Origin: Candidatus Amulumruptor caecigallinarius
Lineage (GTDB): Bacteria > Bacteroidota > Bacteroidia > Bacteroidales > Muribaculaceae
Reading direction: 5' to 3'
Assembly (NCBI GenBank): GCA_944321825.1
Contig: CALUMU010000004.1
Coordinates: 124,001 to 188,000, forward strand
DNA length: 64,000 nucleotides
Shown here: in pieces, positions 1-64,000 of the stretch
Layout: the number at the start of each line of letters is the position of its first letter
How positions within the stretch are numbered: position 1 is the first letter of the stretch
The notes under the pieces: generated by a model
What the model was told of the DNA's origin: nothing
Database searches by the model: none
The model's input: the letters and a program-made list of their open reading frames with translations, nothing else
Position numbers and translations under genes: made by a program

Positions 1-1431
1 GCCTTTGGCGCTGTGGTGGATGCGGTCGGGGCTGAAAAGCCCGTTTTTAATCCATGTCGCTGCTGCCCCGGAGCCGCCGGATACTTCCCAGAAGTCATAT
101 ACGGGTATGCCGTTTTCGGCACCGTAAGCGACTATGGCATCGCGGATAGGACGGATGTTGGTATTCACTCCCGAAGAGCGGACTTTGGTTTTGACGGTAC
201 GGTAGCGTGTCACTCTTCTTTTTCTGCCTTTGCGCCTTTTTGATCTGACAGGGACTTTTTTTGTGACTGTTTTGGTCGTGGAGCGGTAACATTCCATCGG
301 GGTCACAAGCAATATTTCTGCAGCGGGGTTGGCATCACGGATGTCTTTGACAAGTTTGTCGACGCTGTTGCGTAGACGGGCGGTGTCAAGGCGGCCGAAA
401 GCCTCGTTGGTACCCAACGACAGGATTACAAGATTGGGGTTAAGCGGCTTGATGGATGCGCCTATGTCGCCGATGCGGTTATATGTATCGTATGTCGCAC
501 CGTTGTTTCCTATCGAATGATAGAAAACACCAGGCCTTCCTCCCGACAGACTCGCTCCGAAAAGGGTAAGGTCGCCGAGGTTTTCGTAACTTATGGTCAC
601 ACGGGTATTTGGAGAGGCGAGTTTAAGGAATGTGAAGTCGCGTGAAGGATGCTGGGTATAGGCGACTTTGTTGCCTAATTCGTCCGTGACCCCGGAGATG
701 ACCATTTTGCCTTTATGAAACAGGATTATGGAGTTGAAGGGGTTATAGTCTTCTTCCGTGCGGGTGCCGATGGTGATGTTGCTCAGGGATGTCGAAGGAG
801 TAATGGAGGTGCCGGTAAAGCCCATGGTACGTTTCCATGGAGCTTTCATCAGCTTTACTGCGGTATAAGGGAGTGAGGAGGAGAAAGTATAGTCATAAGG
901 TTGGTTGGTGCCGCTCATGCGCAGAGGGGATATGATGCCTCGTCCGGCGTTGCCGTATCGGTATTGCAGCAGTTCGCGTGTAACGCCGGTACCCATGTTG
1001 GCCTGGATGTGGCTGTCGCCTATGATGAGGATTGAGAGCGGGCGTATCTTGTGGGCATTGACTGCCTGGCGAAGGTTGGACCAGTCGGCGCCATTGAGAT
1101 TGATGGTGTTGGCTTCCTGATTGATGAATGAGGGTATGGGGATATCTATGTCGCTGTCATCGGGTGCTATGATGACTTCGTTTTCCCGTTCGGCAGAGTT
1201 GTCATCTTCGGATACCTCCTCTGTCGTGGTTTCGTGCGGTGCGGCGGCATTGCTGTCCTCCTCTTCGTCTGATTCGGAGACTTCGCTTGTTTCTTCCTGG
1301 TCGGGGTTGTCAACTGGATTTTCAGGGATGATGACTGGAGGAGCCGGATTGGTCTGGCTCGCAGCAACCGGGCTGAGGGACAACGACAGCACTGCGGCTA
1401 ATATAAGGGAGGTGCGTGATGTATTGGTCAT
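1..1431 (-). CDS. SGNH/GDSL-family hydrolase, C-terminus cut by window edge
   Basis: The frame is open from an ATG at 1431 to the left edge (477 codons visible, no stop). It starts with a signal peptide (LILAAVLSLSLSPVAAS) and an acidic, low-complexity Ser/Glu/Asp linker to about residue 90. SGNH motifs follow: block I as GDSH (residues 138-141, Ser140 nucleophile), block III as GTNE (340-343) and the Asp-x-x-His pair D469/H472. Known family members are esterases or acyl-transferases acting on surface polysaccharides. A very Lys/Arg-rich stretch (about residues 384-416) lies between block III and the catalytic His. It is the last visible gene of the run ftsY-rimO-isochorismate synthase-SGNH-SGNH and is a diverged partner of the next gene. 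Substrate is unknown; carbohydrate O-acetyl handling is an inference. Confidence 0.8.
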   Translation of the reverse strand, partial: MTNTSRTSLILAAVLSLSLSPVAASQTNPAPPVIIPENPVDNPDQEETSEVSESDEEEDSNAAAPHETTTEEVSEDDNSAERENEVIIAPDDSDIDIPIPSFINQEANTINLNGADWSNLRQAVNAHKIRPLSILIIGDSHIQANMGTGVTRELLQYRYGNAGRGIISPLRMSGTNQPYDYTFSSSLPYTAVKLMKAPWKRTMGFTGTSITPSTSLSNITIGTRTEEDYNPFNSIILFHKGKMVISGVTDELGNKVAYTQHPSRDFTFLKLASPNTRVTISYENLGDLTLFGASLSGGRPGVFYHSIGNNGATYDTYNRIGDIGASIKPLNPNLVILSLGTNEAFGRLDTARLRNSVDKLVKDIRDANPAAEILLVTPMECYRSTTKTVTKKVPVRSKRRKGRKRRVTRYRTVKTKVRSSGVNTNIRPIRDAIVAYGAENGIPVYDFWEVSGGSGAAATWIKNGLFSPDRIHHSAKG

Positions 1432-1479
1432 GTCTGTTCTGTTATGGTTGAGGAGTGATTGTCGTAAGAAAGGTTGGAG

Positions 1480-2961
1480 TTATTTCAGCTCCAGACGCAG
1501 GGCGTTGAAGAGAAGGGTGGCCAGCTCGGCACCGCCCTGATGGGTCATGTGTATGTAGTCTTTGTTGGCTTTGCCGGATTTGGCCCATGCCACTATTGCG
1601 TCGTTGCCTCCCATGGCTTCCCGGGTGTCCCAGAATAGGCAATGGGCCTTACGGGCGGCATCGCGCTGCGCGGCCACCATGTAGGGCGCGGATTTCATGG
1701 AGTGGACTTCGCTGCCACGTTTTTCGCCACGGTCGCCTATGCCCATGACGAGTATGTCGGCTGTAGGATAGCATGTGCGTACATGGTTGATTACTTCTAC
1801 CATCTTGCGGGAGTAGAGCGAGTAATCGGTCTGTGAGGATGTCATGGCGTTGATGCCAAATTCAAGAATGATGAGGTCGTAATTGATGACCTTGGCCATG
1901 GCACGGCATAGTGCGGCGTTGACCCTCAGAAGGGTCACACCGGAAAAACCTCTGGACGACATGCAGTCGACGGCGATACCGCTCGTTCCGTCGAGCCATA
2001 CGCCCAGTCCTATGAGCGATGTGTCGGAGGTCTTGAGCTGGAAGTTATCGGTCTTGCCGTCGATAGTCAGGCACTGTACGCGGTCGCTCCCCTGTATCTG
2101 GTGGTCGGTCCACTCTTCTCCGGCATGTTTGGTGGAGATTACCGTATTGTTAGGGGCTATGAACAGGAATTGCGATTTGCTCCATTGGTCGACGTGCTTA
2201 AGGGCTGTGACACCCTGATATGTGGCGAGAGCATTGCCTGTGGGGACATAATAATGTTCGGCAAGACCTAAAAATATGTTTTTGGCTTTCTTGTTCGGGT
2301 CATACGTATGCCAGCCGTCACCTCCTTGCTTAACAGAGCGGCGGAATCCGGGGAAATCGCTATGGAGGCTCATATATCCCACACCTTCACCTCCATAAGC
2401 TTCTTGCAGCTGCTCGCGGAGATTCTGTGTGAATATGTCGCCTTCGATGTAGCTGTCGCCTACCACGGCTATGCGTCCGAGACGTCCGGCCGCGATGGCT
2501 GCTTTGAGCGAACGCAATCCTCTGCCGCCTGTTGTATAATCCTCGATGGCTACGAGGTTGCCTACACGGTTGTGTTTCGGCTGCTGCACGATTGTGTCAG
2601 GATCGACGTATGGCTTGACGGTGTCTGACGGTGTCCAGCCTCCTTCGGGTTCCTGTTCCATGCCGTAGAGGTACGCTTGCTGGTTGATAGCTGCTTCCGA
2701 CTCGCTCTGCTGGCGTATGCGCAGCAGCTCGGGGTCGATGATGTCGGCTCCTTGCTGTATGAATGTCGAATCTTCGCTCAACGGCAGTATGTCGGCAAGA
2801 AGATTGAAATCCTTGATGCGGCCACCAGTCCATTTCTGGAGAGGGAGACACGACACACCGGCCACGATAAAGATGGCAATAAGTATTATCAGAGCGATTT
2901 TCCCTGTCGGATTGGGCTTCTGGCTGCCGTCCGACAGCTTTTGGTTCGGTTCTATTTCCAT
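1480..2961 (-). CDS. SGNH/GDSL-family hydrolase, membrane-anchored
   Basis: 493 aa. A short cytoplasmic N-terminus precedes one membrane segment (about residues 21-40, ALIILIAIFIVAGVSCL), so the catalytic part should face the periplasm. The SGNH block I motif VVGDSY puts the nucleophile at Ser170. The FGINAM stretch fits block III (GxN), and D468-x-x-H471 near the C-terminus completes the triad. It lies 48 bp upstream of a second SGNH gene and 24 bp downstream of the isochorismate synthase gene on the same strand, so co-transcription is likely. Tandem anchored and secreted SGNH proteins often work with MBOAT acyl-transferases in surface glycan O-acetylation. No MBOAT gene is visible here, so that role is an inference. 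Confidence 0.8.
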   Translation of the reverse strand: MEIEPNQKLSDGSQKPNPTGKIALIILIAIFIVAGVSCLPLQKWTGGRIKDFNLLADILPLSEDSTFIQQGADIIDPELLRIRQQSESEAAINQQAYLYGMEQEPEGGWTPSDTVKPYVDPDTIVQQPKHNRVGNLVAIEDYTTGGRGLRSLKAAIAAGRLGRIAVVGDSYIEGDIFTQNLREQLQEAYGGEGVGYMSLHSDFPGFRRSVKQGGDGWHTYDPNKKAKNIFLGLAEHYYVPTGNALATYQGVTALKHVDQWSKSQFLFIAPNNTVISTKHAGEEWTDHQIQGSDRVQCLTIDGKTDNFQLKTSDTSLIGLGVWLDGTSGIAVDCMSSRGFSGVTLLRVNAALCRAMAKVINYDLIILEFGINAMTSSQTDYSLYSRKMVEVINHVRTCYPTADILVMGIGDRGEKRGSEVHSMKSAPYMVAAQRDAARKAHCLFWDTREAMGGNDAIVAWAKSGKANKDYIHMTHQGGAELATLLFNALRLELK

Positions 2962-2985
2962 TTCTTATGTTCAGCGTTGCAATGC

Positions 2986-4206
2986 TTAGAGGGTTCCTGA
3001 TTGAGAATATGACGGTTCCTGAGCTTCTATGCTTATTTGATCGTAGAGTGTTATGGCTGGAGTGTTGGCTGCTTCGTTTTCGCAAGTGAGCGCGTCTAAC
3101 ATCAAGGATGCTTTCCCGGCAGTTTCCGACCACTCCGATTCGGGATTGGACGATGCTGTGATTCCTCCTCCGACATATATATTATAGCGGGATGAAGAGC
3201 GATAGTCGCCATCGTTTTCGGGAGCTATGAGCATACTGCGCAGGTTGACAAACGTGCTGAACCCAATGCCGTCGGTGTCGCGTATGTTGATAGTTCCGGC
3301 ATAGCAGAAACGCTCATGTGTCTCGAAAAAGTTGATGAGGTCTATGGCTGCATCGGTCGGATAGCCCCCGACAGCAGGTGTCGGGTCAAGGGCTTCCCTT
3401 AATTTTAAGGCCTGAGACAGAGTCCCATCGGCGGTAAACATGGAGCATATGTGCTCTACGTTTTTTAATTTGAGAGTATAGTCCTGCGTCTCTGCCGCGT
3501 CTAATCCTGCATCGTGGAGACATGAAGATATATGGCGGATTACGAACTGCTGTTCGGCCACGTTCTTATCGTCCCAAGCGTCTTCGTTGTCATCACTGGA
3601 GTGTGGACGTGTACCTGCGAGAGCCATGGTGGAGATGGTGCCACGGTCATCAGAGGCGGGTTGGGGGCGGAAGCTTACGAGCAGTTCGGGCGTAGCTCCA
3701 ATCCACAGTCCTGTTTCCTGGGTGAAAAACATATACCGCAGGGTATCGCACTGGCCTTCAAAATATGTCATGGCTACCTCTAAAGGAGTCTTGTCATGTG
3801 TCGAGCCGGATATGATTCGTGACAGCACTACCTTGCCATGCAGTGTGCGGGCCACTTTGGCCAGTTCGTGCACCTGCGCCATGTAAGTTATGGCGGAAGT
3901 CGACTGTATGGCTGGATATGTATCCGCACCTGGGTATTTCAGGCTGTCGGGGAGTGCGAGCACATCCGCAGCGTTGTAACTTGGCAGTATGATTATCGGA
4001 TAGGGATTGCTGTGGGCAAAAAATGAGATTTCAAATGCCCCTGATGCGCTTTGGTGGTCGTTGAGGAATTCCTCGTCGGTAGGGGACGATGCCAGAAATG
4101 TATATTGCTCGGAGCCTGGCATTGCATAGAGCGCGAACGGGATGTTTTGGCGCAGACATTTGTCCACGGCCTGTCTGGTAACCGCTGATATGCTGGAGGT
4201 CTTCAT
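2986..4206 (-). CDS. menF: isochorismate synthase (chorismate-binding family)
   Basis: Converts chorismate to isochorismate, the first step of menaquinone synthesis, in the cytoplasm. Family motifs are present in order: GATPELLVSF, ALAGTRP, EQQFVIRHI, VGGYPTDAAIDLI, ETHERFCYAG and, near the C-terminus, YVGGGITASSNPESEW. I chose the ATG at 4206 (MKTSSISAV), which begins just after the rimO stop; a longer frame reaching 4251 would run into rimO. About 406 aa, somewhat short at the N-terminus but with the complete chorismate-binding domain, plus a tail of about 25 residues. The usual menD neighbour is absent. The menF/entC distinction rests on the anaerobic Bacteroidales context, where menaquinone is the expected product. 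Confidence 0.88.
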   Translation of the reverse strand: MKTSSISAVTRQAVDKCLRQNIPFALYAMPGSEQYTFLASSPTDEEFLNDHQSASGAFEISFFAHSNPYPIIILPSYNAADVLALPDSLKYPGADTYPAIQSTSAITYMAQVHELAKVARTLHGKVVLSRIISGSTHDKTPLEVAMTYFEGQCDTLRYMFFTQETGLWIGATPELLVSFRPQPASDDRGTISTMALAGTRPHSSDDNEDAWDDKNVAEQQFVIRHISSCLHDAGLDAAETQDYTLKLKNVEHICSMFTADGTLSQALKLREALDPTPAVGGYPTDAAIDLINFFETHERFCYAGTINIRDTDGIGFSTFVNLRSMLIAPENDGDYRSSSRYNIYVGGGITASSNPESEWSETAGKASLMLDALTCENEAANTPAITLYDQISIEAQEPSYSQSGTL

Positions 4207-4207
4207 C

Positions 4208-5551
4208 TTATTTCTGTATGTTGGCAGTATGATTTTCGGGAGAGTTGGCAATCTGTCCTATCAGTTCAAAAGGCAATGCCTCGTCAATCGTGACATGCAC
4301 ATATTGGCCCGGACGGAGAGAAGCTCCCTCGGTACGCGGTATGAGGACTACGGGGTCGACTTCAGGGGAGTCCCATTCTGTACGTCCTATGAAATAATCC
4401 TCGTCATAGCTGTCTATGACCACTTCGAGGGTTGAGCCTTCTTTTGCTTGCTGTATTTCGAGGGATATGGATTCTTGGAGAGCCATGAGCCGGTCAAGTC
4501 GTGACTGCTTCACGTCGTCGGGGATGGAGTCTGCATAGGTTTTGGCTGCATATGTGTCATCTTCTTCGCAGTATGCGAATGCTCCCATGCGCTCAAACCG
4601 TTGTTCGCGTACAAAATCCATCAGTTCGTCAAATTCGGCATCCCCTTCGCCGGGAAAACCGACCATCAGCGTTGTGCGGATGTGCAGTCCCGGGACGCGG
4701 CGACGCATCTCGGCAAGCAACTCACGGGTCGCTTTGGCATCGATGTGCCGGCGCATGTTTTTCAGCACCGGGTTCGCGATGTGTTGCAGAGCTATGTCGA
4801 TATAATTGCATACGTTGGGATAGCGTGCCATTACATCAAGGACATCCATAGGGAAATCGGACGGATAGGCGTAATGGAGGCGTATGCGGCGCACACCGTC
4901 GAGTTGTGCCAGCCGTTCGGTCAGTTCGGCTAAAGCTTGGCGGCCATATATGTCTGTCCCGTAAGCTGAGAGGTCTTGGGCTATGACATTAAACTCGCTG
5001 ACACCACGTCCGGCGAGTATTGCGGCTTCTTCGACAATCTCCTCCATGGAACGTGATTTGTAGCGTCCGGTAATGAGCGGTATGGCGCAAAATGCGCAGA
5101 AGCGGTTGCAGCCCTCGGCTATCTTAAGGTAGGCGTGATGACTTGGAGTGGTGATGATGCGGTCATATGACGCTGCCTCTGGAGCGGCTTTTGATATGGC
5201 AGAGACTATCCCCGGCCAGTCGAATTTGCCGTACCACCCGTCTACTTCGGGCAGCTCAGGGGGCAGTTCTTGCTTATACCGCTCGGATAGGCAGCCCATG
5301 ACATAGATTCTCTGTACCATGCCACGGTCTTTGGCTCCCACCCATGTCATGATAGTGTCGATGCTCTCTTCTTTGGCATCGCCGATGAAGCCGCAGGTGT
5401 TGATGACCGCGATGTCGCTTTTGCCGTCGGGAGTGTCGTGGTCAAACCTCACTTCACATCCGGCATCTCGGAGCATCTTCATCAACCTTTCGGAGTCGAC
5501 AAGGTTTTTGGAGCACCCTAAGCTGATAATATCTACTGTGCGGTGCTTCAC
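4208..5551 (-). CDS. rimO: ribosomal protein uS12 methylthiotransferase RimO
   Basis: Radical-SAM enzyme that adds a methylthio group to an aspartate of ribosomal protein S12. The N-terminal UPF0004 domain carries cluster-binding cysteines C13, C53 and C87. The radical SAM core has GCNRFCAFC (C148, C152, C155), and a TRAM domain ends the protein. 447 aa is normal. The opening SLGCSKNLVDSE distinguishes RimO from MiaB. The start is a GTG at 5551 that overlaps the ftsY stop by one base (TAGTG), so translation is probably coupled to ftsY. Confidence 0.95.
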   Translation of the reverse strand: MKHRTVDIISLGCSKNLVDSERLMKMLRDAGCEVRFDHDTPDGKSDIAVINTCGFIGDAKEESIDTIMTWVGAKDRGMVQRIYVMGCLSERYKQELPPELPEVDGWYGKFDWPGIVSAISKAAPEAASYDRIITTPSHHAYLKIAEGCNRFCAFCAIPLITGRYKSRSMEEIVEEAAILAGRGVSEFNVIAQDLSAYGTDIYGRQALAELTERLAQLDGVRRIRLHYAYPSDFPMDVLDVMARYPNVCNYIDIALQHIANPVLKNMRRHIDAKATRELLAEMRRRVPGLHIRTTLMVGFPGEGDAEFDELMDFVREQRFERMGAFAYCEEDDTYAAKTYADSIPDDVKQSRLDRLMALQESISLEIQQAKEGSTLEVVIDSYDEDYFIGRTEWDSPEVDPVVLIPRTEGASLRPGQYVHVTIDEALPFELIGQIANSPENHTANIQK

Positions 5552-6519
5552 TATTTGCTGCCTTTACCGAAAAGTGAGCGTACAAATTCCTGTTTGTTAA
5601 AGACTTGCAAGTCGTCTATCCCTTCGCCAAGACCTATGTATTTGACAGGTATGTTAAATTGGTCGCTTATACCTATGACCACGCCGCCCTTGGCTGTACC
5701 GTCAAGTTTGGTAATGGCCAGCTCGTTGACTTGCGTTGCAGCCACAAACTGTTTGGCTTGCTCGAAAGCGTTCTGTCCCGTAGAGCCGTCAAGCACCAGA
5801 AGCACTTCGTGTGGAGCTTCGGGCACTATCTTCTGCATGACGTTACGGATTTTGGTCAGCTCGTCCATCAGGCCTTTCTTGTTGTGTAGGCGGCCGGCTG
5901 TGTCGATTATTACCACATCGACATCGTTGGCCTTTGCACTTTGGAGTGTATCGAAAGCTACAGAAGCAGGGTCGCTACCCATCTTCTGTTTGACCACGGG
6001 CACTCCGGCGCGCTGCCCCCATATGTCGAGCTGCTCTACGGCTGCCGCGCGGAATGTATCGGCGGCTCCGAGCATCACTTTGTTGCCGGCACGCTTGAAG
6101 TGCGCGGCTAACTTACCTATGGTCGTGGTTTTGCCTACGCCGTTGACTCCGACTACCATGATGACATGTGGCTTATGGCCTGACGGTACGGAAAAATCAG
6201 GAGCCGCGCTGTCGTCACCGCTGGAAGCGAGCATGTCGGAAATTTCATCACATAGCAGGTCGTTAAGCTCGGAGGCAGTCACGTATTTGTCGCGGGCCAC
6301 ACGCTTCTGTATGCGGTCTATGATTTTAAGGGTGGTGTCCGTGCCGACATCTGAAGTGATGAATGCCTCTTCAAGGTCATCGAGTACATCATCGTCGACT
6401 TTGCTTTTGCCGGCTACGGCGCGTGATATTTTTTCAAAGACGCTCCTTTTCGACTTTTCAAGTCCACGATCAAGCGTCTCCTTTTTTTCTTTTGAAAATA
6501 TATTTTTAAAAAAGCCCAT
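5551..6519 (-). CDS. ftsY: signal recognition particle receptor FtsY
   Basis: GTPase receptor that docks SRP-ribosome complexes at the inner membrane. The NG domain is complete: P-loop GVNGVGKTTTIGKLA, DTAGR, and TKLDGTAKGG near the C-terminus. I chose the ATG at 6519 (MGFFKNIFSKEKK). The open frame runs 29 codons further upstream, but that part lies over the promoter at 6567-6598. At 322 aa it is short because the acidic A domain of the E. coli protein is nearly missing, which is usual in Bacteroidetes. First gene of an apparent five-gene operon. Confidence 0.95.
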   Translation of the reverse strand: MGFFKNIFSKEKKETLDRGLEKSKRSVFEKISRAVAGKSKVDDDVLDDLEEAFITSDVGTDTTLKIIDRIQKRVARDKYVTASELNDLLCDEISDMLASSGDDSAAPDFSVPSGHKPHVIMVVGVNGVGKTTTIGKLAAHFKRAGNKVMLGAADTFRAAAVEQLDIWGQRAGVPVVKQKMGSDPASVAFDTLQSAKANDVDVVIIDTAGRLHNKKGLMDELTKIRNVMQKIVPEAPHEVLLVLDGSTGQNAFEQAKQFVAATQVNELAITKLDGTAKGGVVIGISDQFNIPVKYIGLGEGIDDLQVFNKQEFVRSLFGKGSK

Positions 6520-6566
6520 TGGGGATATGTTGAAGTTCGGAAATTTACAGTGGATAATAAGGACTG

Positions 6567-6598
6567 CAAATTTACGATTTTTTATTGAGCTTCCCCAA
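6567..6598 (-). promoter_or_regulatory. promoter of the ftsY operon
   Basis: Read on the minus strand there is a TAAATTTG box (6567-6574), matching TAnnTTTG, and a TTG about 21 bp upstream (6596-6598). It lies about 48 bp before the chosen ftsY ATG and supports that start. Confidence 0.6.
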
Positions 6599-6666
6599 TT
6601 CCGCATTATCCCATAGGATAAATTTGCTTAAAAGGGATGCAAAAAGGAGCTTAAGCTGGTGCCCGC

Positions 6667-7569
6667 TTACTTATCCGTACGTCGTTGCGAGGTGCATTGG
6701 GCAGATGATGCCGGCCGATTGAGGGTCGCGGCAGTCTTGGGCCCGTTGACTTTCTGCATCATAGGTATCGACAGCTGCTTGCGGGTATATGTATAGTGTA
6801 TGGCATCATCGTCGCATACGTTGATGCAGTTGAAGCAGTTGACACACCGCGAACCGTCCACGGTGTGCGATGTCAGGTCTATACACTCCGATTTGCACAC
6901 GTGTTCGCATTTGCGGCACTGTGTACAGCGGTCGGTATCGATGTCTATGCGCATCACCGCATGGCGGCTGACATATCCTAATGCGGTGCCTACAGGGCAA
7001 AATGAATTGCACCACATACGTCCTCGTTTCCATGACATGATGCTTATTATCGTCATCATGCACACCGAAAGGATGAATCCTGATATTGACCCTGCTATCC
7101 ACGGTGGTATCCCACGTACTGTCGGTGATAATATTGTGGAACATGCACGGTGGAATATGCTGCTCGGGTCTAAAAATGCAGCTATAAATGTTATGCCTAC
7201 AAGCAGGCTGGCAAATGTGATGATGACCACTATGTTGCGTATCATGGAGAGTGGTGGACGGTAGTGGTACCAGCCTTGAGTGACTCCCTTACCCCGCGAA
7301 CGGCACCCTAAATGCGAACATATGTCCTGCCAAGTACCTAACGGACACACGGACGAGCAATAGATGCGGCCGAAAAGCAGGGTTACAACAAGCCATATGA
7401 TGCATATTGCCAATGAAAACGACATGGCAGCCGGTAACCATTGTATCGCCTGAAATCCATAGAGGTGGGCGCATATCCACGTTGCAGGCACCGTAAACAG
7501 CAACGTCAGCGATACGAATATCACTGACGATACCATGATGCGGATTGTCTTCAGAGTGGATTTCTTCAT
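6667..7569 (-). CDS. membrane polyferredoxin, 4Fe-4S binding protein (NapH/YccM-like)
   Basis: 300 aa. Four hydrophobic segments alternate with cysteine motifs of the membrane ferredoxin type: YCSSVCPLGTWQD after the second segment and WCNSFCPVGTALG after the fourth. The C-terminal part is a 2x[4Fe-4S] ferredoxin (CTQCRKCEHVCKSECIDL and CVNCFNCINVCDDDAIHY). Family members pass electrons from the quinone pool or cytoplasmic donors across the inner membrane. The partner enzyme is not encoded nearby (ispF is upstream, ftsY downstream), so the physiological role cannot be read from context. The final 35 residues are polar and unrelated to the cluster domains. Confidence 0.82.
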   Translation of the reverse strand: MKKSTLKTIRIMVSSVIFVSLTLLFTVPATWICAHLYGFQAIQWLPAAMSFSLAICIIWLVVTLLFGRIYCSSVCPLGTWQDICSHLGCRSRGKGVTQGWYHYRPPLSMIRNIVVIITFASLLVGITFIAAFLDPSSIFHRACSTILSPTVRGIPPWIAGSISGFILSVCMMTIISIMSWKRGRMWCNSFCPVGTALGYVSRHAVMRIDIDTDRCTQCRKCEHVCKSECIDLTSHTVDGSRCVNCFNCINVCDDDAIHYTYTRKQLSIPMMQKVNGPKTAATLNRPASSAQCTSQRRTDK

Positions 7570-7602
7570 TGATGCGGATTGAGGGGAGGGCGGTGGTAGG
7601 TG

Positions 7603-8094
7603 TCAGTCCTCCCGGTATATCAGAGCAACGGCCATGGCTGCTATGCCTTCCTCGCGGCCGGTGAATCCGAGGCGTTCGGTAGTGGTGGCTTTGACCGACA
7701 CACTGTCATCCGGGATTCCGAGATCTGACGCGATGTTTGCTGACATCTGCGGTATGTACGGCAGTAGCTTGGGTTTCTGTGCCATAATGGTGACATCTAC
7801 ATTGCCCACGGCATATCCCCGGCCAGCAAGCAGGCGGACTACTTCTCTCAAAAGCTTCCGGCTGTCAGCCCCTTTGTAACGAGGGTCGGTGTCAGGAAAG
7901 TGGTAGCCTATGTCACGCAGAGCGGCGGCTCCGAGCAGGGCATCGCTGAGGGCGTGGAGGGCTACATCGGCATCGCTATGGCCGAGCAGTCCGCGCTCGT
8001 GCGGTATATTTACGCCGCAAAGCCACAGCTGGCGGTCTGTGGCGAATGCGTGTACATCAAATCCTTGTCCTATACGGATGGATGGAACTTTCAT
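7603..8094 (-). CDS. ispF: 2-C-methyl-D-erythritol 2,4-cyclodiphosphate synthase
   Basis: Cyclises 4-diphosphocytidyl-methylerythritol 2-phosphate in the MEP isoprenoid pathway. It is a trimeric cytoplasmic zinc enzyme. Signatures are clear: GQGFDVHAF (metal ligands D13 and H15), [19 protein letters not shown] (H47), [10 protein letters not shown] and [19 protein letters not shown]. 163 aa is normal length. The ATG at 8094 is the only start consistent with the conserved N-terminus. It follows porV at 38 bp on the same strand. Confidence 0.97.
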
Positions 8095-8132
8095 ATGTAA
8101 TGGCAGATGCAGTTAATGTTGATAGCTGTGGG

Positions 8133-9329
8133 TTATCGTTTGCCAAGCAGACCTTTGATGCCGTCGACATCGAAGGTGAGCGAGAACCGCAGTGTCTGGT
8201 CCAATGGTGAGTTGGCGGCAGTGGCCACAGTGTAACATGCGTCAAGTTTGAATGCGCTGATAGCAAATCCGGCACCGACGTTGAAATACTGTCGGTTTCC
8301 TTTGGTGGGGTGTTCGTAGAAGTATCCGGCACGGAAGAAAAACTGGTCGTTGTAAGCATACTCCGCTCCGAGTGATAAGGTGATTTCTTTGAAAAACTCG
8401 TTTTTGCCGCTATACCCTTTGCCGAATGATTTGAATATGCCTTTGAACGATGACATGTCTTCCCACTCTTGTTCGGCTTCCTGATATGCCTGTTCGTTGG
8501 TCGAGCCATCCTCGTTGATAAAATCCTGTGCACGCGGTTTGGCCGGGACGAGCAGTTTGTTGAGGTCGAGGCCGAAAGTCAGGTTGTGATAATCGGCCAA
8601 TGGGAACGTAAATGCAGTACCGATGCGCAGGTTGGCTGGCAAGAACGCTGCTTGCTGGCCTTCGTATTTCAGCTTAGACCCGATGTTGGATATGTTCCAG
8701 CCCCACGACCACTGACATTCGTTGCGTCCGATGATAGGATAGTATGTGAAATAACCGTTGATGTCGGCGGCAAAAGCCGATGCTCCGATGGAGTTCGCAT
8801 CCTGCCCGGTATTGTCGTAACCCATGGCTGAGTAGATGTAGCGGAACACGATACCCATCGAGTATTTTGTAGACAGTTTGCGTGAATAACCTATGTCGAC
8901 AGCCATTTCATAAGGGTTGATAGTCGCCTGGTTGTTACCTACGGTCACATCGCCAAGCGAGAAGTAGCGCAGACTGGCACTGACAGCCTGCAGGTCCTGT
9001 GAGCCTATTTTCCAATAGCCGGAAACGGATGCCAGATATATGTCGTTGACAATCTTGCGGAGCCAGGGTACATAGTTGATTGTTACGGCTCCTTGGGAAT
9101 ATGCAAACGCGTATTTTGACGAGTTCCAGTATTGGGAGTTGGCATCGGGATCGGTCGCGGCTCCGAGTTCGCCCATAGATGCTCCGCGGGCATCAGGTGA
9201 AATGCGCAGTGAGGCCACGCCGGTAGTGATAGGGTTTATGTCCTGTATGTCGTCGTTTTTGTCGGCAAGGGCCGCCGGAGTTGATAGAATTGTTGCTGTC
9301 AGGGCGAGAATCGTCTTGCGAAATGCCAT
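8133..9329 (-). CDS. porV: type IX secretion system outer membrane protein PorV
   Basis: Outer-membrane beta-barrel of the FadL-like PorV/PorQ family. In the type IX secretion system PorV carries cargo from the translocon to the attachment machinery by binding its C-terminal domain. Signal peptide (residues 1-22, ending PAALA), then the typical start GVASLRISPDARGASMGELGAAT, aromatic-rich strands and an FDVDGIKGLLGKR C-terminus. 398 aa is normal. The window also contains at least three secreted proteins with Por-type tails (21676, 45219, 62200). porU, which often adjoins porV, is not in view. Confidence 0.9.
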   Translation of the reverse strand: MAFRKTILALTATILSTPAALADKNDDIQDINPITTGVASLRISPDARGASMGELGAATDPDANSQYWNSSKYAFAYSQGAVTINYVPWLRKIVNDIYLASVSGYWKIGSQDLQAVSASLRYFSLGDVTVGNNQATINPYEMAVDIGYSRKLSTKYSMGIVFRYIYSAMGYDNTGQDANSIGASAFAADINGYFTYYPIIGRNECQWSWGWNISNIGSKLKYEGQQAAFLPANLRIGTAFTFPLADYHNLTFGLDLNKLLVPAKPRAQDFINEDGSTNEQAYQEAEQEWEDMSSFKGIFKSFGKGYSGKNEFFKEITLSLGAEYAYNDQFFFRAGYFYEHPTKGNRQYFNVGAGFAISAFKLDACYTVATAANSPLDQTLRFSLTFDVDGIKGLLGKR

Positions 9330-9453
9330 GTGTGAGATATGTTGGTAATAAGTTTTGCTTTGGGTTTCGGAAATGAACCCTAATATTATTAACTCATTAT
9401 TGCGGCTTTTATTATATGGCTGTGTGGATTTATGTCGTTTTAATTATTGGAAA

Positions 9454-10437
9454 TTATGGGATGTTCTCGCTGCGGTCAAACACGCTTGCCACTATCTTCT
9501 CGACACTGGCGGCTGCATTATGGCTGTAGTAGTGGATGTGTGTATAGCCGTGGTCTATCAAGTCCTGGCTCTGGCGTATGGCCCATTCTACCCCGGCTGC
9601 TTTTGCCTCTACATTGTCCGAGCAGCAGTCCAGCATGGCGACGAGTTCGTCCGGGATATCGACTTTGAATGTTTTGGGTAGTATGGTAAGCTGGTTGAGG
9701 TTGACTATAGGCTTGATTCCTGGGATGATAGGTACTTCAATGCCGATGTTGCGGCACGCCTCTACAAAACGATAAAATTTCTCGTTGTCAAAAAAGAGTT
9801 GGGTGACGATATATGAAGCCCCTTGGTCCACTTTATGCTTGAGCCAACGCAGGTCTATGTCCGTGTTGGGCGATTCCTCATGTTTTTCTGGATAGCCGGC
9901 CACGCCGTAACTGAACTTGAAGCCTTCTTCGAGTTCGAATGCGGTCCCGTCAAGCATGACTCCGTCATTGAAAGTGTTGACCTGCTGTTGCAGTTCGGAT
10001 GCGTGGGCATATCCGGCAGGATCGGGTATGAAGCGGGGATCATGTTTAGCCTTGTCGCCGCGCAGCAGCAGCAGGTTGTTGATGCCGAGGAAGCTGAGGT
10101 CGATGAGCGCGTATTCGGTCTCGCGTGCGCTGTATCCGCTACAGATGATATGAGGTACCGCAGGGATATTGAATCTGTTTTGTATGGCTGCCGCTACAGC
10201 CACTGTGCCTGGACGTGACCGTTCGGATACCCGCTCGTATAGACCTCCTGGAACACTTTTGTACACTAATTCGCTGCGGTGCGTGGTGATATTGACATAC
10301 CGTGGACCGAACGGCATCAGCCGCTTCACATTGTCAAAGAGCGTAGCGATGCTCTTTCCTTTAAGCGGAGGAAGGACTTCAAACGAGAAGCCCGGATGTC
10401 CTGACGTAATTTCATTCAATATGTCGTGTTGTGCCAT
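9454..10437 (-). CDS. metF: methylenetetrahydrofolate reductase
   Basis: Reduces 5,10-methylene-THF to 5-methyl-THF for methionine synthesis; a TIM-barrel flavoenzyme. Recognised by FSFEVLPPLKG at the N-terminus (E. coli type: FEFFPP), NITTHRS, NLLLLRGDKAKHDPRF (FAD region), YIVTQLFFDNEKFYRF and PIIPGIKPI. 327 aa, slightly longer than the E. coli enzyme (296). Flanked by a terminator upstream (that of htrA) and porV downstream; probably monocistronic from the promoter at 10478. Confidence 0.95.
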   Translation of the reverse strand: MAQHDILNEITSGHPGFSFEVLPPLKGKSIATLFDNVKRLMPFGPRYVNITTHRSELVYKSVPGGLYERVSERSRPGTVAVAAAIQNRFNIPAVPHIICSGYSARETEYALIDLSFLGINNLLLLRGDKAKHDPRFIPDPAGYAHASELQQQVNTFNDGVMLDGTAFELEEGFKFSYGVAGYPEKHEESPNTDIDLRWLKHKVDQGASYIVTQLFFDNEKFYRFVEACRNIGIEVPIIPGIKPIVNLNQLTILPKTFKVDIPDELVAMLDCCSDNVEAKAAGVEWAIRQSQDLIDHGYTHIHYYSHNAAASVEKIVASVFDRSENIP

Positions 10438-10477
10438 AGTCTATGATTTGCAGAGATGTCGTTTTTTTCTCTCTATG

Positions 10478-10485
10478 CAAAGTTA
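10478..10485 (-). promoter_or_regulatory. metF promoter -7 box
   Basis: TAACTTTG on the minus strand, 40 bp before the metF ATG. It matches the Bacteroidetes -7 consensus; no clear -33 element is seen. Confidence 0.5.
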
Positions 10486-10580
10486 AATATAATCTGATGT
10501 AACATATAAGCGAAATTGTCTGTTTGCATGTTATTTCAGAATTTAAATCTACGGAGTCGGTCTATTTAGAATATAATTCC

Positions 10581-10622
10581 AAAAAACAGGAGCTGACATC
10601 TCTGCAACGAGGTGTCAGCTCC
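10581..10622 (-). terminator. rho-independent terminator of htrA
   Basis: Inverted repeat with arms of 13 bp (GGAGCTGACACCT on the minus strand, one G-T wobble) at 10589-10622, followed on the minus strand by a six-T run (10581-10586). The 306 bp between htrA and metF hold this terminator, the metF promoter and nothing else recognisable. Confidence 0.85.
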
Positions 10623-10743
10623 ATAAAGAGACTGGGTCAATCATTTTTCCGACAATGCCGTCCCTACAGTGGTTGTGGCTGATGGTGTGCCGAGGTTCTG
10701 CAACACCATCAAGAGTGGAGAGGAGAATGGTTGACGGAGGTCG

Positions 10744-12303
10744 TTATTCATCGAGGTTGACAGCATAGGCGGTGCGCTTGCCGGTGGGGTAGATGCCGGT
10801 GATGAAAAGCACTTTGTTGTCGCTCTGCATGGCGGCTTTGTAAAGCTTCTCGATGTCTTTGCCGGATGTGACAGGTCGCTGGTTGACGGCGGTGATTATG
10901 TATCCGGTCTTGATGCCGGCTGATTTAAACAGGCCGTCGGTGAGCTTCGTCACCTCTACTCCGCTGGATATGCGCAGCTCTTTGAGCATCTCTTCCTTGA
11001 CTTCGCCGAATGAGCATCCCAGTTCGCTGCTGTCGCCCGCACGTGTGATCGATGTCGACCCGCTGCTGTTGAGTAGCTTGACTTTGGTGGCCTGTTTCTT
11101 GTTGTCACGGTAGAAATCGATGGTTATTTCGTCACCCGGACTATAGCGGTTGATTTGTCCGCGTAGCTGGGCATCGGTTGAGGTCTGCACACCGTTGATG
11201 GCTGTGATTACATCGCCTGGTTTGATGCCGCCCTCTTCGGCTGCCGAATTGGGCTGTACTTCCACTACGTATATGCCTGAATTGACAGCCGTGATATCTT
11301 TCTGCTTGGCAAGTTTGGCAGTCAGAGGCTGGAATGTTACACCTATAAAGGCGCGTTGTACAGCTCCGTACTGCTTGAGGTCGCCGATGATTTTGTTGAC
11401 AATCGATGTAGGTATGGCAAATGAGTGGCCTGCATAGTTGCCTGTCTGCGAATAGATGGCAGTATTGATGCCTACAAGTTCGCCGTTGAGATTGACAAGG
11501 GCTCCGCCTGAGTTGCCGGGATTGACTGCTGCATCGGTCTGTATATATGATTCCACGCCCATAGAGGGGACATGTGTGGCATCAGAGATACTGCGGGCTT
11601 TTGCGCTTACGATACCGGTCGTAACAGTGGAGGTCAGTCCGAAAGGATTGCCCACGGCGAGAACCCATTCGCCTACTTTGAGCGCGTCGCTGTCACCCAT
11701 GGGGATGACGGGGAGCTCGTTTGCTGTGATTTTTATGAGGGCAAGGTCGGTCATGTCGTCCGTGCCTATGACTCGGGCGTTGAATGTGCGGTTGTCATTG
11801 AGTGTGACCTCTAATCGGTCCGCTCCATCGATTACGTGGTTGTTAGTCACTATATATCCGTCAGGTGTCACTATCACACCGGAGCCGAGGCCGAGCTGCT
11901 GCTGTGCCTCCTCACCGTCGCTGTCTGATTCTGACGGCTGCTGGCGACGCGGCTGCTGGCGGCGCGGCGAACCGAAGAAAAATTCAAAGAACGGGTCGTT
12001 GAACATGTCGGGCTGCTGGTTGTAATATCTGTTGCTCTGACGGCGTGGGGTGACATAGCTTTTTATGCTGACCACACCGTTGATGGTGCTTTCGGCGGCC
12101 TGAGTGAAGTCGGTAGGAACCCCTCCTCGCGATGACACCGGGACGATGCCGTGGCCGTAAGATGCTACGGACACATCGCTCTGAAACGGTATCTGAGATG
12201 GCTGGTCGACATAGCCGGTGGCTTTCATTGCCACAATAGTCCCTGCTGAAGCGATGACAGCCACAGCGGCGGCTGTCAGCAGATTTTTGTTGTTTTGCTT
12301 CAT
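10744..12303 (-). CDS. periplasmic serine protease, HtrA/DegP-DegQ family (Do-like)
   Basis: 519 aa. N-terminal signal or anchor (about residues 8-27), then a trypsin-like domain with triad H156 (TNNHVIDG), D186 (DLALIK) and S265 (GNSGGAL), then two PDZ domains (about 310-400 and 430-515). It degrades or refolds misfolded envelope proteins as an oligomer. A low-complexity Gln/Arg/Pro and acidic loop (about residues 88-135) sits in the LA-loop region, longer than in E. coli DegQ. It is transcribed divergently from the NlpC gene and has its own strong terminator. Confidence 0.93.
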   Translation of the reverse strand: MKQNNKNLLTAAAVAVIASAGTIVAMKATGYVDQPSQIPFQSDVSVASYGHGIVPVSSRGGVPTDFTQAAESTINGVVSIKSYVTPRRQSNRYYNQQPDMFNDPFFEFFFGSPRRQQPRRQQPSESDSDGEEAQQQLGLGSGVIVTPDGYIVTNNHVIDGADRLEVTLNDNRTFNARVIGTDDMTDLALIKITANELPVIPMGDSDALKVGEWVLAVGNPFGLTSTVTTGIVSAKARSISDATHVPSMGVESYIQTDAAVNPGNSGGALVNLNGELVGINTAIYSQTGNYAGHSFAIPTSIVNKIIGDLKQYGAVQRAFIGVTFQPLTAKLAKQKDITAVNSGIYVVEVQPNSAAEEGGIKPGDVITAINGVQTSTDAQLRGQINRYSPGDEITIDFYRDNKKQATKVKLLNSSGSTSITRAGDSSELGCSFGEVKEEMLKELRISSGVEVTKLTDGLFKSAGIKTGYIITAVNQRPVTSGKDIEKLYKAAMQSDNKVLFITGIYPTGKRTAYAVNLDE

Positions 12304-12405
12304 AATAGTTCCTTATTTGGAAATTGTATTGATTATGAACTGGTGATTGGAGAGAGGTGTGAGAGTATTATAAGATCGTTGTATGATGTTATTGAATAGA
12401 CGGGT

Positions 12406-12413
12406 CAAAATTA
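12406..12413 (-). promoter_or_regulatory. htrA promoter -7 box
   Basis: TAATTTTG on the minus strand, about 100 bp upstream of the htrA ATG, inside the AT-rich divergent region between htrA and the NlpC gene. Confidence 0.4.
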
Positions 12414-12532
12414 ACACAAAAAGCAGTAGGTTATTCTACTTAGATATTTAATAAAACATGATATTAGATTTATTTAAGAGTCAGACGTTTAAAATAAAAG
12501 AAAATTAGCCTAATGTAATGAAATTTTAAAGT

Positions 12533-12540
12533 TATCTTTG
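12533..12540 (+). promoter_or_regulatory. NlpC/P60 gene promoter -7 box
   Basis: TATCTTTG matching TAnnTTTG, 19 bp before the ATG at 12560. Its position leaves a very short 5' leader and supports that start or the internal ATG at 12608. Confidence 0.5.
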
Positions 12541-12559
12541 CCATAAACAAGAAGTTCAC

Positions 12560-13477
12560 ATGCATTGTCGTATATTTCCCGTCATATCATTGAAATCCGT
12601 TTTAAAGATGGTTGCGTCGGTCACCGTGGTGATTGGCACGTTGTCGTTAGGAGCTTGCAGCAGTTCAAAGCAGGTATCGAAAACCGCTACCCATCGGCCG
12701 TCGAAGCCGGCGAGTGTAAAGGATATCGACATCGCTTCAATGACCAAGACCGAGAAGTCGCTCGTCAAGGAAGCGACCGCGTGGCTCGGCACTCCTTACA
12801 AGTATGGTGGGAATACACGCAGCGGAGTCGATTGCTCAGGTCTCGTGTACCATGTGTTTCTCAACGCTCTCGACATCAAATTACCGCGTAATTCCCGCAA
12901 GCAGCATGAGTTTTGCCGCAAGATTTCAAAGAAGGATTTGGCGACAGGCGACTTGGTCTTTTTTGCCACTACGCGAGGGAGCAAGAAAGTGTCGCATGTA
13001 GGTCTGTATGTCGGTGACGGCAAGATGATACATGCGTCCACTTCGCGGGGAGTGGTGTGCCAGAATCTCAGCGACGACTATTACACGCGCACATTCGTCG
13101 GTGCAGGGCGTGTCGACAGCTTCGCTTCAATCAATAAATCGAAAAAGTCGAAACCATCCAAGCAAAAGCCGCAGCAGGATGCCTCACCCGCTCCACAACC
13201 CTCTGTAGATGAGGCTACGCCCTCTCCGGTTCCGACGGTGCATATAGATGATATAGATAAGGTCTTGAAAGCCGGCCAGCCTCAATCAGAGCCTGTCAAG
13301 GTAGATGAGCCGAAGGATGCCCCTGCGACAACGACCACTGAACCTGCCCCTCGCGTTCAAGAACCATTGACCCCGGTAAGGACAGCCGAGCCGGTGCCAC
13401 AGGCATCTCCAGATAATGCTGATGACGGAGATGATGCCCGCAGCGCAGTGTTGCGTAATCTGCCCGACCTTCGGTAA
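12560..13477 (+). CDS. NlpC/P60 peptidoglycan hydrolase, lipoprotein
   Basis: 305 aa. Lipobox LGAC puts the lipidated cysteine at residue 33. The NlpC/P60 domain (about 65-180) has its catalytic residues in DCSGLVYHVF (C92), KVSHVGLYVG (H146) and MIHAS (H158). The family cleaves peptide stems of peptidoglycan, usually between D-Glu and meso-DAP. The last ~120 residues are a Pro/Glu/Asp-rich disordered tail, longer than in Spr-type relatives. The ATG at 12608 would give a shorter, equally plausible signal peptide. Single gene with its own promoter and terminator. Confidence 0.88.
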   Translation: MHCRIFPVISLKSVLKMVASVTVVIGTLSLGACSSSKQVSKTATHRPSKPASVKDIDIASMTKTEKSLVKEATAWLGTPYKYGGNTRSGVDCSGLVYHVFLNALDIKLPRNSRKQHEFCRKISKKDLATGDLVFFATTRGSKKVSHVGLYVGDGKMIHASTSRGVVCQNLSDDYYTRTFVGAGRVDSFASINKSKKSKPSKQKPQQDASPAPQPSVDEATPSPVPTVHIDDIDKVLKAGQPQSEPVKVDEPKDAPATTTTEPAPRVQEPLTPVRTAEPVPQASPDNADDGDDARSAVLRNLPDLR

Positions 13478-13513
13478 ATCAAAGCAGCTTGCTTTTTAGG
13501 CTTTTGAAGCCAT

Positions 13514-13560
13514 AACCCATCTTGATTTTGATATTGTGTATATAGTCAAGATGGGTTTCT
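13514..13560 (+). terminator. hairpin terminator after the NlpC gene
   Basis: Perfect 12-bp arms AACCCATCTTGA (13514-13525) and TCAAGATGGGTT (13546-13557) with a 20-nt loop, followed by TTCTTG. The U-tract is weak but the location is right. Confidence 0.65.
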
Positions 13561-13697
13561 TGTATATGAGTTGTAACGATTCGGACGGAATTTGACACTG
13601 TGGTTACACCGCTGCATTTTTAATATTCAATGCAACGATTATTATATGTGGTGCTTATAAGATTACAGAAATTTGCGACAGAGAAATTTCACAAACA

Positions 13698-13728
13698 GAA
13701 CTGATTTGCAATAAGTTTAAATCAGTTC
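13698..13728 (+). promoter_or_regulatory. inverted repeat upstream of susC, candidate operator
   Basis: Perfect 10-bp arms GAACTGATTT and AAATCAGTTC separated by 11 nt, ending 19 bp before the susC ATG. The place is suitable for control of the fructan operon by the hybrid regulator at 22742 or for attenuation. No TAnnTTTG box was found in the susC upstream region, as expected for an activator-dependent promoter. Function is inferred. Confidence 0.45.
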
Positions 13729-13747
13729 ATAAACACAAATCAATATC

Positions 13748-16700
13748 ATGACAAGAATCGTTTTAAGCACATTGATGCTTATGTTTGTGGTGTTTGCTTG
13801 CTATGGGCAAATCACAGTGCATGGGACGGTGCTGTCCAAGACTGACGGCGAACCGCTTGTCGGTGCATCGGTTTTGGATAGTGCTACCAAGGAAGGCGTT
13901 GCGACTGATTTGGACGGCAATTTCACCATTGTTGTGTCTGAAGGCGCGAATCTCACCATCAGCTATGTAGGATTCGTGCCGCAGACTGTATTGGCTCAGG
14001 CTGAAATGACCATCAGCCTTGAAGAAAATGCGGCTGTCCTTGACGAGGTGGTGGTAGTGGGTTATTCCACCCAGAAGAAAGCTGATGTGACCGGAGCCAT
14101 CACAGCTGTCAACGTTGACGACATGGCAAAGGCAAATGAAAACAACCCTATAAAGGCATTGCAAGGCAAAGTGCCCGGAATGAACATAACCGCCGACGGT
14201 AATCCCAGCGGGGCATCTACAGTCCGTATACGCGGCATAGGCACGTTGAATAACAATGACCCTCTCTATATCATAGACGGTGTCCCGACCAAAGGCGGTA
14301 TGCACGAACTGAATGCTGCCGATATCGAGTCGATGCAGATACTGAAAGACGCAGCTTCCGCATCCATTTACGGTAGCCGGGCGGCTAACGGCGTAATCAT
14401 CATCACTACTAAGAAAGGTAGGGATTTGAAAATCAACTTTGACGCTTCTGTTTCTGCTTCTTTTATAACAACAAAATGGAAGTGCTCAATGCAGAGCAGT
14501 ATGGCCAGGCCATGTGGCAGGCATATGTAAATTCAGGCCAGGACCCTAACACCAATGCTTTAGGCTATCGCTACAACTGGGGATATGATGCTTCCGGCTA
14601 TCCGACGCTCTACGGTGTCAGCATGTCGAAGTATCTCGACTCGGCCAATACTACTCCTGCATCCGATACGGACTGGTTCGACGAAACGACCCGTACAGGA
14701 TTCATACAGAACTATAACCTGTCGATTAGCGGCAGTTCGGACAAATTATCTGCGTTTTTCTCCTTGGGATATTACAAAAACCTCGGCATTATCAAAAATA
14801 CCGATTTCGACAGGCTTTCTGCCCGTATAAACACGGAGTTCAAACCATTTGGCGATATTCTGACCATAGGCGAACACCTGACTCTTAACCGCACAACAGA
14901 GGTGCAGGCTCCGGGCGGTTTCTTGCAGAATGTCCTCCAGTTCAATCCGTCGCTGCCCGTCTATACGGAATCGGGTGAATTTGCCGGCCCTGTAGGCGGT
15001 TATCCCGACCGTGAGAACCCGGTGGCACGCCTTGAACGCAACAAAGACAACCGCTACACCTATTGGCGCACATTCGGAGATGCCTATATCAACCTTGCTC
15101 CTTTCAAAGGGTTCAACGCCCGGACTACATTCGGCATTGATTATTCTCAAAAAAGCCAGAGGATATTCACTTATCCTATTACCGAAGGTACCGTAGCCAA
15201 CTCGACTAACGGCGTAGAGGCTAAGCAGGAACACTGGATGCGTTGGATGTGGAACCTTGTAGCTAATTACAACATCGATTTCGGCAAAAACCATTTCGAC
15301 GTGCTGGCTGGTGTAGAATTGAACCGCGAAGATGATACATGGTTTTCCGGCTATAAAAGCGATTTCGTCATATTGAACCCTGATTACATGTGGCCTGACG
15401 CAGGTTCGGGTACCGCACTTGCCTACGGTAGCGGAAGCGGATATTCGCTCGTGTCGTTCTTTGGTAAAGCCAACTACTCGTTTGACAACCGCTATCTGCT
15501 CGGTCTGACACTGCGTCGCGACGGGTCTTCACGTTTCGGCAAAGAGAACCGGTATGCGACATTCCCGTCTGTATCTTTAGGCTGGCGCATCAATAATGAA
15601 AAATTCATGGAGCGGACTGCTACATGGCTCAATGACCTGAAATTACGAGCCTCGTGGGGTCAGACAGGCAATCAGGAGATTTCCAACACTGCCCGTTATT
15701 CTATCTATGTGCCTAATTACGGCGTGAATGAAAACGGCGGACAGTCATATGGTACGTCATATGATATTACAGGTTCAAATGGAGGAGCCATCCTTCCGTC
15801 GGGTTTCAAACGTGACCAGATCGGCAATGACGACATCAAATGGGAGACCACGACACAGTATAATGTCGGTCTGGATTTCGGCTTCCTGAATCAGCGTCTT
15901 TACGGTTCGGCTGACTGGTTCTATAAGAAAACATCTGACATACTTGTGCTTATGCAGGGTATCGCAGCGATGGGCGAGGGCTCGTCGCAGTGGATTAATG
16001 CCGGAGAGATGGAAAACAGAGGATTCGAATTCAGCCTCGGCTATAGGAACACCACCTCGTATGGACTCCGTTATGAGATAACGGGCAATATCTCTACATA
16101 CGATAACAAAATCACCAAACTGCCGGCTACTGTGGCAGCCAACGGCACATTCGGTGGTAACGGCGTGGAAAGCGTAATCGGTCATCCTATGGGTGCACAG
16201 GTGGGATATGTGGCCGACGGTATATTCCGTTCGCAGGAAGAGGTCGACAACCATGCCGTGCAGTCCGGGGCCGCCCCCGGCCGCATACGCTGGCGCGACC
16301 TTAACAATGACGGCTATATAACCGAGGCCGACCAGCAATGGATATATAATCCCGTACCCGATTTCTCCTATGGTATTAACATCTATCTCCAGTATAAGTC
16401 GTTTGATTTCACGATGTTCTGGCAGGGTGTTCAGGGTGTCGACGTAATCAGCGACTTGAAAAAAGAGACCGACCTCTGGAGCGGGCTTAACATCGGTTTC
16501 CTTAACAAGGGTGTCCGTCTGCTGGATGCCTGGACTCCCCAGAATCCCGATTCGACCATACCGGCACTTGCACGCGACGATGCCAACAATGAGAAGCGCG
16601 TGTCGACTTATTTCGTCGAGGACGGCTCGTTCCTGAAGCTGCGCAATATACAGTTTGGTTACACATTTCCCGAATCAATCACTCGGAAGATAAAGATGCA

Positions 16701-16839
16701 GAAGCTCCGCCTGTATGTGAGCGCACAGAACCTGCTTACTATCAAGAGCAAGAATTTCACCGGCGTAGACCCTGAAAACGCCAATTACGGCTATCCCATC
16801 CCCGTCAATCTCACTTTCGGCCTTAATGTCACTTTCTAA
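13748..16839 (+). pseudogene. susC: SusC/RagA-family TonB-dependent transporter, split by a frameshift
   Basis: Outer-membrane glycan importer of the fructan locus. The first part (13748-14530) holds the signal peptide, a carboxypeptidase-regulatory-like domain (VHGTVLSKTDGEPLVGASV), the DEVVVVGYSTQKK segment and the TonB plug ending AASASIYGSRAANGVIIITTKKG. The second part (ATG at 14476 to 16839) continues without loss from MEVLNAEQYGQAMW to the final barrel strand. The two frames join around 14460-14470 at GCTTCTTTTATAAC, where one extra base would restore reading through FYNNKMEVLNAEQYG. Joined length is about 1030 aa, normal for SusC. Either a recent one-base deletion, a phase-variable tract of Ts or a sequencing error. 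Everything else, including the downstream partners, looks intact. Confidence 0.88.
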
Positions 16840-16858
16840 CCTATAATCGACTATCAAA

Positions 16859-18592
16859 ATGAAAACAACTATATTATCAGTAGCGGCTGTGTTGGGGATG
16901 ACATTCCTGACCGCCTGCAATGACTTCCTTGATGAACAGAAGCCGCAAGGAACTGTCGACAACGAACTGCTGAAAGACCCTCAATATGTCGACAACCTCA
17001 TCATACCGGCTTACGCCATATGGATTTCAGCCGAGGACATCAATTCGTCGTTCTCGATGTGGAACTATGATGTCCGTTCGGATGACGCTTACAAGGGGGG
17101 CAACGGTACGGAGGACGGTGACGTGTTCCATGCCCTTGAGGTCTCGCAAGGAATCATGACTACAGCATGGAACATATCCGATATGTGGCAGCGTCTCTAC
17201 AACTGTATATCTCGTGCAAATGCCGCCCTTGCATTGCTTGACAACGTAGATGAGGCAACGTATCCGCAGAAAGAGCAACGCATGGCCGAGATGCGTTTCC
17301 TCCGTGGTCATGGGCATTTCCTCCTGAAGCAGCTTTACAAGAAGATACCTTTTGCTATCGATGAAAACATGGCTCCTGAAGAGTATAACAATCTGAAGAA
17401 CACCACCTACACCAACGATGAAGGCTGGCAGATTATCGCCGATGATTTCAAATTTGCCTTTGATCACCTTCCGGCCCATCAGGATGACAAAGGCCGTCCC
17501 ACCCGTGCCGCAGCGGCGGCATACCTTGCCAAGACATATCTCTACAAGGCTTACCGCCAGGATAACGAGGCCACTCATGAAGTGACATCTATCAGCATGG
17601 AGGATTTGGCGAAGGTGGTCGAATATACCGAGCCGTCCATAATGATGGAAGGCGGCTATGATCTTGAGACCGATTTCCATAACAATTTCCGTCCTGAGCC
17701 TCAGTATGAAAACGGTGTGGAGTCAATCTGGGCTATGCAGTATTCTTTCAATGACGGAACCAAAAACGGCAACTGCAACTGGTCATTCGGACTCATTGTG
17801 CCGAACATACCCGGAGTGACCGACGGCGGCTGCGACTTCTATAAGCCGTCGCAGAACCTTGTCAACGCATTCCGCACCGATAACGACGGACATCCGTATA
17901 TCGGCACCTTCAATGACAAGGACTATGACATGAGCCTTGATTATGCCGATCCACGTCTGTTCCTGACCGTAGGAATTCCCGGACTGCCTTATGAGTTCAA
18001 TCGCAACTACATCATGGATAAGACTGCGGTGTGGAGCCGTTCAAACGGGTTGTACGGATATTATGTAACTCTGAAACACAACGTGGATCCTGATTGTGAA
18101 TACCTCGTGAAAGGCGGTTGGTGGGGAAGCCCGATGAACCATATCGTGCTCCGCTATGCCGATGTGCTTCTCATGCGTGCCGAAGCTCTCATACAGCTTG
18201 GCTCAGGCATACCAGAGGCCATGAACATCATCAACCGTATACGTAACCGCGCAAAAAGCTCCATGGGAATGATTTCCGACTACGAGCAGCTCTACGGTGT
18301 ACATATCGCTGTTGAACCCTACAACGGCTCGTATAGCCAAGAAGAGGCATTCAAACTGTTGCAGCACGAACGTCGCGTGGAACTCGCCTTGGAGAGCGAC
18401 CGTTTCTTCGACCTCGTGCGTTGGGGCGAGGCTGCACGTGTCCTCAACAAGTACTATGCGGAGGAGGCCTCAAAATGCGCGATTTATTCAGGAGCTTCAT
18501 TCACGGCCAACAAGAATGAATATCTGCCGATACCCTTTGCTCAGATCAGTGCATCTAACGGCAATTACACTCAAAACATAGGCGGATGGTAA
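16859..18592 (+). CDS. susD: SusD/RagB-family nutrient-binding outer membrane lipoprotein
   Basis: 577 aa. Lipobox LTAC, then the family opening NDFLDEQKPQGTVD, TPR-type helical repeats, and the typical C-terminal segment LLQHERRVELALESDRFFDLVRWGEA. SusD proteins form the lid over the SusC barrel and bind the incoming oligosaccharide at the cell surface. It follows susC by 19 bp and precedes the DUF4960 and GH32 genes, so its ligand is predicted to be a fructan. Intact, unlike its susC partner. Confidence 0.95.
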   Translation: MKTTILSVAAVLGMTFLTACNDFLDEQKPQGTVDNELLKDPQYVDNLIIPAYAIWISAEDINSSFSMWNYDVRSDDAYKGGNGTEDGDVFHALEVSQGIMTTAWNISDMWQRLYNCISRANAALALLDNVDEATYPQKEQRMAEMRFLRGHGHFLLKQLYKKIPFAIDENMAPEEYNNLKNTTYTNDEGWQIIADDFKFAFDHLPAHQDDKGRPTRAAAAAYLAKTYLYKAYRQDNEATHEVTSISMEDLAKVVEYTEPSIMMEGGYDLETDFHNNFRPEPQYENGVESIWAMQYSFNDGTKNGNCNWSFGLIVPNIPGVTDGGCDFYKPSQNLVNAFRTDNDGHPYIGTFNDKDYDMSLDYADPRLFLTVGIPGLPYEFNRNYIMDKTAVWSRSNGLYGYYVTLKHNVDPDCEYLVKGGWWGSPMNHIVLRYADVLLMRAEALIQLGSGIPEAMNIINRIRNRAKSSMGMISDYEQLYGVHIAVEPYNGSYSQEEAFKLLQHERRVELALESDRFFDLVRWGEAARVLNKYYAEEASKCAIYSGASFTANKNEYLPIPFAQISASNGNYTQNIGGW

Positions 18593-18637
18593 TCCATAAT
18601 AAGAGTCAGCATTAAACTCAAACGCACTCTAAAACAT

Positions 18638-20014
18638 ATGACAAAAATGAAAGCGATTAAAAACAGCATATTCGTACTCCTCGCCCTCCTCCTTTCGACA
18701 GGGGTTGCCGGCTGCGACGATGACAATGCTTCTAATCTTAGATTGGACGGCGAAACGTTCATAAACTCGCTCCGTCTGGACGAGTACGATGCAGAGATAG
18801 ACAACATTGCCAAGACAGTCAAGGTTGGTGTGCCGTATGGCTACGATGCATCGGCGATGAAACTCACATCGATAGCCGTCAGTGCAGGGGCTGTAGCAGA
18901 TGTTTATCCCGGAGAAATAATAGACTGCACTGTGCCGCGCAGTATCCGTGTAACCAATGGCGATGTATATACAGATTACACCATGACTGTAGCCCATGAC
19001 AATGTAGTGTTTCAGTCGTTTACTCTTGACAACAAGTATCAGGGTACTATCGACAATGAAGCCCGTACGATTCTCGTGTTCGTTCCGCTTGAAGCAGATG
19101 TGACATCGATGCTTGCCACATATACTGTCAACGAAGGCACTACCGTGACCCCTGAGTCTGGTTCAACCCTTGATTTCTCCAACCCGGTAACGTTCACAGC
19201 TACATATCGTTCGGCGGTCATCGACTACACGGTGGCGGTTGTAAAGGACGACATGTCGCAGGAACCAAAAGCGTTTATAGGCTTTGAGTCTTCTATCGAC
19301 AAACTCGGGGCAGAAGCCCGCGCCGCTGCTGAGTGGATGCTCGCCAATGTCCCCAACACTACTTATGTCGGTCTGCCTGAAGTGCTTTCGGGTAGCGTCA
19401 AGCTCAGCCAGTTCAAGATGATATGGTGTCACTTCGATTGGCTTGACTGGCCCAGCCTTATGTGGGATACACGTGATATATTCAACGACTACTACATAAA
19501 GGGAGGCAATATCCTTGCATCGCGTGACGGTGCCCGTTATATCAATGATGTGTGGCGTATCACTCTTGACCAGCAGAGTCCTAACAATATGTTTGGTGGC
19601 GAAACAGCCGAAACGCTTGACGCAGACCTCGGCTTTGTCATCGCCGGACACGAAGGCCATGCAATTTATGACAACCTTCCTGTGGACGGTACCCGCATAG
19701 TCATGGTGAGCGCGGGTTGCAGCAATACAAACCGTACTCTGCAATGGGGTGTCGACTGGGATCCGTACTTCTCGATGCAAGGTTGGGAAGAACGCACCGG
19801 GGCAAGAGCCTTGGCATCTGATGACAGCGGAGACCCCAACCGCGTGACCATCGCGGAAATACCCTCCAGAGAGGTGCTAAAGGGTTATCAGAGCGGTGTG
19901 GTAATCACTGTCGGGACTCCTGCATACGAGTGGCATCAGTCGACAGGTGAGAATGCCTATAGAGCTACTATGGAGCAGTTTACCAAAAACGCTATAAATT
20001 ATCTGTGTAAGTAA
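18638..20014 (+). CDS. surface glycan-binding lipoprotein with DUF4960 (fructan-locus SusE-position protein)
   Basis: 458 aa. Lipobox GVAGC near residue 26. Two Ig-like/DUF5018-like beta repeats (about 30-200, each containing an IDNxAKTVKV or IDNEARTILV strand) precede a C-terminal domain (about 210-458) starting KAFIGFESSIDKLGAEARAAAEWML that I recognise as DUF4960. That architecture is known from the surface glycan-binding protein in Bacteroides levan and inulin loci, encoded between susD and a surface GH32, as here. It should capture the polysaccharide at the cell surface. Family recognition is from memory of sequence style; direct fructan binding is inferred. Confidence 0.78.
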   Translation: MTKMKAIKNSIFVLLALLLSTGVAGCDDDNASNLRLDGETFINSLRLDEYDAEIDNIAKTVKVGVPYGYDASAMKLTSIAVSAGAVADVYPGEIIDCTVPRSIRVTNGDVYTDYTMTVAHDNVVFQSFTLDNKYQGTIDNEARTILVFVPLEADVTSMLATYTVNEGTTVTPESGSTLDFSNPVTFTATYRSAVIDYTVAVVKDDMSQEPKAFIGFESSIDKLGAEARAAAEWMLANVPNTTYVGLPEVLSGSVKLSQFKMIWCHFDWLDWPSLMWDTRDIFNDYYIKGGNILASRDGARYINDVWRITLDQQSPNNMFGGETAETLDADLGFVIAGHEGHAIYDNLPVDGTRIVMVSAGCSNTNRTLQWGVDWDPYFSMQGWEERTGARALASDDSGDPNRVTIAEIPSREVLKGYQSGVVITVGTPAYEWHQSTGENAYRATMEQFTKNAINYLCK

Positions 20015-20031
20015 TAAAACAAAGATACATC

Positions 20032-21606
20032 ATGGAAACCAAACATATGAAATTATTGTCAATGATAGCTGCCGCCGCATCGCTGTGTTCATGCAGCGAT
20101 GGCGATGACCCGGTCCTCACTCAAAAGGATTGGAGCACTACCGAGTTTTTCTCTCCGACCGACGAGGCTTCGCCGACCACTTTCTATAAGCCGTCAGTGG
20201 GATATGTCGCCGACCCGATGCCGTTTTACGACCCGGTAGCAAAGAATTTCAAGATAATGTACCTTCAGGAATACCGTCCTAATCAGGCCGGGACCTACCA
20301 TCCGTTTTGGTGCGTGGAGACCTCCGATGCGGCTAACTATGTGTCATTGGGGGAACTCATCCCGACCGGCGGACTATATGAGCAGGATGCAGCCCTCGGC
20401 ACCGGTTCTGTGTTTTACAACGAAGCAGACCAGACCTATTACACATTTTACACAGGTCACGCCTATCATTCCGATGTTACGGGATATGGCGAGGCTGTGA
20501 TGATGGCTACATCTAAGGATTTCAAGACATGGGTCAAAGACCGCTCTTTCTTTATAAAAGGGGAGGATGTCTACAGCAAGTCGGATTTCCGCGACCCGAT
20601 GGTGTTCAGAGGTGACGACAACCGCTTCCACATGGTCGTTTCCACACGAAAAGGTGGCAAAGGCGTGTTGGCGGAATATGTGTCGGACGACCTCCGCAAC
20701 TGGACATCGGCTGGAGAGTTTATGACTATGATGTGGGACAGGTTCTATGAATGTCCGGATGTGTTCAAGATGGGCGATTACTGGTATCTTGTGTATTCCG
20801 AAATGCACGATGCCATCCGCAAGGTCCAGTATTTCAAGGGACGTACTCTTGACGAATTGAAGGCCTGTACCGCCAACGATGCCGGTCTGTGGCCCGACAG
20901 TCACGAAGGATTCCTTGACAGCCGTGGACTCTATGCGGCAAAAACTGCCTCCGACGGTACAGACCGTTACATATGGGGCTGGTGCGGAACACGTGCCGGC
21001 AACGACAATACTTCGTCTATCGAGTGGGCTGGTTCGCTTGTCGCACATCGTCTGATACAACATGCCGACGGTACGCTCACTCTGGGCGAGGTCCCTGCAT
21101 TGGCCGGCAAGTATAATCAACGTCAGAGTGTGACTGTCACGTCTACCGAGGGTAATGTGACCTGGTCGGACGGCAATTTCAGCCTTGACGGCGATGCTGC
21201 CGTAATTTTCTCCCGTTTGGGTAAACATAACCGTATCAGCTTCACTGTGACGACATCAGGCGATTCTGACCGTTTCGGATTCTCATTCGGACGTGGCAGT
21301 GACAGCGAAAAGTATTATAGTCTGATTGTTAATCCTGAAGGCGACGCTCTCCGCAAAATCAATTTTGAAGAGGAGGGCATAGCAGGGACCGGTTTTCTCG
21401 GCAATAATGACGGTTATGTGTTCAATCGTCCTGACGACAACGTATATGACGTGACTATCGTGACGGACAACTCCGTGTGCGTTGTATATATCAATGATGT
21501 GGCTAATTACACTAACCGTATCTATGGTATGTCGCAAAACTGTTGGTCGCTCAATTCCTACGGAGGAAATATCAGGATCGACAATCTTGAAATAACGCAA
21601 TATTAA
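20032..21606 (+). CDS. GH32 glycoside hydrolase, surface lipoprotein (levanase/fructanase type)
   Basis: 524 aa. Lipobox with lipidated Cys21 (SLCSC). Five-bladed propeller of GH32 (about 50-370) with the three acidic motifs: VGYVADPMPFYD (nucleophile D61; the usual NDPNG is modified), FRDPM (transition-state stabiliser D188) and YECPD (acid/base E240). A C-terminal beta-sandwich (about 375-524) follows. The modified first motif and the surface lipoprotein form resemble the endo-acting levanase of Bacteroides fructan loci rather than exo-fructosidases. The gene sits 17 bp after the DUF4960 gene, last of the tight susCD-binding-enzyme cluster. Endo-levanase is the favoured but unproved activity. 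Confidence 0.85.
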   Translation: METKHMKLLSMIAAAASLCSCSDGDDPVLTQKDWSTTEFFSPTDEASPTTFYKPSVGYVADPMPFYDPVAKNFKIMYLQEYRPNQAGTYHPFWCVETSDAANYVSLGELIPTGGLYEQDAALGTGSVFYNEADQTYYTFYTGHAYHSDVTGYGEAVMMATSKDFKTWVKDRSFFIKGEDVYSKSDFRDPMVFRGDDNRFHMVVSTRKGGKGVLAEYVSDDLRNWTSAGEFMTMMWDRFYECPDVFKMGDYWYLVYSEMHDAIRKVQYFKGRTLDELKACTANDAGLWPDSHEGFLDSRGLYAAKTASDGTDRYIWGWCGTRAGNDNTSSIEWAGSLVAHRLIQHADGTLTLGEVPALAGKYNQRQSVTVTSTEGNVTWSDGNFSLDGDAAVIFSRLGKHNRISFTVTTSGDSDRFGFSFGRGSDSEKYYSLIVNPEGDALRKINFEEEGIAGTGFLGNNDGYVFNRPDDNVYDVTIVTDNSVCVVYINDVANYTNRIYGMSQNCWSLNSYGGNIRIDNLEITQY

Positions 21607-21625
21607 ACCACAACATTATTTATCC

Positions 21626-21654
21626 AAGCACCTCGGCTTCTGACCGAGGTGCTT
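21626..21654. terminator. intercistronic hairpin in the fructan operon
   Basis: Perfect 11-bp arms AAGCACCTCGG and CCGAGGTGCTT with a 7-nt loop between the GH32 gene and the next gene. No U-tract follows on the plus strand, so it is more likely an mRNA-processing or stability hairpin, or a partial attenuator, than a full terminator. Confidence 0.6.
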
Positions 21655-21675
21655 ACAAAAAAAACACCTTGTCTT

Positions 21676-22581
21676 ATGAATCGAATTTTACTATCAGCTC
21701 TGGCTGTAGCAGCCGGAGCAGGCACGATGTGTGCCGAAAATCTGTTCACGGGTAATCAGGAGGTGACATGGGAAAACACACTCTCTATCGAGGCGGAAAA
21801 ATTCGCATCTGCCGCAGTCGGCGACGAGCTTGTTGTTACAATCGCCGAAGGTGCTACAGATGTGATGGAGCTTAAGGCCGACGGGCAGTGGCTTCCCGGT
21901 ACAATCCTTATCCGTCTTGACGGAAAAACTGAAGTGAAAGCCTATCTGACCGATGGGATGCAGGCAGCCCTTAAGAAGTACGGTCTCGAACTTTGTGGAC
22001 CGTCGTTCACAGTCCAGTCTGTCGACCTTAATGCTTCCGACATGGCTGTACCTGACGGTGCGGTGTGGGCAGGTTTCTATTGGATTGACGGCGGCTGGAA
22101 CACCCTCGAACTCTACAAAACAGCGTTCACTGGCCAAAATCCCAAAAAGCTCATCATCAATTTCTCTGATGAAGCTGAAGGCTCGTCTTTTGAGCTTAAT
22201 GTGTTGACAGCATGGGATAACGATGATATGAAGCTGTCTTTGGCTGATAATGTGTCGATATCCGGCCGTCAGGCGGTTATCGACCTTGAAAAGCTGCCGG
22301 AGGGTCGTACTTTCGCTTCGTATTTCCCCGAAGGGACAAATGCCCTTATGATACAGGGACATGTCGAAGACGGTGCTTCTTTCAATATCACTTCGGTTGT
22401 AGTCGAGCCGTATGAACCGACATCAGCCATCGATGACGTAGCAGCCGATAGCGGTAATCTGGTCGATGTGTACTCTATCTTTGGCGTGAAAGTGCGGACT
22501 GCGGTAGATGCCCAGGATGCAACCGCAGGACTTGCCCCCGGTCTCTACATAGTCGGCAATAAGAAAGTGCTGGTAAAATAG
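21676..22581 (+). CDS. secreted protein of unknown function with Por-type (T9SS) C-terminal tail
   Basis: 301 aa from the ATG at 21676 (MNRILLSALAVAAGAGTMCAE, a signal peptide); the open frame begins 27 bp earlier at a GTG inside the hairpin, which is less likely. The body is all-beta in style, Trp- and acid-rich (AGFYWIDGGWNTLELY), without motifs I recognise. The C-terminus, DVYSIFGVKVRT then GLYIVGNKKVLVK, has the form of Por secretion system sorting tails. Being last in the fructan locus, a carbohydrate-binding role is possible but inferred only from context. No catalytic motif is seen. Confidence 0.72.
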   Translation: MNRILLSALAVAAGAGTMCAENLFTGNQEVTWENTLSIEAEKFASAAVGDELVVTIAEGATDVMELKADGQWLPGTILIRLDGKTEVKAYLTDGMQAALKKYGLELCGPSFTVQSVDLNASDMAVPDGAVWAGFYWIDGGWNTLELYKTAFTGQNPKKLIINFSDEAEGSSFELNVLTAWDNDDMKLSLADNVSISGRQAVIDLEKLPEGRTFASYFPEGTNALMIQGHVEDGASFNITSVVVEPYEPTSAIDDVAADSGNLVDVYSIFGVKVRTAVDAQDATAGLAPGLYIVGNKKVLVK

Positions 22582-22628
22582 TAAGTCGCAAAAATAGTGT
22601 ATATGAATCGTAGTTTATAAATATAATA

Positions 22629-22660
22629 AGTGAGTATTCAATTTAAAGTGAATACTCACT
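22629..22660. repeat. inverted repeat in the convergent intergenic region
   Basis: Perfect 12-bp arms AGTGAGTATTCA and TGAATACTCACT with an 8-nt loop, directly before the stronger terminator hairpin. It probably assists termination. Confidence 0.55.
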
Positions 22661-22678
22661 CAAGACTTACTATTATGT

Positions 22679-22720
22679 AGCGGCAGATGCTAATGTGATA
22701 TTAGCGTCTGCCGCTCTTAT
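22679..22720. terminator. bidirectional terminator between the fructan operon and its sensor gene
   Basis: 16-bp arms AGCGGCAGATGCTAAT and ATTAGCGTCTGCCGCT (one wobble pair), 5-nt loop, followed by CTTATTATAT on the plus strand. It separates the convergent 21676 and 22742 genes. Confidence 0.8.
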
Positions 22721-22741
22721 TATATTATTCAAAACCGCTTC

Positions 22742-25546
22742 TTACAGTTTTGAGGTTCGCCGCTGGGATTCAGAGGGCGATTCACCGAAATATTTCTTAT
22801 AGCACTTGGTGAAATAGGAATGTGATGTAAATCCCACAGCATAACTCACATCATTGACTGTGTCCTCGGTAGTTTTCAGCAGCGTGGCGGCTTTTTTCAG
22901 ACGTATGATACGCAGCAAGTCGGTAGGGGAGTAGTTCGTCAGGGATTTCAGCTTACGATATAGCTGGACACGGCTTACTCCCATCTCCTGGCCGATTTCG
23001 TCGATGTTAAGATCCGGATTTGACAGCTTGCGGTTGACAATCTCTACAAATCTGCTGAAAAACTTGCTGTCGATATCCTTAAAGTCTGTGCCGTGGGTCA
23101 GAGAATCTGAGGGTGTGGTGCTGTTGCGTACAGATACTGACATCTCGGTTTTGTTCGTGGCATAAAGGCGCTTCCTGTTCTCTATGAGAGAGTCTATACG
23201 GGCTAATAACACTGCTGAACTGAACGGTTTGGCCAGATAAGCGTCTGCTCCGCAATTATATCCGGCTACCCGCTGCTCATCCATGGCACATGCGGTCAGC
23301 ATCAACACCGGGATGTGTGAAGTCGTGATTTCCGACTTTAATCTCCGGCATGTTTCGAGTCCGTCTATCCCTGGCATCATCACGTCGCAGATAATCAGAT
23401 CCGGGACATACTTGGTGGCTAACTTTATACCCGTGGCCCCATTTGACGCTTGGATGACAGTGAATCTGTCAGATGTCAACGCTTTTATCAATGTGCATAT
23501 GTCGGCATTGTCGTCGATTATAAGGATGGTGCTGTCGGTTGTTGATGGAAGCTGAGGAGTGTCATCGATGTCGGCAAGTTCGGATGTGACATCCGCTTCA
23601 GGCAATGGGAGATGTGCGCTCGGCCGTTCCGTTTCCGTTATATGCCTTATAGGAATCTGCACTGTAAACGTTGCGCCTTTGCCTTCTTCGCTCTGTACAA
23701 ATATCGTTCCGCCATGCAGTTCGACGAAGGCTTTCGACAAGGCGAGTCCTATGCCTGAGCCTTGGGGATTGACCTTTTCGCTCTTGAAAAAACGCTCAAA
23801 GATCCGATGTATATCGTCCTTGTTTATGCCTTTGCCGTTGTCTGACACTGTCAGGTACACATTTGACTCGTCTTTATCGAGGGTGACAGATACAGTCCCG
23901 TTTGCAGGTGTGAATTTGAAAGCATTTGACAGCAGATTGAAAAGCACACGCTCTATCTTCTCCACATCGACGGCTATGTTGTATTCCGCTGCGGTAGAGG
24001 GAATGTCGACTTTGAATTTCAAGTGCCGTTTTATAGCCACTTCGTTAAAAGCTTCGGTCCAGTCTCTGATTTCGGAGGCGATGTTGACCTCGGAGAGGTT
24101 GATGTTGAGCCGGTCGGTCTCGTATTTCCTGAAGTCAAGAATCTGGTTGATCAGTCTCATCAGAATCTTGACATTTTTTTGTGCCAGTTTCATCAGTTTT
24201 GTCTGGGCTGGACTGAGATTGTCGGCAGATACCAATTGCTCTACAGGTTCGGCTATCAGTGTCAGCGGTGTCCGCAGGTCATGTGACACATTTGTGAAGA
24301 AAGTGAGCTTGGACTGCGTCGCTTGCTTGAGTCTGGTCAATATGTCGTTTATTTCATCGTGTTGCTTCTTTAGCTGCCGGTTTTGGCACTCGATTTTGTC
24401 GCGTTGCCTTAGCAGCTGCTGGTTCTGACGCTCTATGGCTTCCCTGTGCTGTTTGCCTGTCCAGAAACTGCGCAGGAGCAGAAATATGATTATAAACGAC
24501 AGGAACAGGATTATTACAACCCCTAAAAGGATTTGCTTTTGTGATGAATGTTGCTTCTGAAACAGCTCCAGCCTGTTTTTCAGTGACTCGATATTGTCGG
24601 TTTCTACTTTTAATGCTTCATATTGACGCAGCAATATCTCCGCATTTGACAGATCCACGGCTGTCCCTGTCGGTAGATAGATATCCTGCTGGTGCCTTGC
24701 ACGGTCGCCTTCAAGTACAGAGATTGCCGTATGGATGAGTTTACGCCCCTCGGTCGGATACATGAAAGTGGCATCTATTATGGAGTCTGCTACAGCCTGT
24801 ATGCCGATTGATGGCGATGCGTCGATGCCTATGATTTTGATGTCGTCGCGTCCGGCTTTACGTGTAGCATTTGCAGCACCTATGGCGAGCCTGTCATTAT
24901 GGGCATATATGACCGAAGTCTGTGGATAGATACGAAGTAATGAGTCGACTTGCCTTTCGGCTCCGTCAGCCGACCAGTCATGTACCATGCCGCTGGCCAA
25001 TAACCGCAACGGCGCGTGGGTCTCTACGTATTTATAGAATCCATTATGCCTTTCGGCTGCAGGGGATGTCTCCAAGTTTCCTTGTATTTCCAGAATCTTT
25101 GCCTCTTTGTCGATGGAGTTGACATACTCTGCCGCAGCGATGCCTATCTGGTAGTTGTCGGGACCCCAATACACGGTATAGTTGTCGCTGTCGACCCGGC
25201 GGTCGAATATGATGATAGGAATGTCGGCCTTATAGATGCTGTCGATGATCGGTGTAAGCGCTTCGGACTCGTTTGGTGCTGCGATTATAATGTCAAACTT
25301 GTTATGGGCGAAATAGCGCAGGTCGTCGATTTGCTTTTCGTTGCTGTCGTCGGCCGAGCGGATTTCGACATAGATGTCGTTGCGCAGCAGCGTTTCACGC
25401 ATGATTTCTTCGTTCATTTTGGCGCGCCAGTCATCCTGTGAGCACTGCGATACGCCGATGCGGTATTTCGGTTCGCTTTTACATCCTGTGACCAATGTCA
25501 AGGAAAGCAAAAGCAGCGATGGCAATAGATTCAGGGTTTTTTTCAT
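22742..25546 (-). CDS. hybrid two-component system sensor/regulator with periplasmic sugar-binding domain (fructan HTCS)
   Basis: 934 aa one-protein signalling system. Signal-anchor with VTGC at residues 19-22, then a type I periplasmic binding protein fold (about 28-310; PNESEALTPIID, IIIFDRRVDSDNY, YAHNDRLAIGAA). A membrane segment (about 338-360) and coiled coil precede the HisKA domain (SHDLRTPLTLI, H422), HATPase (NLLSNAFKFT, DNGKGI, GSGIGLAL), receiver (CDVMMPG, phospho-acceptor D721) and AraC-type HTH (about 830-934). HTCS with a sugar-binding-protein sensor, rather than the commoner propeller sensor, are known from the Bacteroides fructan locus, where fructose is the ligand. Its position beside GH32 and DUF4960 genes fits. 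It should activate the susC operon. Confidence 0.93.
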   Translation of the reverse strand: MKKTLNLLPSLLLLSLTLVTGCKSEPKYRIGVSQCSQDDWRAKMNEEIMRETLLRNDIYVEIRSADDSNEKQIDDLRYFAHNKFDIIIAAPNESEALTPIIDSIYKADIPIIIFDRRVDSDNYTVYWGPDNYQIGIAAAEYVNSIDKEAKILEIQGNLETSPAAERHNGFYKYVETHAPLRLLASGMVHDWSADGAERQVDSLLRIYPQTSVIYAHNDRLAIGAANATRKAGRDDIKIIGIDASPSIGIQAVADSIIDATFMYPTEGRKLIHTAISVLEGDRARHQQDIYLPTGTAVDLSNAEILLRQYEALKVETDNIESLKNRLELFQKQHSSQKQILLGVVIILFLSFIIIFLLLRSFWTGKQHREAIERQNQQLLRQRDKIECQNRQLKKQHDEINDILTRLKQATQSKLTFFTNVSHDLRTPLTLIAEPVEQLVSADNLSPAQTKLMKLAQKNVKILMRLINQILDFRKYETDRLNINLSEVNIASEIRDWTEAFNEVAIKRHLKFKVDIPSTAAEYNIAVDVEKIERVLFNLLSNAFKFTPANGTVSVTLDKDESNVYLTVSDNGKGINKDDIHRIFERFFKSEKVNPQGSGIGLALSKAFVELHGGTIFVQSEEGKGATFTVQIPIRHITETERPSAHLPLPEADVTSELADIDDTPQLPSTTDSTILIIDDNADICTLIKALTSDRFTVIQASNGATGIKLATKYVPDLIICDVMMPGIDGLETCRRLKSEITTSHIPVLMLTACAMDEQRVAGYNCGADAYLAKPFSSAVLLARIDSLIENRKRLYATNKTEMSVSVRNSTTPSDSLTHGTDFKDIDSKFFSRFVEIVNRKLSNPDLNIDEIGQEMGVSRVQLYRKLKSLTNYSPTDLLRIIRLKKAATLLKTTEDTVNDVSYAVGFTSHSYFTKCYKKYFGESPSESQRRTSKL

Positions 25547-25551
25547 GTCAC

Positions 25552-25559
25552 AAAGTTAC
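25552..25559 (-). promoter_or_regulatory. HTCS promoter -7 box, near-leaderless
   Basis: TAACTTTG on the minus strand ends only five bases before the HTCS ATG (25546), so the transcript would start at or next to the start codon. Confidence 0.5.
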
Positions 25560-25646
25560 TGAAAAATTATTCACGTAACGCCATGACACATATTTCCCTA
25601 TCATTGCAGGCTTACTATTACTTATGTAGCAAAAAATTATCATTTC

Positions 25647-25703
25647 TGAAATATTAATACAATATTTTGGAAATAATTATGAAATATCAGGGTGGTAGCT
25701 TTG
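25647..25703 (+). promoter_or_regulatory. conserved 41-bp element plus TAnnTTTG box, copy 1
   Basis: A 41-bp AT-rich block (25647-25687), with three direct repeats of the form GAAATA(T/A)T and a central CAATATTTTG, is 39/41 identical to the block at 49445-49485. Exactly 8 bp later comes a -7-like box TAGCTTTG (25696-25703), as in the other copy. No TTTG -33 box is present, so an activator site is likely. It drives the small ORF at 25743. Confidence 0.65.
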
Positions 25704-25742
25704 TAGTAGAGAAAATTACAACGTTACTAAAGATACTGCCGT

Positions 25743-25907
25743 ATGCTGCTACTGATATTGGCTTTCGCGTTCCTGTACCTGCTTGTGCTGGCATGGCTGT
25801 GGGCCTCTGACATGATGAGGTCGACAACTTCCATCAACAAGGGAGCGGCTGACCGTCGGCGACACCATGGGCCGCTGTCGCTGTCACCCCCATGGGGTTT
25901 CCGCTGA
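25743..25907 (+). CDS. small single-span membrane protein of a duplicated family, copy 1
   Basis: 54 aa. The first 21 residues (MLLLILAFAFLYLLVLAWLWA) form one hydrophobic helix, followed by SDMMRSTTSI, a basic stretch (DRRRHH) and the ending SPPWGFR. The DNA from TTCCTGTACC through GAGGTCGAC is nearly identical to the reading frame at 49398-49171, and the upstream element is shared too. The gene lies divergently from the fructan HTCS. I do not recognise the family. Possibilities are a small membrane regulator, a hydrophobic toxin-like peptide, or a transcript whose DNA or RNA structure matters more than the peptide. Confidence 0.55.
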   Translation: MLLLILAFAFLYLLVLAWLWASDMMRSTTSINKGAADRRRHHGPLSLSPPWGFR

Positions 25908-26020
25908 CAGCATCATCGGCAGCTGGTATGCCAAAAGCCTGACAGCCTCTTGACCTTAACCCAACACGGTTTTCAAAACACGGTTTGCGCTGCTGACCGC
26001 ATGTTGCTGGTGTGCATGGG

Positions 26021-27103
26021 TTACGTATTTCGGGCGGTGAGTTCGGCCATTGCCGGGATGAGGTTGCGGCGTATGGCATCGTTGGTGAGCCTGTGGCCGC
26101 AGGTTATGTTCTCGTATGCATCGCCAAAAAAGCGGATGTATTCGTCCTGGCAGTTGATGACATTGTCCTCGGTGCCGAAGATGGCGAAAGTCTCGCCGGT
26201 GTCCCTTTCGCTGAAAGATGCTAACTGCTGGCGTTCTAACCGTTGATAAGAGTCGCAGAGACTCTCGGTCACTTCAAATTCTGTGGCACCGTCAGCCCTT
26301 TTCTTGAAGAAGGGGACGACTCCGATTTTCTTGCGCATCGACTCCGACACATGGAACGACGGATTGACCAATATCTTCGGGACTCCGTCCAGTAGATTGG
26401 CAAACATTCCGCCCATTGATGTCCCCACTACTATGTCGACGCTTTCCTTGTCAATCAGTCCGCGCAGCATGTCGTATGCAGCAAAAGGGTCTATGGGTAA
26501 ATCCGGCGACAGGACTCGGCTTTCGGGTAGAAGACGCTGTATTTCGGCGGCGGTGCCGGAGTTGCCCGATGAGGCGAATCCATGGATGTAGAGGATGGTC
26601 TTCCCCACCAGCATGGATTTTGCAATGTCCTCATTTATGAGATCGACAGCGTCCAAGAGCGGTTTTATGTCAACGTCATCCGACTCGTCGGCTTGCTTGG
26701 CCAAAGACAATGCGATTTTGAACGCTTCCTGTAACCGCTCTGCGGTCATTATGGCGCGCCTGAGTTTGTAGAGCAAATCATTGCCAGCCCAGTAATCGAA
26801 GCACACTGTAGCTAAAACATCCATGTATGTTTCGCTTGCGTTGAAGTGGGTATGCAGGAAATGCGACTCGTTCATTAGATTGGCTGCCTCAAGGAGATAG
26901 AAATAATCTTCCTGGTCATCCTCGTGTACTGTCACATCGACATGTACACTCCGTGTCATCGGCAGTATCTCGATTATCGTATCGTTCTGGAGTATGATAG
27001 CCGTGCCTTGCGCATCGCGGACTGCATATCCCCATTCGCGCAGTGCATCGAGGACTGTTTCCCTGGCATTCATAGTGCCGCTGTGTCGGTTGTTGTCTAG
27101 CAT
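26021..27103 (-). CDS. YqiA/UPF0227-type alpha/beta-hydrolase with extra N-terminal domain
   Basis: 360 aa from the ATG at 27103; an ATG at 27073 (MNARETVLDAL) is an equally good start. The C-terminal half (about 167-360) is a compact esterase fold: ILYIHGFASSGNSGTA, nucleophile elbow GTSMGGMFA, FAIFGTEDNVI and a late His in CGHRLT. It matches YqiA/YcfP small esterases. The first ~165 residues form a separate domain (TIIEILPMTRSVHVDVTVHEDD, then a helical part) that I do not recognise; in style it recalls the YbjN/CesT chaperone-like fold. No operon partner is evident. The substrate is unknown. Confidence 0.72.
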   Translation of the reverse strand: MLDNNRHSGTMNARETVLDALREWGYAVRDAQGTAIILQNDTIIEILPMTRSVHVDVTVHEDDQEDYFYLLEAANLMNESHFLHTHFNASETYMDVLATVCFDYWAGNDLLYKLRRAIMTAERLQEAFKIALSLAKQADESDDVDIKPLLDAVDLINEDIAKSMLVGKTILYIHGFASSGNSGTAAEIQRLLPESRVLSPDLPIDPFAAYDMLRGLIDKESVDIVVGTSMGGMFANLLDGVPKILVNPSFHVSESMRKKIGVVPFFKKRADGATEFEVTESLCDSYQRLERQQLASFSERDTGETFAIFGTEDNVINCQDEYIRFFGDAYENITCGHRLTNDAIRRNLIPAMAELTARNT

Positions 27104-27277
27104 AACTTAATATAGGTATATAGTATCTGTGTCAGTTTGTTATTCGGGTTGTCAGCGGTTGCCTTTGGCGCGGTTGTGGTGCTTGCAGAGCATTCATTTC
27201 AATTTCATTAAATTGGATATAAAACTCTCGTCGTTTTTGGCGTTCTTAGCCCCTTGCAAGTTGGTATTTGCCATAGG

Positions 27278-28108
27278 TTACTTCTTTTTCTTAGAAAGGA
27301 TTTTCTTTTCTTCTGACTTAAGGCGACGTTCCACTTTCTTGACATCCTCAGCAGGGGGAAGAGCTTCAGGGATAATACCCCTATCAAGTAGCATACCTCT
27401 GACAGCGGAGTTATTGTCAATATGCTCTCGTTCAATACCAGTTTGGCCATGCAGGTCTTTTTGTTGAACGTTTACATATGTCATCTCAGCAGCGAGGTCT
27501 TTAGCTTTGATGGCGATAGTAGATAGAAAATCTGCTAACGGTCTTTTTTCTGGAGCACCGACACGACGCTTCATCATAGCTGTGTCAAGACCGAATAATG
27601 CACGGTCGCCTTTGGTTCGGATTATCGCGAATCCCTTTGAATCGACACCACGTTCATATAATACTCCTGACAATGTGTGTTCTGTTTCAGCAAGTTTGGC
27701 ACGCGCCTGGACGCGTTCATAGTCAAGAATGCGTTGATGTACAAGCTCGGCTCGGCGACTCTGTATGGCAAAATAGTTTTGGGCAAATGCAATTTCAGGT
27801 TTCCGTGGATCGCCATTTTGAGCAATCAGATAGCAAGCATAGCGTGTTAACATGACATCATCTATCTGACGTTCGGCTCCAGAACCGAGTGCGACCATTT
27901 TGCTGATGTCAGCAAAATGGTCTGAAACCGCTTCACCTGCGTTTCTGGCAGATTCCTTGGCCTTTTCAATGATGGATTGAAAGTTACGCCATTGAACATA
28001 TCCCATGACAGGAGCAAGCTTTCGTGCACTCCAACATTCCACGCCCTCATATTTGATGGCAATGGACTCGAATCTATGAAACAGTTCTTGTATCTCTTGT
28101 GCTTTCAT
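27278..28108 (-). CDS. dinD: DNA damage-inducible protein D (DinD)-like
   Basis: 276 aa from the ATG at 28108 (MKAQEIQELFHRFE); the frame extends upstream to 28147 but that would overlap the transporter gene. Family features are FESIAIKYEGVECWSARKLAPVMGY at the N-terminus (a Bro-N/ANT-like fold), the central DDVMLTRYACYLIAQNGDPRKPEIAFAQNYFA stretch, and RGMLLDRGIIPE before a Lys-rich C-terminus. In E. coli DinD is SOS-induced and inhibits RecA filaments. It lies 22 bp after the MFS gene, but its base composition looks more AT-rich than its neighbours, which suggests acquisition. No LexA site was sought successfully. Confidence 0.85.
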   Translation of the reverse strand: MKAQEIQELFHRFESIAIKYEGVECWSARKLAPVMGYVQWRNFQSIIEKAKESARNAGEAVSDHFADISKMVALGSGAERQIDDVMLTRYACYLIAQNGDPRKPEIAFAQNYFAIQSRRAELVHQRILDYERVQARAKLAETEHTLSGVLYERGVDSKGFAIIRTKGDRALFGLDTAMMKRRVGAPEKRPLADFLSTIAIKAKDLAAEMTYVNVQQKDLHGQTGIEREHIDNNSAVRGMLLDRGIIPEALPPAEDVKKVERRLKSEEKKILSKKKK

Positions 28109-28130
28109 ATATGTATCAGAGGCAGGGCGG

Positions 28131-29963
28131 TTATTCGAGGCCGTCAAGCTCTACGGCTTCGTCGGTGGAGGGCTGCTTGTTGGGGAGCTCGAGGCCGTAG
28201 TGGCGCTTGGCATCGAGGGCTTTGAGCCAGAGGCCGAACAGCAGGGCGAGGACTCCGAGCGATGCGAAGATGAGCATCGGGACGGTATAGTTGTAGCTCA
28301 GAGGGTTCATGACCCCGACATTGGTGGCTACGAGCACAGCTCCGATAAGCATCGGGAAGGAGTAGAGTCCGATATTCTGTATCCAGAAGATGACGGCGTA
28401 GGCCGAACCGAGCAGTTTGCCGTCGACGAGCTTCGGTACGGACGGCCACAACGATGCGGGTACTAACGAGAATGATATGCCGAGAAGGACGATGGCGATG
28501 AATGCGACCGTAAAGCCGAGCCAGCCGGTAGGTTCGTTGATGCTGTCGATGGTCAGGCGGAAATCTTCGTCAATCTTCATCGCCTGTGCGAAGTCGATCT
28601 GCGTTTCACGGTCGGAGAGAAACGAGATCAACGCTTCGGCTGATGCTTCGGGGTCGGCGGCTCCGGGCTGTTCAAACGCTTTGCGGGGATTGAACACGAG
28701 GGTTTCCCCGGTCTTTTTGCCGATAAACAGCTGCTTGACCTCGTCGTTGGCGAAATTGTCGATGCCGAACACTACATGCACTGCGGCATTAGGTGTGCCG
28801 TCGGAGGCTGGTCTGACACGCTCCACGTGGCCTGACACTATTGCTTCGGTGCCGTTGATGACTCCTGTTTCGGCTCCGCGCAGCAGCGGCAGGCCGAGGG
28901 CGAATGTCAGATGGCATACTATCATCAGCAACGCTCCGAAGATGAGCATGGTCGCCCCTTTGCCCTTGGTGTCAAGGTAGTTGCCGAGGAATGGGGTCAC
29001 GGCAGCAGCTCCGAGAGGGAATACTGAAAATATGAGTCCGGCGGTCTTTACGGATATGCCTAACTCGCACTGGAGCATATTGGCGGCGTATTTCTGGAAT
29101 GGGAAAATGGCTGAATAATACAGCACGCACAGGAGAGCGACAATCCAGAACACTCCGCTGGAAAAAATCTTGCCGAGGTCGCTGAAGCGGAACGGATCCT
29201 CTTTCTCTTCGGTATTGCCTATCTGGCTTTCAAGTTTCTTGTCCATGAATCCATAGACTATGAAGCAAATGAGGCCGATCAGCAGCAACAGCACAGCAAA
29301 TCCTACGGGACGTGTCACCGAGAGGTTGTCGCCAAGGGTTGCTATCCATGGCGACCCGATGAACACTGCAAACACGCCTACTCGGGCCAGAGCCATTTCC
29401 ACGCCCATTGCCAGAGCCATCTCCTTGCCGGCAAACCACTTGACTATACCGCGCGACACGGTGATGCCGGCCATCTCCACTCCGCAGCCGAATATCATAA
29501 AGCCGACAGCCGAGAATTTTGCCGAGGCAGGCATCCCTTTAAAAAACGGTGTCACATTCCACCATGCCGAGGGAAGGTTGAGGTTGGCATCAAACCATGC
29601 TGCCAGCGAGCTTGACGTGAAAGCGTCGGTCAGAGCATAATAGTTTATGGCCGCTCCGATGAGCATGACTGTGCCAGACAGGATGGCGGTGAAGCGTACT
29701 CCCATCTTGTCAAGAATGACTCCGGCAAAGATGAGAAAGAATATGAATACGTTGAGGAAAGTTTCCGATGAAGCGAAGTTGCCGTAGGTCGACGGGTCCC
29801 AGCCCTTGAGTATCTGGAGTGATGACTGGAGTGGGGACAGTATGTCCATGAAGATGTAGCTGAAGAACATCGCCGAGGCAAGCAGTGCCAGAGCGGTCCA
29901 TCGAGCCCATTTCTTGTCGCTCAACACCTGTGAGCTGACGGATGGGGTGGTTGTTGTAGCCAT
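28131..29963 (-). CDS. MFS transporter with a trigger-factor-like periplasmic insert
   Basis: 610 aa, far longer than the usual 400-450. About twelve membrane helices: nine before residue 360 and three after 480. The segment between them (about 362-480) is hydrophilic and reads SGHVERVR, VVFGIDNFANDEVKQLFIGK, GETLVFNPRKAFEQ, MKIDEDFRLTIDSI, closely resembling the PPIase (FKBP-like) part of Bacteroidales trigger factor. If the N-terminus is cytoplasmic, this loop between helices 9 and 10 is periplasmic. The membrane part resembles MFSD1-like carriers; the substrate is unknown. The stop lies 22 bp before dinD. Confidence 0.8.
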   Translation of the reverse strand: MATTTTPSVSSQVLSDKKWARWTALALLASAMFFSYIFMDILSPLQSSLQILKGWDPSTYGNFASSETFLNVFIFFLIFAGVILDKMGVRFTAILSGTVMLIGAAINYYALTDAFTSSSLAAWFDANLNLPSAWWNVTPFFKGMPASAKFSAVGFMIFGCGVEMAGITVSRGIVKWFAGKEMALAMGVEMALARVGVFAVFIGSPWIATLGDNLSVTRPVGFAVLLLLIGLICFIVYGFMDKKLESQIGNTEEKEDPFRFSDLGKIFSSGVFWIVALLCVLYYSAIFPFQKYAANMLQCELGISVKTAGLIFSVFPLGAAAVTPFLGNYLDTKGKGATMLIFGALLMIVCHLTFALGLPLLRGAETGVINGTEAIVSGHVERVRPASDGTPNAAVHVVFGIDNFANDEVKQLFIGKKTGETLVFNPRKAFEQPGAADPEASAEALISFLSDRETQIDFAQAMKIDEDFRLTIDSINEPTGWLGFTVAFIAIVLLGISFSLVPASLWPSVPKLVDGKLLGSAYAVIFWIQNIGLYSFPMLIGAVLVATNVGVMNPLSYNYTVPMLIFASLGVLALLFGLWLKALDAKRHYGLELPNKQPSTDEAVELDGLE

Positions 29964-30045
29964 TGTGTATAAGTATGATTGACTGGTTTGATAATTACGC
30001 TAAGTTTCAAAGAAACAAATTTAGCTTATTATTTTTTAACATGTA

Positions 30046-30178
30046 AGAGTGTGTTTACTTTTAACATTATAATTCGTTCGTCTGTGACCTATGACTCGAA
30101 ACCAGCCTCGCAATGTTAATTTGTGATAAGTTTAAATCAGTTCTATAAAAATTTTTAATGTTAAAGTAAACACACTCT
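30046..30178. repeat. 133-bp segment bounded by 22-bp inverted repeats (inverton- or MITE-like)
   Basis: Left arm 30046-30068 begins AGAGTGTGTTTACTTT; right arm 30157-30178 is its complement with one T fewer. The arms flank 88 bp between the divergent MFS and AI-2E-family genes. The interior contains an 18-bp stretch (30126-30143) identical to 13711-13728 upstream of susC. It could be an invertible regulatory segment, a miniature transposable element, or a large cruciform. No target duplication longer than one base is obvious. Confidence 0.6.
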
Positions 30179-30201
30179 AAAAAATCGGCTGGATTATTTT
30201 T

Positions 30202-30209
30202 CGTAATTT
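30202..30209 (+). promoter_or_regulatory. promoter -7 box of the AI-2E-family/mltG operon
   Basis: TAATTTTG matches TAnnTTTG and ends 34 bp before the ATG at 30244. It overlaps the zone of an upstream GTG, ruling that GTG out as the start. Confidence 0.55.
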
Positions 30210-30243
30210 TGTGTCATATACTGTTACGACAAGTCGCATCAAC

Positions 30244-31380
30244 ATGCCGAATACACATTCACGCCCCTACACGTTTGACCGAGTGGTAAGGATATTGTTT
30301 ACCATTGCCCTGCTGGCGGTGGCGATATATCTTATCAATTATCTTAAAGCAGTGCTGCTGCCGTTTGGCGTGGCATGTCTTATAGCTTATATATTGGAGC
30401 CGTTCGTGCAGTTCAACCGCCGCCTACTGCATCTGCGTGGGCGCATCATTGCGGTTTTTGTGACATTGTTTGAGTCTCTGTTTATCATCTCGATAGCGAG
30501 TGCTTTTGCTGTCCCGTATATAATCGCGGAGTTCAGGGAGATGGGTCATCTGCTGCAAGATTACGCCAGCAGCGAGCTCCACATACCCTATCTGCCGGAG
30601 GAGATACATTCGTTTATCCGCCGGAATATCGACCTTGACGGTCTTTCGCGTATGATAACTAAGGACGAGTGGATTACCATTATCGAAGGAACGTTCCGTA
30701 CGGCATGGGAGCTGATAACCAACAGCATCAGCTTCATGCTCGGTATTCTCAACTGGGTAATGGTGATTCTTTATGTCATATTCCTGATGATAGACTATGA
30801 CCGGCTGGAGCGGGGACTGCGTTGGGTGGTGCCTCCTAAATACCGCCGCCCGGTGTTCCATATCGCCAATGACATCAAGACGAGTATGAACCATTATTTC
30901 CGTGGACAGTCATTGATCGCTTTTATTGTAGGTGTGCTGTTCTGTATCGGGTTCACTATCGTAGGTGTGCCGTTGGCTATACCGTTGGGCCTTCTTATCG
31001 GCTTGATGAACATGGTGCCGTATCTCCAGCTCGCATCGTTTCCGCTGACGGCGTTCTTGTGCATGGTGGCTTCGGTAGGCGAGGGCGGCAATTTCTGGAC
31101 CATCTTCGGCGAGGCTTTTTTGGTGTACTGTGTCGTTCAGGTTATCCAGGACTTGTTCCTCACGCCTAAAATCATGGGTAAAGCCATGGGACTCAATCCG
31201 GCCATCATACTGTTCTCGCTGTCGGTGTGGGGGAGCCTTTTAGGAATCCTTGGCATGATTATAGCTCTGCCGCTGACTACATTGGTGATTGCATACTATA
31301 ACAAATACATCATATCACGCGGAAACATAGAGGCTGAGGCTTCTGCTGATAATAAGATAGAGGAAAGAAACGAATGTTGA
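30244..31380 (+). CDS. AI-2E family (PerM/YdiK-like) membrane permease
   Basis: 378 aa from the ATG at 30244 (MPNTHSRPYTFDRVV). Seven to eight hydrophobic segments with the family arrangement: two N-terminal helices, an amphipathic middle (about 80-140), DYDRLERGLRWVVPPKYR, GQSLIAFIVG, PLGLLIGLMNMVPYLQ, and the C-terminal IQDLFLTPKIMGKAMGLNPAIILFSL. Family members export various small molecules or ions; the AI-2 role is established for only a few, so no substrate is claimed. The stop overlaps the mltG ATG, so the two genes are translationally linked. Confidence 0.88.
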   Translation: MPNTHSRPYTFDRVVRILFTIALLAVAIYLINYLKAVLLPFGVACLIAYILEPFVQFNRRLLHLRGRIIAVFVTLFESLFIISIASAFAVPYIIAEFREMGHLLQDYASSELHIPYLPEEIHSFIRRNIDLDGLSRMITKDEWITIIEGTFRTAWELITNSISFMLGILNWVMVILYVIFLMIDYDRLERGLRWVVPPKYRRPVFHIANDIKTSMNHYFRGQSLIAFIVGVLFCIGFTIVGVPLAIPLGLLIGLMNMVPYLQLASFPLTAFLCMVASVGEGGNFWTIFGEAFLVYCVVQVIQDLFLTPKIMGKAMGLNPAIILFSLSVWGSLLGILGMIIALPLTTLVIAYYNKYIISRGNIEAEASADNKIEERNEC

Positions 31381-32510
31381 GAAAGCCTATGTCAGACAAT
31401 CAATCGAAGCCAGAACAACCTAAGGCAGCACAGCCGAAACGGCCTCGCAGACCATCTGCTCCACGTTCACGCCGGCAGTCCAAACAGTCCAAGGCTGTCA
31501 GTCGCGTCAATCCTGTCACATGGCTGTTTATAGGGTTAGGGGCGGTGGCTGTCGTGGTCGTGCTATGGCTTGTCGGGCTTGACGGCTACCGTGGCGACTC
31601 TGTGAGGGTGACTGTGCCACATGATGCCACTGCGTCGCAGGTGCGTGACAGCCTTGATGTGCGTCTCGGAAAGTCGATGGGCAAGCGGGTCTACACATTG
31701 TGGCGGCTTATGGGCGGCACCCCCTCTAAGGCTCATGGGAGCTACCTCGTCACACGTGGCGAGATGGCATTGAAGATAGCTCGTAACCTGTCGCGGGGAC
31801 GGCAGACTCCTGTCACGGTGACGTTTAACAATATCCGCACCATGCCTCAGCTCGCTGACAAGATGGCCTCCATGCTCGACTTCAGCAGCGAGGAATTTCT
31901 TGAAGCCTGCCGCACGGTACTCCCGCCGATGGGCTTCTCGGATGAGTCGCAGTATCCGGCGGCGTTTCTCCCTGACAGTTACGAGTTTTATTGGACCGCT
32001 TCGGCGGAGGATGTCGTGGCAAAACTTGCCGGCCACCGTAACCGTTTCTGGACCGACGAGCGGCGTGACCGCGCACGTGCACTCGGGCTCTCGCCTGTCG
32101 AAGTAGCCACTGTGGCATCGATAGCGGAGGAGGAGACGGCCAAGAAGGATGAGCGACCCATGGTGGCGCGGCTGTATCTCAACCGTATCGACCGAGGGAT
32201 GAAGCTCCAGGCTGACCCTACCGTCAAATATGCGATAGGGGACTTCTCTATACGTCGCATCACTAACTCCATGCTCTCGACCCCCTCACCTTATAATACC
32301 TATGTCATCAAGGGCCTGCCTCCCGGTCCTATCCGCATAGCAGATGCTGCGACAATCGACGGAGTGTTGAACGCACCTCGGCATGGCTACCTGTACATGT
32401 GTGCACGTGAGGATTTCTCAGGCTATCATAATTTCGCGTCAGATTATGCCGCTCACCGAGCCAATGCTGCCCGTTACCGCTCGGAACTTGACCGGCGCGG
32501 CATAAAATGA
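31374..32510 (+). CDS. mltG: endolytic murein transglycosylase MltG
   Basis: Cleaves nascent glycan strands in the inner-membrane-anchored peptidoglycan machinery and sets strand length. Basic, Pro-rich cytoplasmic tail, one membrane helix (about 49-69), LysM-like subdomain, then the YceG catalytic domain: PAAFLPDSYEFYW, ATVASIAEEETAKKDERPMVARLYLNRI (catalytic Glu in the EEE cluster), LQADPTVKYAIG and SPYNTYVIKGLPPGPI. 378 aa is typical. The ATG at 31374 overlaps the previous stop by 7 bp; an ATG at 31389 is an alternative. Confidence 0.95.
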   Translation: MLRKPMSDNQSKPEQPKAAQPKRPRRPSAPRSRRQSKQSKAVSRVNPVTWLFIGLGAVAVVVVLWLVGLDGYRGDSVRVTVPHDATASQVRDSLDVRLGKSMGKRVYTLWRLMGGTPSKAHGSYLVTRGEMALKIARNLSRGRQTPVTVTFNNIRTMPQLADKMASMLDFSSEEFLEACRTVLPPMGFSDESQYPAAFLPDSYEFYWTASAEDVVAKLAGHRNRFWTDERRDRARALGLSPVEVATVASIAEEETAKKDERPMVARLYLNRIDRGMKLQADPTVKYAIGDFSIRRITNSMLSTPSPYNTYVIKGLPPGPIRIADAATIDGVLNAPRHGYLYMCAREDFSGYHNFASDYAAHRANAARYRSELDRRGIK

Positions 32511-32532
32511 ACAATTTCTAAAAACTCAACAA

Positions 32533-34776
32533 ATGACGGCAGATGTTGTCAAAAAGGCATTGCAAGCCATTGCATCCGTGGTGGTGGCAGCATCCGCGTC
32601 ACCATTGGCAGGATGCCGCTTCGAAAAGCCAGCATCCCCGGCGGCATTGTATGAGTGTGAGAGCTATACGCTGTTTGCTGACAGCATCACCGACGGAATC
32701 CATGTAGGCTATGCCCCTGACGATACCACGTTGATAAGCACATTCCGCACAGCGACTGTGCCCGACACGTTGCATATACCGCAGCCCTCCATGTCGTTGC
32801 GTTACAGCAGCGATGCGCGTATGATTGATGCCGTCCATAACCTGTCTCTATGGGCGTTGGACAGTATTCCAGGCAATTTGTCTACGGCGGATATTTCCTA
32901 TCTGACCGATCTCGCGCTCTGTTACGTTGCCTCTGATAAGGCCAAGGAGCTATTAAGGTCCAAGGTGCGTGACGGTAGGGTAGTGCAGGGGCGGAGCTAT
33001 GGCGGTGGATTCCCTGTTGCTACTGATGCCGTGGCATGGATAGCGGCAGCGTGGAGCGTCTACGAAGTTACGGGTGATTATCGGTGGTTAGAAGAAATCT
33101 ACCCGGTGGCTCGTAAGACATTGGAAATCTATGAAACCGTTGTTGCCGACGCGTCGACAGGCTTGTTCAGGGGTATGCAGAGCGTGGCCGGGAATGCCAT
33201 ACATCCTTATCCGGCATGGATGACGCCAGTGGATATTTCGACCATTGAACCCATTACCGTCAACGCCTTGACTGCCCGCGCTTATGAAGCCGCTTCCATG
33301 ATGGCTATGGCTCTCGGGCATGACGGCACAGAGTACATGGCCAAGCGCAACCGCCTTGTCGAAGCAGTCAATACAACCTTGTGGGTGCCTGATGCGAGCA
33401 TGTACAGCATGTATCTCTATGGAGAGCCGTATCCGATTGCGGCCGGAGCTGTCGACAATCTCGGCCAAGGTCTTGCCATGGTCTATAATGTATCTACCCC
33501 GGAGATGTCAATAGCTGTGCAGTCGCATACACCGGTGCTGCCATTGGGTATCCCTGCCATGTATCCGCAGTTGTCGGACTCTGTGCCGGCAGTAATCGTG
33601 CCGGTTACGGAGGCTTATTGGGCCATTGCGGCATCACATTCTGGCAATACCGCTCTGTTGCAGCGCATGGTGGGTTCGTTGACGTACCTGTCGGCCATGA
33701 ATCTCGGCGTTTTCCCATATTATGACGCTTCGTCTGGCAAATGCCCGTCGGCTGTCAGGAATATGTCGGGCAGGAACCCTCTTGGAGCTGCCGCCAATAT
33801 CGCCGCCATCTATCGCGGCATGTTGGGGCTGCGCTTCACTCAGGGAGGTATAGAAATACACCCGAACATTCCGCCTACGGTCGATACCCGCCGCGAAGTG
33901 AGGAACTTGCGTTACCGCGACGGTCTGCTTCACATCCTCATCAACGGCTACGGTTCGGTAATCAGTTCGTACAAGATGGACGGAGCCGAACAGACAAGCC
34001 ACACCATCCCGTCGAACATCAAGGGGACGCACGTCATCGAGATTACTTTGGGGGGAAATACTCCGAAAGTATGTGAGATTAACGAAGCATCTGTTGCCGC
34101 GATGCCGGCGGTGCCGGTAGTTAATACAAGAAATGCGCGGCAGATACAGATAAAAAACTTCTCAGTCGGAGATGCTTATGAGGTGTATCTTAACGGTGTG
34201 CTTGATGAGCGGATTTTTGTTGATAAATACTATATCCACTCTGCTGAGGTCACGCAATTTACATCTGCGGCATTTGTCCCTGTCAGAGGATGGCAATATG
34301 CCGGGATGTCGTCACGTCCGATATATTTCTATCCACGCGAAAGCATCATGTCAGTGCCTGCCGACTCTTTAGCCTACACTGGCACATCGCTTATCAGCGA
34401 CAAGAAATTGGCTCGTCAGTTTGTCGAGACTACCGAGTCGTATCGTGGGAAGATGAGTTTCAACATCGTTGCGCCCGAGGCCGGAGAGTATCTGATGGAA
34501 GCTGTCTACAGCAATGCTCTTGCCGATGGAGAGGCGCGTTCGGGCTTGTGTGCCATCAGGCTTGTAAGCGTCAACGACTCCATATCAGGGGCATTGGTGA
34601 TGCCGCCGACTGTCAAAGATGAGTGGACGCTCACTTCGCGCAGCAACATGCTGCGCGTGAAGCTCCGTCAGGGTGTCAACCGTGTAAGCGTCATGTACAG
34701 GAAGCCGTACACGGTCAACAGCCATGTGACGCTCAACAATGTGCTTATCAAGACCGTGCGTTTCTACAAGTTATAG
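32533..34776 (+). CDS. six-hairpin glycosidase-like lipoprotein
   Basis: 747 aa. Lipobox PLAGC at residues 24-28, so probably envelope-anchored. Residues about 90-450 look like an (alpha/alpha)6 barrel of the six-hairpin glycosidase class: helix-rich, with GDYRWLEEIYPVARKTLEIYE, NLGQGLAMVY and NPLGAAANIAAIYRGMLGLRFTQGGIEIHPNIP, a segment typical of the barrel end in rhamnosidase- and phosphorylase-type enzymes. The remaining 300 residues are beta-rich accessory domains. Catalytic acids cannot be assigned by eye. It follows mltG by 22 bp, but no shared pathway is obvious. Confidence 0.65.
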   Translation: MTADVVKKALQAIASVVVAASASPLAGCRFEKPASPAALYECESYTLFADSITDGIHVGYAPDDTTLISTFRTATVPDTLHIPQPSMSLRYSSDARMIDAVHNLSLWALDSIPGNLSTADISYLTDLALCYVASDKAKELLRSKVRDGRVVQGRSYGGGFPVATDAVAWIAAAWSVYEVTGDYRWLEEIYPVARKTLEIYETVVADASTGLFRGMQSVAGNAIHPYPAWMTPVDISTIEPITVNALTARAYEAASMMAMALGHDGTEYMAKRNRLVEAVNTTLWVPDASMYSMYLYGEPYPIAAGAVDNLGQGLAMVYNVSTPEMSIAVQSHTPVLPLGIPAMYPQLSDSVPAVIVPVTEAYWAIAASHSGNTALLQRMVGSLTYLSAMNLGVFPYYDASSGKCPSAVRNMSGRNPLGAAANIAAIYRGMLGLRFTQGGIEIHPNIPPTVDTRREVRNLRYRDGLLHILINGYGSVISSYKMDGAEQTSHTIPSNIKGTHVIEITLGGNTPKVCEINEASVAAMPAVPVVNTRNARQIQIKNFSVGDAYEVYLNGVLDERIFVDKYYIHSAEVTQFTSAAFVPVRGWQYAGMSSRPIYFYPRESIMSVPADSLAYTGTSLISDKKLARQFVETTESYRGKMSFNIVAPEAGEYLMEAVYSNALADGEARSGLCAIRLVSVNDSISGALVMPPTVKDEWTLTSRSNMLRVKLRQGVNRVSVMYRKPYTVNSHVTLNNVLIKTVRFYKL

Positions 34777-34891
34777 CGGACGCACTAAGCAGATCCATTA
34801 TTAAGCGGCTTTTTAAGGACTATTTGCAACTTTTCTATCGTCATCATGCGTCTAATCTGTATAAAACCGTATAAGATTGATGAAAAATCAT

Positions 34892-34899
34892 TAAATTTG
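34892..34899 (+). promoter_or_regulatory. M16 protease promoter -7 box
   Basis: TAAATTTG, 69 bp before the ATG at 34968; no good -33 element. Confidence 0.4.
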
Positions 34900-34967
34900 G
34901 GAGTTACTTATATCTTCTCGTTTACGTAAATTCCAGTCAATACATACACACAAATTTACCAATCACA

Positions 34968-37805
34968 ATGAAAAAATCCATTTTCAGCATCATGCTATGG
35001 GCTTTGGCAGCTTTTATAGCTCCTGTGATCTCCATGGCACAGATGCCACAGCCGCAACCTCTGCCCATGGACTCTGCCGTCAGAGTGGGGCAGCTCCCCA
35101 ACGGTCTGACTTATTTCATCCGTCATAATGCTTATCCTAAAGGTCAGGCCGATTTCTTCATCGCGCAGAAAGTCGGTTCGATTCTCGAAGAGGACAACCA
35201 GCGGGGTCTTGCGCACTTTCTGGAACACATGGCGTTTAACGGCACGAAACAGTTTCCCGGTCATCAGCTGCGTGACTGGCTGGCATCGAAAGGTGTCATG
35301 TTTGGCCGTGACCTGAATGCTTACACAGGTTTCGATGAGACGGTCTACAACATCTCGTCTGTTCCAGTCGAAGGCAAAAGCAATGTGGTCGACTCGTGTC
35401 TGATGATATTGCACGACTGGTCATGCGACCTGACCCTCGCCGACAAGGACATCGACGAAGAGCGCGGTGTGATAGAGCAGGAATGGCGCCGCTCTAACGT
35501 CGGCATCATGCGTGCGTATGAACAGATGCTTCCCAAGCTGTTTCCTGACAGCAGCCGTTATGGTCGTCGTCTGCCCATAGGTACGATGGATGTAGTGCTG
35601 AATTTCAAGCCCGACGAACTGCGTGACTACTATGACCGGTGGTATCGCCCTGACCAGCAGGGTATCATAGTAGTGGGCGATATCGACCCAGACGTAATCG
35701 AGGCTAAAATCAAGGAGATTTTCACCCCGGTAACCATGCCTGCCGATGCGCCTGAACGACGCTATTTCACTGTCCCCGACTTCAAGGGCAGCAAGGTGGC
35801 GATTGGCACGGATCCCGAGATTCCGATGTCTATCGTGAGCTTTAATTTTGCCTATGATCCACTGCCAAGGGAATTGCGTAACACCATGGCCGGTTTCGTT
35901 GTGGACTATATGGACACTATGATAGCTGGTATGCTCAATCAGCGTTTGGAGGACATTTCGTCAAAGAGCGATGCGCCTTTCGCCTCGGCATATGTCAACA
36001 TCGGGGAGATGCTGAGCTTTGTTAAGACTAAGCATGCTTTTTCGGCCGAAGGCGTAGCCAAGGACGGCGACATCAAGCCTGTGCTTGAGTCGGTCTACCG
36101 TGAAGTGCTGCGTGCCATGCGTGGCGGCTTCACCCAGACCGAGCTTGACCGTGTCAAGGCCGAGTATATTTCCAAGTTGGAAAAAGCATATAACAACCGC
36201 AATACTCATCCCTCTACACAGTATGCCCGGGCATATGTGCGTACTTTCGTCGACAACGAGTCGGCTCTCAGCCTCAAAGACCAGCTCGACATGACCAATA
36301 TGATAGCCGGCATGGTGAATGTCGATGCCATCAACCAGTATTTCAAGGAACTCGTCACACCTGACAACCGCTACATAGAGGTGTTCCTTCCTGAAAAAGA
36401 AGGAGTAGTGGTACCTACCGAGGCCGAACTCGGCGAAATCATGGCCAAGGTTGAGGCTGAAGATATAGAGCCTTACAAGGAAGAGCTGCGTCAGGATCCG
36501 CTTATCCCCGGTGAAATCGCTTCTGGCTCTGTAGTTTCCGTCAAGCCTATGGAGAAATGGGATGCTGAGGAATGGACTCTGAGCAATGGGGCCAAAGTGG
36601 TAGTGAAGCCCACCAAGCTCAAGGATGACGAAATCCTCTTCGGTGCATGGGGTGCTGGCGGCAGCGCTGATTACAAAGACCTGTCGGACGAAACGGCTCA
36701 GATTATGGGTGACTATTTGACCAATCTCTCTGCTGGCACCTATTCTGCTCAGGATCTTCGCAAGTACACCGCCGGCAAGAATTTCAGCGTGCATATCGGC
36801 TGTGATGACTACCAGCGTTATGTGTCGGGAACTACCACGGTCAAGGATCTACCGTCGATGCTTGAGGTGTTCTATGCTACGTTTACATCGCCTAACCTCG
36901 ATGCCGAGGAGTTTGCGGCAATGACCAATCAGTTAGTGACATACCTGACCCATGCTTCGTCAAACCCGCAGATGGTGATGACGCAGGACATGCTCAAATC
37001 GATGTTCGCCTCGCCTCGCAAGCAGTACCCGACTGTCGAAGCAGTGAAGAAAGCTGACCGTGAGCAGATTATCGATATGATTAAGGCTATGACATCCAAT
37101 GCTGCCGAGCTGACATATTATTTCGTCGGTAACATCGACAAGGACACCCTGAAGCCGCTTGTTGAGAAATACATCGCTTCTCTGCCCGGTAAAGCCGTCG
37201 AAAAGAAGAATCTGAATTATGACCCCGCTTTCGGCATCAAGGCCGGCAAGAACGTAGACAAGTACACCATGAAGATGGAGACCCCTCAGATTTATGGGCG
37301 TATTGTGGTGTCGGGCAATGAGAAGCTCGACCTCCGTAGCGATATCCTTTCGACCATACTCGAGCAGGTTCTTACCGAGCGTCTCTTAAATAAGATTCGC
37401 GAAGAGATGGGTGCTGTCTACTCCATCAGTGCCCGAGTGAGGATTTCTCGTTTTGCCAAACCCAATACAACCATTGTCATTCCGCTGTTGCTCAAGCCCG
37501 AGAAGGCTGACGAGGCCATAGTGGAGGTCAACAAGATACTTGACTCTGTTACTGAGGAAATCAAGCCGGAAGAACTGGCCAAGGCCAAAGAGACGTTGGT
37601 CAAGGACTATAGGGAAAGCTTCGAGCGCAACTCTACTTGGCTGACAGCAATGTCTGTAGAGCATACTGACGGTGCTGACATCGTACATGGCGCAGTAGAG
37701 GCTACTGAAGCTGTTACAGCCGAGGATGTCATCGGATTTGCCAAGAGCCTTATCTCCCAAGGCAACCATATGACTGTGCTCCTCGAACCTGAGAAAGCAG
37801 AGTAA
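34968..37805 (+). CDS. M16 family zinc metalloprotease (PqqL-like)
   Basis: 945 aa with four M16 half-domains. Signal peptide (residues 1-24). The inverted zinc motif HFLEH is at 83-87 (ligands H83 and H87, catalytic E86), with a downstream glutamate ligand in DIDEERGVIEQEW (E164 or E165). The C-terminal pair lacks the HxxEH motif, as expected for the inactive half. Periplasmic or surface peptide degradation is the usual role; in Bacteroidales close relatives are abundant secreted proteins. Monocistronic, with its own promoter and a downstream hairpin. Confidence 0.92.
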   Translation: MKKSIFSIMLWALAAFIAPVISMAQMPQPQPLPMDSAVRVGQLPNGLTYFIRHNAYPKGQADFFIAQKVGSILEEDNQRGLAHFLEHMAFNGTKQFPGHQLRDWLASKGVMFGRDLNAYTGFDETVYNISSVPVEGKSNVVDSCLMILHDWSCDLTLADKDIDEERGVIEQEWRRSNVGIMRAYEQMLPKLFPDSSRYGRRLPIGTMDVVLNFKPDELRDYYDRWYRPDQQGIIVVGDIDPDVIEAKIKEIFTPVTMPADAPERRYFTVPDFKGSKVAIGTDPEIPMSIVSFNFAYDPLPRELRNTMAGFVVDYMDTMIAGMLNQRLEDISSKSDAPFASAYVNIGEMLSFVKTKHAFSAEGVAKDGDIKPVLESVYREVLRAMRGGFTQTELDRVKAEYISKLEKAYNNRNTHPSTQYARAYVRTFVDNESALSLKDQLDMTNMIAGMVNVDAINQYFKELVTPDNRYIEVFLPEKEGVVVPTEAELGEIMAKVEAEDIEPYKEELRQDPLIPGEIASGSVVSVKPMEKWDAEEWTLSNGAKVVVKPTKLKDDEILFGAWGAGGSADYKDLSDETAQIMGDYLTNLSAGTYSAQDLRKYTAGKNFSVHIGCDDYQRYVSGTTTVKDLPSMLEVFYATFTSPNLDAEEFAAMTNQLVTYLTHASSNPQMVMTQDMLKSMFASPRKQYPTVEAVKKADREQIIDMIKAMTSNAAELTYYFVGNIDKDTLKPLVEKYIASLPGKAVEKKNLNYDPAFGIKAGKNVDKYTMKMETPQIYGRIVVSGNEKLDLRSDILSTILEQVLTERLLNKIREEMGAVYSISARVRISRFAKPNTTIVIPLLLKPEKADEAIVEVNKILDSVTEEIKPEELAKAKETLVKDYRESFERNSTWLTAMSVEHTDGADIVHGAVEATEAVTAEDVIGFAKSLISQGNHMTVLLEPEKAE

Positions 37806-37905
37806 GAAGCCGTTTCACAATTATACACTATACATGTAGCTGTCCACAGCGTTTAAATGACAATGACTGGTCGGGTTGTTTGCAGTCCCGGCCTCCCCGC
37901 AAACC

Positions 37906-37946
37906 ACCATAGGCTGCACGGCGACTATTGCCGCGCAGCCTATGGT
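37906..37946 (+). terminator. hairpin after the M16 protease gene
   Basis: Perfect 12-bp arms ACCATAGGCTGC and GCAGCCTATGGT, loop of 17 nt with its own short GC pairing, followed by ATTATAT. The 335-bp gap to rpsU otherwise holds the rpsU promoter. Confidence 0.65.
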
Positions 37947-38012
37947 ATTATATGGAGAGCTGATTCTTAAATAAGTTGTCCACATAGTGTGTTGAGATTA
38001 TGGCGGAAAAGT

Positions 38013-38043
38013 TTTGCGGAACGGAAAATTATGGCTAAATTTG
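38013..38043 (+). promoter_or_regulatory. rpsU promoter (TTTG-N19-TAnnTTTG)
   Basis: TTTG at 38013-38016, exactly 19 bp, then TAAATTTG at 38036-38043: a full Bacteroidetes consensus promoter, giving an approximately 95-nt leader before rpsU. Confidence 0.8.
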
Positions 38044-38140
38044 TCGCGCTTTAAATGGCGTTTCCAACAAGCCGCTGTAAGCATTTCTGATAGATAAACA
38101 ATCACACAACACTACAAAAATCCAATAAGTTAACAGCACA

Positions 38141-38332
38141 ATGATTATCGTACAAGTAAAAGAAGGCGAGAACATCGAACGCGCTCTGAAGAAATTCAAG
38201 CGTAAATTTGAAAAGACTGGCATCGTTAAAGAGCTCCGTAGCCGCCAAGCCTTCGAGAAGCCCTCTGTAACCAACCGCAAGAAGATGATGAAAGCGGTCT
38301 ACGTGCAGAAGCTTCGCTCTGTAGAGGAGTAA
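38141..38332 (+). CDS. rpsU: 30S ribosomal protein bS21
   Basis: 63 aa, basic, with the family pattern VKEGENIERALKKFKRKFEKTGIVKELRSRQ. Binds the small subunit near the anti-Shine-Dalgarno region; in Bacteroidetes bS21 is part of the pocket that sequesters that sequence. The strong promoter and terminator suggest a single-gene, highly expressed unit. The long AT-rich leader could carry autoregulation, but no structure stands out. Confidence 0.96.
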   Translation: MIIVQVKEGENIERALKKFKRKFEKTGIVKELRSRQAFEKPSVTNRKKMMKAVYVQKLRSVEE

Positions 38333-38366
38333 TATCCGGCTTTTATTTGTAAAAATAAGCTCATAT

Positions 38367-38421
38367 CCGGCATCAGGCTGTGAGGATTCCTAGAAATCCC
38401 CTACAGTCTGGTGGCGGTTTT
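38367..38421 (+). terminator. rpsU terminator
   Basis: Long imperfect hairpin between 38367 and 38417 (roughly 20 pairs with wobbles, apex near 38391), followed by TTTT. It lies 35 bp after the rpsU stop. Confidence 0.65.
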
Positions 38422-38579
38422 ATGTATATACGTATCATTTGTGTATATGTTGTAGCTGTAAGGGTGTATATGTGGCCGGCGGCGCACTCCGTGGTCGTTG
38501 GCTATCGTGTAACCGATTCGGCCACCAGCGAATGTCTGCATGGCAGGTAGGGATGCACCAGGGTGCCTCCGCCTGTTTG

Positions 38580-39000
38580 GCGTGTGTTGTCGTGGGGAAT
38601 CGCGGTCGCCATGGATGGCGACACTACGTTATATGATGGCTCATTGTGTGTTGTGGTTGGTATTGATGTAAGCCGTGGGGAGTGGGGATGTGACCTGACG
38701 TAGGGTCGCCACCTGTGGCGACCGATGCTCAGAATGGCTGTTTTTGGGCAGATGAACATCGCGTAGCGATGCAATACAATAGACGTGAGTGAAACCCACG
38801 GAAAAAGATTCCCACAAAAATAAATACGACCGATTTATCGGTCGCACTTTTCTGCATATCGGTCATGCTAACGATAGCTATCGTAGAATACAATCGCTTT
38901 CTGATGTCCGACCGATAAATCAGATTGTTGTTTTAACTGGCCTATATACCATGGGCTTACGCCGCCCGGCTATTATCTTGTCATCGCTAACGCGATGCAT
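38580..39000. repeat. hairpin-rich non-coding region between rpsU and the OmpA gene
   Basis: No credible gene in 38422-39033. The stretch holds a series of short, mostly perfect hairpins: GTCGCCAT/ATGGCGAC (38605-38622), GGTCGCCAC/GTGGCGACC with a 2-nt loop (38704-38723), CATCGC/GCGATG (38757-38771), CGACCGAT/ATCGGTCG (38827-38844), then further CGACCGATAAATC and CATCGC-type arms to about 39000. Re-use of a few arm sequences (GGTCGCCA, CGACCGAT, CATCGC) suggests decayed copies of a REP/BIME-like dispersed repeat. Confidence 0.5.
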
Positions 39001-39033
39001 CCGTCCATGTGGCGTTTGCGGTCACGTGCGCAC

Positions 39034-39071
39034 AAAAAAAGCGGGTCTGATTGGTTAGCAATCGGACCCGC
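39034..39071 (-). terminator. terminator of the OmpA-family gene
   Basis: 12-bp arms GCGGGTCTGATT and AATCGGACCCGC (one G-T wobble), 7-nt loop; on the minus strand the hairpin is followed by seven Ts (39034-39040). Confidence 0.88.
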
Positions 39072-39098
39072 ATATAGCGATATATGGATGATTCTCTA

Positions 39099-39935
39099 TT
39101 AATCCTGCTCCGGTGCCTGGTCTATGAGGTCGAGGAACTGGTCGAGTTTGGGCGTGATGATGATTTCGGTGCGGCGGTTGCGCTGACGGCCGAGGTCGGA
39201 GGTGTTGTCGGCTATGGGGTTGTATTCGCCGCGTCCGCCGGCGGTCAGGCGTGAAGGATTGACGCCAAACTTGTCCTGAAGCACCTGTACGACCGAACTT
39301 GCGCGCAGAGCCGAGAGGTCCCAGTTGTTGCGGATATTGGTGCGCGAGATGGGCACATTGTCGGTGTTGCCCTCCACGAGCACGTCATAGTCCTTGTAGT
39401 CCTTGATGATTTTGGCAATCTTCGACAGCGTATCCATGGCGCGGTCGCTGATTTCGTATGACCCTGTATTGAAGAGCATATTGTCGGCCAACGAGATGTA
39501 CACTACCCCTTTGAGTACCTTGATGTCGACATCGCGCAGCTCGTCGTTGCTCAGCGAGCGTGTCAGCTTGTTGGTCAGGGCTATGTTGAGCGAATCCGAT
39601 TTGGATTTGGCAGAAATAAGCTCTTTGATGTATTTGTTCGAGGCGTTGATTTCGTCGACGAGTTTCGCGATATTGGCGCTTCCCATCTGGCTGTTGAGCA
39701 GACTCTGGTTGAGAGTCGCTTTCATGTCCTCAAGCTGGCGTTCAAGCGATGCGTTTTGCGACTTCAAATCCTTGATGAGGTACTCCATGCTCTTGGTCTG
39801 GCTGTTGCACTCGAGCAGGCCGTCGCGAGTCGCCTGGTATTCGGTCTGCAGGGCATTGTATTTTTTATTGGTGACACAGCTTGTGGCGAGTGTCATGGCG
39901 GCAACGGCAGCCGCCAGCATAATCTTACGTGTCAT
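39099..39935 (-). CDS. OmpA-family peptidoglycan-anchored lipoprotein
   Basis: 278 aa from the ATG at 39935 (MTRKIMLAAAVAAMTLATSC, a lipoprotein signal). The frame extends to 40064, but that part overlaps the divergent promoter zone. A coiled-coil stalk (about 25-130; LECNSQTKSMEYLIKDLKSQNASLERQLEDM) leads to an OmpA C-terminal domain with LVEGNTDNVP, NWDLSALRASSVVQVL and GRGEYNPIADN, followed by GRQRNRRTEIII; these include the conserved Asp and Arg that bind meso-DAP. Resembles MotB/Pal-type wall anchors of Bacteroidales. It is divergent from the TonB receptor. Confidence 0.9.
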   Translation of the reverse strand: MTRKIMLAAAVAAMTLATSCVTNKKYNALQTEYQATRDGLLECNSQTKSMEYLIKDLKSQNASLERQLEDMKATLNQSLLNSQMGSANIAKLVDEINASNKYIKELISAKSKSDSLNIALTNKLTRSLSNDELRDVDIKVLKGVVYISLADNMLFNTGSYEISDRAMDTLSKIAKIIKDYKDYDVLVEGNTDNVPISRTNIRNNWDLSALRASSVVQVLQDKFGVNPSRLTAGGRGEYNPIADNTSDLGRQRNRRTEIIITPKLDQFLDLIDQAPEQD

Positions 39936-40053
39936 TGTGTGTGTTAGTTCGTGTTTAAATGAAACATTGGATATAACATCAACAAAGATACAGATAAAAA
40001 TGTTCATGCTGTGTGCCATTACTATAAAATTAACGTTTTTCAGACAATAATCG

Positions 40054-40061
40054 TAACTTTG
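40054..40061 (+). promoter_or_regulatory. TonB receptor/DUF4249 operon promoter -7 box
   Basis: TAACTTTG, 20 bp before the ATG at 40082. Confidence 0.5.
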
Positions 40062-40081
40062 CACACATTAGGTTATGAAAG

Positions 40082-42139
40082 ATGGTTTGTAGGTTGTTAC
40101 TTGTAATCATGATGCTGTCGGGAGCTGTCGCTTTATGTCGGGCGCAGAGTGACAGCATCCAGGCCCGAAAGCTTCAGGAGGTCGTAGTGACAGGGCAGTC
40201 GGCCCGCCAGCGTGTGGCTGACGGGATGCTTGGTAGCGAGCAGCTGGAATTGACTAAGCTCGCTGTTACACCCCAGCTTTTCGGTGAAACCGACATCATA
40301 AAGTCAATAGCATTGCTTCCGGGTGTACACGGCGAAGCCGACGGAGCAGGTGGATTTGAAGTCAGAGGCGGTAACGCTTATCAGAATCTGATTACGGTCG
40401 ATGGTGCGACCCTCTATAATCCGTCGCATATGATGGGTATCTTCTCGACTTTCAATGACGATGCTATGAGCCGTGCAACGCTCCATAAAGGACCGATTCC
40501 TGCACATTTCGGTGGCGCGACATCGGCGGTGCTCGAGACCTCGATGAAATCAGGCGATATGGAGGACTATCATTTTTCGGGCACTGTGGGCATTCTTAAT
40601 GCAAAAATCGCGGCCGAGGGACCGATAGTGAAGGATAAGCTGTCATTTGCCGTGGCTGCGCGCAGGTCGTATGTTGACTTGTTTCTCAAGATGATCCCCC
40701 AATATAAAAGCACTGTGATGAATTTTTTCGATGTAAACGCCAAGCTGCGGTATAAAATAGACCATCGAAACATGCTCGATGTGTCGTTTTTCGCATCGCG
40801 TGACAATCTGGCAGTAAGCGACCTTATGGCGATGCACTGGGGCAATGTGGCTGCGAGTGCTAATTGGAATATGCGAGCCGGTGACCGGTGGCGCTTCGTG
40901 ACCACAGGCTCTTTCACCAATTACACCACGGATATGGCCATGGATATAATGGATGCCAGTCAGGAGATGACGGAGTATATACGCTCCGTATCGCTTAATG
41001 AACGTATCATATATGAGATTACGGACGAACATAATGTAGAGGTGGGGCTTAGGTCTGAACTGCTCAGGGTGAAATCAGGAGAGATGGCTGTCAGTGCCTC
41101 CCGGCAGAAAGAGATACGCTCGGGATGGCAAAATGCCTTGTGGACAGGATATGACGGGACGTTGAGCGACAGGGTTTCAGTGGCGTTGGGAGCGAGACTG
41201 TCGGTATTCAGTGCCATGTCGGGTGACGGTTTCCATGAGTTTGAGGCTCTGCATGAAGATACGCCTGATTTTTCTGCGAAAACGTATGTGGATTTCGAAC
41301 CACGAGGCAGCATCAAATATACTATCGACCAAAGACACAATATCAAGGCCGGCGCGTCGCTTTCCACTCAGAATATTCACGGCATACGGGCGGCATCGAC
41401 CACATTCCCGTTTGACAGGTATGCACTGACATCCGCATGGGTAAAACCCGAACGGACTGCGCAGTATTCGTTGGGATATGCGGGTATGACTGCCGGAGGC
41501 GGTTGGGACTGGTCGGCTGAATGTTACTACAAGGCGATGCGTAATGTATATGATTACCGCGATGGGATGATGATGTTCTCGCGTATAGGTCTTGAGAGCC
41601 TGATTATGGGAGGAAAGGGTCGGAGCTACGGCATGGAGATGATGCTGCGCAAGAATACCGGCAAACTCAATGGCTGGATTTCTTACACCCTGTCAAAGGC
41701 CGAGACCCGTATCGATGGCATCAACGGCGGCAAATGGTATGATGCCTCTAACGACCGCAGGCATGACGTGGCGGTCGTGGCGATTTATGACATAAATGAT
41801 GCGTGGAAATTTTCAGCATCGTGGACCTATTCGTCAGGCAGACCGTTGACAGCCCCGGATGCAAAATACGAGATAAGCGGCACAACATGTTATTACTATT
41901 CGCAGCGCAACGGTTACCAGACACCCTCATCGCACCGTCTGGACCTCTCTGCCACATATACCAGAATAGGAAGACGGTGCACGTCTATATGGTCGTTCGG
42001 CTTGTATAATGTTTATGCCCATTATAGTCCGTTCGTAATATATTTTGAGGACGATGCCACGAAACCTTCGGGTACACGAGCCGTGCAGCAGTCGCTGTTC
42101 GGGTTAGTACCTTCGGTATCATATACGATAAAATTCTGA
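40082..42139 (+). CDS. TonB-dependent receptor with plug domain, paired with DUF4249 lipoprotein
   Basis: 685 aa. Signal peptide (1-21, ending CRAQ), a TonB-box-like LQEVVVTGQSARQ, plug domain (about 45-170; ETDIIKSIALLPGVHGEADGAGGFEVRGGNAYQNLITVDGATLYNP) and a barrel ending VSYTIKF. It lacks the N-terminal carboxypeptidase-like domain present in the other receptors here. Seven bp separate it from the DUF4249 gene; such receptor/DUF4249 pairs recur in Bacteroidetes and replace SusC/SusD. The imported nutrient is unknown. Confidence 0.88.
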   Translation: MVCRLLLVIMMLSGAVALCRAQSDSIQARKLQEVVVTGQSARQRVADGMLGSEQLELTKLAVTPQLFGETDIIKSIALLPGVHGEADGAGGFEVRGGNAYQNLITVDGATLYNPSHMMGIFSTFNDDAMSRATLHKGPIPAHFGGATSAVLETSMKSGDMEDYHFSGTVGILNAKIAAEGPIVKDKLSFAVAARRSYVDLFLKMIPQYKSTVMNFFDVNAKLRYKIDHRNMLDVSFFASRDNLAVSDLMAMHWGNVAASANWNMRAGDRWRFVTTGSFTNYTTDMAMDIMDASQEMTEYIRSVSLNERIIYEITDEHNVEVGLRSELLRVKSGEMAVSASRQKEIRSGWQNALWTGYDGTLSDRVSVALGARLSVFSAMSGDGFHEFEALHEDTPDFSAKTYVDFEPRGSIKYTIDQRHNIKAGASLSTQNIHGIRAASTTFPFDRYALTSAWVKPERTAQYSLGYAGMTAGGGWDWSAECYYKAMRNVYDYRDGMMMFSRIGLESLIMGGKGRSYGMEMMLRKNTGKLNGWISYTLSKAETRIDGINGGKWYDASNDRRHDVAVVAIYDINDAWKFSASWTYSSGRPLTAPDAKYEISGTTCYYYSQRNGYQTPSSHRLDLSATYTRIGRRCTSIWSFGLYNVYAHYSPFVIYFEDDATKPSGTRAVQQSLFGLVPSVSYTIKF

Positions 42140-42145
42140 CAGACC

Positions 42146-42943
42146 ATGAGATATATCATCGTTATGCTGGCTGCAGGGCCCCTATGTACTTCATGCGAGA
42201 AGGAACTTGATTTCCACTATCATGGTGTGGAGCCGCAGTTAGTGATAGAAGGGTGCGTGACCGAGGAGGGTACTTCGGTGGCTTTGACAAGAACGACTTC
42301 GATGGACGAACCGATGAATCCGACAAAAATCACCGATGCGACGGTAAGGTTGACGGATGTGACGGCTGGAGAGACAAAATCATTGCAGCCCGATGCTTCG
42401 GGAATATTTACAGATGCTACTCCCGGCATAGTGGGACACGAGTACAGGATAGATGTGGCGACAGGAGGACAGACCTACACATCCACAAGCATAATGAGAC
42501 CGCACTCAGAGATATGCGGAGTGGAATTTCAATGGATCAAGATGCCGTATGACCATGTAGCCGTATTGCAAGTATCGTTCACCGACCCGTCATCCGCCGG
42601 AGATTACTATTGGGTAAGGCTATACCGCAACGGCGAAGCTTACAAGTGGAGTGTGCTTGATGACAGCCGGGCTTTCGATGGCATAATCAATGAAGTGCTT
42701 ATGACGAGCCGCATGGATATCGATGAGGAGGATGATAACACTGTGCTCCTTGATGGCGATGTGGTTACGGTGACAGTATCTGCTATCTCGCGTGAGATGG
42801 CGGACTATTTAGAGGCATTGCAGTCAGACAGCAATGGACCCTGTATGTTCAGCGGCAGCTTTTGTTTAGGATATTTTCTGGCATCTCCGGTTGCGGAGAG
42901 CGAGATTGTGTTCAGACCCGACCAGATGGATGTGGCTGGATAA
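42146..42943 (+). CDS. DUF4249 surface lipoprotein
   Basis: 265 aa. Short lipoprotein signal with CTSC (lipidated Cys17), then EKELDFHYHGVEPQLVIEGCVTEEG, the typical DUF4249 opening, beta-rich body and FSGSFCLGYFLASPVAESEIVF near the end, also typical. These proteins pair with TonB receptors and are thought to act as the substrate-binding lid; this is inferred from conserved adjacency. The stop at 42943 leaves a normal full length. Confidence 0.85.
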   Translation: MRYIIVMLAAGPLCTSCEKELDFHYHGVEPQLVIEGCVTEEGTSVALTRTTSMDEPMNPTKITDATVRLTDVTAGETKSLQPDASGIFTDATPGIVGHEYRIDVATGGQTYTSTSIMRPHSEICGVEFQWIKMPYDHVAVLQVSFTDPSSAGDYYWVRLYRNGEAYKWSVLDDSRAFDGIINEVLMTSRMDIDEEDDNTVLLDGDVVTVTVSAISREMADYLEALQSDSNGPCMFSGSFCLGYFLASPVAESEIVFRPDQMDVAG

Positions 42944-43262
42944 TTGTTCGGTTTGTATCAAAATGGTCTGGATTCATACTCAAAATGACCAAGACGGCCC
43001 GGCTGAAAAATATTCCCGCTGGACAACAGCTTCTGGTTATGCCAGTGGCAACCATGCTTGCCCCAGTCAGATGTGTTCCGATAGCTCTTCATCGGGTGAC
43101 ATCTTGGCTGCTATTGGATTTGGGTGGATTGCCTGATGCGATTGACATGGATCCATATGTTTGTGCTTGAGAATTTTAATTAATTTTGTGCCATGAAACA
43201 CTCTCCGGTAAAAGTTAGCGGACAGTAATATTTCTAAACCTTTTCGTAGTAACTCTGCCTAA
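42944..43262. other. 319-bp intergenic region with possible gene remnant and promoter
   Basis: One frame from about 42957 to 43136 reads as protein-like sequence (WIHTQNDQDGPAEKYSRW, ending GDILAAIGFGWIA) with no start of its own, perhaps the remnant of a gene. A TAATTTTG box at 43181-43188 is a good promoter for the regulator at 43263, followed by a 12-codon ORF (43193-43228, MKHSPVKVSGQ). Confidence 0.35.
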
Positions 43263-45080
43263 ATGATTTGTCGTTGTATCCATATATCATCAACTCTCTT
43301 CCGTGGCCTGCTAATTTCGACAGTTTCCATGCTCCTCGTTATTCTGGTCTTTTGTTCATGTGATAATATAGCCGATGCACCTACAGCAGCATCGGTCTCA
43401 AAAAGAAATCTTCCCACCCCTCCGGCTCATATAAGCGAAAAGCTGGACTCGCTGAAGATGCGTTGCTCGGAACTCGGCGACAAATTCGATTACGAAACAC
43501 TCGAACGCTCTGCATCCGAATATCTTGAGCTGGTGTCAAGGTACAATGAACCAGGACACGTAGCTTATGCCAATTTTGTATCGGGCGTGGCCAAAATGAT
43601 GTATCGCAACAGTGTCGAGTGTGAGCCGTTATTCTACAAAGCTTACGAACAAGCATCGTATGCTGGCATTGACTCGATATGCATACTCAGCCTTAATTCA
43701 TTGGGTATTTGCGAGGGGTTCCTCAAAGGAAATTTCTCAGTTGCTCAAAAGTATCTGCTGCGCGCTTTGGAGTGGTGTGAGAGGATAGGTCGACAGCGCT
43801 CGATGATAACCATATACAATAACCTCGCCGAGGTCGGTGCCGAACAGGGCGATACTACGAGTATGCGTTATGCCATGCTTGCCTTGCAGATGCGAGAGAA
43901 TCATACTACACATCACCAATCCTCAATATTCCTGAAACTGGCAAAACACTATGGGCTTCGCAAGGAGTACGGCAAGGCTCTTAGTTATGCTTCCATGTCG
44001 AGAAGAGTGTCTCAGGAATCCCGATTCTCAAGACAGCGCCTTTACACCATCGACATCGTTACCGCCGGAATCTACAATGACATGGGACAATACAAGAAGG
44101 CTTTGGATCTGCTTGATTCCATATTTGCGATACAGGGGGAGAACCCCTTGAGCCCGGATGTCAAGATCGATGCATTGTACCAGAAGGCGCGTGCCCTGTC
44201 CCTTTCAGGAAAGGACAGACAGGCTTTAGCCGATTGCACAGCGGCTATACATACGGCCCACTCATCGCACCTGCATTTCCGTGACATGGGGCTGCTCAGG
44301 CTGATGGCTGAAATCAACTGGGACCTTGGCGATTACGATCGTTCACGTGAGCTGTATAGGCAAATTATCGACGTGACATCGCGGATGAAAGCTGACACCG
44401 AGGACTATTTGGTGCGGGAACGCAACATGCAGCTCAAAATAGTAGAGAACCAGCGGCAGCGTGATATAGCTCGATTGTCGCTTGAAAGCCGCACCCGGAT
44501 GCTCATATTGATAAGCATCGCAACGATCCTGCTGGCTATATTTATCGTATTGCTCATGTACCACATCCGCCGACGTAACCGCCTGCATCTGCATATAGTA
44601 ACCCAGTACAAGGAATCAATCGAAAATGAGAGCCGTCTCCAACACAAGGTCGCAGACCTTGAGAACACGCTTACCGCGCACCGGAGTGAAGACAGGATTC
44701 GGAAAACCAGCCTGACAGATGAGAACTCGCGCCAGATATACAATGAGTTGCTATCCAAGATGGAGTCATTGCGGTTGTATGCCGATCCGCAGCTCAACCG
44801 CGAGACTCTGGCGGAGCTACTGAGTACCAACAGGACTTATTTGACAAGTATCATCAAAGAACATTCAGGCATGAGCTTGCCGCAATTTATCAATTCGTTC
44901 CGTATACGTAAAGCCATAGAGATGCTCTCGTCTGTGAAGTCTGACCAGATTGCGGACATCCTCAAGGATCTATGGCAGCAGGTAGGATTCCTGTCACAAC
45001 CCACCTTCCGACGAGCTTTCCGCGAATATGTGGGCATGAACCCCTCTGAATATGCAAAGACAGCAGGTAAAATAAATTGA
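43263..45080 (+). CDS. membrane-bound TPR/AraC-family transcriptional regulator
   Basis: 605 aa. An N-terminal hydrophobic segment (about 14-32, with FCSC) is followed by TPR-like helical repeats (about 60-380; NLGICEG-type and YGKALSYASMS-type helices), a second membrane helix (about 417-440), a coiled coil, and an AraC-type HTH (about 495-605; LAELLSTNRTYLTSIIKEHSGMSLPQFINSFRIRKA, VGFLSQPTFRRAFREYVGMNPSEY). The topology places the TPR sensor outside and the DNA-binding domain in the cytoplasm, a one-component form of HTCS. It is followed by the giant secreted protein at 45219, a candidate target. The signal is unknown. Confidence 0.87.
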   Translation: MICRCIHISSTLFRGLLISTVSMLLVILVFCSCDNIADAPTAASVSKRNLPTPPAHISEKLDSLKMRCSELGDKFDYETLERSASEYLELVSRYNEPGHVAYANFVSGVAKMMYRNSVECEPLFYKAYEQASYAGIDSICILSLNSLGICEGFLKGNFSVAQKYLLRALEWCERIGRQRSMITIYNNLAEVGAEQGDTTSMRYAMLALQMRENHTTHHQSSIFLKLAKHYGLRKEYGKALSYASMSRRVSQESRFSRQRLYTIDIVTAGIYNDMGQYKKALDLLDSIFAIQGENPLSPDVKIDALYQKARALSLSGKDRQALADCTAAIHTAHSSHLHFRDMGLLRLMAEINWDLGDYDRSRELYRQIIDVTSRMKADTEDYLVRERNMQLKIVENQRQRDIARLSLESRTRMLILISIATILLAIFIVLLMYHIRRRNRLHLHIVTQYKESIENESRLQHKVADLENTLTAHRSEDRIRKTSLTDENSRQIYNELLSKMESLRLYADPQLNRETLAELLSTNRTYLTSIIKEHSGMSLPQFINSFRIRKAIEMLSSVKSDQIADILKDLWQQVGFLSQPTFRRAFREYVGMNPSEYAKTAGKIN

Positions 45081-45173
45081 GCATAATGATCTGAAATTCA
45101 GCCTATACAGCGGTCAAATCGGCAAATTGTCTTTTTGTGCGTGCATGATCGAAGAGTCGTGTCCGGCTTCTGC

Positions 45174-45181
45174 TATCTTTG
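45174..45181 (+). promoter_or_regulatory. promoter -7 box of the large secreted protein gene
   Basis: TATCTTTG, 38 bp before the ATG at 45219. It lies inside the upstream extension of the frame and therefore supports the later start. Confidence 0.5.
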
Positions 45182-45218
45182 TGCAGAGATTAAACAACCG
45201 TTAACACTCCTTTTTGAC

Positions 45219-48200
45219 ATGAAAAGAACTACGTTATTATCCACAGCTACGATGGGCCTGCTGCTCTCATTTACGGTAGCAGCAGCCAGTCCGGCGGGAC
45301 TGCTCAAGGCACCCGACTCTGCCGTTTTAGCGGCGTTGGAGTCAAATGCGGAAAAAATCGGATTGAAAAAGGCTCCTCTAAAAGCAGCCCAGAACAGAAA
45401 CCTATTCTTATTTGAAGACTTTGAAAGTTACGACCCTTACGAAAAGCAGCTTCTGCCTGAGGGTTGGACTACGATAGCGACTCCTGGCAACGAAGAGGAT
45501 GTCTGGCAAGCCGGTACGCTGTACCTATCCTCTGGCAGGGTTGCGGCACCCAGCGGTGAACGCTATGCTTACATCATCACAAGCACCGACAACCACGATG
45601 CCTGGGCTATATCTCCAGGATTTGAAGTGACCGAGGGCAAGGAGTATTACTTGTCATTCTATACATTCATGCTTGGCGATGGAGAAGGTAACGTATTGGA
45701 AGAGCTATATGTCAAAGGCGGTTACAGCGATACGCCTGCTGGCATGACAATCGATATGGTGCATCTAAACGACGATACCAACGGGTGGAAGTATTGCTCA
45801 GCTACTTTCACAGCCCCTGCAACAGGCACTTTCCATATAGGACTGCATGCCACGAGTCCAGGCTACGGAAGTGGCATTCTTATCGACAATCTTACGGTAT
45901 GCCCGCCTGAAACTCCGATTTTTGCGGGTCCGACAAATATAGAACTTGACGATGCCTATGACTTGACACCGCCGGTCCAGACGACTTGTCGTATCGCCAA
46001 CTACGGCAGTGCCCCGTTGACAGTACAGCTTAAGGAGTCGTCGCCGGAAATTAAGGTATCAAACCTTCCTGTAACTCTTCCTGCCGGACAGGTCTACGAT
46101 ATCGCACTTTCTGTCGACGTGCAAACTGCCGGGCTCTATGAAGGCTCCTTTACTCTCGCCACCGATGATGACGATGCATCGGAGATTACAATCAGCGTAA
46201 AGCAGCAGATAGAGGAGGCATCCCGTTCGGGATATTGGTTCGAGACATTCGATGCCGGCATCCCTGCTACGTGGAGTACCGATTACATGGTCTCTGCTCC
46301 TGGAATGGGTATCGACGGCACCAACTGTGCAGCTCTGACTACCCAAGTCCCCACATATTGTACCACACCATTTACCGAAATGGGAGACAATCCCGAACTC
46401 AGGTTCAACTACCTCTATCTCTACAACGACTTCTTCAGTGGAAGCACCATGCCAGTCCCGGCTGCTAATGCATATCTGAAAGTCAGTATCAGCGACGATG
46501 GCGGCCAGACATTCGATACGGTGTGGGAAATTGATCCCCAAAGCAACCCACATACGCCGACCACGGAGTTTCTGGAAGTCTCAGTACCGCTGAGCGATTA
46601 TGCCGGCAAGACATGCCTGTTGCGATTTGAGACCCAAGGCTCATACGTGGGGGGCTTTAACTATTGCACATGCTACCTCGACAACGTAGAGCTTGGTACG
46701 TGTGCCGATCACGATCTGCAAGCCGTATCTCTGCGTCCAGAACGCATCATGCGCGAAGGTGTTGAAACTTCTGCCGATTTTAGGGTGTACAATAACGGTC
46801 GCAATGACGAATCCGGCTTCACTCTAACTCTTTCCGATGCACATTCGGGCAAAGTGCTCGCAATGCTTGACAACTGTTCTATAGATAGAGGCACAGACAA
46901 GACATTTACATTTACATGGATGCCGACCGAGCCTTTTGCTGGTGCAATGGTAGCCACCATAGCGTTGGAAGGCGATACTGAAACCCAAAACGACAGTTCG
47001 GTAGAAGTGCCATTCATCGTCACTCCCACTGCAGTGCGCGATGTGACATTGGGTAATGACGCGAAACTCGATACCGAAGTGCCCTGGGACATGAATAACA
47101 ACGGGTCCGTTGCCCAGATGATTTATACGGCCAACGAAATAGGTGTCAATAAGGCGACAATTTCAGGGGTCGCATTCCGCGCCAACTCCGACATAGACTT
47201 CGACTCCGAGATTGTAGAACTCTATATCGGTGAAACATCCCGCACTGACTTCGCCGACCAGCAATGGATAGACCCTTCCAGCCTGACGAAAGTGTACTCG
47301 GCATCCATCTTCATAGAAAAAGGCAACAACGAAGTGGTTATCCCATTTAGCTCCCCATACCAGTATAATGGAGGCAATATAGTGATATATGCGGCAAAAA
47401 ACAGTAAATACTTTGTACCCGACAAGCGATTCGCAGCCTTTGCAACCGAATTACCACGTACTATATACAATTCTACGCTCCGCAAAGATATAGACTTGAC
47501 CGACCCTGCAAGTGTGGATAATCCGACAACATACAATCTGGTTCCCGCTATCCGTTTCGTATTCAGCGATGACGAGGCTGGTTCACTCACCGGTATCGTC
47601 ACCTCGTCAGCCGACGGCACACCCATTGCAGATGCAACTGTGACACTGCACGGAACCAGCCTAACCTCCACTACAGACGCACGTGGCGCATACTCTTTCG
47701 GCAGGATTACCCCCGGCTCATACCAACTCGATGCTGTGGCAACTGGATATGTCGGCACAAGCGTCCATACGGCACCGTTGGCCGACAGGGCTGAGGTCGT
47801 CACAGCAATTACCATGGTATCGCGCCCGGTTATATCAGTCAAGGGTCGCATACTTGACGCGGATTCAAAAACCCCTGTGGCAGGAGCCGGCATACTGCTT
47901 TCAGGCTACAATGACTACCATGCCATAACCGGCGAAGACGGCTCGTATACATTGACGAATATTTATGGAGGTGCTGACCTCCAGTATACGTTGACAGTCC
48001 TCACCAGTAATTATCGCACTCTGGTCACAGATTTTATTCCCGGTGCGGAAGATATGGAGGCTATCGATTTCGAGATAAAGCCTCGGCTTTTCGCGGCACA
48101 TTGTCCCAAAGCTACTACAACGGATGACAACGCTGCTACAATAACTTGGGAGGAGCCGATCGATGAATTCCGTCAGGACGGAGGAGAGATGGTGGACTGC

Positions 48201-49064
48201 GCGGGTTTTGACTATAATAATATTTCGGACCTTTACTATGCCATCATGGGCAATGCATTCACATCATCAGCCGATATAAAGGAAATCAGCTGGTACACCT
48301 GTTCCGATGGATATGCATATCCTGCACACGAAGAGGTGAATCTATTCATATTCCCTCTTGACAAGACAGGATTTCCAATACACAAACCGCTTTATTCAGT
48401 AACGGTGCCAAATGTAGATAATCAATGGAATACATTCCAATTGCCTTCTCAGGTCAAAGCTGAAGACGGATTCCTTGTTGCAATAAGCTACTCCTACGGA
48501 TCAGTATGCCTCGGGTTGGCCAAACCCACCGCTGAATATCCATTGGAAGAATCGACAGGCTGGTACCATAGCGAATTTAGCGAATCAGTAGCCGGTCCCG
48601 AATATGGTGTGACATTTTTCCGGAGCAAATTCAATAACGTGTTCATGATACGTGCGGCTGGCGAAAATAATGGAGCAATCACATATTCTGTTCCAGACAT
48701 GCGGTTTAAATCGGCAGCTACTCGCCCCACAGGCTACAATATCTACCGCATCGTCGATGGAGAACGCACGCTTTTGGCCCGAGGCACTACAGAGACTACC
48801 TATGTTGACAACAAATACGGAGAAGTCTCTGACGCTACTACAGTCGTCTACGGAGTTGAGGCGCAATATGCTGGCGGAGTATCCGATATGGCACTTACAG
48901 GGAAAGTGCAGCACGATGCTGGAATTTCCGGAGTAATAACTGACTCTGAAACTGGATCTGAAGCGGAGTACTTCAATCTGCAAGGCATCCGCATCACCAA
49001 TCCCCTCCCTGGAGAAATCTATATAGAACGCAGGGGGAACAAGGTACGTAAGGTGCAGAAATAG
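45219..49064 (+). CDS. very large secreted protein: two choice-of-anchor J/cleaved-adhesin domains, carboxypeptidase-like repeats, Por-type tail
   Basis: 1281 aa from the ATG at 45219 (MKRTTLLSTAT, signal peptide to about residue 25). Two cleaved-adhesin/choice-of-anchor-J lectin-like domains start near 64 (LFEDFESYDPYEKQLLPEGW) and 338 (WFETFDAGIPATW). Ig/CARDB-like domains follow, then two carboxypeptidase-regulatory-like units (about 787 and 870; TGIVTSSADGTPIADATVTL), another beta domain, and the tail EYFNLQGIRITNPLPGEIYI plus a basic end, a Por secretion form. This is the architecture of T9SS surface adhesins and gingipain-associated domains; no protease domain is seen. Probably surface-attached through PorV. 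It has its own promoter and terminator. Confidence 0.82.
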   Translation: MKRTTLLSTATMGLLLSFTVAAASPAGLLKAPDSAVLAALESNAEKIGLKKAPLKAAQNRNLFLFEDFESYDPYEKQLLPEGWTTIATPGNEEDVWQAGTLYLSSGRVAAPSGERYAYIITSTDNHDAWAISPGFEVTEGKEYYLSFYTFMLGDGEGNVLEELYVKGGYSDTPAGMTIDMVHLNDDTNGWKYCSATFTAPATGTFHIGLHATSPGYGSGILIDNLTVCPPETPIFAGPTNIELDDAYDLTPPVQTTCRIANYGSAPLTVQLKESSPEIKVSNLPVTLPAGQVYDIALSVDVQTAGLYEGSFTLATDDDDASEITISVKQQIEEASRSGYWFETFDAGIPATWSTDYMVSAPGMGIDGTNCAALTTQVPTYCTTPFTEMGDNPELRFNYLYLYNDFFSGSTMPVPAANAYLKVSISDDGGQTFDTVWEIDPQSNPHTPTTEFLEVSVPLSDYAGKTCLLRFETQGSYVGGFNYCTCYLDNVELGTCADHDLQAVSLRPERIMREGVETSADFRVYNNGRNDESGFTLTLSDAHSGKVLAMLDNCSIDRGTDKTFTFTWMPTEPFAGAMVATIALEGDTETQNDSSVEVPFIVTPTAVRDVTLGNDAKLDTEVPWDMNNNGSVAQMIYTANEIGVNKATISGVAFRANSDIDFDSEIVELYIGETSRTDFADQQWIDPSSLTKVYSASIFIEKGNNEVVIPFSSPYQYNGGNIVIYAAKNSKYFVPDKRFAAFATELPRTIYNSTLRKDIDLTDPASVDNPTTYNLVPAIRFVFSDDEAGSLTGIVTSSADGTPIADATVTLHGTSLTSTTDARGAYSFGRITPGSYQLDAVATGYVGTSVHTAPLADRAEVVTAITMVSRPVISVKGRILDADSKTPVAGAGILLSGYNDYHAITGEDGSYTLTNIYGGADLQYTLTVLTSNYRTLVTDFIPGAEDMEAIDFEIKPRLFAAHCPKATTTDDNAATITWEEPIDEFRQDGGEMVDCAGFDYNNISDLYYAIMGNAFTSSADIKEISWYTCSDGYAYPAHEEVNLFIFPLDKTGFPIHKPLYSVTVPNVDNQWNTFQLPSQVKAEDGFLVAISYSYGSVCLGLAKPTAEYPLEESTGWYHSEFSESVAGPEYGVTFFRSKFNNVFMIRAAGENNGAITYSVPDMRFKSAATRPTGYNIYRIVDGERTLLARGTTETTYVDNKYGEVSDATTVVYGVEAQYAGGVSDMALTGKVQHDAGISGVITDSETGSEAEYFNLQGIRITNPLPGEIYIERRGNKVRKVQK

Positions 49065-49100
49065 GTTTCAAAGATAAGTAGACGATAACCTACAGACTGG

Positions 49101-49137
49101 GCAGGTCGGGAAGCGAAAGCTATCCGACCTGCTTTTT
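49101..49137 (+). terminator. terminator of the large secreted protein gene
   Basis: Arms GCAGGTCGG (49101-49109) and CCGACCTGC (49124-49132), followed by TTTTT. Confidence 0.85.
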
Positions 49138-49170
49138 GTTAGGAAGATACCACTTATTATTCAGGTATTT

Positions 49171-49398
49171 TTATTGGCTGGGGTATAAACACATTTTTAG
49201 AACCGCCACATCACACCGAGCTGCGTATACGTCCTCACCGAAAACCCCATGGGGGCGACAGAGGCAAGGGGGTGGATCTGGCTGTTTCCGTGACGACTTC
49301 TTGATGGAGGCAGTCGACCTCATCATGTCAGAGCCCCACAGCCAAGCCAGCACAAGCAGGTACAGGAAAGAACACACCGATATTAGTAGAAACAACAT
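49171..49398 (-). CDS. small single-span membrane protein of a duplicated family, copy 2
   Basis: 75 aa as read. Residues 1-22 form one hydrophobic helix (MLFLLISVCSFLYLLVLAWL), followed by WGSDMMRSTASIKK, then a diverged tail. The core FLYLLVLAWLWxSDMMRSTxSI is shared with the ORF at 25743 and almost identical in DNA. Downstream, the DNA that encodes SPPWGFR-stop in copy 1 is also present here (CCCCCATGGGGTTTTCGGTGA) but in another frame; one extra C in the run near 49270 would restore an end matching copy 1. Divergent from the TonB receptor at 49683. Unknown family. Confidence 0.5.
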   Translation of the reverse strand: MLFLLISVCSFLYLLVLAWLWGSDMMRSTASIKKSSRKQPDPPPCLCRPHGVFGEDVYAARCDVAVLKMCLYPSQ

Positions 49399-49428
49399 TT
49401 TATGCGGGATTAATAGTTTTATTTATAA

Positions 49429-49485
49429 CAAACATATTACCTATATATTTCATAATTATTTCCAATATATTGGATTAATATTTCA
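49429..49485 (-). promoter_or_regulatory. conserved 41-bp element plus TAnnTTTG box, copy 2
   Basis: Minus-strand 41-bp block at 49445-49485, 39/41 identical to 25647-25687, here with a perfect 12-bp central palindrome CCAATATATTGG. Exactly 8 bp downstream on the minus strand is TATGTTTG (49429-49436). It reads toward the small ORF at 49398 and lies about 200 bp from the divergent TonB receptor start. Confidence 0.65.
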
Positions 49486-49682
49486 TAAATGATGAATTTT
49501 TGTTACATCTCCTCGACAATCTATACCATTACTCGGTTTATTAGAAAATGCATTATAAAGATGGGGGCGGATGCTTAACGGTTTTGAAACATTTTTTTAA
49601 TTTTTAATTAATATTCGTGAAAATGCCATGAAACATTCTGTGCCGAACTTTGCAGCGAACATTTAACAATCAATAAACCAAC

Positions 49683-52442
49683 ATGAATTTTTTTAAACCG
49701 TTAGTTGCAATTTCCGCTTTGTGGCTGTCGTCACAAGCCATGGTTTTCGGCGAACCGTATAGAGGCGGAGAAATTGTAGGTCACGTAGTAGATGAATTAA
49801 AAAACTCACTTCCCGGAGCAGAGGTGTCGATCGACGACCGCCAGTGGAGCATAACCACCGATCTGGACGGGAAATACCGCATCCAGGGAATAGACCCGGG
49901 ATCGCATACATTGGTCGTTTCGTACCTCGGCTTTTCGCCAGTCACACGCGACATCTTAGTGAAAGACGGGGAAGCTTTAACGTGTGAAATAGTCCTGAAA
50001 GAAAATACACAGATGTTAGACGAGGTCGTTGTAAAAGGTGTGTTTTCCGAACAGCGTCAATCCATCAACCGCCAGCGGGCCAACATGAATGTCACCAATG
50101 TGGTCTCATCCGAGCAGTCAGGCAAATTTCCAGACTCGAACATCGGCGACGCACTCAAGCGCATATCCGGCATCAACGTCCAATATGACCAGGGCGAAGC
50201 TCGTTTCGGCCAGATCAGAGGTACGGCGGCCGACTTGACATCGGTGACGGTCAACGGTAGCCGTCTCCCGTCGGCCGAAGGCGAAACCCGCTGTGTGCAG
50301 CTCGACCTGATTCCCACCGATATGATACAGACCATCGAAGTCAACAAGGTGGCTATGCCCGATCAGGACGGCGACGCAATCGGAGGGTCAATCAACTTGG
50401 TGACCAAGTCCGCTCCCAACCGCTTTTTCGCCAAAGCATTTGCCGGCACCGGCTATAACTGGATCAGGCGCAAACCGTCGCTCAACTTCGGCCTCACCGT
50501 AGGCAACCGTTTCTTTGACGGGAAGTTAGGCGTTACCGTCGCCGCTTCTTATCAAAACGCCCCTAACGGCTCGTATGACACGGAGTTTGTCTGGGAAAAG
50601 GATGACAACGGCAACGCATATGTCAACGAATACCAAATCCGCAAATATTATGTAACACGCGAACGCCAGAGCTACTCCCTCTCTTTGGACTACAACATCA
50701 ATCCTAATCACAGCCTGTATTTCAAAGGCCTGTTCAACAACCGCAATGACTGGGAAAACCGGTACCGCACCACCATAAAAGACTTGACACCCGAAGGGGA
50801 CGGAACTGTCAGGGTGCAGACCAAAGGAGGAACACCAGACAACCGCGATGCGCGACTGGAACGCCAGCAGACCATGGACTTCTCTCTCGGAGGTAACCAC
50901 AAAGTGGGAATATTTGAAATAGACTGGAATGGCGGATATGCCAGAGCTTCGGAAGAACGTCCTAATGAACGCTACATAGACTATCAGCTGAAAAATCAGC
51001 AGTTCGTGCTTGATATTTCCAATCCAAGAGAGCCGTTTGCCACTCCTGTCGAGGGCAGCACCATGACTCTTAACGACAATTTCTCACTGAAAGAACTCAC
51101 CCAGCAGCAAGAAGATATAAAGGAGGAGGATCTGAAATTCAGCGTAGACCTTGAAACCAATCTCGGAAGCAACTCCAAACTGAAATTCGGCGCGAAAATC
51201 GTCAACAAGACCAAACGCAAGGAAATCGATTTCTACGAATATACTCCGCTTGACGAGGACGGCTTCAACGCCAACGCCTTTGGAAACCTCACCGACGAAT
51301 ACGACCCCCACTTCATGCCTACCGACCGCTACAATCCCGGCATATTTGTCGACAAATCGTATCTCGGTTCGTTGCAGCTTGACGATGCAAGCCAATTCGA
51401 GAAGCAGCAGGTGGCTGAAGAGCTTGCCGCAAATTACAAGGCGAGGGAGACAGTGTCATCGGGTTTTGTACGCTTCGATACCCGTCTCGCCGACAATGTA
51501 GAACTTATGGCAGGTCTCAGAGCTGAAAACACGGCGCTGAAATATACCGGCCGAATCTACGATGACGAGACGGACATGGTTAGCACGACTGACCCCGAAA
51601 CATCCAATTACATCAATTTCCTACCCTCGCTGCTGCTCAAATGGGAGGCCTGCAAAGACTATGTCATCCGCGCCTCTTACACCCAGACCCTTTCGCGCCC
51701 CAAATACTCGGCACTTGTTCCCGGCATGACCATAAGCCGTGGCGACAACGAGATAAAACTTGGCAACCCTAACCTTAAGGCCACCACGTCGCACAATTTC
51801 GACATCCACAACGAATACTACTTCAAGTCGATAGGACTCGTGGGCATGGGGCTGTTCTACAAGAAAATCGAAAATTTCATCATTGACGAAACGCGGTTCA
51901 ATGCAGAGTATCTTGGTCAGACATGGGACAAAATCACACAGCCCAAAAACGCCGGCAACGCCAACCTGTTCGGCATCGAAATGTCGTTGCAGCGTGACTT
52001 CGGTTTCATAACCCCGGCTCTGAAATGTATCGGTTTCTACGGCACATATACCTATACCCACTCCCGCGTATCCGACTTCAACTTCGAAGGTCGCGAAAAC
52101 GAGACCGGCCTCCGGCTGCCAGGCTCTCCGAAGCATACGGCCAACGCCTCGCTCTATTTTGAAAAAGCCGGTGTCAACCTCCGTCTCAGCTACAACTACG
52201 CCTCAGCATTTATCGATGAAATGGGTACCTCAGCCTTCTATGACAGATACTACGACAGCGTAAACTATCTCGATCTCAATCTTTCGTACACCTTTGGCAA
52301 GAAACTGAAATGGACCGTCTATGCCGAAGCAAACAATCTGCTCAACCAGCCGCTGAGATACTACCAAGGCTCAAAAGATTACACCATGCAGGCCGAATAT
52401 TACGGTGTCAAGGTCAACGGAGGCATAAAACTGAGCTTCTAA
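49683..52442 (+). CDS. TonB-dependent receptor (phosphatase-linked locus)
   Basis: 919 aa. Signal peptide (1-23), carboxypeptidase-regulatory-like domain (about 30-115; IVGHVVDELKNSLPGAEVSI), DEVVVKGVFSEQRQSINRQR, plug (about 125-245; NIGDALKRISGINVQYDQGEARFGQIRG, VAMPDQDGDAIGGSINLVTK) and a long barrel ending VKVNGGIKLSF. The DQDGDAIGG plug signature is seen in receptors that pair with secreted hydrolases rather than SusD. It is followed after 43 bp by a calcineurin-like phosphatase, so the pair may scavenge phosphate or a phosphorylated nutrient. Preceded by a 12-codon ORF at 49628-49666. Confidence 0.88.
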   Translation: MNFFKPLVAISALWLSSQAMVFGEPYRGGEIVGHVVDELKNSLPGAEVSIDDRQWSITTDLDGKYRIQGIDPGSHTLVVSYLGFSPVTRDILVKDGEALTCEIVLKENTQMLDEVVVKGVFSEQRQSINRQRANMNVTNVVSSEQSGKFPDSNIGDALKRISGINVQYDQGEARFGQIRGTAADLTSVTVNGSRLPSAEGETRCVQLDLIPTDMIQTIEVNKVAMPDQDGDAIGGSINLVTKSAPNRFFAKAFAGTGYNWIRRKPSLNFGLTVGNRFFDGKLGVTVAASYQNAPNGSYDTEFVWEKDDNGNAYVNEYQIRKYYVTRERQSYSLSLDYNINPNHSLYFKGLFNNRNDWENRYRTTIKDLTPEGDGTVRVQTKGGTPDNRDARLERQQTMDFSLGGNHKVGIFEIDWNGGYARASEERPNERYIDYQLKNQQFVLDISNPREPFATPVEGSTMTLNDNFSLKELTQQQEDIKEEDLKFSVDLETNLGSNSKLKFGAKIVNKTKRKEIDFYEYTPLDEDGFNANAFGNLTDEYDPHFMPTDRYNPGIFVDKSYLGSLQLDDASQFEKQQVAEELAANYKARETVSSGFVRFDTRLADNVELMAGLRAENTALKYTGRIYDDETDMVSTTDPETSNYINFLPSLLLKWEACKDYVIRASYTQTLSRPKYSALVPGMTISRGDNEIKLGNPNLKATTSHNFDIHNEYYFKSIGLVGMGLFYKKIENFIIDETRFNAEYLGQTWDKITQPKNAGNANLFGIEMSLQRDFGFITPALKCIGFYGTYTYTHSRVSDFNFEGRENETGLRLPGSPKHTANASLYFEKAGVNLRLSYNYASAFIDEMGTSAFYDRYYDSVNYLDLNLSYTFGKKLKWTVYAEANNLLNQPLRYYQGSKDYTMQAEYYGVKVNGGIKLSF

Positions 52443-52485
52443 AGAAACAAACCTAACAAATTAACAACCAAATCTTATACACTCT

Positions 52486-53424
52486 ATGAACCTGAACAAA
52501 ATCATTACCATCGCCGCTGCGGCACTGCTCAACACAGTAATAGCTGGAGCACAAAGCCCCCAACTTATCGACTCCATCAAGGGCGAAATCAACCTCTTTG
52601 TAGCTAACGACACCGGCCGCAACGGCTATTACAAACAGAAAGCGATAGCTGACAAGATGGGTGAGATGGCCGATGTCATAGGTCCTGAAGCTGTAATCGC
52701 TATCGGCGACATACACCATTATCTTGGCATCGAATCAGTCGACGACCCCCTATGGATGACAAACTACGAGCTGATTTATACACATCCAGAGCTGATGATT
52801 CCTTGGCATCCAGTATTAGGCAACCACGAGTATGAGGGAAACACCCAGGCAGTCATCGACTACTCCAGTAAAAGCCGCCGCTGGCAGATGCCTGCGAGAT
52901 ATTATACCAAAAGCTGGGAGAATGACGGTACCACCATCCGCTTGGTGATGGTCGACACCGCCCCCCTGATCGACAAATACCGCAACAGCGACGAGCATCC
53001 TGATGCACGCAAGCAGGACATGAACCGTCAGCTACAGTGGGTCGACAGTGTGCTCAACACTGCCAACGAAGACTGGGTGATTGTAGCCGGACACCATCCG
53101 ATATATGCCCAGACCTCAAAGACCGAATCAGAGAGAACCGACCTGCAAAAGCGTCTCAAGCCTATCCTGCTCAAACACAAAGTGGCAGCATATATCAACG
53201 GACACATCCACAACTTCCAGGATATAACAATGCCTGACAGCCCCATACATTACGTCACCAACTCTGCCGGGGCACTGTCACGTAAGGTGAAACCGACAGA
53301 AGGCACGCAGTATTGCAGTCCGTCAGAGGGCTTCTCCATAATAACAGCCGACAAGGACCGCTTGTCCATACACTTCATAGATGCAGACGGCAACAGGCTG
53401 CACGTCATCGAATTGGACAAATAA
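52486..53424 (+). CDS. secreted purple-acid-phosphatase-like metallophosphoesterase
   Basis: 312 aa with signal peptide (1-22). Calcineurin-like motifs in order: NDTGR (D42), IGDIHHYLG (D75), LGNHEYEG (N113, H114), IVAGHHPIYAQ and YINGHIHNFQD. The layout resembles tartrate-resistant (ACP5-like) acid phosphatases. In those, the second motif is GDxxY; here the Tyr position is His78 with a Tyr one place later, so the charge-transfer tyrosine may be missing. Expected periplasmic or surface phosphate release, working with the TonB receptor 43 bp upstream. Terminator directly follows. Confidence 0.85.
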   Translation: MNLNKIITIAAAALLNTVIAGAQSPQLIDSIKGEINLFVANDTGRNGYYKQKAIADKMGEMADVIGPEAVIAIGDIHHYLGIESVDDPLWMTNYELIYTHPELMIPWHPVLGNHEYEGNTQAVIDYSSKSRRWQMPARYYTKSWENDGTTIRLVMVDTAPLIDKYRNSDEHPDARKQDMNRQLQWVDSVLNTANEDWVIVAGHHPIYAQTSKTESERTDLQKRLKPILLKHKVAAYINGHIHNFQDITMPDSPIHYVTNSAGALSRKVKPTEGTQYCSPSEGFSIITADKDRLSIHFIDADGNRLHVIELDK

Positions 53425-53453
53425 AAGTAATCCCTACCATATATACATCTATG

Positions 53454-53489
53454 GCAGCGGCAGTCACATTGATACTGCCGCTGCTTTTT
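53454..53489. terminator. terminator of the receptor/phosphatase operon
   Basis: Perfect 11-bp arms GCAGCGGCAGT and ACTGCCGCTGC, 9-nt loop, followed by TTTTTA on the plus strand. It ends 6 bp from the convergent 53495 gene and may serve both. Confidence 0.85.
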
Positions 53490-53494
53490 ATGCA

Positions 53495-54079
53495 TCAACG
53501 GAGCAAACGTTTGACGAGCTTTCGGAGTGTGCGGATGTCATGGCTGTTGAGACCCGGATGCCTGTGGGTGTTGCCCTTTTGCAGAGACCCGACTATGCGG
53601 ATGCCGCTGTATCGGAATATTTCTTTAACGGCACCGACCGCTCCCGATGTCTGGCGAAACAGTCTGTTCCATGGCCATGGTGTAGTAGATGTAGCTATCA
53701 CAGCAGCTTTCTTCCCCCGCATCAGCGGTTGCGGCCATGCCGACCTGTTGTCATCCATCATGGCATATACCACGCGGTCAAACAGCCCCTTCAGCAATCC
53801 AGGGATATTGCCCCAGTAACACGGTGTCCCTACAATTATACGGTCATGCTCGCGTAGCAGTGCTGCCAACCGCTGTCCGTCATCGGCTGGCAGCACACAG
53901 TCGCCCTTGCTTCGGCATACCATACATCCCGTACAATGGCGGTAACCGGCACCGGCTACCGCAAACACTGTCACTTTGCATCCCTCTGCCACAAGAGCTT
54001 CTCTGGCCATGGCGAGCAGCTGGCTGATATGGCCGTTGGCACGCGGAGACGCATTGATTATCAAAACACTCTTGCTCAT
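53495..54079 (-). CDS. flavodoxin-fold NAD(P)H-dependent oxidoreductase (iron-sulfur flavoprotein-like)
   Basis: 194 aa from the ATG at 54079 (MSKSVLIINASPRANGHISQLL); the frame opens 15 bp earlier. N-terminal FMN phosphate-binding loop NASPRANGHIS, a CTGCMVCRSKGDCVLPADD cysteine motif of the FMN-reductase/iron-sulfur flavoprotein type, and GTPCYWGNIPGLLKGLFDR around the flavin ring. Such enzymes transfer electrons to small acceptors; no specific partner is nearby. Convergent with the phosphatase gene. Confidence 0.88.
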   Translation of the reverse strand: MSKSVLIINASPRANGHISQLLAMAREALVAEGCKVTVFAVAGAGYRHCTGCMVCRSKGDCVLPADDGQRLAALLREHDRIIVGTPCYWGNIPGLLKGLFDRVVYAMMDDNRSAWPQPLMRGKKAAVIATSTTPWPWNRLFRQTSGAVGAVKEIFRYSGIRIVGSLQKGNTHRHPGLNSHDIRTLRKLVKRLLR

Positions 54080-54230
54080 ATGTATTTCATACACAATTAT
54101 TTTGTATCCTACTGCGAATTAGTATGGTGGGGCCGACCTGAGTCAGTCCACGTTTCACACTGTAAACTACTATTGTTCTGATTACGTGCATTTTCATTGC
54201 AAATTTCGTGAGAATCCTTGGGATATGCAA

Positions 54231-54480
54231 AGATTCGCAGGAGAGGTGAATGGATATGGGAATGTGGTTTTATATTTGCAAAAAGGCAGCAATCCGTCCG
54301 TGTGCATGAATCTGAACGGCAAGCTGTACATTGACAGTATAGAGGTCGCGACTGATGGGGCCGCATCACGGTCCGACACGGAAGCTGACCGGGTCGGCGG
54401 TGGCACGGCCACGTATCTTGACCTGTAGGGCAGGCTGGTGCGGAACCACTCCGGAGGCACATTCATTGGGCGGAATTGTA
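54231..54480 (+). pseudogene. decayed copy of the C-terminal half of the Por-tailed protein at 62200
   Basis: Reads GEVNGYGNVVLYLQKGSN, PSVCMNLNGKLYIDSIEVATDG, then ATYLDL-stop-GRLVRNHSGGTFIG, matching residues about 125-205 of the 62200 protein (GSNPSVFMDLGGKLYIDKIEV, ATYLDLQGRPVQNPSGGTFI). The CAG for Gln has become TAG at 54426-54428, the N-terminal half and signal peptide are missing, and the end diverges after about 54472. The rest of 54095-54749 shows no other gene; a minus-strand TAACTTTG box at 54679-54686 is the only other signal. Confidence 0.75.
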
Positions 54481-54749
54481 CTTTCGGTGTTGCTGTAAGT
54501 CCCTATCCGTATTGAATTTAACGCATCAAATAAGGTTATGGTGTGATACGATTTTGCCTTTATGTTCAGGCATAAAGAAATGCGTGTATTAAGAATGTCT
54601 ACAGTATTCATCATTGCATGACGCGATGCTGTGCGGTTTGAAACAAATTTAGGTCGGTGCAGGGTGCAACAGCAAATGCAAAGTTAATACACATTGTTGG
54701 AAATTACGGGGGCTGGCTCAATTTTAATTTGCTTTGGGGACGGTGTCTT

Positions 54750-57305
54750 TCAGAAGCGGTATTGGATGGCGGCAAGGATGTTGCGGTGGCGGATCTGGAA
54801 GGAATGTTCGGTGCGGGAGAGGATGCCGTATGTCACATATTGGTATTGCCGCTTGTCAAGCAAATTGTTGGCAGTCAGCGATAGGCGGACCTTGCTGCTG
54901 ATGTGCCAGGTCGCTGATGCGTCAAGCAAGATTAGGTTGTCGGTCCGACCCTCAGAGAATCGGGTCAAAAAGTGCTCTGCTCCTACGGTGAATTGCCAAC
55001 GGTCGTTCGGGATGATAGAGGCGTAGAGTTGCTGGTTGAACGAATGGTTGTTATTGGTGGTTTCTCCGATTTTTAACCGCGAGAATCCGTAGGTTGTTTC
55101 ATAGTCCACGGACAGCCAGCGGAGGATGCTTCCTTTGAAATATGGTTTGATTGAGACTGTCTGCTGACTGTAGTCTTGCACGATGTTGTCACGCATCGAG
55201 GCGGCTGAACTTGTCGATGCGTTTACGTCGCACCCTGCAACCATACGGCTGTGGCCCAATCCCTTACTCACGCCTCCGTCAAGATACCATGAGTGACTGC
55301 CCGAAACTTGGTCGGCATAGGTAGATATGATGAAATCGTCAAAGAACAGTTGGTTAGACATCAATGCACTCCGGCTGTAGTTGTACACCAACGAAGCGTT
55401 AGCGAAAAATGCGGTCAACGGATTACGGTATTTGTATGATATCGAAGCGGATGCTCTCTGTGAATATCTGTCTATGCCGTTGGCGATAAAGAGATTGTGG
55501 TAATCGGAGAGAACAGGAGCGGTGATGTACATATATGCCTGGGGGGAGTTGAGCTGATAAGCGATTGAAGCCGAAACTTCGCTTTTTGCCGAAGATTTTT
55601 TGCGGACGGAAAATCTTGGATACAGATTTATATAGTCGTGCTGCCGGCCAACGCTATAGTGAAGCCATTTGGCAGGTATTTTTGCCGATAGCAGCCATCC
55701 GTTTCGCTCGTAGTCGAGTTGCGGGGTGATGTAAAGATTGGATATGAACGAGTTGAAAACACTGTCGTTGTCACATGCATCCATTCCTGTCAGAGACAGG
55801 TGCAATCTGTGGTAATCCAGATCTATCCCGCCGTTGATGTAGAATTTCCAGAAACGTCCCAATTTGCCGTAACGGGTTTCTGTAGTGCTTCGGAAGTCGG
55901 TTGTGCCGACGCTTTGGGTTGCATTTTCCTCGAGGGCGACGAATAGCCTGTCAGGCCGATTGGCGAACGAATTGCGCGAGGTCAGCTCAAATAGTTTCTC
56001 GTCGTTGCGCTTTATCAGCTTGAGGTCGTTTGTGGCAGAGAACGTGCGCCGTCTGATTGTTTGGTCAAGATTAAATGACCCGGTGACAGTCGAGCGGGTC
56101 TTTTCCCAAACACCTTCCACTGTCAGTTTGTCCTTCAAAAAATAACCTCGCTTGTTGACCTGCGCGTTGAATTGTGCCGACAGCTCGTGGTTTTGTGTAC
56201 GCAGGTCGTTGCTTTGCAGGAAATCCGGAATCGACGGGCTGAAATAGTCGGTCCGTAGCCCTGAATTATAGTCGAGTCTGTCACCGGCATAATTAAGTTT
56301 GACGCGCATGGATGTGTCTCCGCGCCGCCATGCCGTTATAGTGTTTGCAATCCACGAAAGATTGTCGCGTGTACGCTTCTCGTTGAGCGGAGCGTTCACA
56401 ATGTCGGCGGCTATGTACTCCGGCCACAGACTCTCCGAGTAATCCGCTGAGAACATATCGTTGAAGTCGTGCTCCGTTATCTGTCCGTCGGGATTCCAGC
56501 CGGTATTACCTCCTCTCAACGTGAGTGCATTCTGCACTTTGGGGGCTATGCGCATAGCGTATAGAGAGCAGTCATACAGCCACGGCTGTGCGCCAGTCCC
56601 CGCCTTGGCGACACCTACCCACTTGCCCTTGGCTTCTTCGCTCAGCTTGATATTTATGCCTGCCTCCTCCGGGAAATCAATCCCTTCGAGAGCCTTGACT
56701 GGTTGGTGGTTTTCCATTACTTCTACCGACTTGACATCCTTGTGGGATATGTTGTTTGTGGCAAGACCATACTGACCGCCGAGGAAGTCGTCGCCGTCGA
56801 TATAGAATTTGTTGATGGGCTTCCCCTGATATTTTATTGTGCCGTCATCCTCGACCTTGATGCCGGGCAGGCGCTTTATGACATCGATAATGGCATTGTC
56901 GGTAGCGTTTGCGTAACGTGCCACATTGAATACGAGCGTGTCGCCCTTTGCATAAATGTCAGGAGCCTGCACTATCACGTCTTTGAGCCTGGTGGTCTTG
57001 GGCAACATCTCCACGCCTTTTGTAAAATCATAGTCTCTGGGAACTTTCAGAGATTCATACCCCATACAGCGGAATGAAATGGAATCGGTTGTTTCCGAAA
57101 CCTTGACTTTGAACGCCCCGTCGGTATTAGAGGATGCAAATGAAGTCGCTTTCCCTGTTTTGCTCAATGCCTGGACTACCGCCCCTACAATGGGCTGGTG
57201 GTTTTCGCTGTCGATTATGATGCCGTGCACCGTTTCCTGGGCTGCCGCCACTAAAGGCAGCAGCCACAAGAAAAGGCTAAGTATGAAAAAGCTATGTCTT
57301 TTCAT
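54750..57305 (-). CDS. TonB-dependent receptor-like outer membrane protein, GLPGLI-linked
   Basis: 851 aa. Signal peptide (1-22), carboxypeptidase-regulatory-like domain (about 24-100), reduced plug (about 110-220; DNAIIDVIKRLPGIKVEDDGTIKYQGKPINKFYIDGDDFLGGQYGLAT, SVEVMENHQPVKALEGIDFPEEAGINIKL) and an outer membrane beta-barrel ending IRHRNILAAIQYRF. This class typically pairs with GLPGLI proteins; here its ATG overlaps the GLPGLI stop by four bases, indicating translational coupling. Substrate or export role unknown. The two-component system divergent to the pair is a candidate regulator. Confidence 0.85.
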   Translation of the reverse strand: MKRHSFFILSLFLWLLPLVAAAQETVHGIIIDSENHQPIVGAVVQALSKTGKATSFASSNTDGAFKVKVSETTDSISFRCMGYESLKVPRDYDFTKGVEMLPKTTRLKDVIVQAPDIYAKGDTLVFNVARYANATDNAIIDVIKRLPGIKVEDDGTIKYQGKPINKFYIDGDDFLGGQYGLATNNISHKDVKSVEVMENHQPVKALEGIDFPEEAGINIKLSEEAKGKWVGVAKAGTGAQPWLYDCSLYAMRIAPKVQNALTLRGGNTGWNPDGQITEHDFNDMFSADYSESLWPEYIAADIVNAPLNEKRTRDNLSWIANTITAWRRGDTSMRVKLNYAGDRLDYNSGLRTDYFSPSIPDFLQSNDLRTQNHELSAQFNAQVNKRGYFLKDKLTVEGVWEKTRSTVTGSFNLDQTIRRRTFSATNDLKLIKRNDEKLFELTSRNSFANRPDRLFVALEENATQSVGTTDFRSTTETRYGKLGRFWKFYINGGIDLDYHRLHLSLTGMDACDNDSVFNSFISNLYITPQLDYERNGWLLSAKIPAKWLHYSVGRQHDYINLYPRFSVRKKSSAKSEVSASIAYQLNSPQAYMYITAPVLSDYHNLFIANGIDRYSQRASASISYKYRNPLTAFFANASLVYNYSRSALMSNQLFFDDFIISTYADQVSGSHSWYLDGGVSKGLGHSRMVAGCDVNASTSSAASMRDNIVQDYSQQTVSIKPYFKGSILRWLSVDYETTYGFSRLKIGETTNNNHSFNQQLYASIIPNDRWQFTVGAEHFLTRFSEGRTDNLILLDASATWHISSKVRLSLTANNLLDKRQYQYVTYGILSRTEHSFQIRHRNILAAIQYRF

Positions 57306-58183
57306 TTCCGCCAGTCACGTTCGATGTAGTCAAATGCCAATTCTATCGGGTCGTAGGCATCAAGCACTGGATTTCCGGCTTCGTCCGACACGGTTATATG
57401 CCCGTGTCCGCCAGCCTCAAAATAAGCGTAAGGATTTATGTCGTAGCGGTTTTTTGTGTCATAATACTTTTGACGGGATGTAGAGATGTACGGTACCTTA
57501 TACATGGTTATCGGACGTGACGCATTGGACTTGATGCCGATGCATTCGAACCTGTAATGGCCGTCCTTGTCGGAGGCTTTCATGATGAGTCCGGGAAGCC
57601 CCTGGAGTTTCCAAGGTCCGTCCATGATGGGGATTTCCTCGGTGTAGTACGCAGTCCATTCACGTCCCCTGAAGCTGCATTTGGCTTGGTGACATTCATA
57701 ACCGAGTACGGTGCCCGTGCTGTCGGTAAGTTCCCATTCGAGCATCGGCATATCCTCTTCGTAGCGGAACCAGTCGAGACATATCTTTTCAGTGTGCGTG
57801 ATACGTCCGGCCGGATAATTCTTGAAGATAGTCATAAACTCGCCATTTGACAGCTTATTATCCATCAATGCCTCTGTCAACTGCTCCTTTGATAAGTTCA
57901 TCAATAGGGAATCCACTGTCAGGTTTTTGTAACTTGAAAATTTAGACAGGCCTTTCGGTCCTATCTGCAAGAGCATCCTGTCGGAGGTAAAGTTGTCTTC
58001 AAGCATTCCTGTAGTGTCGTTACACCACGAGTAGTCATAGACAAACTCCATGGTCTCGGGGGCGATTGTTTCGGTCTCCGGCACATTGGGTTGAAAGATA
58101 CTGAGTGCACGTCGGGCTACTTTACCTGTTGCTGTAACAGCCGCTATTGCAGCCGCAATGATGATAAGAGCAATCTTCTTCAT
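57302..58183 (-). CDS. GLPGLI family protein
   Basis: 293 aa with signal peptide (1-19). Contains the family-defining motif in WKLQGLPGLIMKASD (about 192-206), preceded by the usual CHQAKCSFRGREWTAYYTEEIPIMDGPW. GLPGLI proteins (TIGR01200) are secreted or periplasmic Bacteroidetes proteins of unknown function encoded next to TonB receptors, as here. First gene of the pair. The region directly upstream (58199-58301) carries direct repeats that may be operators for the divergent response regulator. Confidence 0.88.
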   Translation of the reverse strand: MKKIALIIIAAAIAAVTATGKVARRALSIFQPNVPETETIAPETMEFVYDYSWCNDTTGMLEDNFTSDRMLLQIGPKGLSKFSSYKNLTVDSLLMNLSKEQLTEALMDNKLSNGEFMTIFKNYPAGRITHTEKICLDWFRYEEDMPMLEWELTDSTGTVLGYECHQAKCSFRGREWTAYYTEEIPIMDGPWKLQGLPGLIMKASDKDGHYRFECIGIKSNASRPITMYKVPYISTSRQKYYDTKNRYDINPYAYFEAGGHGHITVSDEAGNPVLDAYDPIELAFDYIERDWRK

Positions 58184-58258
58184 TTCTGTTGAGGTTTAAA
58201 ATGAATACTCAATTAGACGTTGCGAAGTTAGGGCGCGATTGGCTGGTTGGCCGAAAAT

Positions 58259-58301
58259 AATCATTACTCAATTATTGGGAATTATTACTAAATTATTACT
58301 C
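58259..58301. promoter_or_regulatory. tandem ~11-bp direct repeats, candidate response-regulator sites
   Basis: Four consecutive units: AATCATTACTC, AATTATTGGG, AATTATTACTA, AATTATTACTC. A related pair AATGAATACTC/AATTAGACGTT lies at 58200-58221 next to the GLPGLI start. An 11-bp period suits OmpR/PhoB-type regulators, and such a regulator is encoded at 59832. Binding is inferred. Confidence 0.5.
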
Positions 58302-58350
58302 TTGACAAAATCACGGTAGCAACCAGCGGGTTAAGTAGGCGTTTTATGAT

Positions 58351-58358
58351 TAACTTTG
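58351..58358 (+). promoter_or_regulatory. two-component operon promoter -7 box, leaderless position
   Basis: TAACTTTG ends four bases before the kinase ATG at 58363, so the transcript would begin at about the start codon. It lies about 50 bp after the direct repeats. Confidence 0.6.
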
Positions 58359-58362
58359 TAAT

Positions 58363-59835
58363 ATGGAAAAGAAAACAAAAACGCTTTACATACTCTCCAT
58401 TATAGCCATTATCGCATTCCTTTTAATGCAGGTTTACTGGCTGTATGTCCGCTACGACTACACGCTGCTCGAATACGAAATACAAATGCAAGCCAGAATA
58501 GAAAACATACTGAATGAATATGACCAATTACGTACAAAGTCGACTATAAATTTCGGAGATGTGACGACAACGCGGACCATCAAAAACCTTAACATAGACG
58601 TAGATTCTCTCGGCCAAAGGGCAAGCACAGCTACTGTCAAAACAAGGACTTACAATGCCATCAGACTGTTAGGCATCACCGAGAAGCGTAAGCTCACAAA
58701 AAGCGAGAAGGAGAAGCTTTCCAAACTGCTTGAGGACAGTCTGTTGGCTTCTGTGTCGAGAGTGGCGTCATTTGACGTTTCAAGTGCTCCTGATGATGGT
58801 GCGGCATGGTCAGCCATGAATAGGTATGAATTAGACGTGCGTTCGCCGTTCACAGTTGAGGGCATAGACTCGCTGCTGCGCAAAGATGATATCAGGGCAG
58901 AGGTTTCGTTGGTCGTCACCGACAGCATGATCTGGAAAACCGTCGTAATGCCGCATACATCCATCTTCAATCCACATTTCGTCATTACTCATCCCTATTC
59001 GGAGCTTGAGAAAAAATCGGTCGTGATTGACTGTAGCATCCCGACTGCCGAGATTTTCCGTCAGATGGGCTGGACGTTGGTGCTGGCTACGGTTCTTTCG
59101 ATATTCCTTATCATGTGTTTGGTATGGCAAATCAAAACCATCGCAAAATTGACGCGCTTGGATAAAATGCGCAATCTGTTCGTCACAACGATGATTCACG
59201 AATTGAAACGGCCTATCTCGACTCTGAAGATGTACGTTTCAGGGATAGAAAGCGACAAACTCATGGCGGATACCGACTTCCGCAAGGAAGTCGCCGGAGA
59301 GACACGCATGGCTCTTGACAATCTATCGGCATATTTTTCCAAACTGAGAGACATAACATTCAACAATGTCGACGAGATACCGTTGAGCATCACGTCGTTC
59401 AATCTCGCAGGACTTATCGACCACCTGTTACAGGCGACAGCAATCCCGAGTACAAAAACGGTAGTGTTCAAAAATGAAGTGCCGGAAGAGATGACCATTT
59501 CGGCCGACCGCCAGCATATGTCGAATATTCTGACGAATCTGGTTGAGAACGCAATCAAATACTCCGGCGATGAAGTAACGGTGGAAATCTCTGCTCAGAT
59601 TGCAGACGGAAGCGTGGCAATAGATGTGTCGGACAATGGCTATGGGATTCAGTCAGCTGATCGGAATAAGATATTCAACCGCTTTTACCGTGGCAAAGCA
59701 CCCTCTACTGACATCCCGGGCATGGGACTCGGCCTTGCTTATGTAAAACTTTTGGTTGAAGCCCACAGCGGAGATGTGTCGGTTGAAAGCCGTGAGGGTA
59801 TAGGGTCTACGTTCACGATAAAACTCCCGCAATGA
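58363..59835 (+). CDS. sensor histidine kinase
   Basis: 490 aa. Two membrane helices (about 8-28 and 237-257) enclose a periplasmic sensor domain of about 205 residues without a recognised fold. HisKA motif MIHELKRPISTLK (H279) with HELKRP in place of the commoner HELRTP; HATPase with NLVENAIKYS, DNGYGI, FNRFYRG and GMGLGLAYVK. The stop overlaps the start of the response regulator gene by four bases. In arrangement and in the protein style it resembles the Bacteroides RprX/RprY pair, but assignment as rprX is only a suggestion. Confidence 0.9.
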   Translation: MEKKTKTLYILSIIAIIAFLLMQVYWLYVRYDYTLLEYEIQMQARIENILNEYDQLRTKSTINFGDVTTTRTIKNLNIDVDSLGQRASTATVKTRTYNAIRLLGITEKRKLTKSEKEKLSKLLEDSLLASVSRVASFDVSSAPDDGAAWSAMNRYELDVRSPFTVEGIDSLLRKDDIRAEVSLVVTDSMIWKTVVMPHTSIFNPHFVITHPYSELEKKSVVIDCSIPTAEIFRQMGWTLVLATVLSIFLIMCLVWQIKTIAKLTRLDKMRNLFVTTMIHELKRPISTLKMYVSGIESDKLMADTDFRKEVAGETRMALDNLSAYFSKLRDITFNNVDEIPLSITSFNLAGLIDHLLQATAIPSTKTVVFKNEVPEEMTISADRQHMSNILTNLVENAIKYSGDEVTVEISAQIADGSVAIDVSDNGYGIQSADRNKIFNRFYRGKAPSTDIPGMGLGLAYVKLLVEAHSGDVSVESREGIGSTFTIKLPQ

Positions 59836-60500
59836 AAAAGATACTGCTCATAGACGATGACCTTAAGAACTCGATGTTGCTCAAACGTTTCATTGAGGCT
59901 GAAGGTTACGAGGTGGCGTATGCACCCAATGGCGCATCAGGGCTGGAATTATATAAGGAGGTTCATCCCGATTTGATTCTGCTTGACATAAATATGCCGG
60001 GTAAGAACGGTTTTGAAGTTGCTAAAATAATACGGGATGAAGACCGCCGTGTGCTGATATTTTTCCTTACTGACCGCACGGACAAGGTCGACCGCCTGTA
60101 TGGATTCAAACTGAAAGGCAACGATTACATCCCCAAACCGTTCTACCCTGAAGAACTGATAGCGAAAATCAATGAGCGGTTTGAGAGCGACCTGACGAGC
60201 CAGGATGTGGAGTATCGTTTAGGCGAAATCTTATTCCGCCCCAACCTCTTAACGCTCACCTACAAGGGCGAGACACACTCGTTGTCGGTACGTCAGACCG
60301 AGATTCTGTCTATCCTCGCGGCTAATCTCGGTAAGGTCGTTGACCGTGACACAATTCTATACGCAGTGTGGGGCGACAACAGCAATTCCAATTCTCTGGC
60401 GCTCAACGTGCAGATAACCTATCTCCGAAAACTCTTGGATGATCCGTCGGTCAATATAATCTCCTTGAAAAAGAAAGGGTATATTCTACGCGTCAAGTAG
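59832..60500 (+). CDS. OmpR-family response regulator
   Basis: 222 aa. Receiver domain with acidic pocket DDD (8-10), phospho-acceptor D52 (LLDINMPGKNG) and the PKPF lysine near 115, then a winged-helix domain (about 128-222; LSVRQTEILSILAANLGKVVDRDTILYAVWGD, NVQITYLRKLLDD, KKGYILRVK). Resembles RprY. Encoded with the kinase in a four-base overlap, and divergent from the GLPGLI/TonB pair; the 11-bp repeats at 58259 are plausible sites. Confidence 0.92.
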   Translation: MKKILLIDDDLKNSMLLKRFIEAEGYEVAYAPNGASGLELYKEVHPDLILLDINMPGKNGFEVAKIIRDEDRRVLIFFLTDRTDKVDRLYGFKLKGNDYIPKPFYPEELIAKINERFESDLTSQDVEYRLGEILFRPNLLTLTYKGETHSLSVRQTEILSILAANLGKVVDRDTILYAVWGDNSNSNSLALNVQITYLRKLLDDPSVNIISLKKKGYILRVK

Positions 60501-60586
60501 ATGTTGTGGCGTAGAGCCTGTAAAAACCACATGTCAAATTCATGCTCAAAATATTACCCTTTTTATTCTGCCAACAGATATTTCGC

Positions 60587-60594
60587 TATATTTG
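60587..60594 (+). promoter_or_regulatory. DUF3089 gene promoter -7 box
   Basis: TATATTTG, 41 bp before the ATG at 60636. Confidence 0.5.
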
Positions 60595-60635
60595 CAGAGT
60601 AGGATAAATATTAGGTTTTTAGAAATTAATATAAG

Positions 60636-61658
60636 ATGTCAACATTCAGGATTCGGCTGGCAGTATGCCTGTCGGCGTTATTCGTTGTGGCGGGATGCTC
60701 GTCCGAAAGCTCGACAAAGGAGTATAACCTCACAGCCGAGCCGGATTATTCTCGTGGCAATATGTGGTTCGATGCGCCGGTAGACTCGACGGTACAGGCC
60801 GATGTATTTTACATAGCCCCGACTTGCATATGGGATTGGGAGGGTCAGGACGGCAAGACCTATCACCATATGAATGTTGATGACCCAAAACAGCGAGACA
60901 GGGTGGATGGCTCCATGCGTCTGGCGTATGGCTTGTTTGGAAAATCTTGCAGGTTCTACGCTCCTTATTACCGTCAGATTACAATGCAGTCATGGATGAT
61001 TGTCCGTGAAGAGACAGAGCGCAGGTTTGCGATAGCCCAAGATGACGTGGCCAGAGCCTTTAACTACTACATGGAGCATTTCAATGGGGGGCGTCCATTT
61101 ATCCTTGCTGGACACAGCCAGGGGGCAAAAGCGGTCATCGAACTGCTGAAACACACCCTCACCCCCGTGCAGTATGACAATATGGTCGCTGCTTATGCGT
61201 TTGGCTATGGTGCCAGCCGGCAGGAACTGGATGAATATCCTTTGCTGCGTCCGGCTCGCGATTCTATAGATTGCGGTGTGCTTGTATGTTACAACAGCGT
61301 TTCCTCCACAAAGGCTGTATCCTCATTGGTTGATGGAAATGTCGTTTGTATCAATCCGCTTAATTGGCGCACAGATACGTCCTATGCTTCGCCAGAGCAG
61401 CACATCGGCGCGGTATTCTTTGACGGAAACGGCATGACGGACACCCTGTACCATAGCATCGGAGTCCGGATTGACAGCGATACACATGCTTTGATTGTGG
61501 ATGGATTGGACGATAATGCCTATTATATTCCGAGCATAGGCAATCTATTCCCGAAAGGCAATTACCACGTTCAGGAACTGAATTTGTATTTCCTGAACGT
61601 GCAGCACAACATCGCTCAGCGAATCGCTGCTTTCAATCTTAAAAGATCCGATCCATAG
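60636..61658 (+). CDS. DUF3089 alpha/beta-hydrolase lipoprotein
   Basis: 340 aa. Lipobox VVAGC (lipidated Cys21). DUF3089 features: DVFYIAPTCIWDW, CRFYAPYYRQ, and the nucleophile elbow LAGHSQGAKAVIELL (Ser161), with a late DTHALIVDG and YHVQELNLYFLNVQHNIAQR. These are esterase-like proteins of unknown substrate. Single gene with its own promoter. Confidence 0.85.
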   Translation: MSTFRIRLAVCLSALFVVAGCSSESSTKEYNLTAEPDYSRGNMWFDAPVDSTVQADVFYIAPTCIWDWEGQDGKTYHHMNVDDPKQRDRVDGSMRLAYGLFGKSCRFYAPYYRQITMQSWMIVREETERRFAIAQDDVARAFNYYMEHFNGGRPFILAGHSQGAKAVIELLKHTLTPVQYDNMVAAYAFGYGASRQELDEYPLLRPARDSIDCGVLVCYNSVSSTKAVSSLVDGNVVCINPLNWRTDTSYASPEQHIGAVFFDGNGMTDTLYHSIGVRIDSDTHALIVDGLDDNAYYIPSIGNLFPKGNYHVQELNLYFLNVQHNIAQRIAAFNLKRSDP

Positions 61659-62096
61659 CTGGCAGATATACGGAAATGTGTAAGTTGGTTGTTTTTGTTA
61701 CCATTTTCGGATTGCACATCTATTTTTGAGCAGTAGATGTAATTGTCGGAATATCAAAGTATTTGATGCAAATGACTGTGAAAAAATGCCATCATTGATG
61801 TGGAAAAGTATAAAAAGGCTCAGAAACCAAGGTTGGAATCAGAGCAGTGTTTGTATCAATATTAGGTAACTATATACGACAATACCCTAAATCCCGTGGT
61901 GACAAAAACATATCATTTTCAGTTAGATTCTAACAATATTTATGCAGATTAAACAAGCAAGTGCGAAATTAGTGAAAGTGTTAGACGAATTCAGTTCTTG
62001 TGGTTGAATAATTCAGTTTCTTTCTTGATCTGGAGTTTAGCTTCGTTTGAACTTCCTATAGAGCCTTCATCCTACATAAATATAAACCATTCGGTC
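61659..62096. other. AT-rich intergenic region without recognised gene
   Basis: No credible ORF, tRNA or strong hairpin was seen. The downstream end carries the promoter of the 62200 gene. Confidence 0.4.
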
Positions 62097-62126
62097 TTGC
62101 GTTACCAATAATTTGTCTTACATTTG
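62097..62126 (+). promoter_or_regulatory. promoter of the Por-tailed protein gene
   Basis: TTG at 62097-62099, 19 bp, TACATTTG at 62119-62126: a near-consensus Bacteroidetes promoter about 75 bp before the ATG at 62200. Confidence 0.65.
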
Positions 62127-62162
62127 CAATGTTGAAAAACCAATCTAACACTTTTGTTTAGT

Positions 62163-62186
62163 AACCATCTAACCATCTAACCATCT
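62163..62186 (+). repeat. 8-bp tandem repeat (AACCATCT x3) in the 5' leader
   Basis: Three perfect copies between the promoter and the ATG at 62200, ending 13 bp before it. A slippage-prone tract in the translation-initiation region. Confidence 0.8.
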
Positions 62187-62199
62187 GACAGTTTAAATC

Positions 62200-62853
62200 A
62201 TGAGGAATTTCTGTATAGCGTGCCTGTTGGGTATGAGCTGTGCCGTCGCTTCGGCAGATGTCGTCACGACGTTCGATTTTTCCGCAGGACCAGAGTCGGG
62301 GATAGAGATGCCGGCAGGGAAATCCTGGCCTGCAAGCGGCTCTGTCGTCATGGACGAGGATGCCGTGTTCCGTATAGACAACGTGTCGATAAGGGCGACA
62401 AACGCGACTTCGCCCTCCAGGATATACAAGGCGAGTGGCGAGGACAGGTGGTATCTCCGTCCCTCGGCGGGGACAAAGCTGGTGTTCATGGGCGGTAGCG
62501 ACAACCTTGCGGGCATCCGCATATACCTGTGTCCTGACAAGGAATCCGAGCTGTCGGAGCTGCCCCAGATGCCGGGGGAGTACACCGCCACCTATGACGA
62601 GGAGAACTGTCTGCTGGAGTGGGCGGGCAGCAATCCGTCCGTGTTCATGGATCTGGGCGGCAAATTGTATATTGACAAGATAGAGGTTACAACCGACGGT
62701 GCTGCATCGCAGCCTGACACGGAAGCAGGCAGCGGAGACGGCGGCGGCGCGGCCACGTACCTCGACCTTCAGGGCCGGCCGGTTCAGAACCCATCGGGCG
62801 GCACGTTCATACGCATCTCTTCCGGCCTCGCCGAAAAGGTGTACATCCCCTGA
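62200..62853 (+). CDS. secreted protein of unknown function with Por-type tail
   Basis: 217 aa with signal peptide (1-19, ending VASA). A beta-rich body (TTFDFSAGPESGIEMP, then TSPSRIYKASGEDRWYLRPSAGTKLVFMGG, then GKLYIDKIEVTTDG) is followed by a Gly/Asp linker and the tail ATYLDLQGRPVQNPSGGTFI ending KVYIP, a Por secretion-type C-terminus. A decayed second copy of the C-terminal half is at 54231. No catalytic residues are evident. The GC-rich coding strand also leaves a long open frame on the minus strand, rejected as a shadow. Confidence 0.75.
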   Translation: MRNFCIACLLGMSCAVASADVVTTFDFSAGPESGIEMPAGKSWPASGSVVMDEDAVFRIDNVSIRATNATSPSRIYKASGEDRWYLRPSAGTKLVFMGGSDNLAGIRIYLCPDKESELSELPQMPGEYTATYDEENCLLEWAGSNPSVFMDLGGKLYIDKIEVTTDGAASQPDTEAGSGDGGGAATYLDLQGRPVQNPSGGTFIRISSGLAEKVYIP

Positions 62854-62950
62854 CCGGGCAGATACGATGAAATGAAAAGATAATGTATGAAATCGTAGTT
62901 TAAGGCCTTTCTGACAGTCACGTTCCTGAAGCCAATAATCTAACGTGACG

Positions 62951-63244
62951 ATGGACAGAACGTCAATCCGTGCGTGGCGACGCATTCGAGAAAGACGCAT
63001 CCGGCGTAATCGTATTAAGTATTATGCCGGTTATGACCAGACAGTTCGTTACGAAGAGTCCGGGATGCCGGCCGTAAGGCGCGACTGGGAAGAGTACCTT
63101 AAAGACAGGTGGATGCTCAGACTGAAGGACACCGCAACTATTTGCAGTTGTTGGATGGGCAGCAATTATCTCTGCGACCGCAGCGAGGGGTATAAGCGCG
63201 CTACCGCCCGAATCCTCCGAGAGCAGTCGGAAGATAAAGATTAA
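62951..63244 (+). CDS. small basic protein of unknown function (CSCW motif)
   Basis: 97 aa from the ATG at 62951; a GTG at 62945 is an alternative. Very Arg-rich N-terminus (IRAWRRIRERRIRRNRIKYYAGYD), central RDWEEYLKDRWMLRLKDTATICSCWMG. It recalls short Bacteroidetes proteins with a CSCxMCxNPRR ending, but here the second half of that motif is missing (CSCWMGSNY), so it may be a diverged or degenerate member. Nothing known about function. A terminator follows at once, supporting a real transcription unit. Confidence 0.6.
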   Translation: MDRTSIRAWRRIRERRIRRNRIKYYAGYDQTVRYEESGMPAVRRDWEEYLKDRWMLRLKDTATICSCWMGSNYLCDRSEGYKRATARILREQSEDKD

Positions 63245-63249
63245 GCAAT

Positions 63250-63292
63250 AATCCCGTCTGGGATAAGCCTTATGCTTATCTTAGGCGGGATT
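63250..63292 (+). terminator. terminator after the small basic protein gene
   Basis: Arms of about 18 bp (AATCCCGTCTGGGATAAG and CTTATCTTAGGCGGGATT, with a few mismatches) and a short loop, followed by TCCTGTTT. Confidence 0.75.
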
Positions 63293-63423
63293 TCCTGTTT
63301 CTCTCATCACGACAACTTTGGGGATGTCGCGGTATTCAAGGGGGGCTATTTGTAATAGTAGTCAAATATTTACTGATGAAGAAGGTTTTGATGGCAATAA
63401 GTGATATTTACGGGATTTTTAGC

Positions 63424-63431
63424 TATTTTTG
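63424..63431 (+). promoter_or_regulatory. promoter -7 box of the Mrr gene
   Basis: TATTTTTG, 51 bp before the ATG at 63483, in an AT-rich leader. Confidence 0.45.
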
Positions 63432-63482
63432 TAGATGGAAATACCAATTGTTATTGAAGTAATAACGCAAATTTATTCACTT

Positions 63483-64000
63483 ATGATACCGAAATTTGAC
63501 GAAATACGGATACAGGCATTGAAAGAATTGAGTGCTGGAGTTGTTATGAGAGCTAAAGATTTGCGTACTCCATTGGCTAAGCATTTTGGATTGACCGAGG
63601 AAGAAATGAATGCTTGGTATCCTTCTGGAAACGGTGAAATATTCTTAGACCGTATTTCGTGGGCTTTATCGTATCTTTTTATTGCAGGACTTGTAGAAAA
63701 GCCCCAAAGAGGTGATTATAAAATCAGCGAAAAGGGACTGTCTATGCTTTCTTCATGTACGGAGGAACAAATAAAAAAGTTCATCAAAGTAACTGTGAAT
63801 GCGAAAACTCCGAAGAAATGTTCTAAAAATAAAGATGCTAACAACACTTCTTCCCATTTGGGAAATGATGATGAACGTACACCGGAAGAAGAATTAGCAG
63901 ATTCTTATGATAGGATAAAGCAGAATGTGCAATCTCAGATTCTGGCAACTATATTAAGTAAGCAGCCGAGAGAATTTGAGCGTTTAGTCGTGAAACTACT
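63483..64000 (+). CDS. mrr: Mrr-type (type IV) restriction endonuclease, cut by window edge
   Basis: The frame is open from the ATG at 63483 to the right edge (172 codons). The first ~90 residues are the Mrr N-terminal winged helix: FDEIRIQALKELSAGVVMR, AKHFGLTEEEM, SGNGEIFLDRISWALSYL, AGLVEKPQRGDYKISEKG. A linker with acidic and Lys-rich parts leads to PREFERLVVKLL, the start of the Mrr catalytic domain, whose active site is beyond the window. Mrr enzymes cut methylated foreign DNA. Codon use is visibly more AT-rich than in neighbours, consistent with acquisition. Confidence 0.85.
   Translation, partial: MIPKFDEIRIQALKELSAGVVMRAKDLRTPLAKHFGLTEEEMNAWYPSGNGEIFLDRISWALSYLFIAGLVEKPQRGDYKISEKGLSMLSSCTEEQIKKFIKVTVNAKTPKKCSKNKDANNTSSHLGNDDERTPEEELADSYDRIKQNVQSQILATILSKQPREFERLVVKL

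What the first reader, a model, noticed from the sequence alone, without database searches (positions are those of the whole stretch)
25647..25703. 41-bp element conserved 39/41 upstream of both small-protein copies, with fixed 8-bp spacing to a TAnnTTTG box
Blocks 25647-25687 (+) and 49445-49485 (-) differ at two positions only. In both the -7-like box begins 9 bp after the block (TAGCTTTG, TATGTTTG), although the 8-bp spacers and the leaders differ. Conservation stops where the promoter box begins, as expected for an activator or repressor site. The block contains three GAAATAWT-type repeats, and copy 2 has a perfect CCAATATATTGG core. Both units could therefore be one regulon.
Basis: partly seen in the sequence, partly recalled or inferred. 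Interest (0 to 1): 0.75.

Follow-up and report, generated by a model that had tools for sequence, protein, structure and literature searches.

The report
Phosphate-starvation promoters driving a pit-derived mini-gene
The 41-base element is a binding site of the phosphate-starvation regulator type (four 11-base repeats), and it sits in front of two copies of a tiny membrane-protein gene that appears to have arisen in a second reading frame hidden inside a phosphate-transporter gene and then been copied out on its own.

Summary
In detail: 39/41 identity, the same 8-bp spacer and a TAnnTTTG box at both sites. The proposed HTCS/AraC site is not supported. The 41 bp are four 11-bp direct repeats, the architecture of a Pho box. 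In 128 phosphate-transporter (pit) promoters from Bacteroidales, G[AT]AA[CT] lies exactly 15, 26, 37 and 48 nt before the -7 box (background 0.1). In this genome the same comb precedes porin O/P, TonB-receptor and TonB-receptor/phosphoesterase genes; it also precedes pstS in relatives, and the own pit gene heads a pit-phoB-phoR operon. The 'small proteins' derive from pit: promoter plus about the first 165 nt of pit are recognisable by DNA profile (E 2e-17 and 1e-13), but the open frame is +1 to pit. In one pit clade this +1 frame is open for ~55 codons, with synonymous variation reduced there only (0.33 against 0.55). The window copies keep the +1 amino acids, not pit's. Best reading: an overprinted, PhoB-controlled single-helix peptide gene, embedded in pit in relatives and free-standing twice here. 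PhoB binding, expression and peptide function are inferred; copy 2 has a frameshift before its conserved C-terminus. Main rival: decaying pit 5' fragments.

The parts
25647..25690 (+). Pho box of copy 1: four 11-bp direct repeats TGAAATATTAA/TACAATATTTT/GGAAATAATTA/TGAAATATCAG (units 1, 3, 4 match the pit consensus, unit 2 degenerate)
25696..25703 (+). -7 box TAGCTTTG of copy 1, 15 nt after the G of the last repeat
25743..25907 (+). small ORF copy 1, 54 aa, one predicted helix (2-40); +1 frame of the 5' end of pit, ends LSLSPPWGFR*
49442..49485 (-). Pho box of copy 2: TGAAATATTAA/TCCAATATATT/GGAAATAATTA/TGAAATATATA
49429..49436 (-). -7 box TATGTTTG of copy 2
49171..49398 (-). small ORF copy 2, 75 aa as read; N-terminal ~40 residues match copy 1, then the frame is lost by a 1-nt deletion relative to pit
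49235..49267 (-). conserved C-terminal LPLSPPWGFR* of copy 2, now out of frame with its N-terminus
49618..49652 (+). third comb site: Pho box and GAACTTTG box of the divergent TonB-receptor/phosphoesterase operon
49683..52442 (+). TonB-dependent receptor downstream of the third site
52486..53424 (+). calcineurin-like phosphoesterase (PF00149), next gene

Best explanation
The 41-bp block is a four-repeat Pho box. Under phosphate starvation, two head-to-tail dimers of the PhoB encoded in this genome's pit-phoB-phoR operon would bind it just upstream of the -7 box and recruit RNA polymerase. The transcript encodes a ~54-aa single-pass membrane peptide. Its gene arose by overprinting: in one clade of relatives it is a ~55-codon +1 frame inside the 5' end of pit, starting at an ATG 7 nt after pit's own (ATGGARTATG). 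Promoter and 5' end were copied out, the pit frame was lost, the +1 frame was kept, and the unit was duplicated, so that the peptide is now made apart from the transporter. Shown by sequence: box architecture, promoter companions, pit ancestry, +1-frame conservation, overlap constraint in relatives. Inferred: PhoB binding, induction, translation, membrane insertion, and a likely role in tuning PiT or PhoR.
For: Comb of G[AT]AA[CT] at 15/26/37/48 nt before the -7 box in 128 pit promoters (27/25/10/3 and 26/25/29/34 hits, background about 0.1). Exactly three combs in the window, none in the reversed control. The genome-wide pattern gives 15 sites against 2 in the control, the best upstream of porin O/P and TonB receptors; the own pit heads a pit-phoB-phoR operon; the comb also precedes pstS in two relatives. 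Frame-blind DNA profiles of pit find both copies: coding only E 2.8e-10 and 2.3e-4, with promoter 1.9e-17 and 9.7e-14. +1-frame identity of copy 1 to the pit consensus 26/43 against 12.5 in neutral simulations (P<5e-5), copy 2 22/43 against 16.1 (P 0.008); shared stem changes by +1 codon position 13/2/12. A 102-nt tree nests both copies in the open-ORF pit group, not with the own pit. Chance of the +1 opening 0.002-0.034 per gene. Synonymous variation in codons 4-56 0.33 against 0.55 elsewhere (p 7e-6); also lower in the whole clade defined without those codons (0.49 against 0.58, p 0.004); none in other pits (p 0.86).
Against: No expression, translation or binding data. Copy 2 is frameshifted before its conserved C-terminus (or the assembly has an error). 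The free-standing form was seen only in this genome; +1 frames are closed in two of seven clade members and in the own pit. Several open-frame pit genes were first found by similarity in the +1 frame (L041 and the clade-wide test are free of that bias), and the aligned blocks were chosen where alignment was clear. The sequences are related, so p-values are nominal. The Pho-box assignment rests on promoter companions, not on footprints.
Confidence: 0.7

Rival explanations
1. Decaying fragments: the pit promoter plus 165 nt of pit were copied twice; the promoters survive and the ORFs are chance openings in pseudogene remnants.
For: The pit frame is broken and the rest of pit is missing; copy 2 is frameshifted; the units are found in one genome only. 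The +1 frame was already open in the donor, and staying free of stops has 11-18% probability under neutrality.
Against: +1 amino acids are kept far beyond neutrality and changes avoid the second +1 codon position; relatives show overlap constraint; recognisable homology ends close to the +1 stop codon.
Confidence: 0.2
2. The conserved part of the transcript acts as RNA: a 5' control element of pit whose free copies are small RNAs or decoys.
For: Synonymous constraint at the 5' end of a gene can reflect RNA signals (general knowledge); both copies keep promoter and 5' segment.
Against: Conservation follows codon positions of the +1 frame; no Rfam match in the window; no dip in other pit genes.
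Confidence: 0.07
3. One reading: the 41-mer is an operator of the neighbouring HTCS or the TPR-AraC regulator.
For: An HTCS with an AraC-type HTH is divergent from copy 1.
Against: The HTCS neighbours only copy 1; the same comb marks pit, pstS, porin O/P and TonB promoters elsewhere in this genome and in relatives.
Confidence: 0.03

Closest known systems
Pho box / PhoB-dependent promoters (E. coli CTGTCAT units; B. fragilis PhoB on pstC)
   Same: Tandem 11-nt direct repeats directly upstream of the core promoter, in front of phosphate genes (definition in PMC4415409; B. fragilis PhoB binds a 512-bp pstC promoter fragment, PMC3547664).
   Different: The unit is TGAAAYATT-like, not CTGTCAT; up to four units; fixed to a Bacteroidetes -7 box. 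I found no published consensus for this order in the library searched.
Pi-depletion regulon of Flavobacterium johnsoniae (PMC8115612)
   Same: TonB receptors and phosphatases induced by low phosphate; OprP (PF07396) and a PF14905/PF13715 TonB receptor encoded with phoBR, like the comb-marked pair in this genome (L071).
   Different: No pit-derived small gene is described in the passages read; different order.
Overprinted bacterial overlapping genes (E. coli cases, e.g. PMC4683798)
   Same: A young protein in an alternative frame of an older gene.
   Different: Here the overlap is same-strand, at the 5' end of a transporter gene, constrained across several species, with free-standing copies.
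PiT phosphate transporter (PF01384)
   Same: DNA ancestry of both units: promoter plus the first ~165 nt.
   Different: The pit frame is interrupted and over 90% of the gene is missing.

Membership tests
Pho box (PhoB-type operator) | Tandem direct repeats with 11-nt period | tested here: met
   Four units in both copies; 11-nt spacing in 128 pit promoters
Pho box (PhoB-type operator) | Fixed position next to the core promoter | tested here: met
   Last unit 15 nt before the -7 box; counts at offsets outside the comb 0-2
Pho box (PhoB-type operator) | Occurs before phosphate-acquisition genes | tested here: met
   pit, pstS, porin O/P, TonB/phosphoesterase
Pho box (PhoB-type operator) | A PhoB/PhoR pair in the genome | tested here: met
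   Trans_reg_C regulator and PhoR-like kinase directly after pit; the Bacteroidetes PhoR model scores best but below its curated cut-off
Pho box (PhoB-type operator) | Binding by phosphorylated PhoB and induction by low phosphate | not testable with these tools
   Needs EMSA/footprint and RNA-seq
HTCS/AraC operator | Site accompanies the regulator's own target locus | tested here: not met
   HTCS adjacent to copy 1 only; sites mark phosphate genes elsewhere
Overlapping (overprinted) protein-coding gene | Alternative frame open longer than codon usage predicts | tested here: met
   P 0.0016-0.034 per gene in five of the six clade genes shuffled; the sixth (L187) is closed
Overlapping (overprinted) protein-coding gene | Reduced synonymous variation in the overlap only | tested here: met
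   0.33 against 0.55 (p 7e-6); whole clade 0.49 against 0.58 (p 0.004); other pits no dip
Overlapping (overprinted) protein-coding gene | Alternative product conserved when freed from the parent frame | tested here: met
   Copy 1 P<5e-5, copy 2 P 0.008 against the consensus; but copy 2 C-terminus is out of frame
Overlapping (overprinted) protein-coding gene | Transcribed and translated | not testable with these tools
   No RNA-seq or ribosome profiling available
PiT transporter (PF01384) | Intact pit reading frame with the GVSNDAVNF motif | tested here: not met
   The motif region carries stops in the pit frame in both copies; only ~165 nt remain

The most novel reading that the evidence does not exclude
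A phosphate-starvation membrane peptide is encoded in a second frame inside the first 55 codons of the phosphate transporter gene pit in several Bacteroidales. It is co-produced with PiT and PhoBR to tune them, and in this species it has escaped the overlap by duplication, with two free copies under four-repeat Pho boxes while the own pit lacks the embedded frame.
Probability: 0.5. Interest if true: 0.8.

Novelty: new variant of a known kind. Interest (0 to 1): 0.62.

Why it matters
It gives a usable Pho-box definition for Bacteroidales (four 11-bp units locked to the -7 box), by which phosphate regulons of gut commensals can be read from sequence. It also gives a rare traceable case of gene birth: an overlapping frame under constraint in relatives and, in one genome, free-standing copies that keep the new protein and not the old one. 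Both claims are directly testable in culturable relatives that carry such pit genes.

Tried and rejected
Relatives of the 41-mer by DNA similarity in 397 family genomes gave only AT-rich chance-like matches, not upstream of small ORFs. A genome-contig scan with the two small proteins found no relative. Order-wide search with the small-ORF profile found only pit genes, no free-standing copy. Sister species G001: no match to the small ORF, and none to the TonB gene by DNA; the latter says little. The palindrome CCAATATATTGG as operator: rejected, not conserved. Novel protein family: no Pfam or NCBIfam match for either ORF above cut-off. RNA family: none. Literature: no Bacteroidales Pho-box consensus and no overlapping gene in pit found in the library searched.

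Full report
OBSERVATION. The 41-mer at 25647-25687 (+) and its partner at 49485-49445 (-) match at 39 of 41 positions; each is followed by an 8-bp spacer and TAGCTTTG or TATGTTTG. A whole-genome search finds only these two full copies. The window lies at G000:C4:124001-188000 of a 2.63-Mb genome; companion genomes and named loci point to a Muribaculaceae-type Bacteroidales (inference). The palindrome in copy 2 is not conserved in copy 1 and is not far above chance at two mismatches.

WHAT THE SMALL ORFS ARE. A family-wide protein search with copy 2 hit only genes whose true frame encodes the N-terminus of a PiT phosphate transporter (MEYVFIGIVIFLFVLAVFDLTVGVSNDAVNF...), read one base off. To avoid frame bias I built DNA profiles from pit genes and scanned the window: the coding-only profile finds exactly two significant places, 49394-49240 (-) E 2.8e-10 and 25777-25900 (+) E 2.3e-4; with 100 nt of promoter, 49500-49239 (-) E 1.9e-17 and 25634-25899 (+) E 9.7e-14. 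So each unit is a pit promoter plus about the first 165 nt of pit. The pit frame is broken in both.

WHAT THE 41-MER IS. Upstream of pit genes of relatives the same repeats recur at the same distance. In 128 pit promoters (56 from family genomes, 72 from genome contigs), G[AT]AA[CT] occurs 15, 26, 37 and 48 nt before a [TG][AT]nnTTTG box in 27/25/10/3 and 26/25/29/34 promoters, against about 0.1 expected at each offset and 0-2 at the other offsets. The window copies are 11-bp units TGAAATATTAA / T(A,C)CAATATWTT / GGAAATAATTA / TGAAATAT.. ending at that position. Two 11-nt direct repeat units are the definition of a Pho box (PMC4415409). Companions agree: the own pit gene (L070:7000-9279, -) is followed by an OmpR/PhoB-type regulator and a PhoR-like kinase. 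A two-unit pattern with up to 2 mismatches gives 15 sites in the genome against 2 for the reversed control; among the best are promoters of a porin O/P gene (PF07396), of TonB receptors, and of the TonB-receptor/phosphoesterase pair at window 49618-53424. pstS promoters of two relatives carry the comb. In Flavobacterium johnsoniae an OprP gene and a PF14905-type TonB receptor lie with phoBR, and TonB receptors are induced by phosphate depletion (PMC8115612). B. fragilis PhoB binds the pstC promoter, but no box is defined in the passages found (PMC3547664). In the window exactly three combs exist (copy 1, copy 2, TonB), none in the reversed control.

IS THE SMALL ORF A GENE? Three lines of evidence. 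(a) Against the pit consensus, copy 1 keeps 26 of 43 +1-frame residues where neutral change of the same amount and type keeps 12.5 (P<5e-5); copy 2 keeps 22 against 16.1 (P 0.008); copy 1 against copy 2 32 against 27.9 (P 0.026). Changes shared by both copies and absent from all pit genes compared fall 13/2/12 on +1 codon positions 1/2/3, the reverse of what pit selection allows. (b) In pit genes the +1 frame is open for 55-59 codons from an ATG at base 8 (ATGGARTATG) in one clade only; shuffling synonymous codons reproduces the opening with probability 0.0016-0.034 per gene. (c) In those genes synonymous variation in codons 4-56 is 0.33, the lowest 53-codon window elsewhere 0.467 and the mean 0.55; per codon p 7e-6, and amino-acid-matched resampling agrees; other pit genes show no dip (p 0.86).

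ASCERTAINMENT. Some of these pit genes were first found through their +1 similarity, which biases (c). I therefore defined the clade from codons 61 onward (support 0.999; L041, L079, L185-L188, L190), which includes two members with closed +1 frames; the dip remains (0.49 against 0.58, p 0.004). L041 was found by the PiT model alone.

EVOLUTION. On a 102-nt tree the two window copies join L185 inside the open-ORF group (support 0.84-0.91), not the own pit gene, whose +1 frame closes after 5 codons. The simplest history: the +1 gene arose within pit at the base of this clade, was lost in L187 and L190, and a promoter-plus-5'-end segment was copied or transferred into this genome and duplicated. 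Free-standing copies were not seen in about 600 other genomes searched. Copy 2 carries a 1-nt deletion before its conserved C-terminus; its three differences from copy 1 in LSPPWGFR* are synonymous in that frame, so the frameshift looks recent, or is an assembly error.

MECHANISM (inferred beyond this point). Low phosphate, PhoR phosphorylates PhoB, two tandem PhoB dimers fill the four units, RNA polymerase starts downstream of the -7 box, and a 54-aa peptide is made. AlphaFold on the single sequence gives one helix, residues 2-40 (mean pLDDT 79), with a hydrophobic first half; a single-pass membrane peptide is likely. Association with PiT and PhoBR in relatives suggests that it tunes the transporter or the sensor, but this is a guess.

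VERDICT. Pho-box identity about 0.9; pit ancestry about 0.95; a functional +1 peptide about 0.65-0.7; its role unknown.

Noticed in passing
window 49618-53424 (+): The TonB receptor and calcineurin-like phosphoesterase divergent from copy 2 have their own Pho-box comb; probably a phosphate-scavenging operon.
   Followed up: partly
window 49235-49398 (-): Copy 2 has a 1-nt frameshift between its conserved N-terminus and its conserved LPLSPPWGFR* end; real mutation or assembly error cannot be told.
   Followed up: partly
window 25647-49485: The two units are inverted repeats flanking about 24 kb; recombination between them could invert the segment. Not tested.
   Followed up: no
L071 (G000:C9) 4551-8638: Porin O/P and a PF14905-type TonB receptor in a row, each with its own Pho-box comb, resembling genes of the phoBR cluster of Flavobacterium.
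   Followed up: partly
G001 and many family genomes: pit is patchily present: absent from the sister species and from many family members, several of which also lack a pstC match, so phosphate uptake there must use something else.
   Followed up: no
L073 (G000:C1:239879) and L072 (G000:C7:98061): A SusC-like receptor, and a CarboxypepD_reg protein with two DUF5689 proteins downstream, carry comb-like promoters; candidate unrecognised Pho-regulon members.
   Followed up: partly

Follow-up and report, generated by a model that had tools for sequence, protein, structure and literature searches.

REP sequences are dispersed palindromic repeats of intergenic DNA, and the elements considered here are likewise dispersed, palindromic and intergenic; they differ, however, in that their palindromic core measures ~100 nt and lies inside DDE-type ends with target duplications. 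Among the closest described systems are the miniature inverted-repeat elements (MITEs) of P. gingivalis, namely MITE239, MITE464/MITEPgRS and BrickBuilt, the ends of which, according to the excerpt of the source available, match those of IS5-family ISPg elements (PMC4596501). As described in that excerpt, they too are non-coding Bacteroidales elements with IS5-type ends, a likeness drawn from the description only (PMC4596501). Whereas BrickBuilt, in the same excerpted account, has a tandem-repeat minisatellite interior, the family presented here has a covarying hairpin core, which has been lost from the copy with which we began; reading the full interior of this copy by eye revealed no tandem repeat. 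The MITEs of prokaryotes have been reviewed, together with the stable stem-loop RNAs transcribed from them (PMC10969869, in excerpt), and a survey of candidate structured RNAs from the human microbiome lists, in its excerpted part, 250 palindromic candidates out of 3161, several of them in Bacteroidetes (PMC8040213). The latter are likened to the present core by that partial description, and the two sets may overlap. Finally, invertons are characterized, in the excerpted part of the relevant source, by inverted repeats of 10-40 nt (PMC11892184). A search of the open-access literature, with subscription papers and preprints outside its scope, returned no description of the present MITE family. 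The copy in question is an ordinary kind of element, and the MITE family behind it is undescribed as far as the literature was searched.

The locus lies in the window, that is, the whole 64-kb stretch of DNA analysed, and its inverted repeat is very probably the decayed remnant of a MITE rather than a genetic switch, having arisen by an insertion of the IS5-family type followed by loss of the interior. The sequence-only reading had placed an inverted repeat at 30046-30178, between divergent transporter genes, and it was right on both counts. An exact 16-bp arm, AGAGTGTGTTTACTTT, occupies 30046-30061 and recurs as an inverted copy at 30163-30178; if one 1-nt indel is allowed, the arms lengthen, imperfectly, to about 28 bp. 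No other exact 16-bp inverted pair less than 300 bp apart exists in the window, and dinucleotide shuffling produced any such pair in only one of 60 randomized versions of it. On one side of the repeat is an MFS transporter gene (PF07690; 28131-29963, minus strand), and on the other a gene for an AI-2E family transporter (PF01594), which runs on the plus strand from the ATG at 30244 to 31380 (its frame is open from 30211, and the domain scan took the protein from 30247). Downstream of the MFS gene lies a frame for a Bro-N domain protein (PF02498; 27278-28147, minus strand), which, as called, overlaps the MFS frame by 17 bases. Delimited as a transposon, the element spans 30047-30177 (131 bp), its boundaries being one base inside those given originally, with TAA as a 3-bp target duplication on the left (30044-30046) and on the right (30178-30180). 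Its left terminal inverted repeat, GAGTGTGTTTACTTTTAACATT..., covers 30047-30074 on the plus strand, and the right one, together with a subterminal A/T-rich piece, covers 30144-30177 on the minus strand. The element is free of coding sequence and has a G+C content of 31%, compared with 50% for the window. Just outside it, on either side, lie TANNTTTG-like motifs: TAAATTTG, a Bacteroidetes -7-like motif, at 30016-30023 (minus strand, MFS side) and TAATTTTG at 30205-30212 (plus strand, AI-2E side).

Two readings of this repeat had been offered, a MITE and an invertible segment. The latter would mean an invertible promoter, in which a recombinase flips the 88-bp spacer and so switches one of the two transporter genes. 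The site is indeed a divergent promoter region with inverted repeats around a short spacer, the arm length falls in the range described for invertons in the excerpted source (PMC11892184), and the tyrosine recombinases of the genome (17 PF00589 matches on other contigs) could act from afar. Against this, the two arms are unequal by an indel, the element is bordered by the TAA duplication, its relatives are dispersed and have interiors that differ or are longer, and no PF00589 gene is present on its 212-kb contig. Nor does the intergenic region contain a match to the Bacteroidetes consensus promoter TTTG-N17-23-TANNTTTG; its single sigma-70-like match is weak, crosses the left arm and is at chance level (1.5 expected), although a degenerate promoter may be present. 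The claim that the vicinity is free of recombinases and transposases is borne out across the seven window proteins that were examined (22742-34776). Of the two readings, the MITE is the one with support, on the strength of its TNA duplication, its relatives and a full insertion sequence (IS) with matching ends; the inverton gained nothing from the recombinase, promoter and arm-symmetry tests and is highly improbable.

The relatives of the remnant begin within its own genome, where a BLAST search with the element gave 26 matches that resolve into two families. Family A, with ends GAGTGTGTTTGRATTTAACATT, is represented by L010 and L009 (275-278 bp, both with TTA duplications) and by a third copy, L036, of 280 bp, with the variant ends GAGCCTG/GAGTCTG and a TAA duplication. 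Family B, with ends GAACTGATTTAAACTTATT, counts about a dozen copies of ~190-200 bp. The window copy is a mosaic of both. Its left terminal repeat is identical in 25 of 28 positions to the right end of L010 in reverse complement, and within its A-type ends it carries 33 bases in common with the family A copies of 275-280 bp, from their right half (30074-30106, plus strand; 29/33 identical to L010), a complete family B end (30093-30146, minus strand; 50/54 identical to the B copy L012) and then the A right end. By alignment, about 190 bp of the family A interior, to the left of the 33-base piece, are missing from it, and no second copy with its exact interior was found among the dispersed relatives. 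The window also contains a family B remnant at 13704-13733, in which end pieces, GAACTGATTT...AAATCAGTTC, face each other with almost no interior between them. No empty site was seen in the genus comparison, which consisted of one other genome; there, the orthologous gene (66% identical) stands beside a different neighbouring gene.

Copies of the arm, for which the sequence-only reading had advised looking and whose absence was part of its stated refutation, exist both in this genome and in others, and further family genomes likewise contain dispersed relatives. The pattern GAGTGTGTTTRNNTTTAACA, with at most one mismatch, is found in 48 of 397 family genomes, compared with two single matches for the reversed pattern in the same 397, and the exact 22-bp arm forms part of a 162-bp MITE in the Muribaculaceae MAG record JAIDJJ010000015.1. 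In another genome of the family, 893 bp lie between arms of the window type, one of them with a substitution (locus L095), and include a 212-aa frame that reaches 161 bits with the NCBIfam model NF033580 (IS5 family transposase; cut-off 110) and also matches PF01609, PF13340 and PF13586; in the one copy read, this frame appears to be without an intact N-terminal part. The window element thus has its ends in common with an IS bearing a transposase. This IS5-family IS (NF033580, IS5_3 transposase) has the ends GAGTGTGTTTACTTTTAAC and, on its 893-bp copy, TNA flanks, as has the window element, which by contrast is 131 bp long and encodes nothing. Although the flanks of the IS itself, TTA and TAA, are not identical, identical 3-bp flanks border 19 of 25 elements with GAG-type ends (window copy and IS included), and TTA or TAA makes up 46 of their 50 flanks; 26 elements had been entered into this count, and L105, flanked by TAA and TAA, was dropped for having one end off the pattern. 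Plasmids searched with one 201-bp MITE, and phages searched with the IS as the query, gave no match. Several contigs of a further genome (L097-L100) break 81-145 bp inside one MITE, which we read as indicating that the MITE has spread to high copy number and leaves gaps in the assembly.

How would the decayed MITE have come to its present state? Most likely, an IS5-family transposase acting in trans recognised the GAGTGTGTTTACTTTTAACATT ends of a longer ancestor, which would have entered the divergent promoter region at a TNA target, in this case TAA. The copy would then have shed the greater part of its interior, and with it the hairpin core that its relatives have, a deletion apparent from the alignment, and would have acquired the family B end probably by insertion or recombination, a presumed route to the observed mosaic. 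The element now looks immobile in its own genome because no PF01609 (DDE_Tnp_1) transposase, the one family searched for, was found there, the same search being positive in 9 of 14 control genomes. Any remaining role would at most be a passive one, as a hairpin or spacer that separates the two divergent promoters. An alternative origin, in which the ends were left by an IS after loss of its interior and do not descend from a 275-280-bp MITE, would agree with the identity between these ends and those of an IS and with the existence elsewhere of an arms-only element of 46 bp (L112); it is nonetheless scarcely credible, in that the interior fits the family A right half and the family B end to the extent given above. 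That a transcribed stem-loop or bidirectional terminator evolved in place and was never mobile is just as hard to believe, for although the strand forms a more stable fold than its shuffled versions do (z -5.67), most of that fold is made up of the terminal repeat, no terminator-like site was found, the ends recur in many genomes, and a terminator would be of no obvious use between divergent genes.

Intact relatives of the MITE remnant contain a hairpin core of ~100 nt with covarying stems and strand-specific G.A mismatches. Twenty stretches chosen from the GAGTGTGTTTRNNTTTAACA matches, and one further locus, were examined for arms and core, and 11 MITE-sized two-armed elements were recognised (L096, L102-L106, L109, L111, L112, L114 and L115). 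Model R1 detected the core in all nine of these that measure at least 160 bp; the 117-bp element is without it, and the 46-bp element is too short to hold one. In alignment A1 (35 sequences), a 7-bp inner stem shows both-side changes in five of its seven pairs and is flanked by conserved GGA and GACYGA, and an outer stem, which was not a selection criterion, is present as well. The loci of A1 were hand-picked from 91 hairpins, the criteria being GA[CT][CT]GA and complete pairing of the inner stem, and gave 37 sequences, from which the family B copies L004 and L005 were left out; because A1 was selected on both features, the 98.8% pairing of the inner stem and the conservation of GA[CT][CT]GA are partly by construction. 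Free of this selection are the elements fetched by arms alone, L102, which lies outside the A1 filter and yet pairs, and a test of the outer arms. In the latter, arms paired with their own partners had a mean duplex energy of -24.7 kcal/mol, compared with -13.8 kcal/mol with exchanged partners (sd 0.74; lowest of 5000 permutations, -16.7 kcal/mol), and in 34 of 35 cases the own partner was better than the mean of the exchanged ones.

The mismatches in these stems are far from symmetrical. They were counted in 57 non-redundant cores taken from 92 matches (identity <=90%, length >=85) by a fold-back alignment with equal scores for G.T and A.C, and amounted to 274 A.G/G.A versus 3 C.T/T.C and to 75 G.T versus 36 A.C, all counts being inflated by the inheritance of one mismatch among related cores. 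For the outer stem alone, the figures were 77 versus 0 and 30 versus 17 (binomial p 0.08 for the latter), with a rough split into zones, the fold-back alignment stopping before the inner loop in about half of the 57 cores. One defined strand of the core therefore appears to be the one that folds, because correction of a double-stranded quasi-palindrome would treat both strands equally and would be expected to erase mismatches over time. A hammerhead-like CTGATGA, seen in some cores, is absent from many others and was dropped as a candidate.

As to the distribution of the core, R1 identified at least 38 cores in the genome of the window copy at E<=0.01, with 150 of 578 candidates scored, and in the own-genome loci L116-L145 the cores mostly lie inside elements of 180-320 bp. 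In the window itself R1 found no core, its best match (E 0.31) being judged a chance one. At E<=1e-4, cores are present in at least 65 of 119 genomes of the family and in at least 6 of 198 genomes of the order, at least 4 of which belong to other Bacteroidales families; these counts are lower bounds, the filters having been stricter and few candidates having been scored per genome. Among the outer ends of 30 own-genome core loci, no fewer than seven types can be told apart, GAACTGATTTAAAC, GAGTGTGTTTG, GAGCTTGTTTAAAA, TAAGTAACT, TAAGTTAGTC, TAAGTAAGTC and TAAGTGAGTG, to which L036 adds GAGCCTGTC; they come from a simple ungapped scan, with L126 and L140 among the mis-called loci, and for the types other than GAG target duplications were seen in only some. 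In a one-contig genome of the family, a common arrangement is an element that holds a pair of opposed cores ~180 bp apart. Two opposite cores enclosed by a single pair of ends, at a spacing of ~100-350 bp, were also noted at L143 (1470-1792), at L048 (1485-1694) and among the matches in genomes G091 and G056.

What could such a core be doing? Rfam gave no match in the window at the gathering score, and at E<=1 it gave three matches in 18 loci, one to a tRNA next to an element and two to miRNA families with scores well short of the respective cut-offs. A cis-acting RNA on the sense strand was rejected, since tandem contexts were co-oriented in 46 and opposed in 39 instances among 130 loci (40 more were convergent or divergent, and 5 were set aside, two as spanning ORFs and three for want of a neighbour), where genes were taken as the longest ORFs instead of gene-finder calls and the test was blurred because many elements hold two opposite cores. 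In the own genome alone the contexts numbered 17 co-oriented versus 5 opposed, which had at first resembled a signal, and outside it 29 versus 34. Inspection by eye of the strands of the one-contig genome revealed no clear pattern of replication-strand bias of the core. We prefer to infer that the core serves the element itself, either through a cruciform or single-strand structure that would aid transposition or through binding of a host factor; the core may also act in trans as an RNA. It is possible, though we put it forward tentatively and would sooner bet against it than for it, that a large MITE superfamily of the Bacteroidales carries the ~100-nt cassette as its conserved passenger, which folds, with covarying stems round G.A-rich internal loops, either as RNA or in the single-stranded DNA of one defined strand, swaps transposase-specific ends and so rides many IS5-type transposases, and that the window copy has lost this passenger.

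For studies of gut bacteria, the remnant means that inverted-repeat scans can mistake such leftovers of MITEs for phase switches. The family matters more than the copy in the window, as it reaches tens of copies per genome and its hairpin stays structurally conserved while the ends change, and the superfamily defined by the hairpin core is what deserves further attention. Should the fold prove to be under selection, it would become possible to ask directly what a MITE interior is for, be it the binding of a host factor, assistance to transposition or a regulatory RNA.
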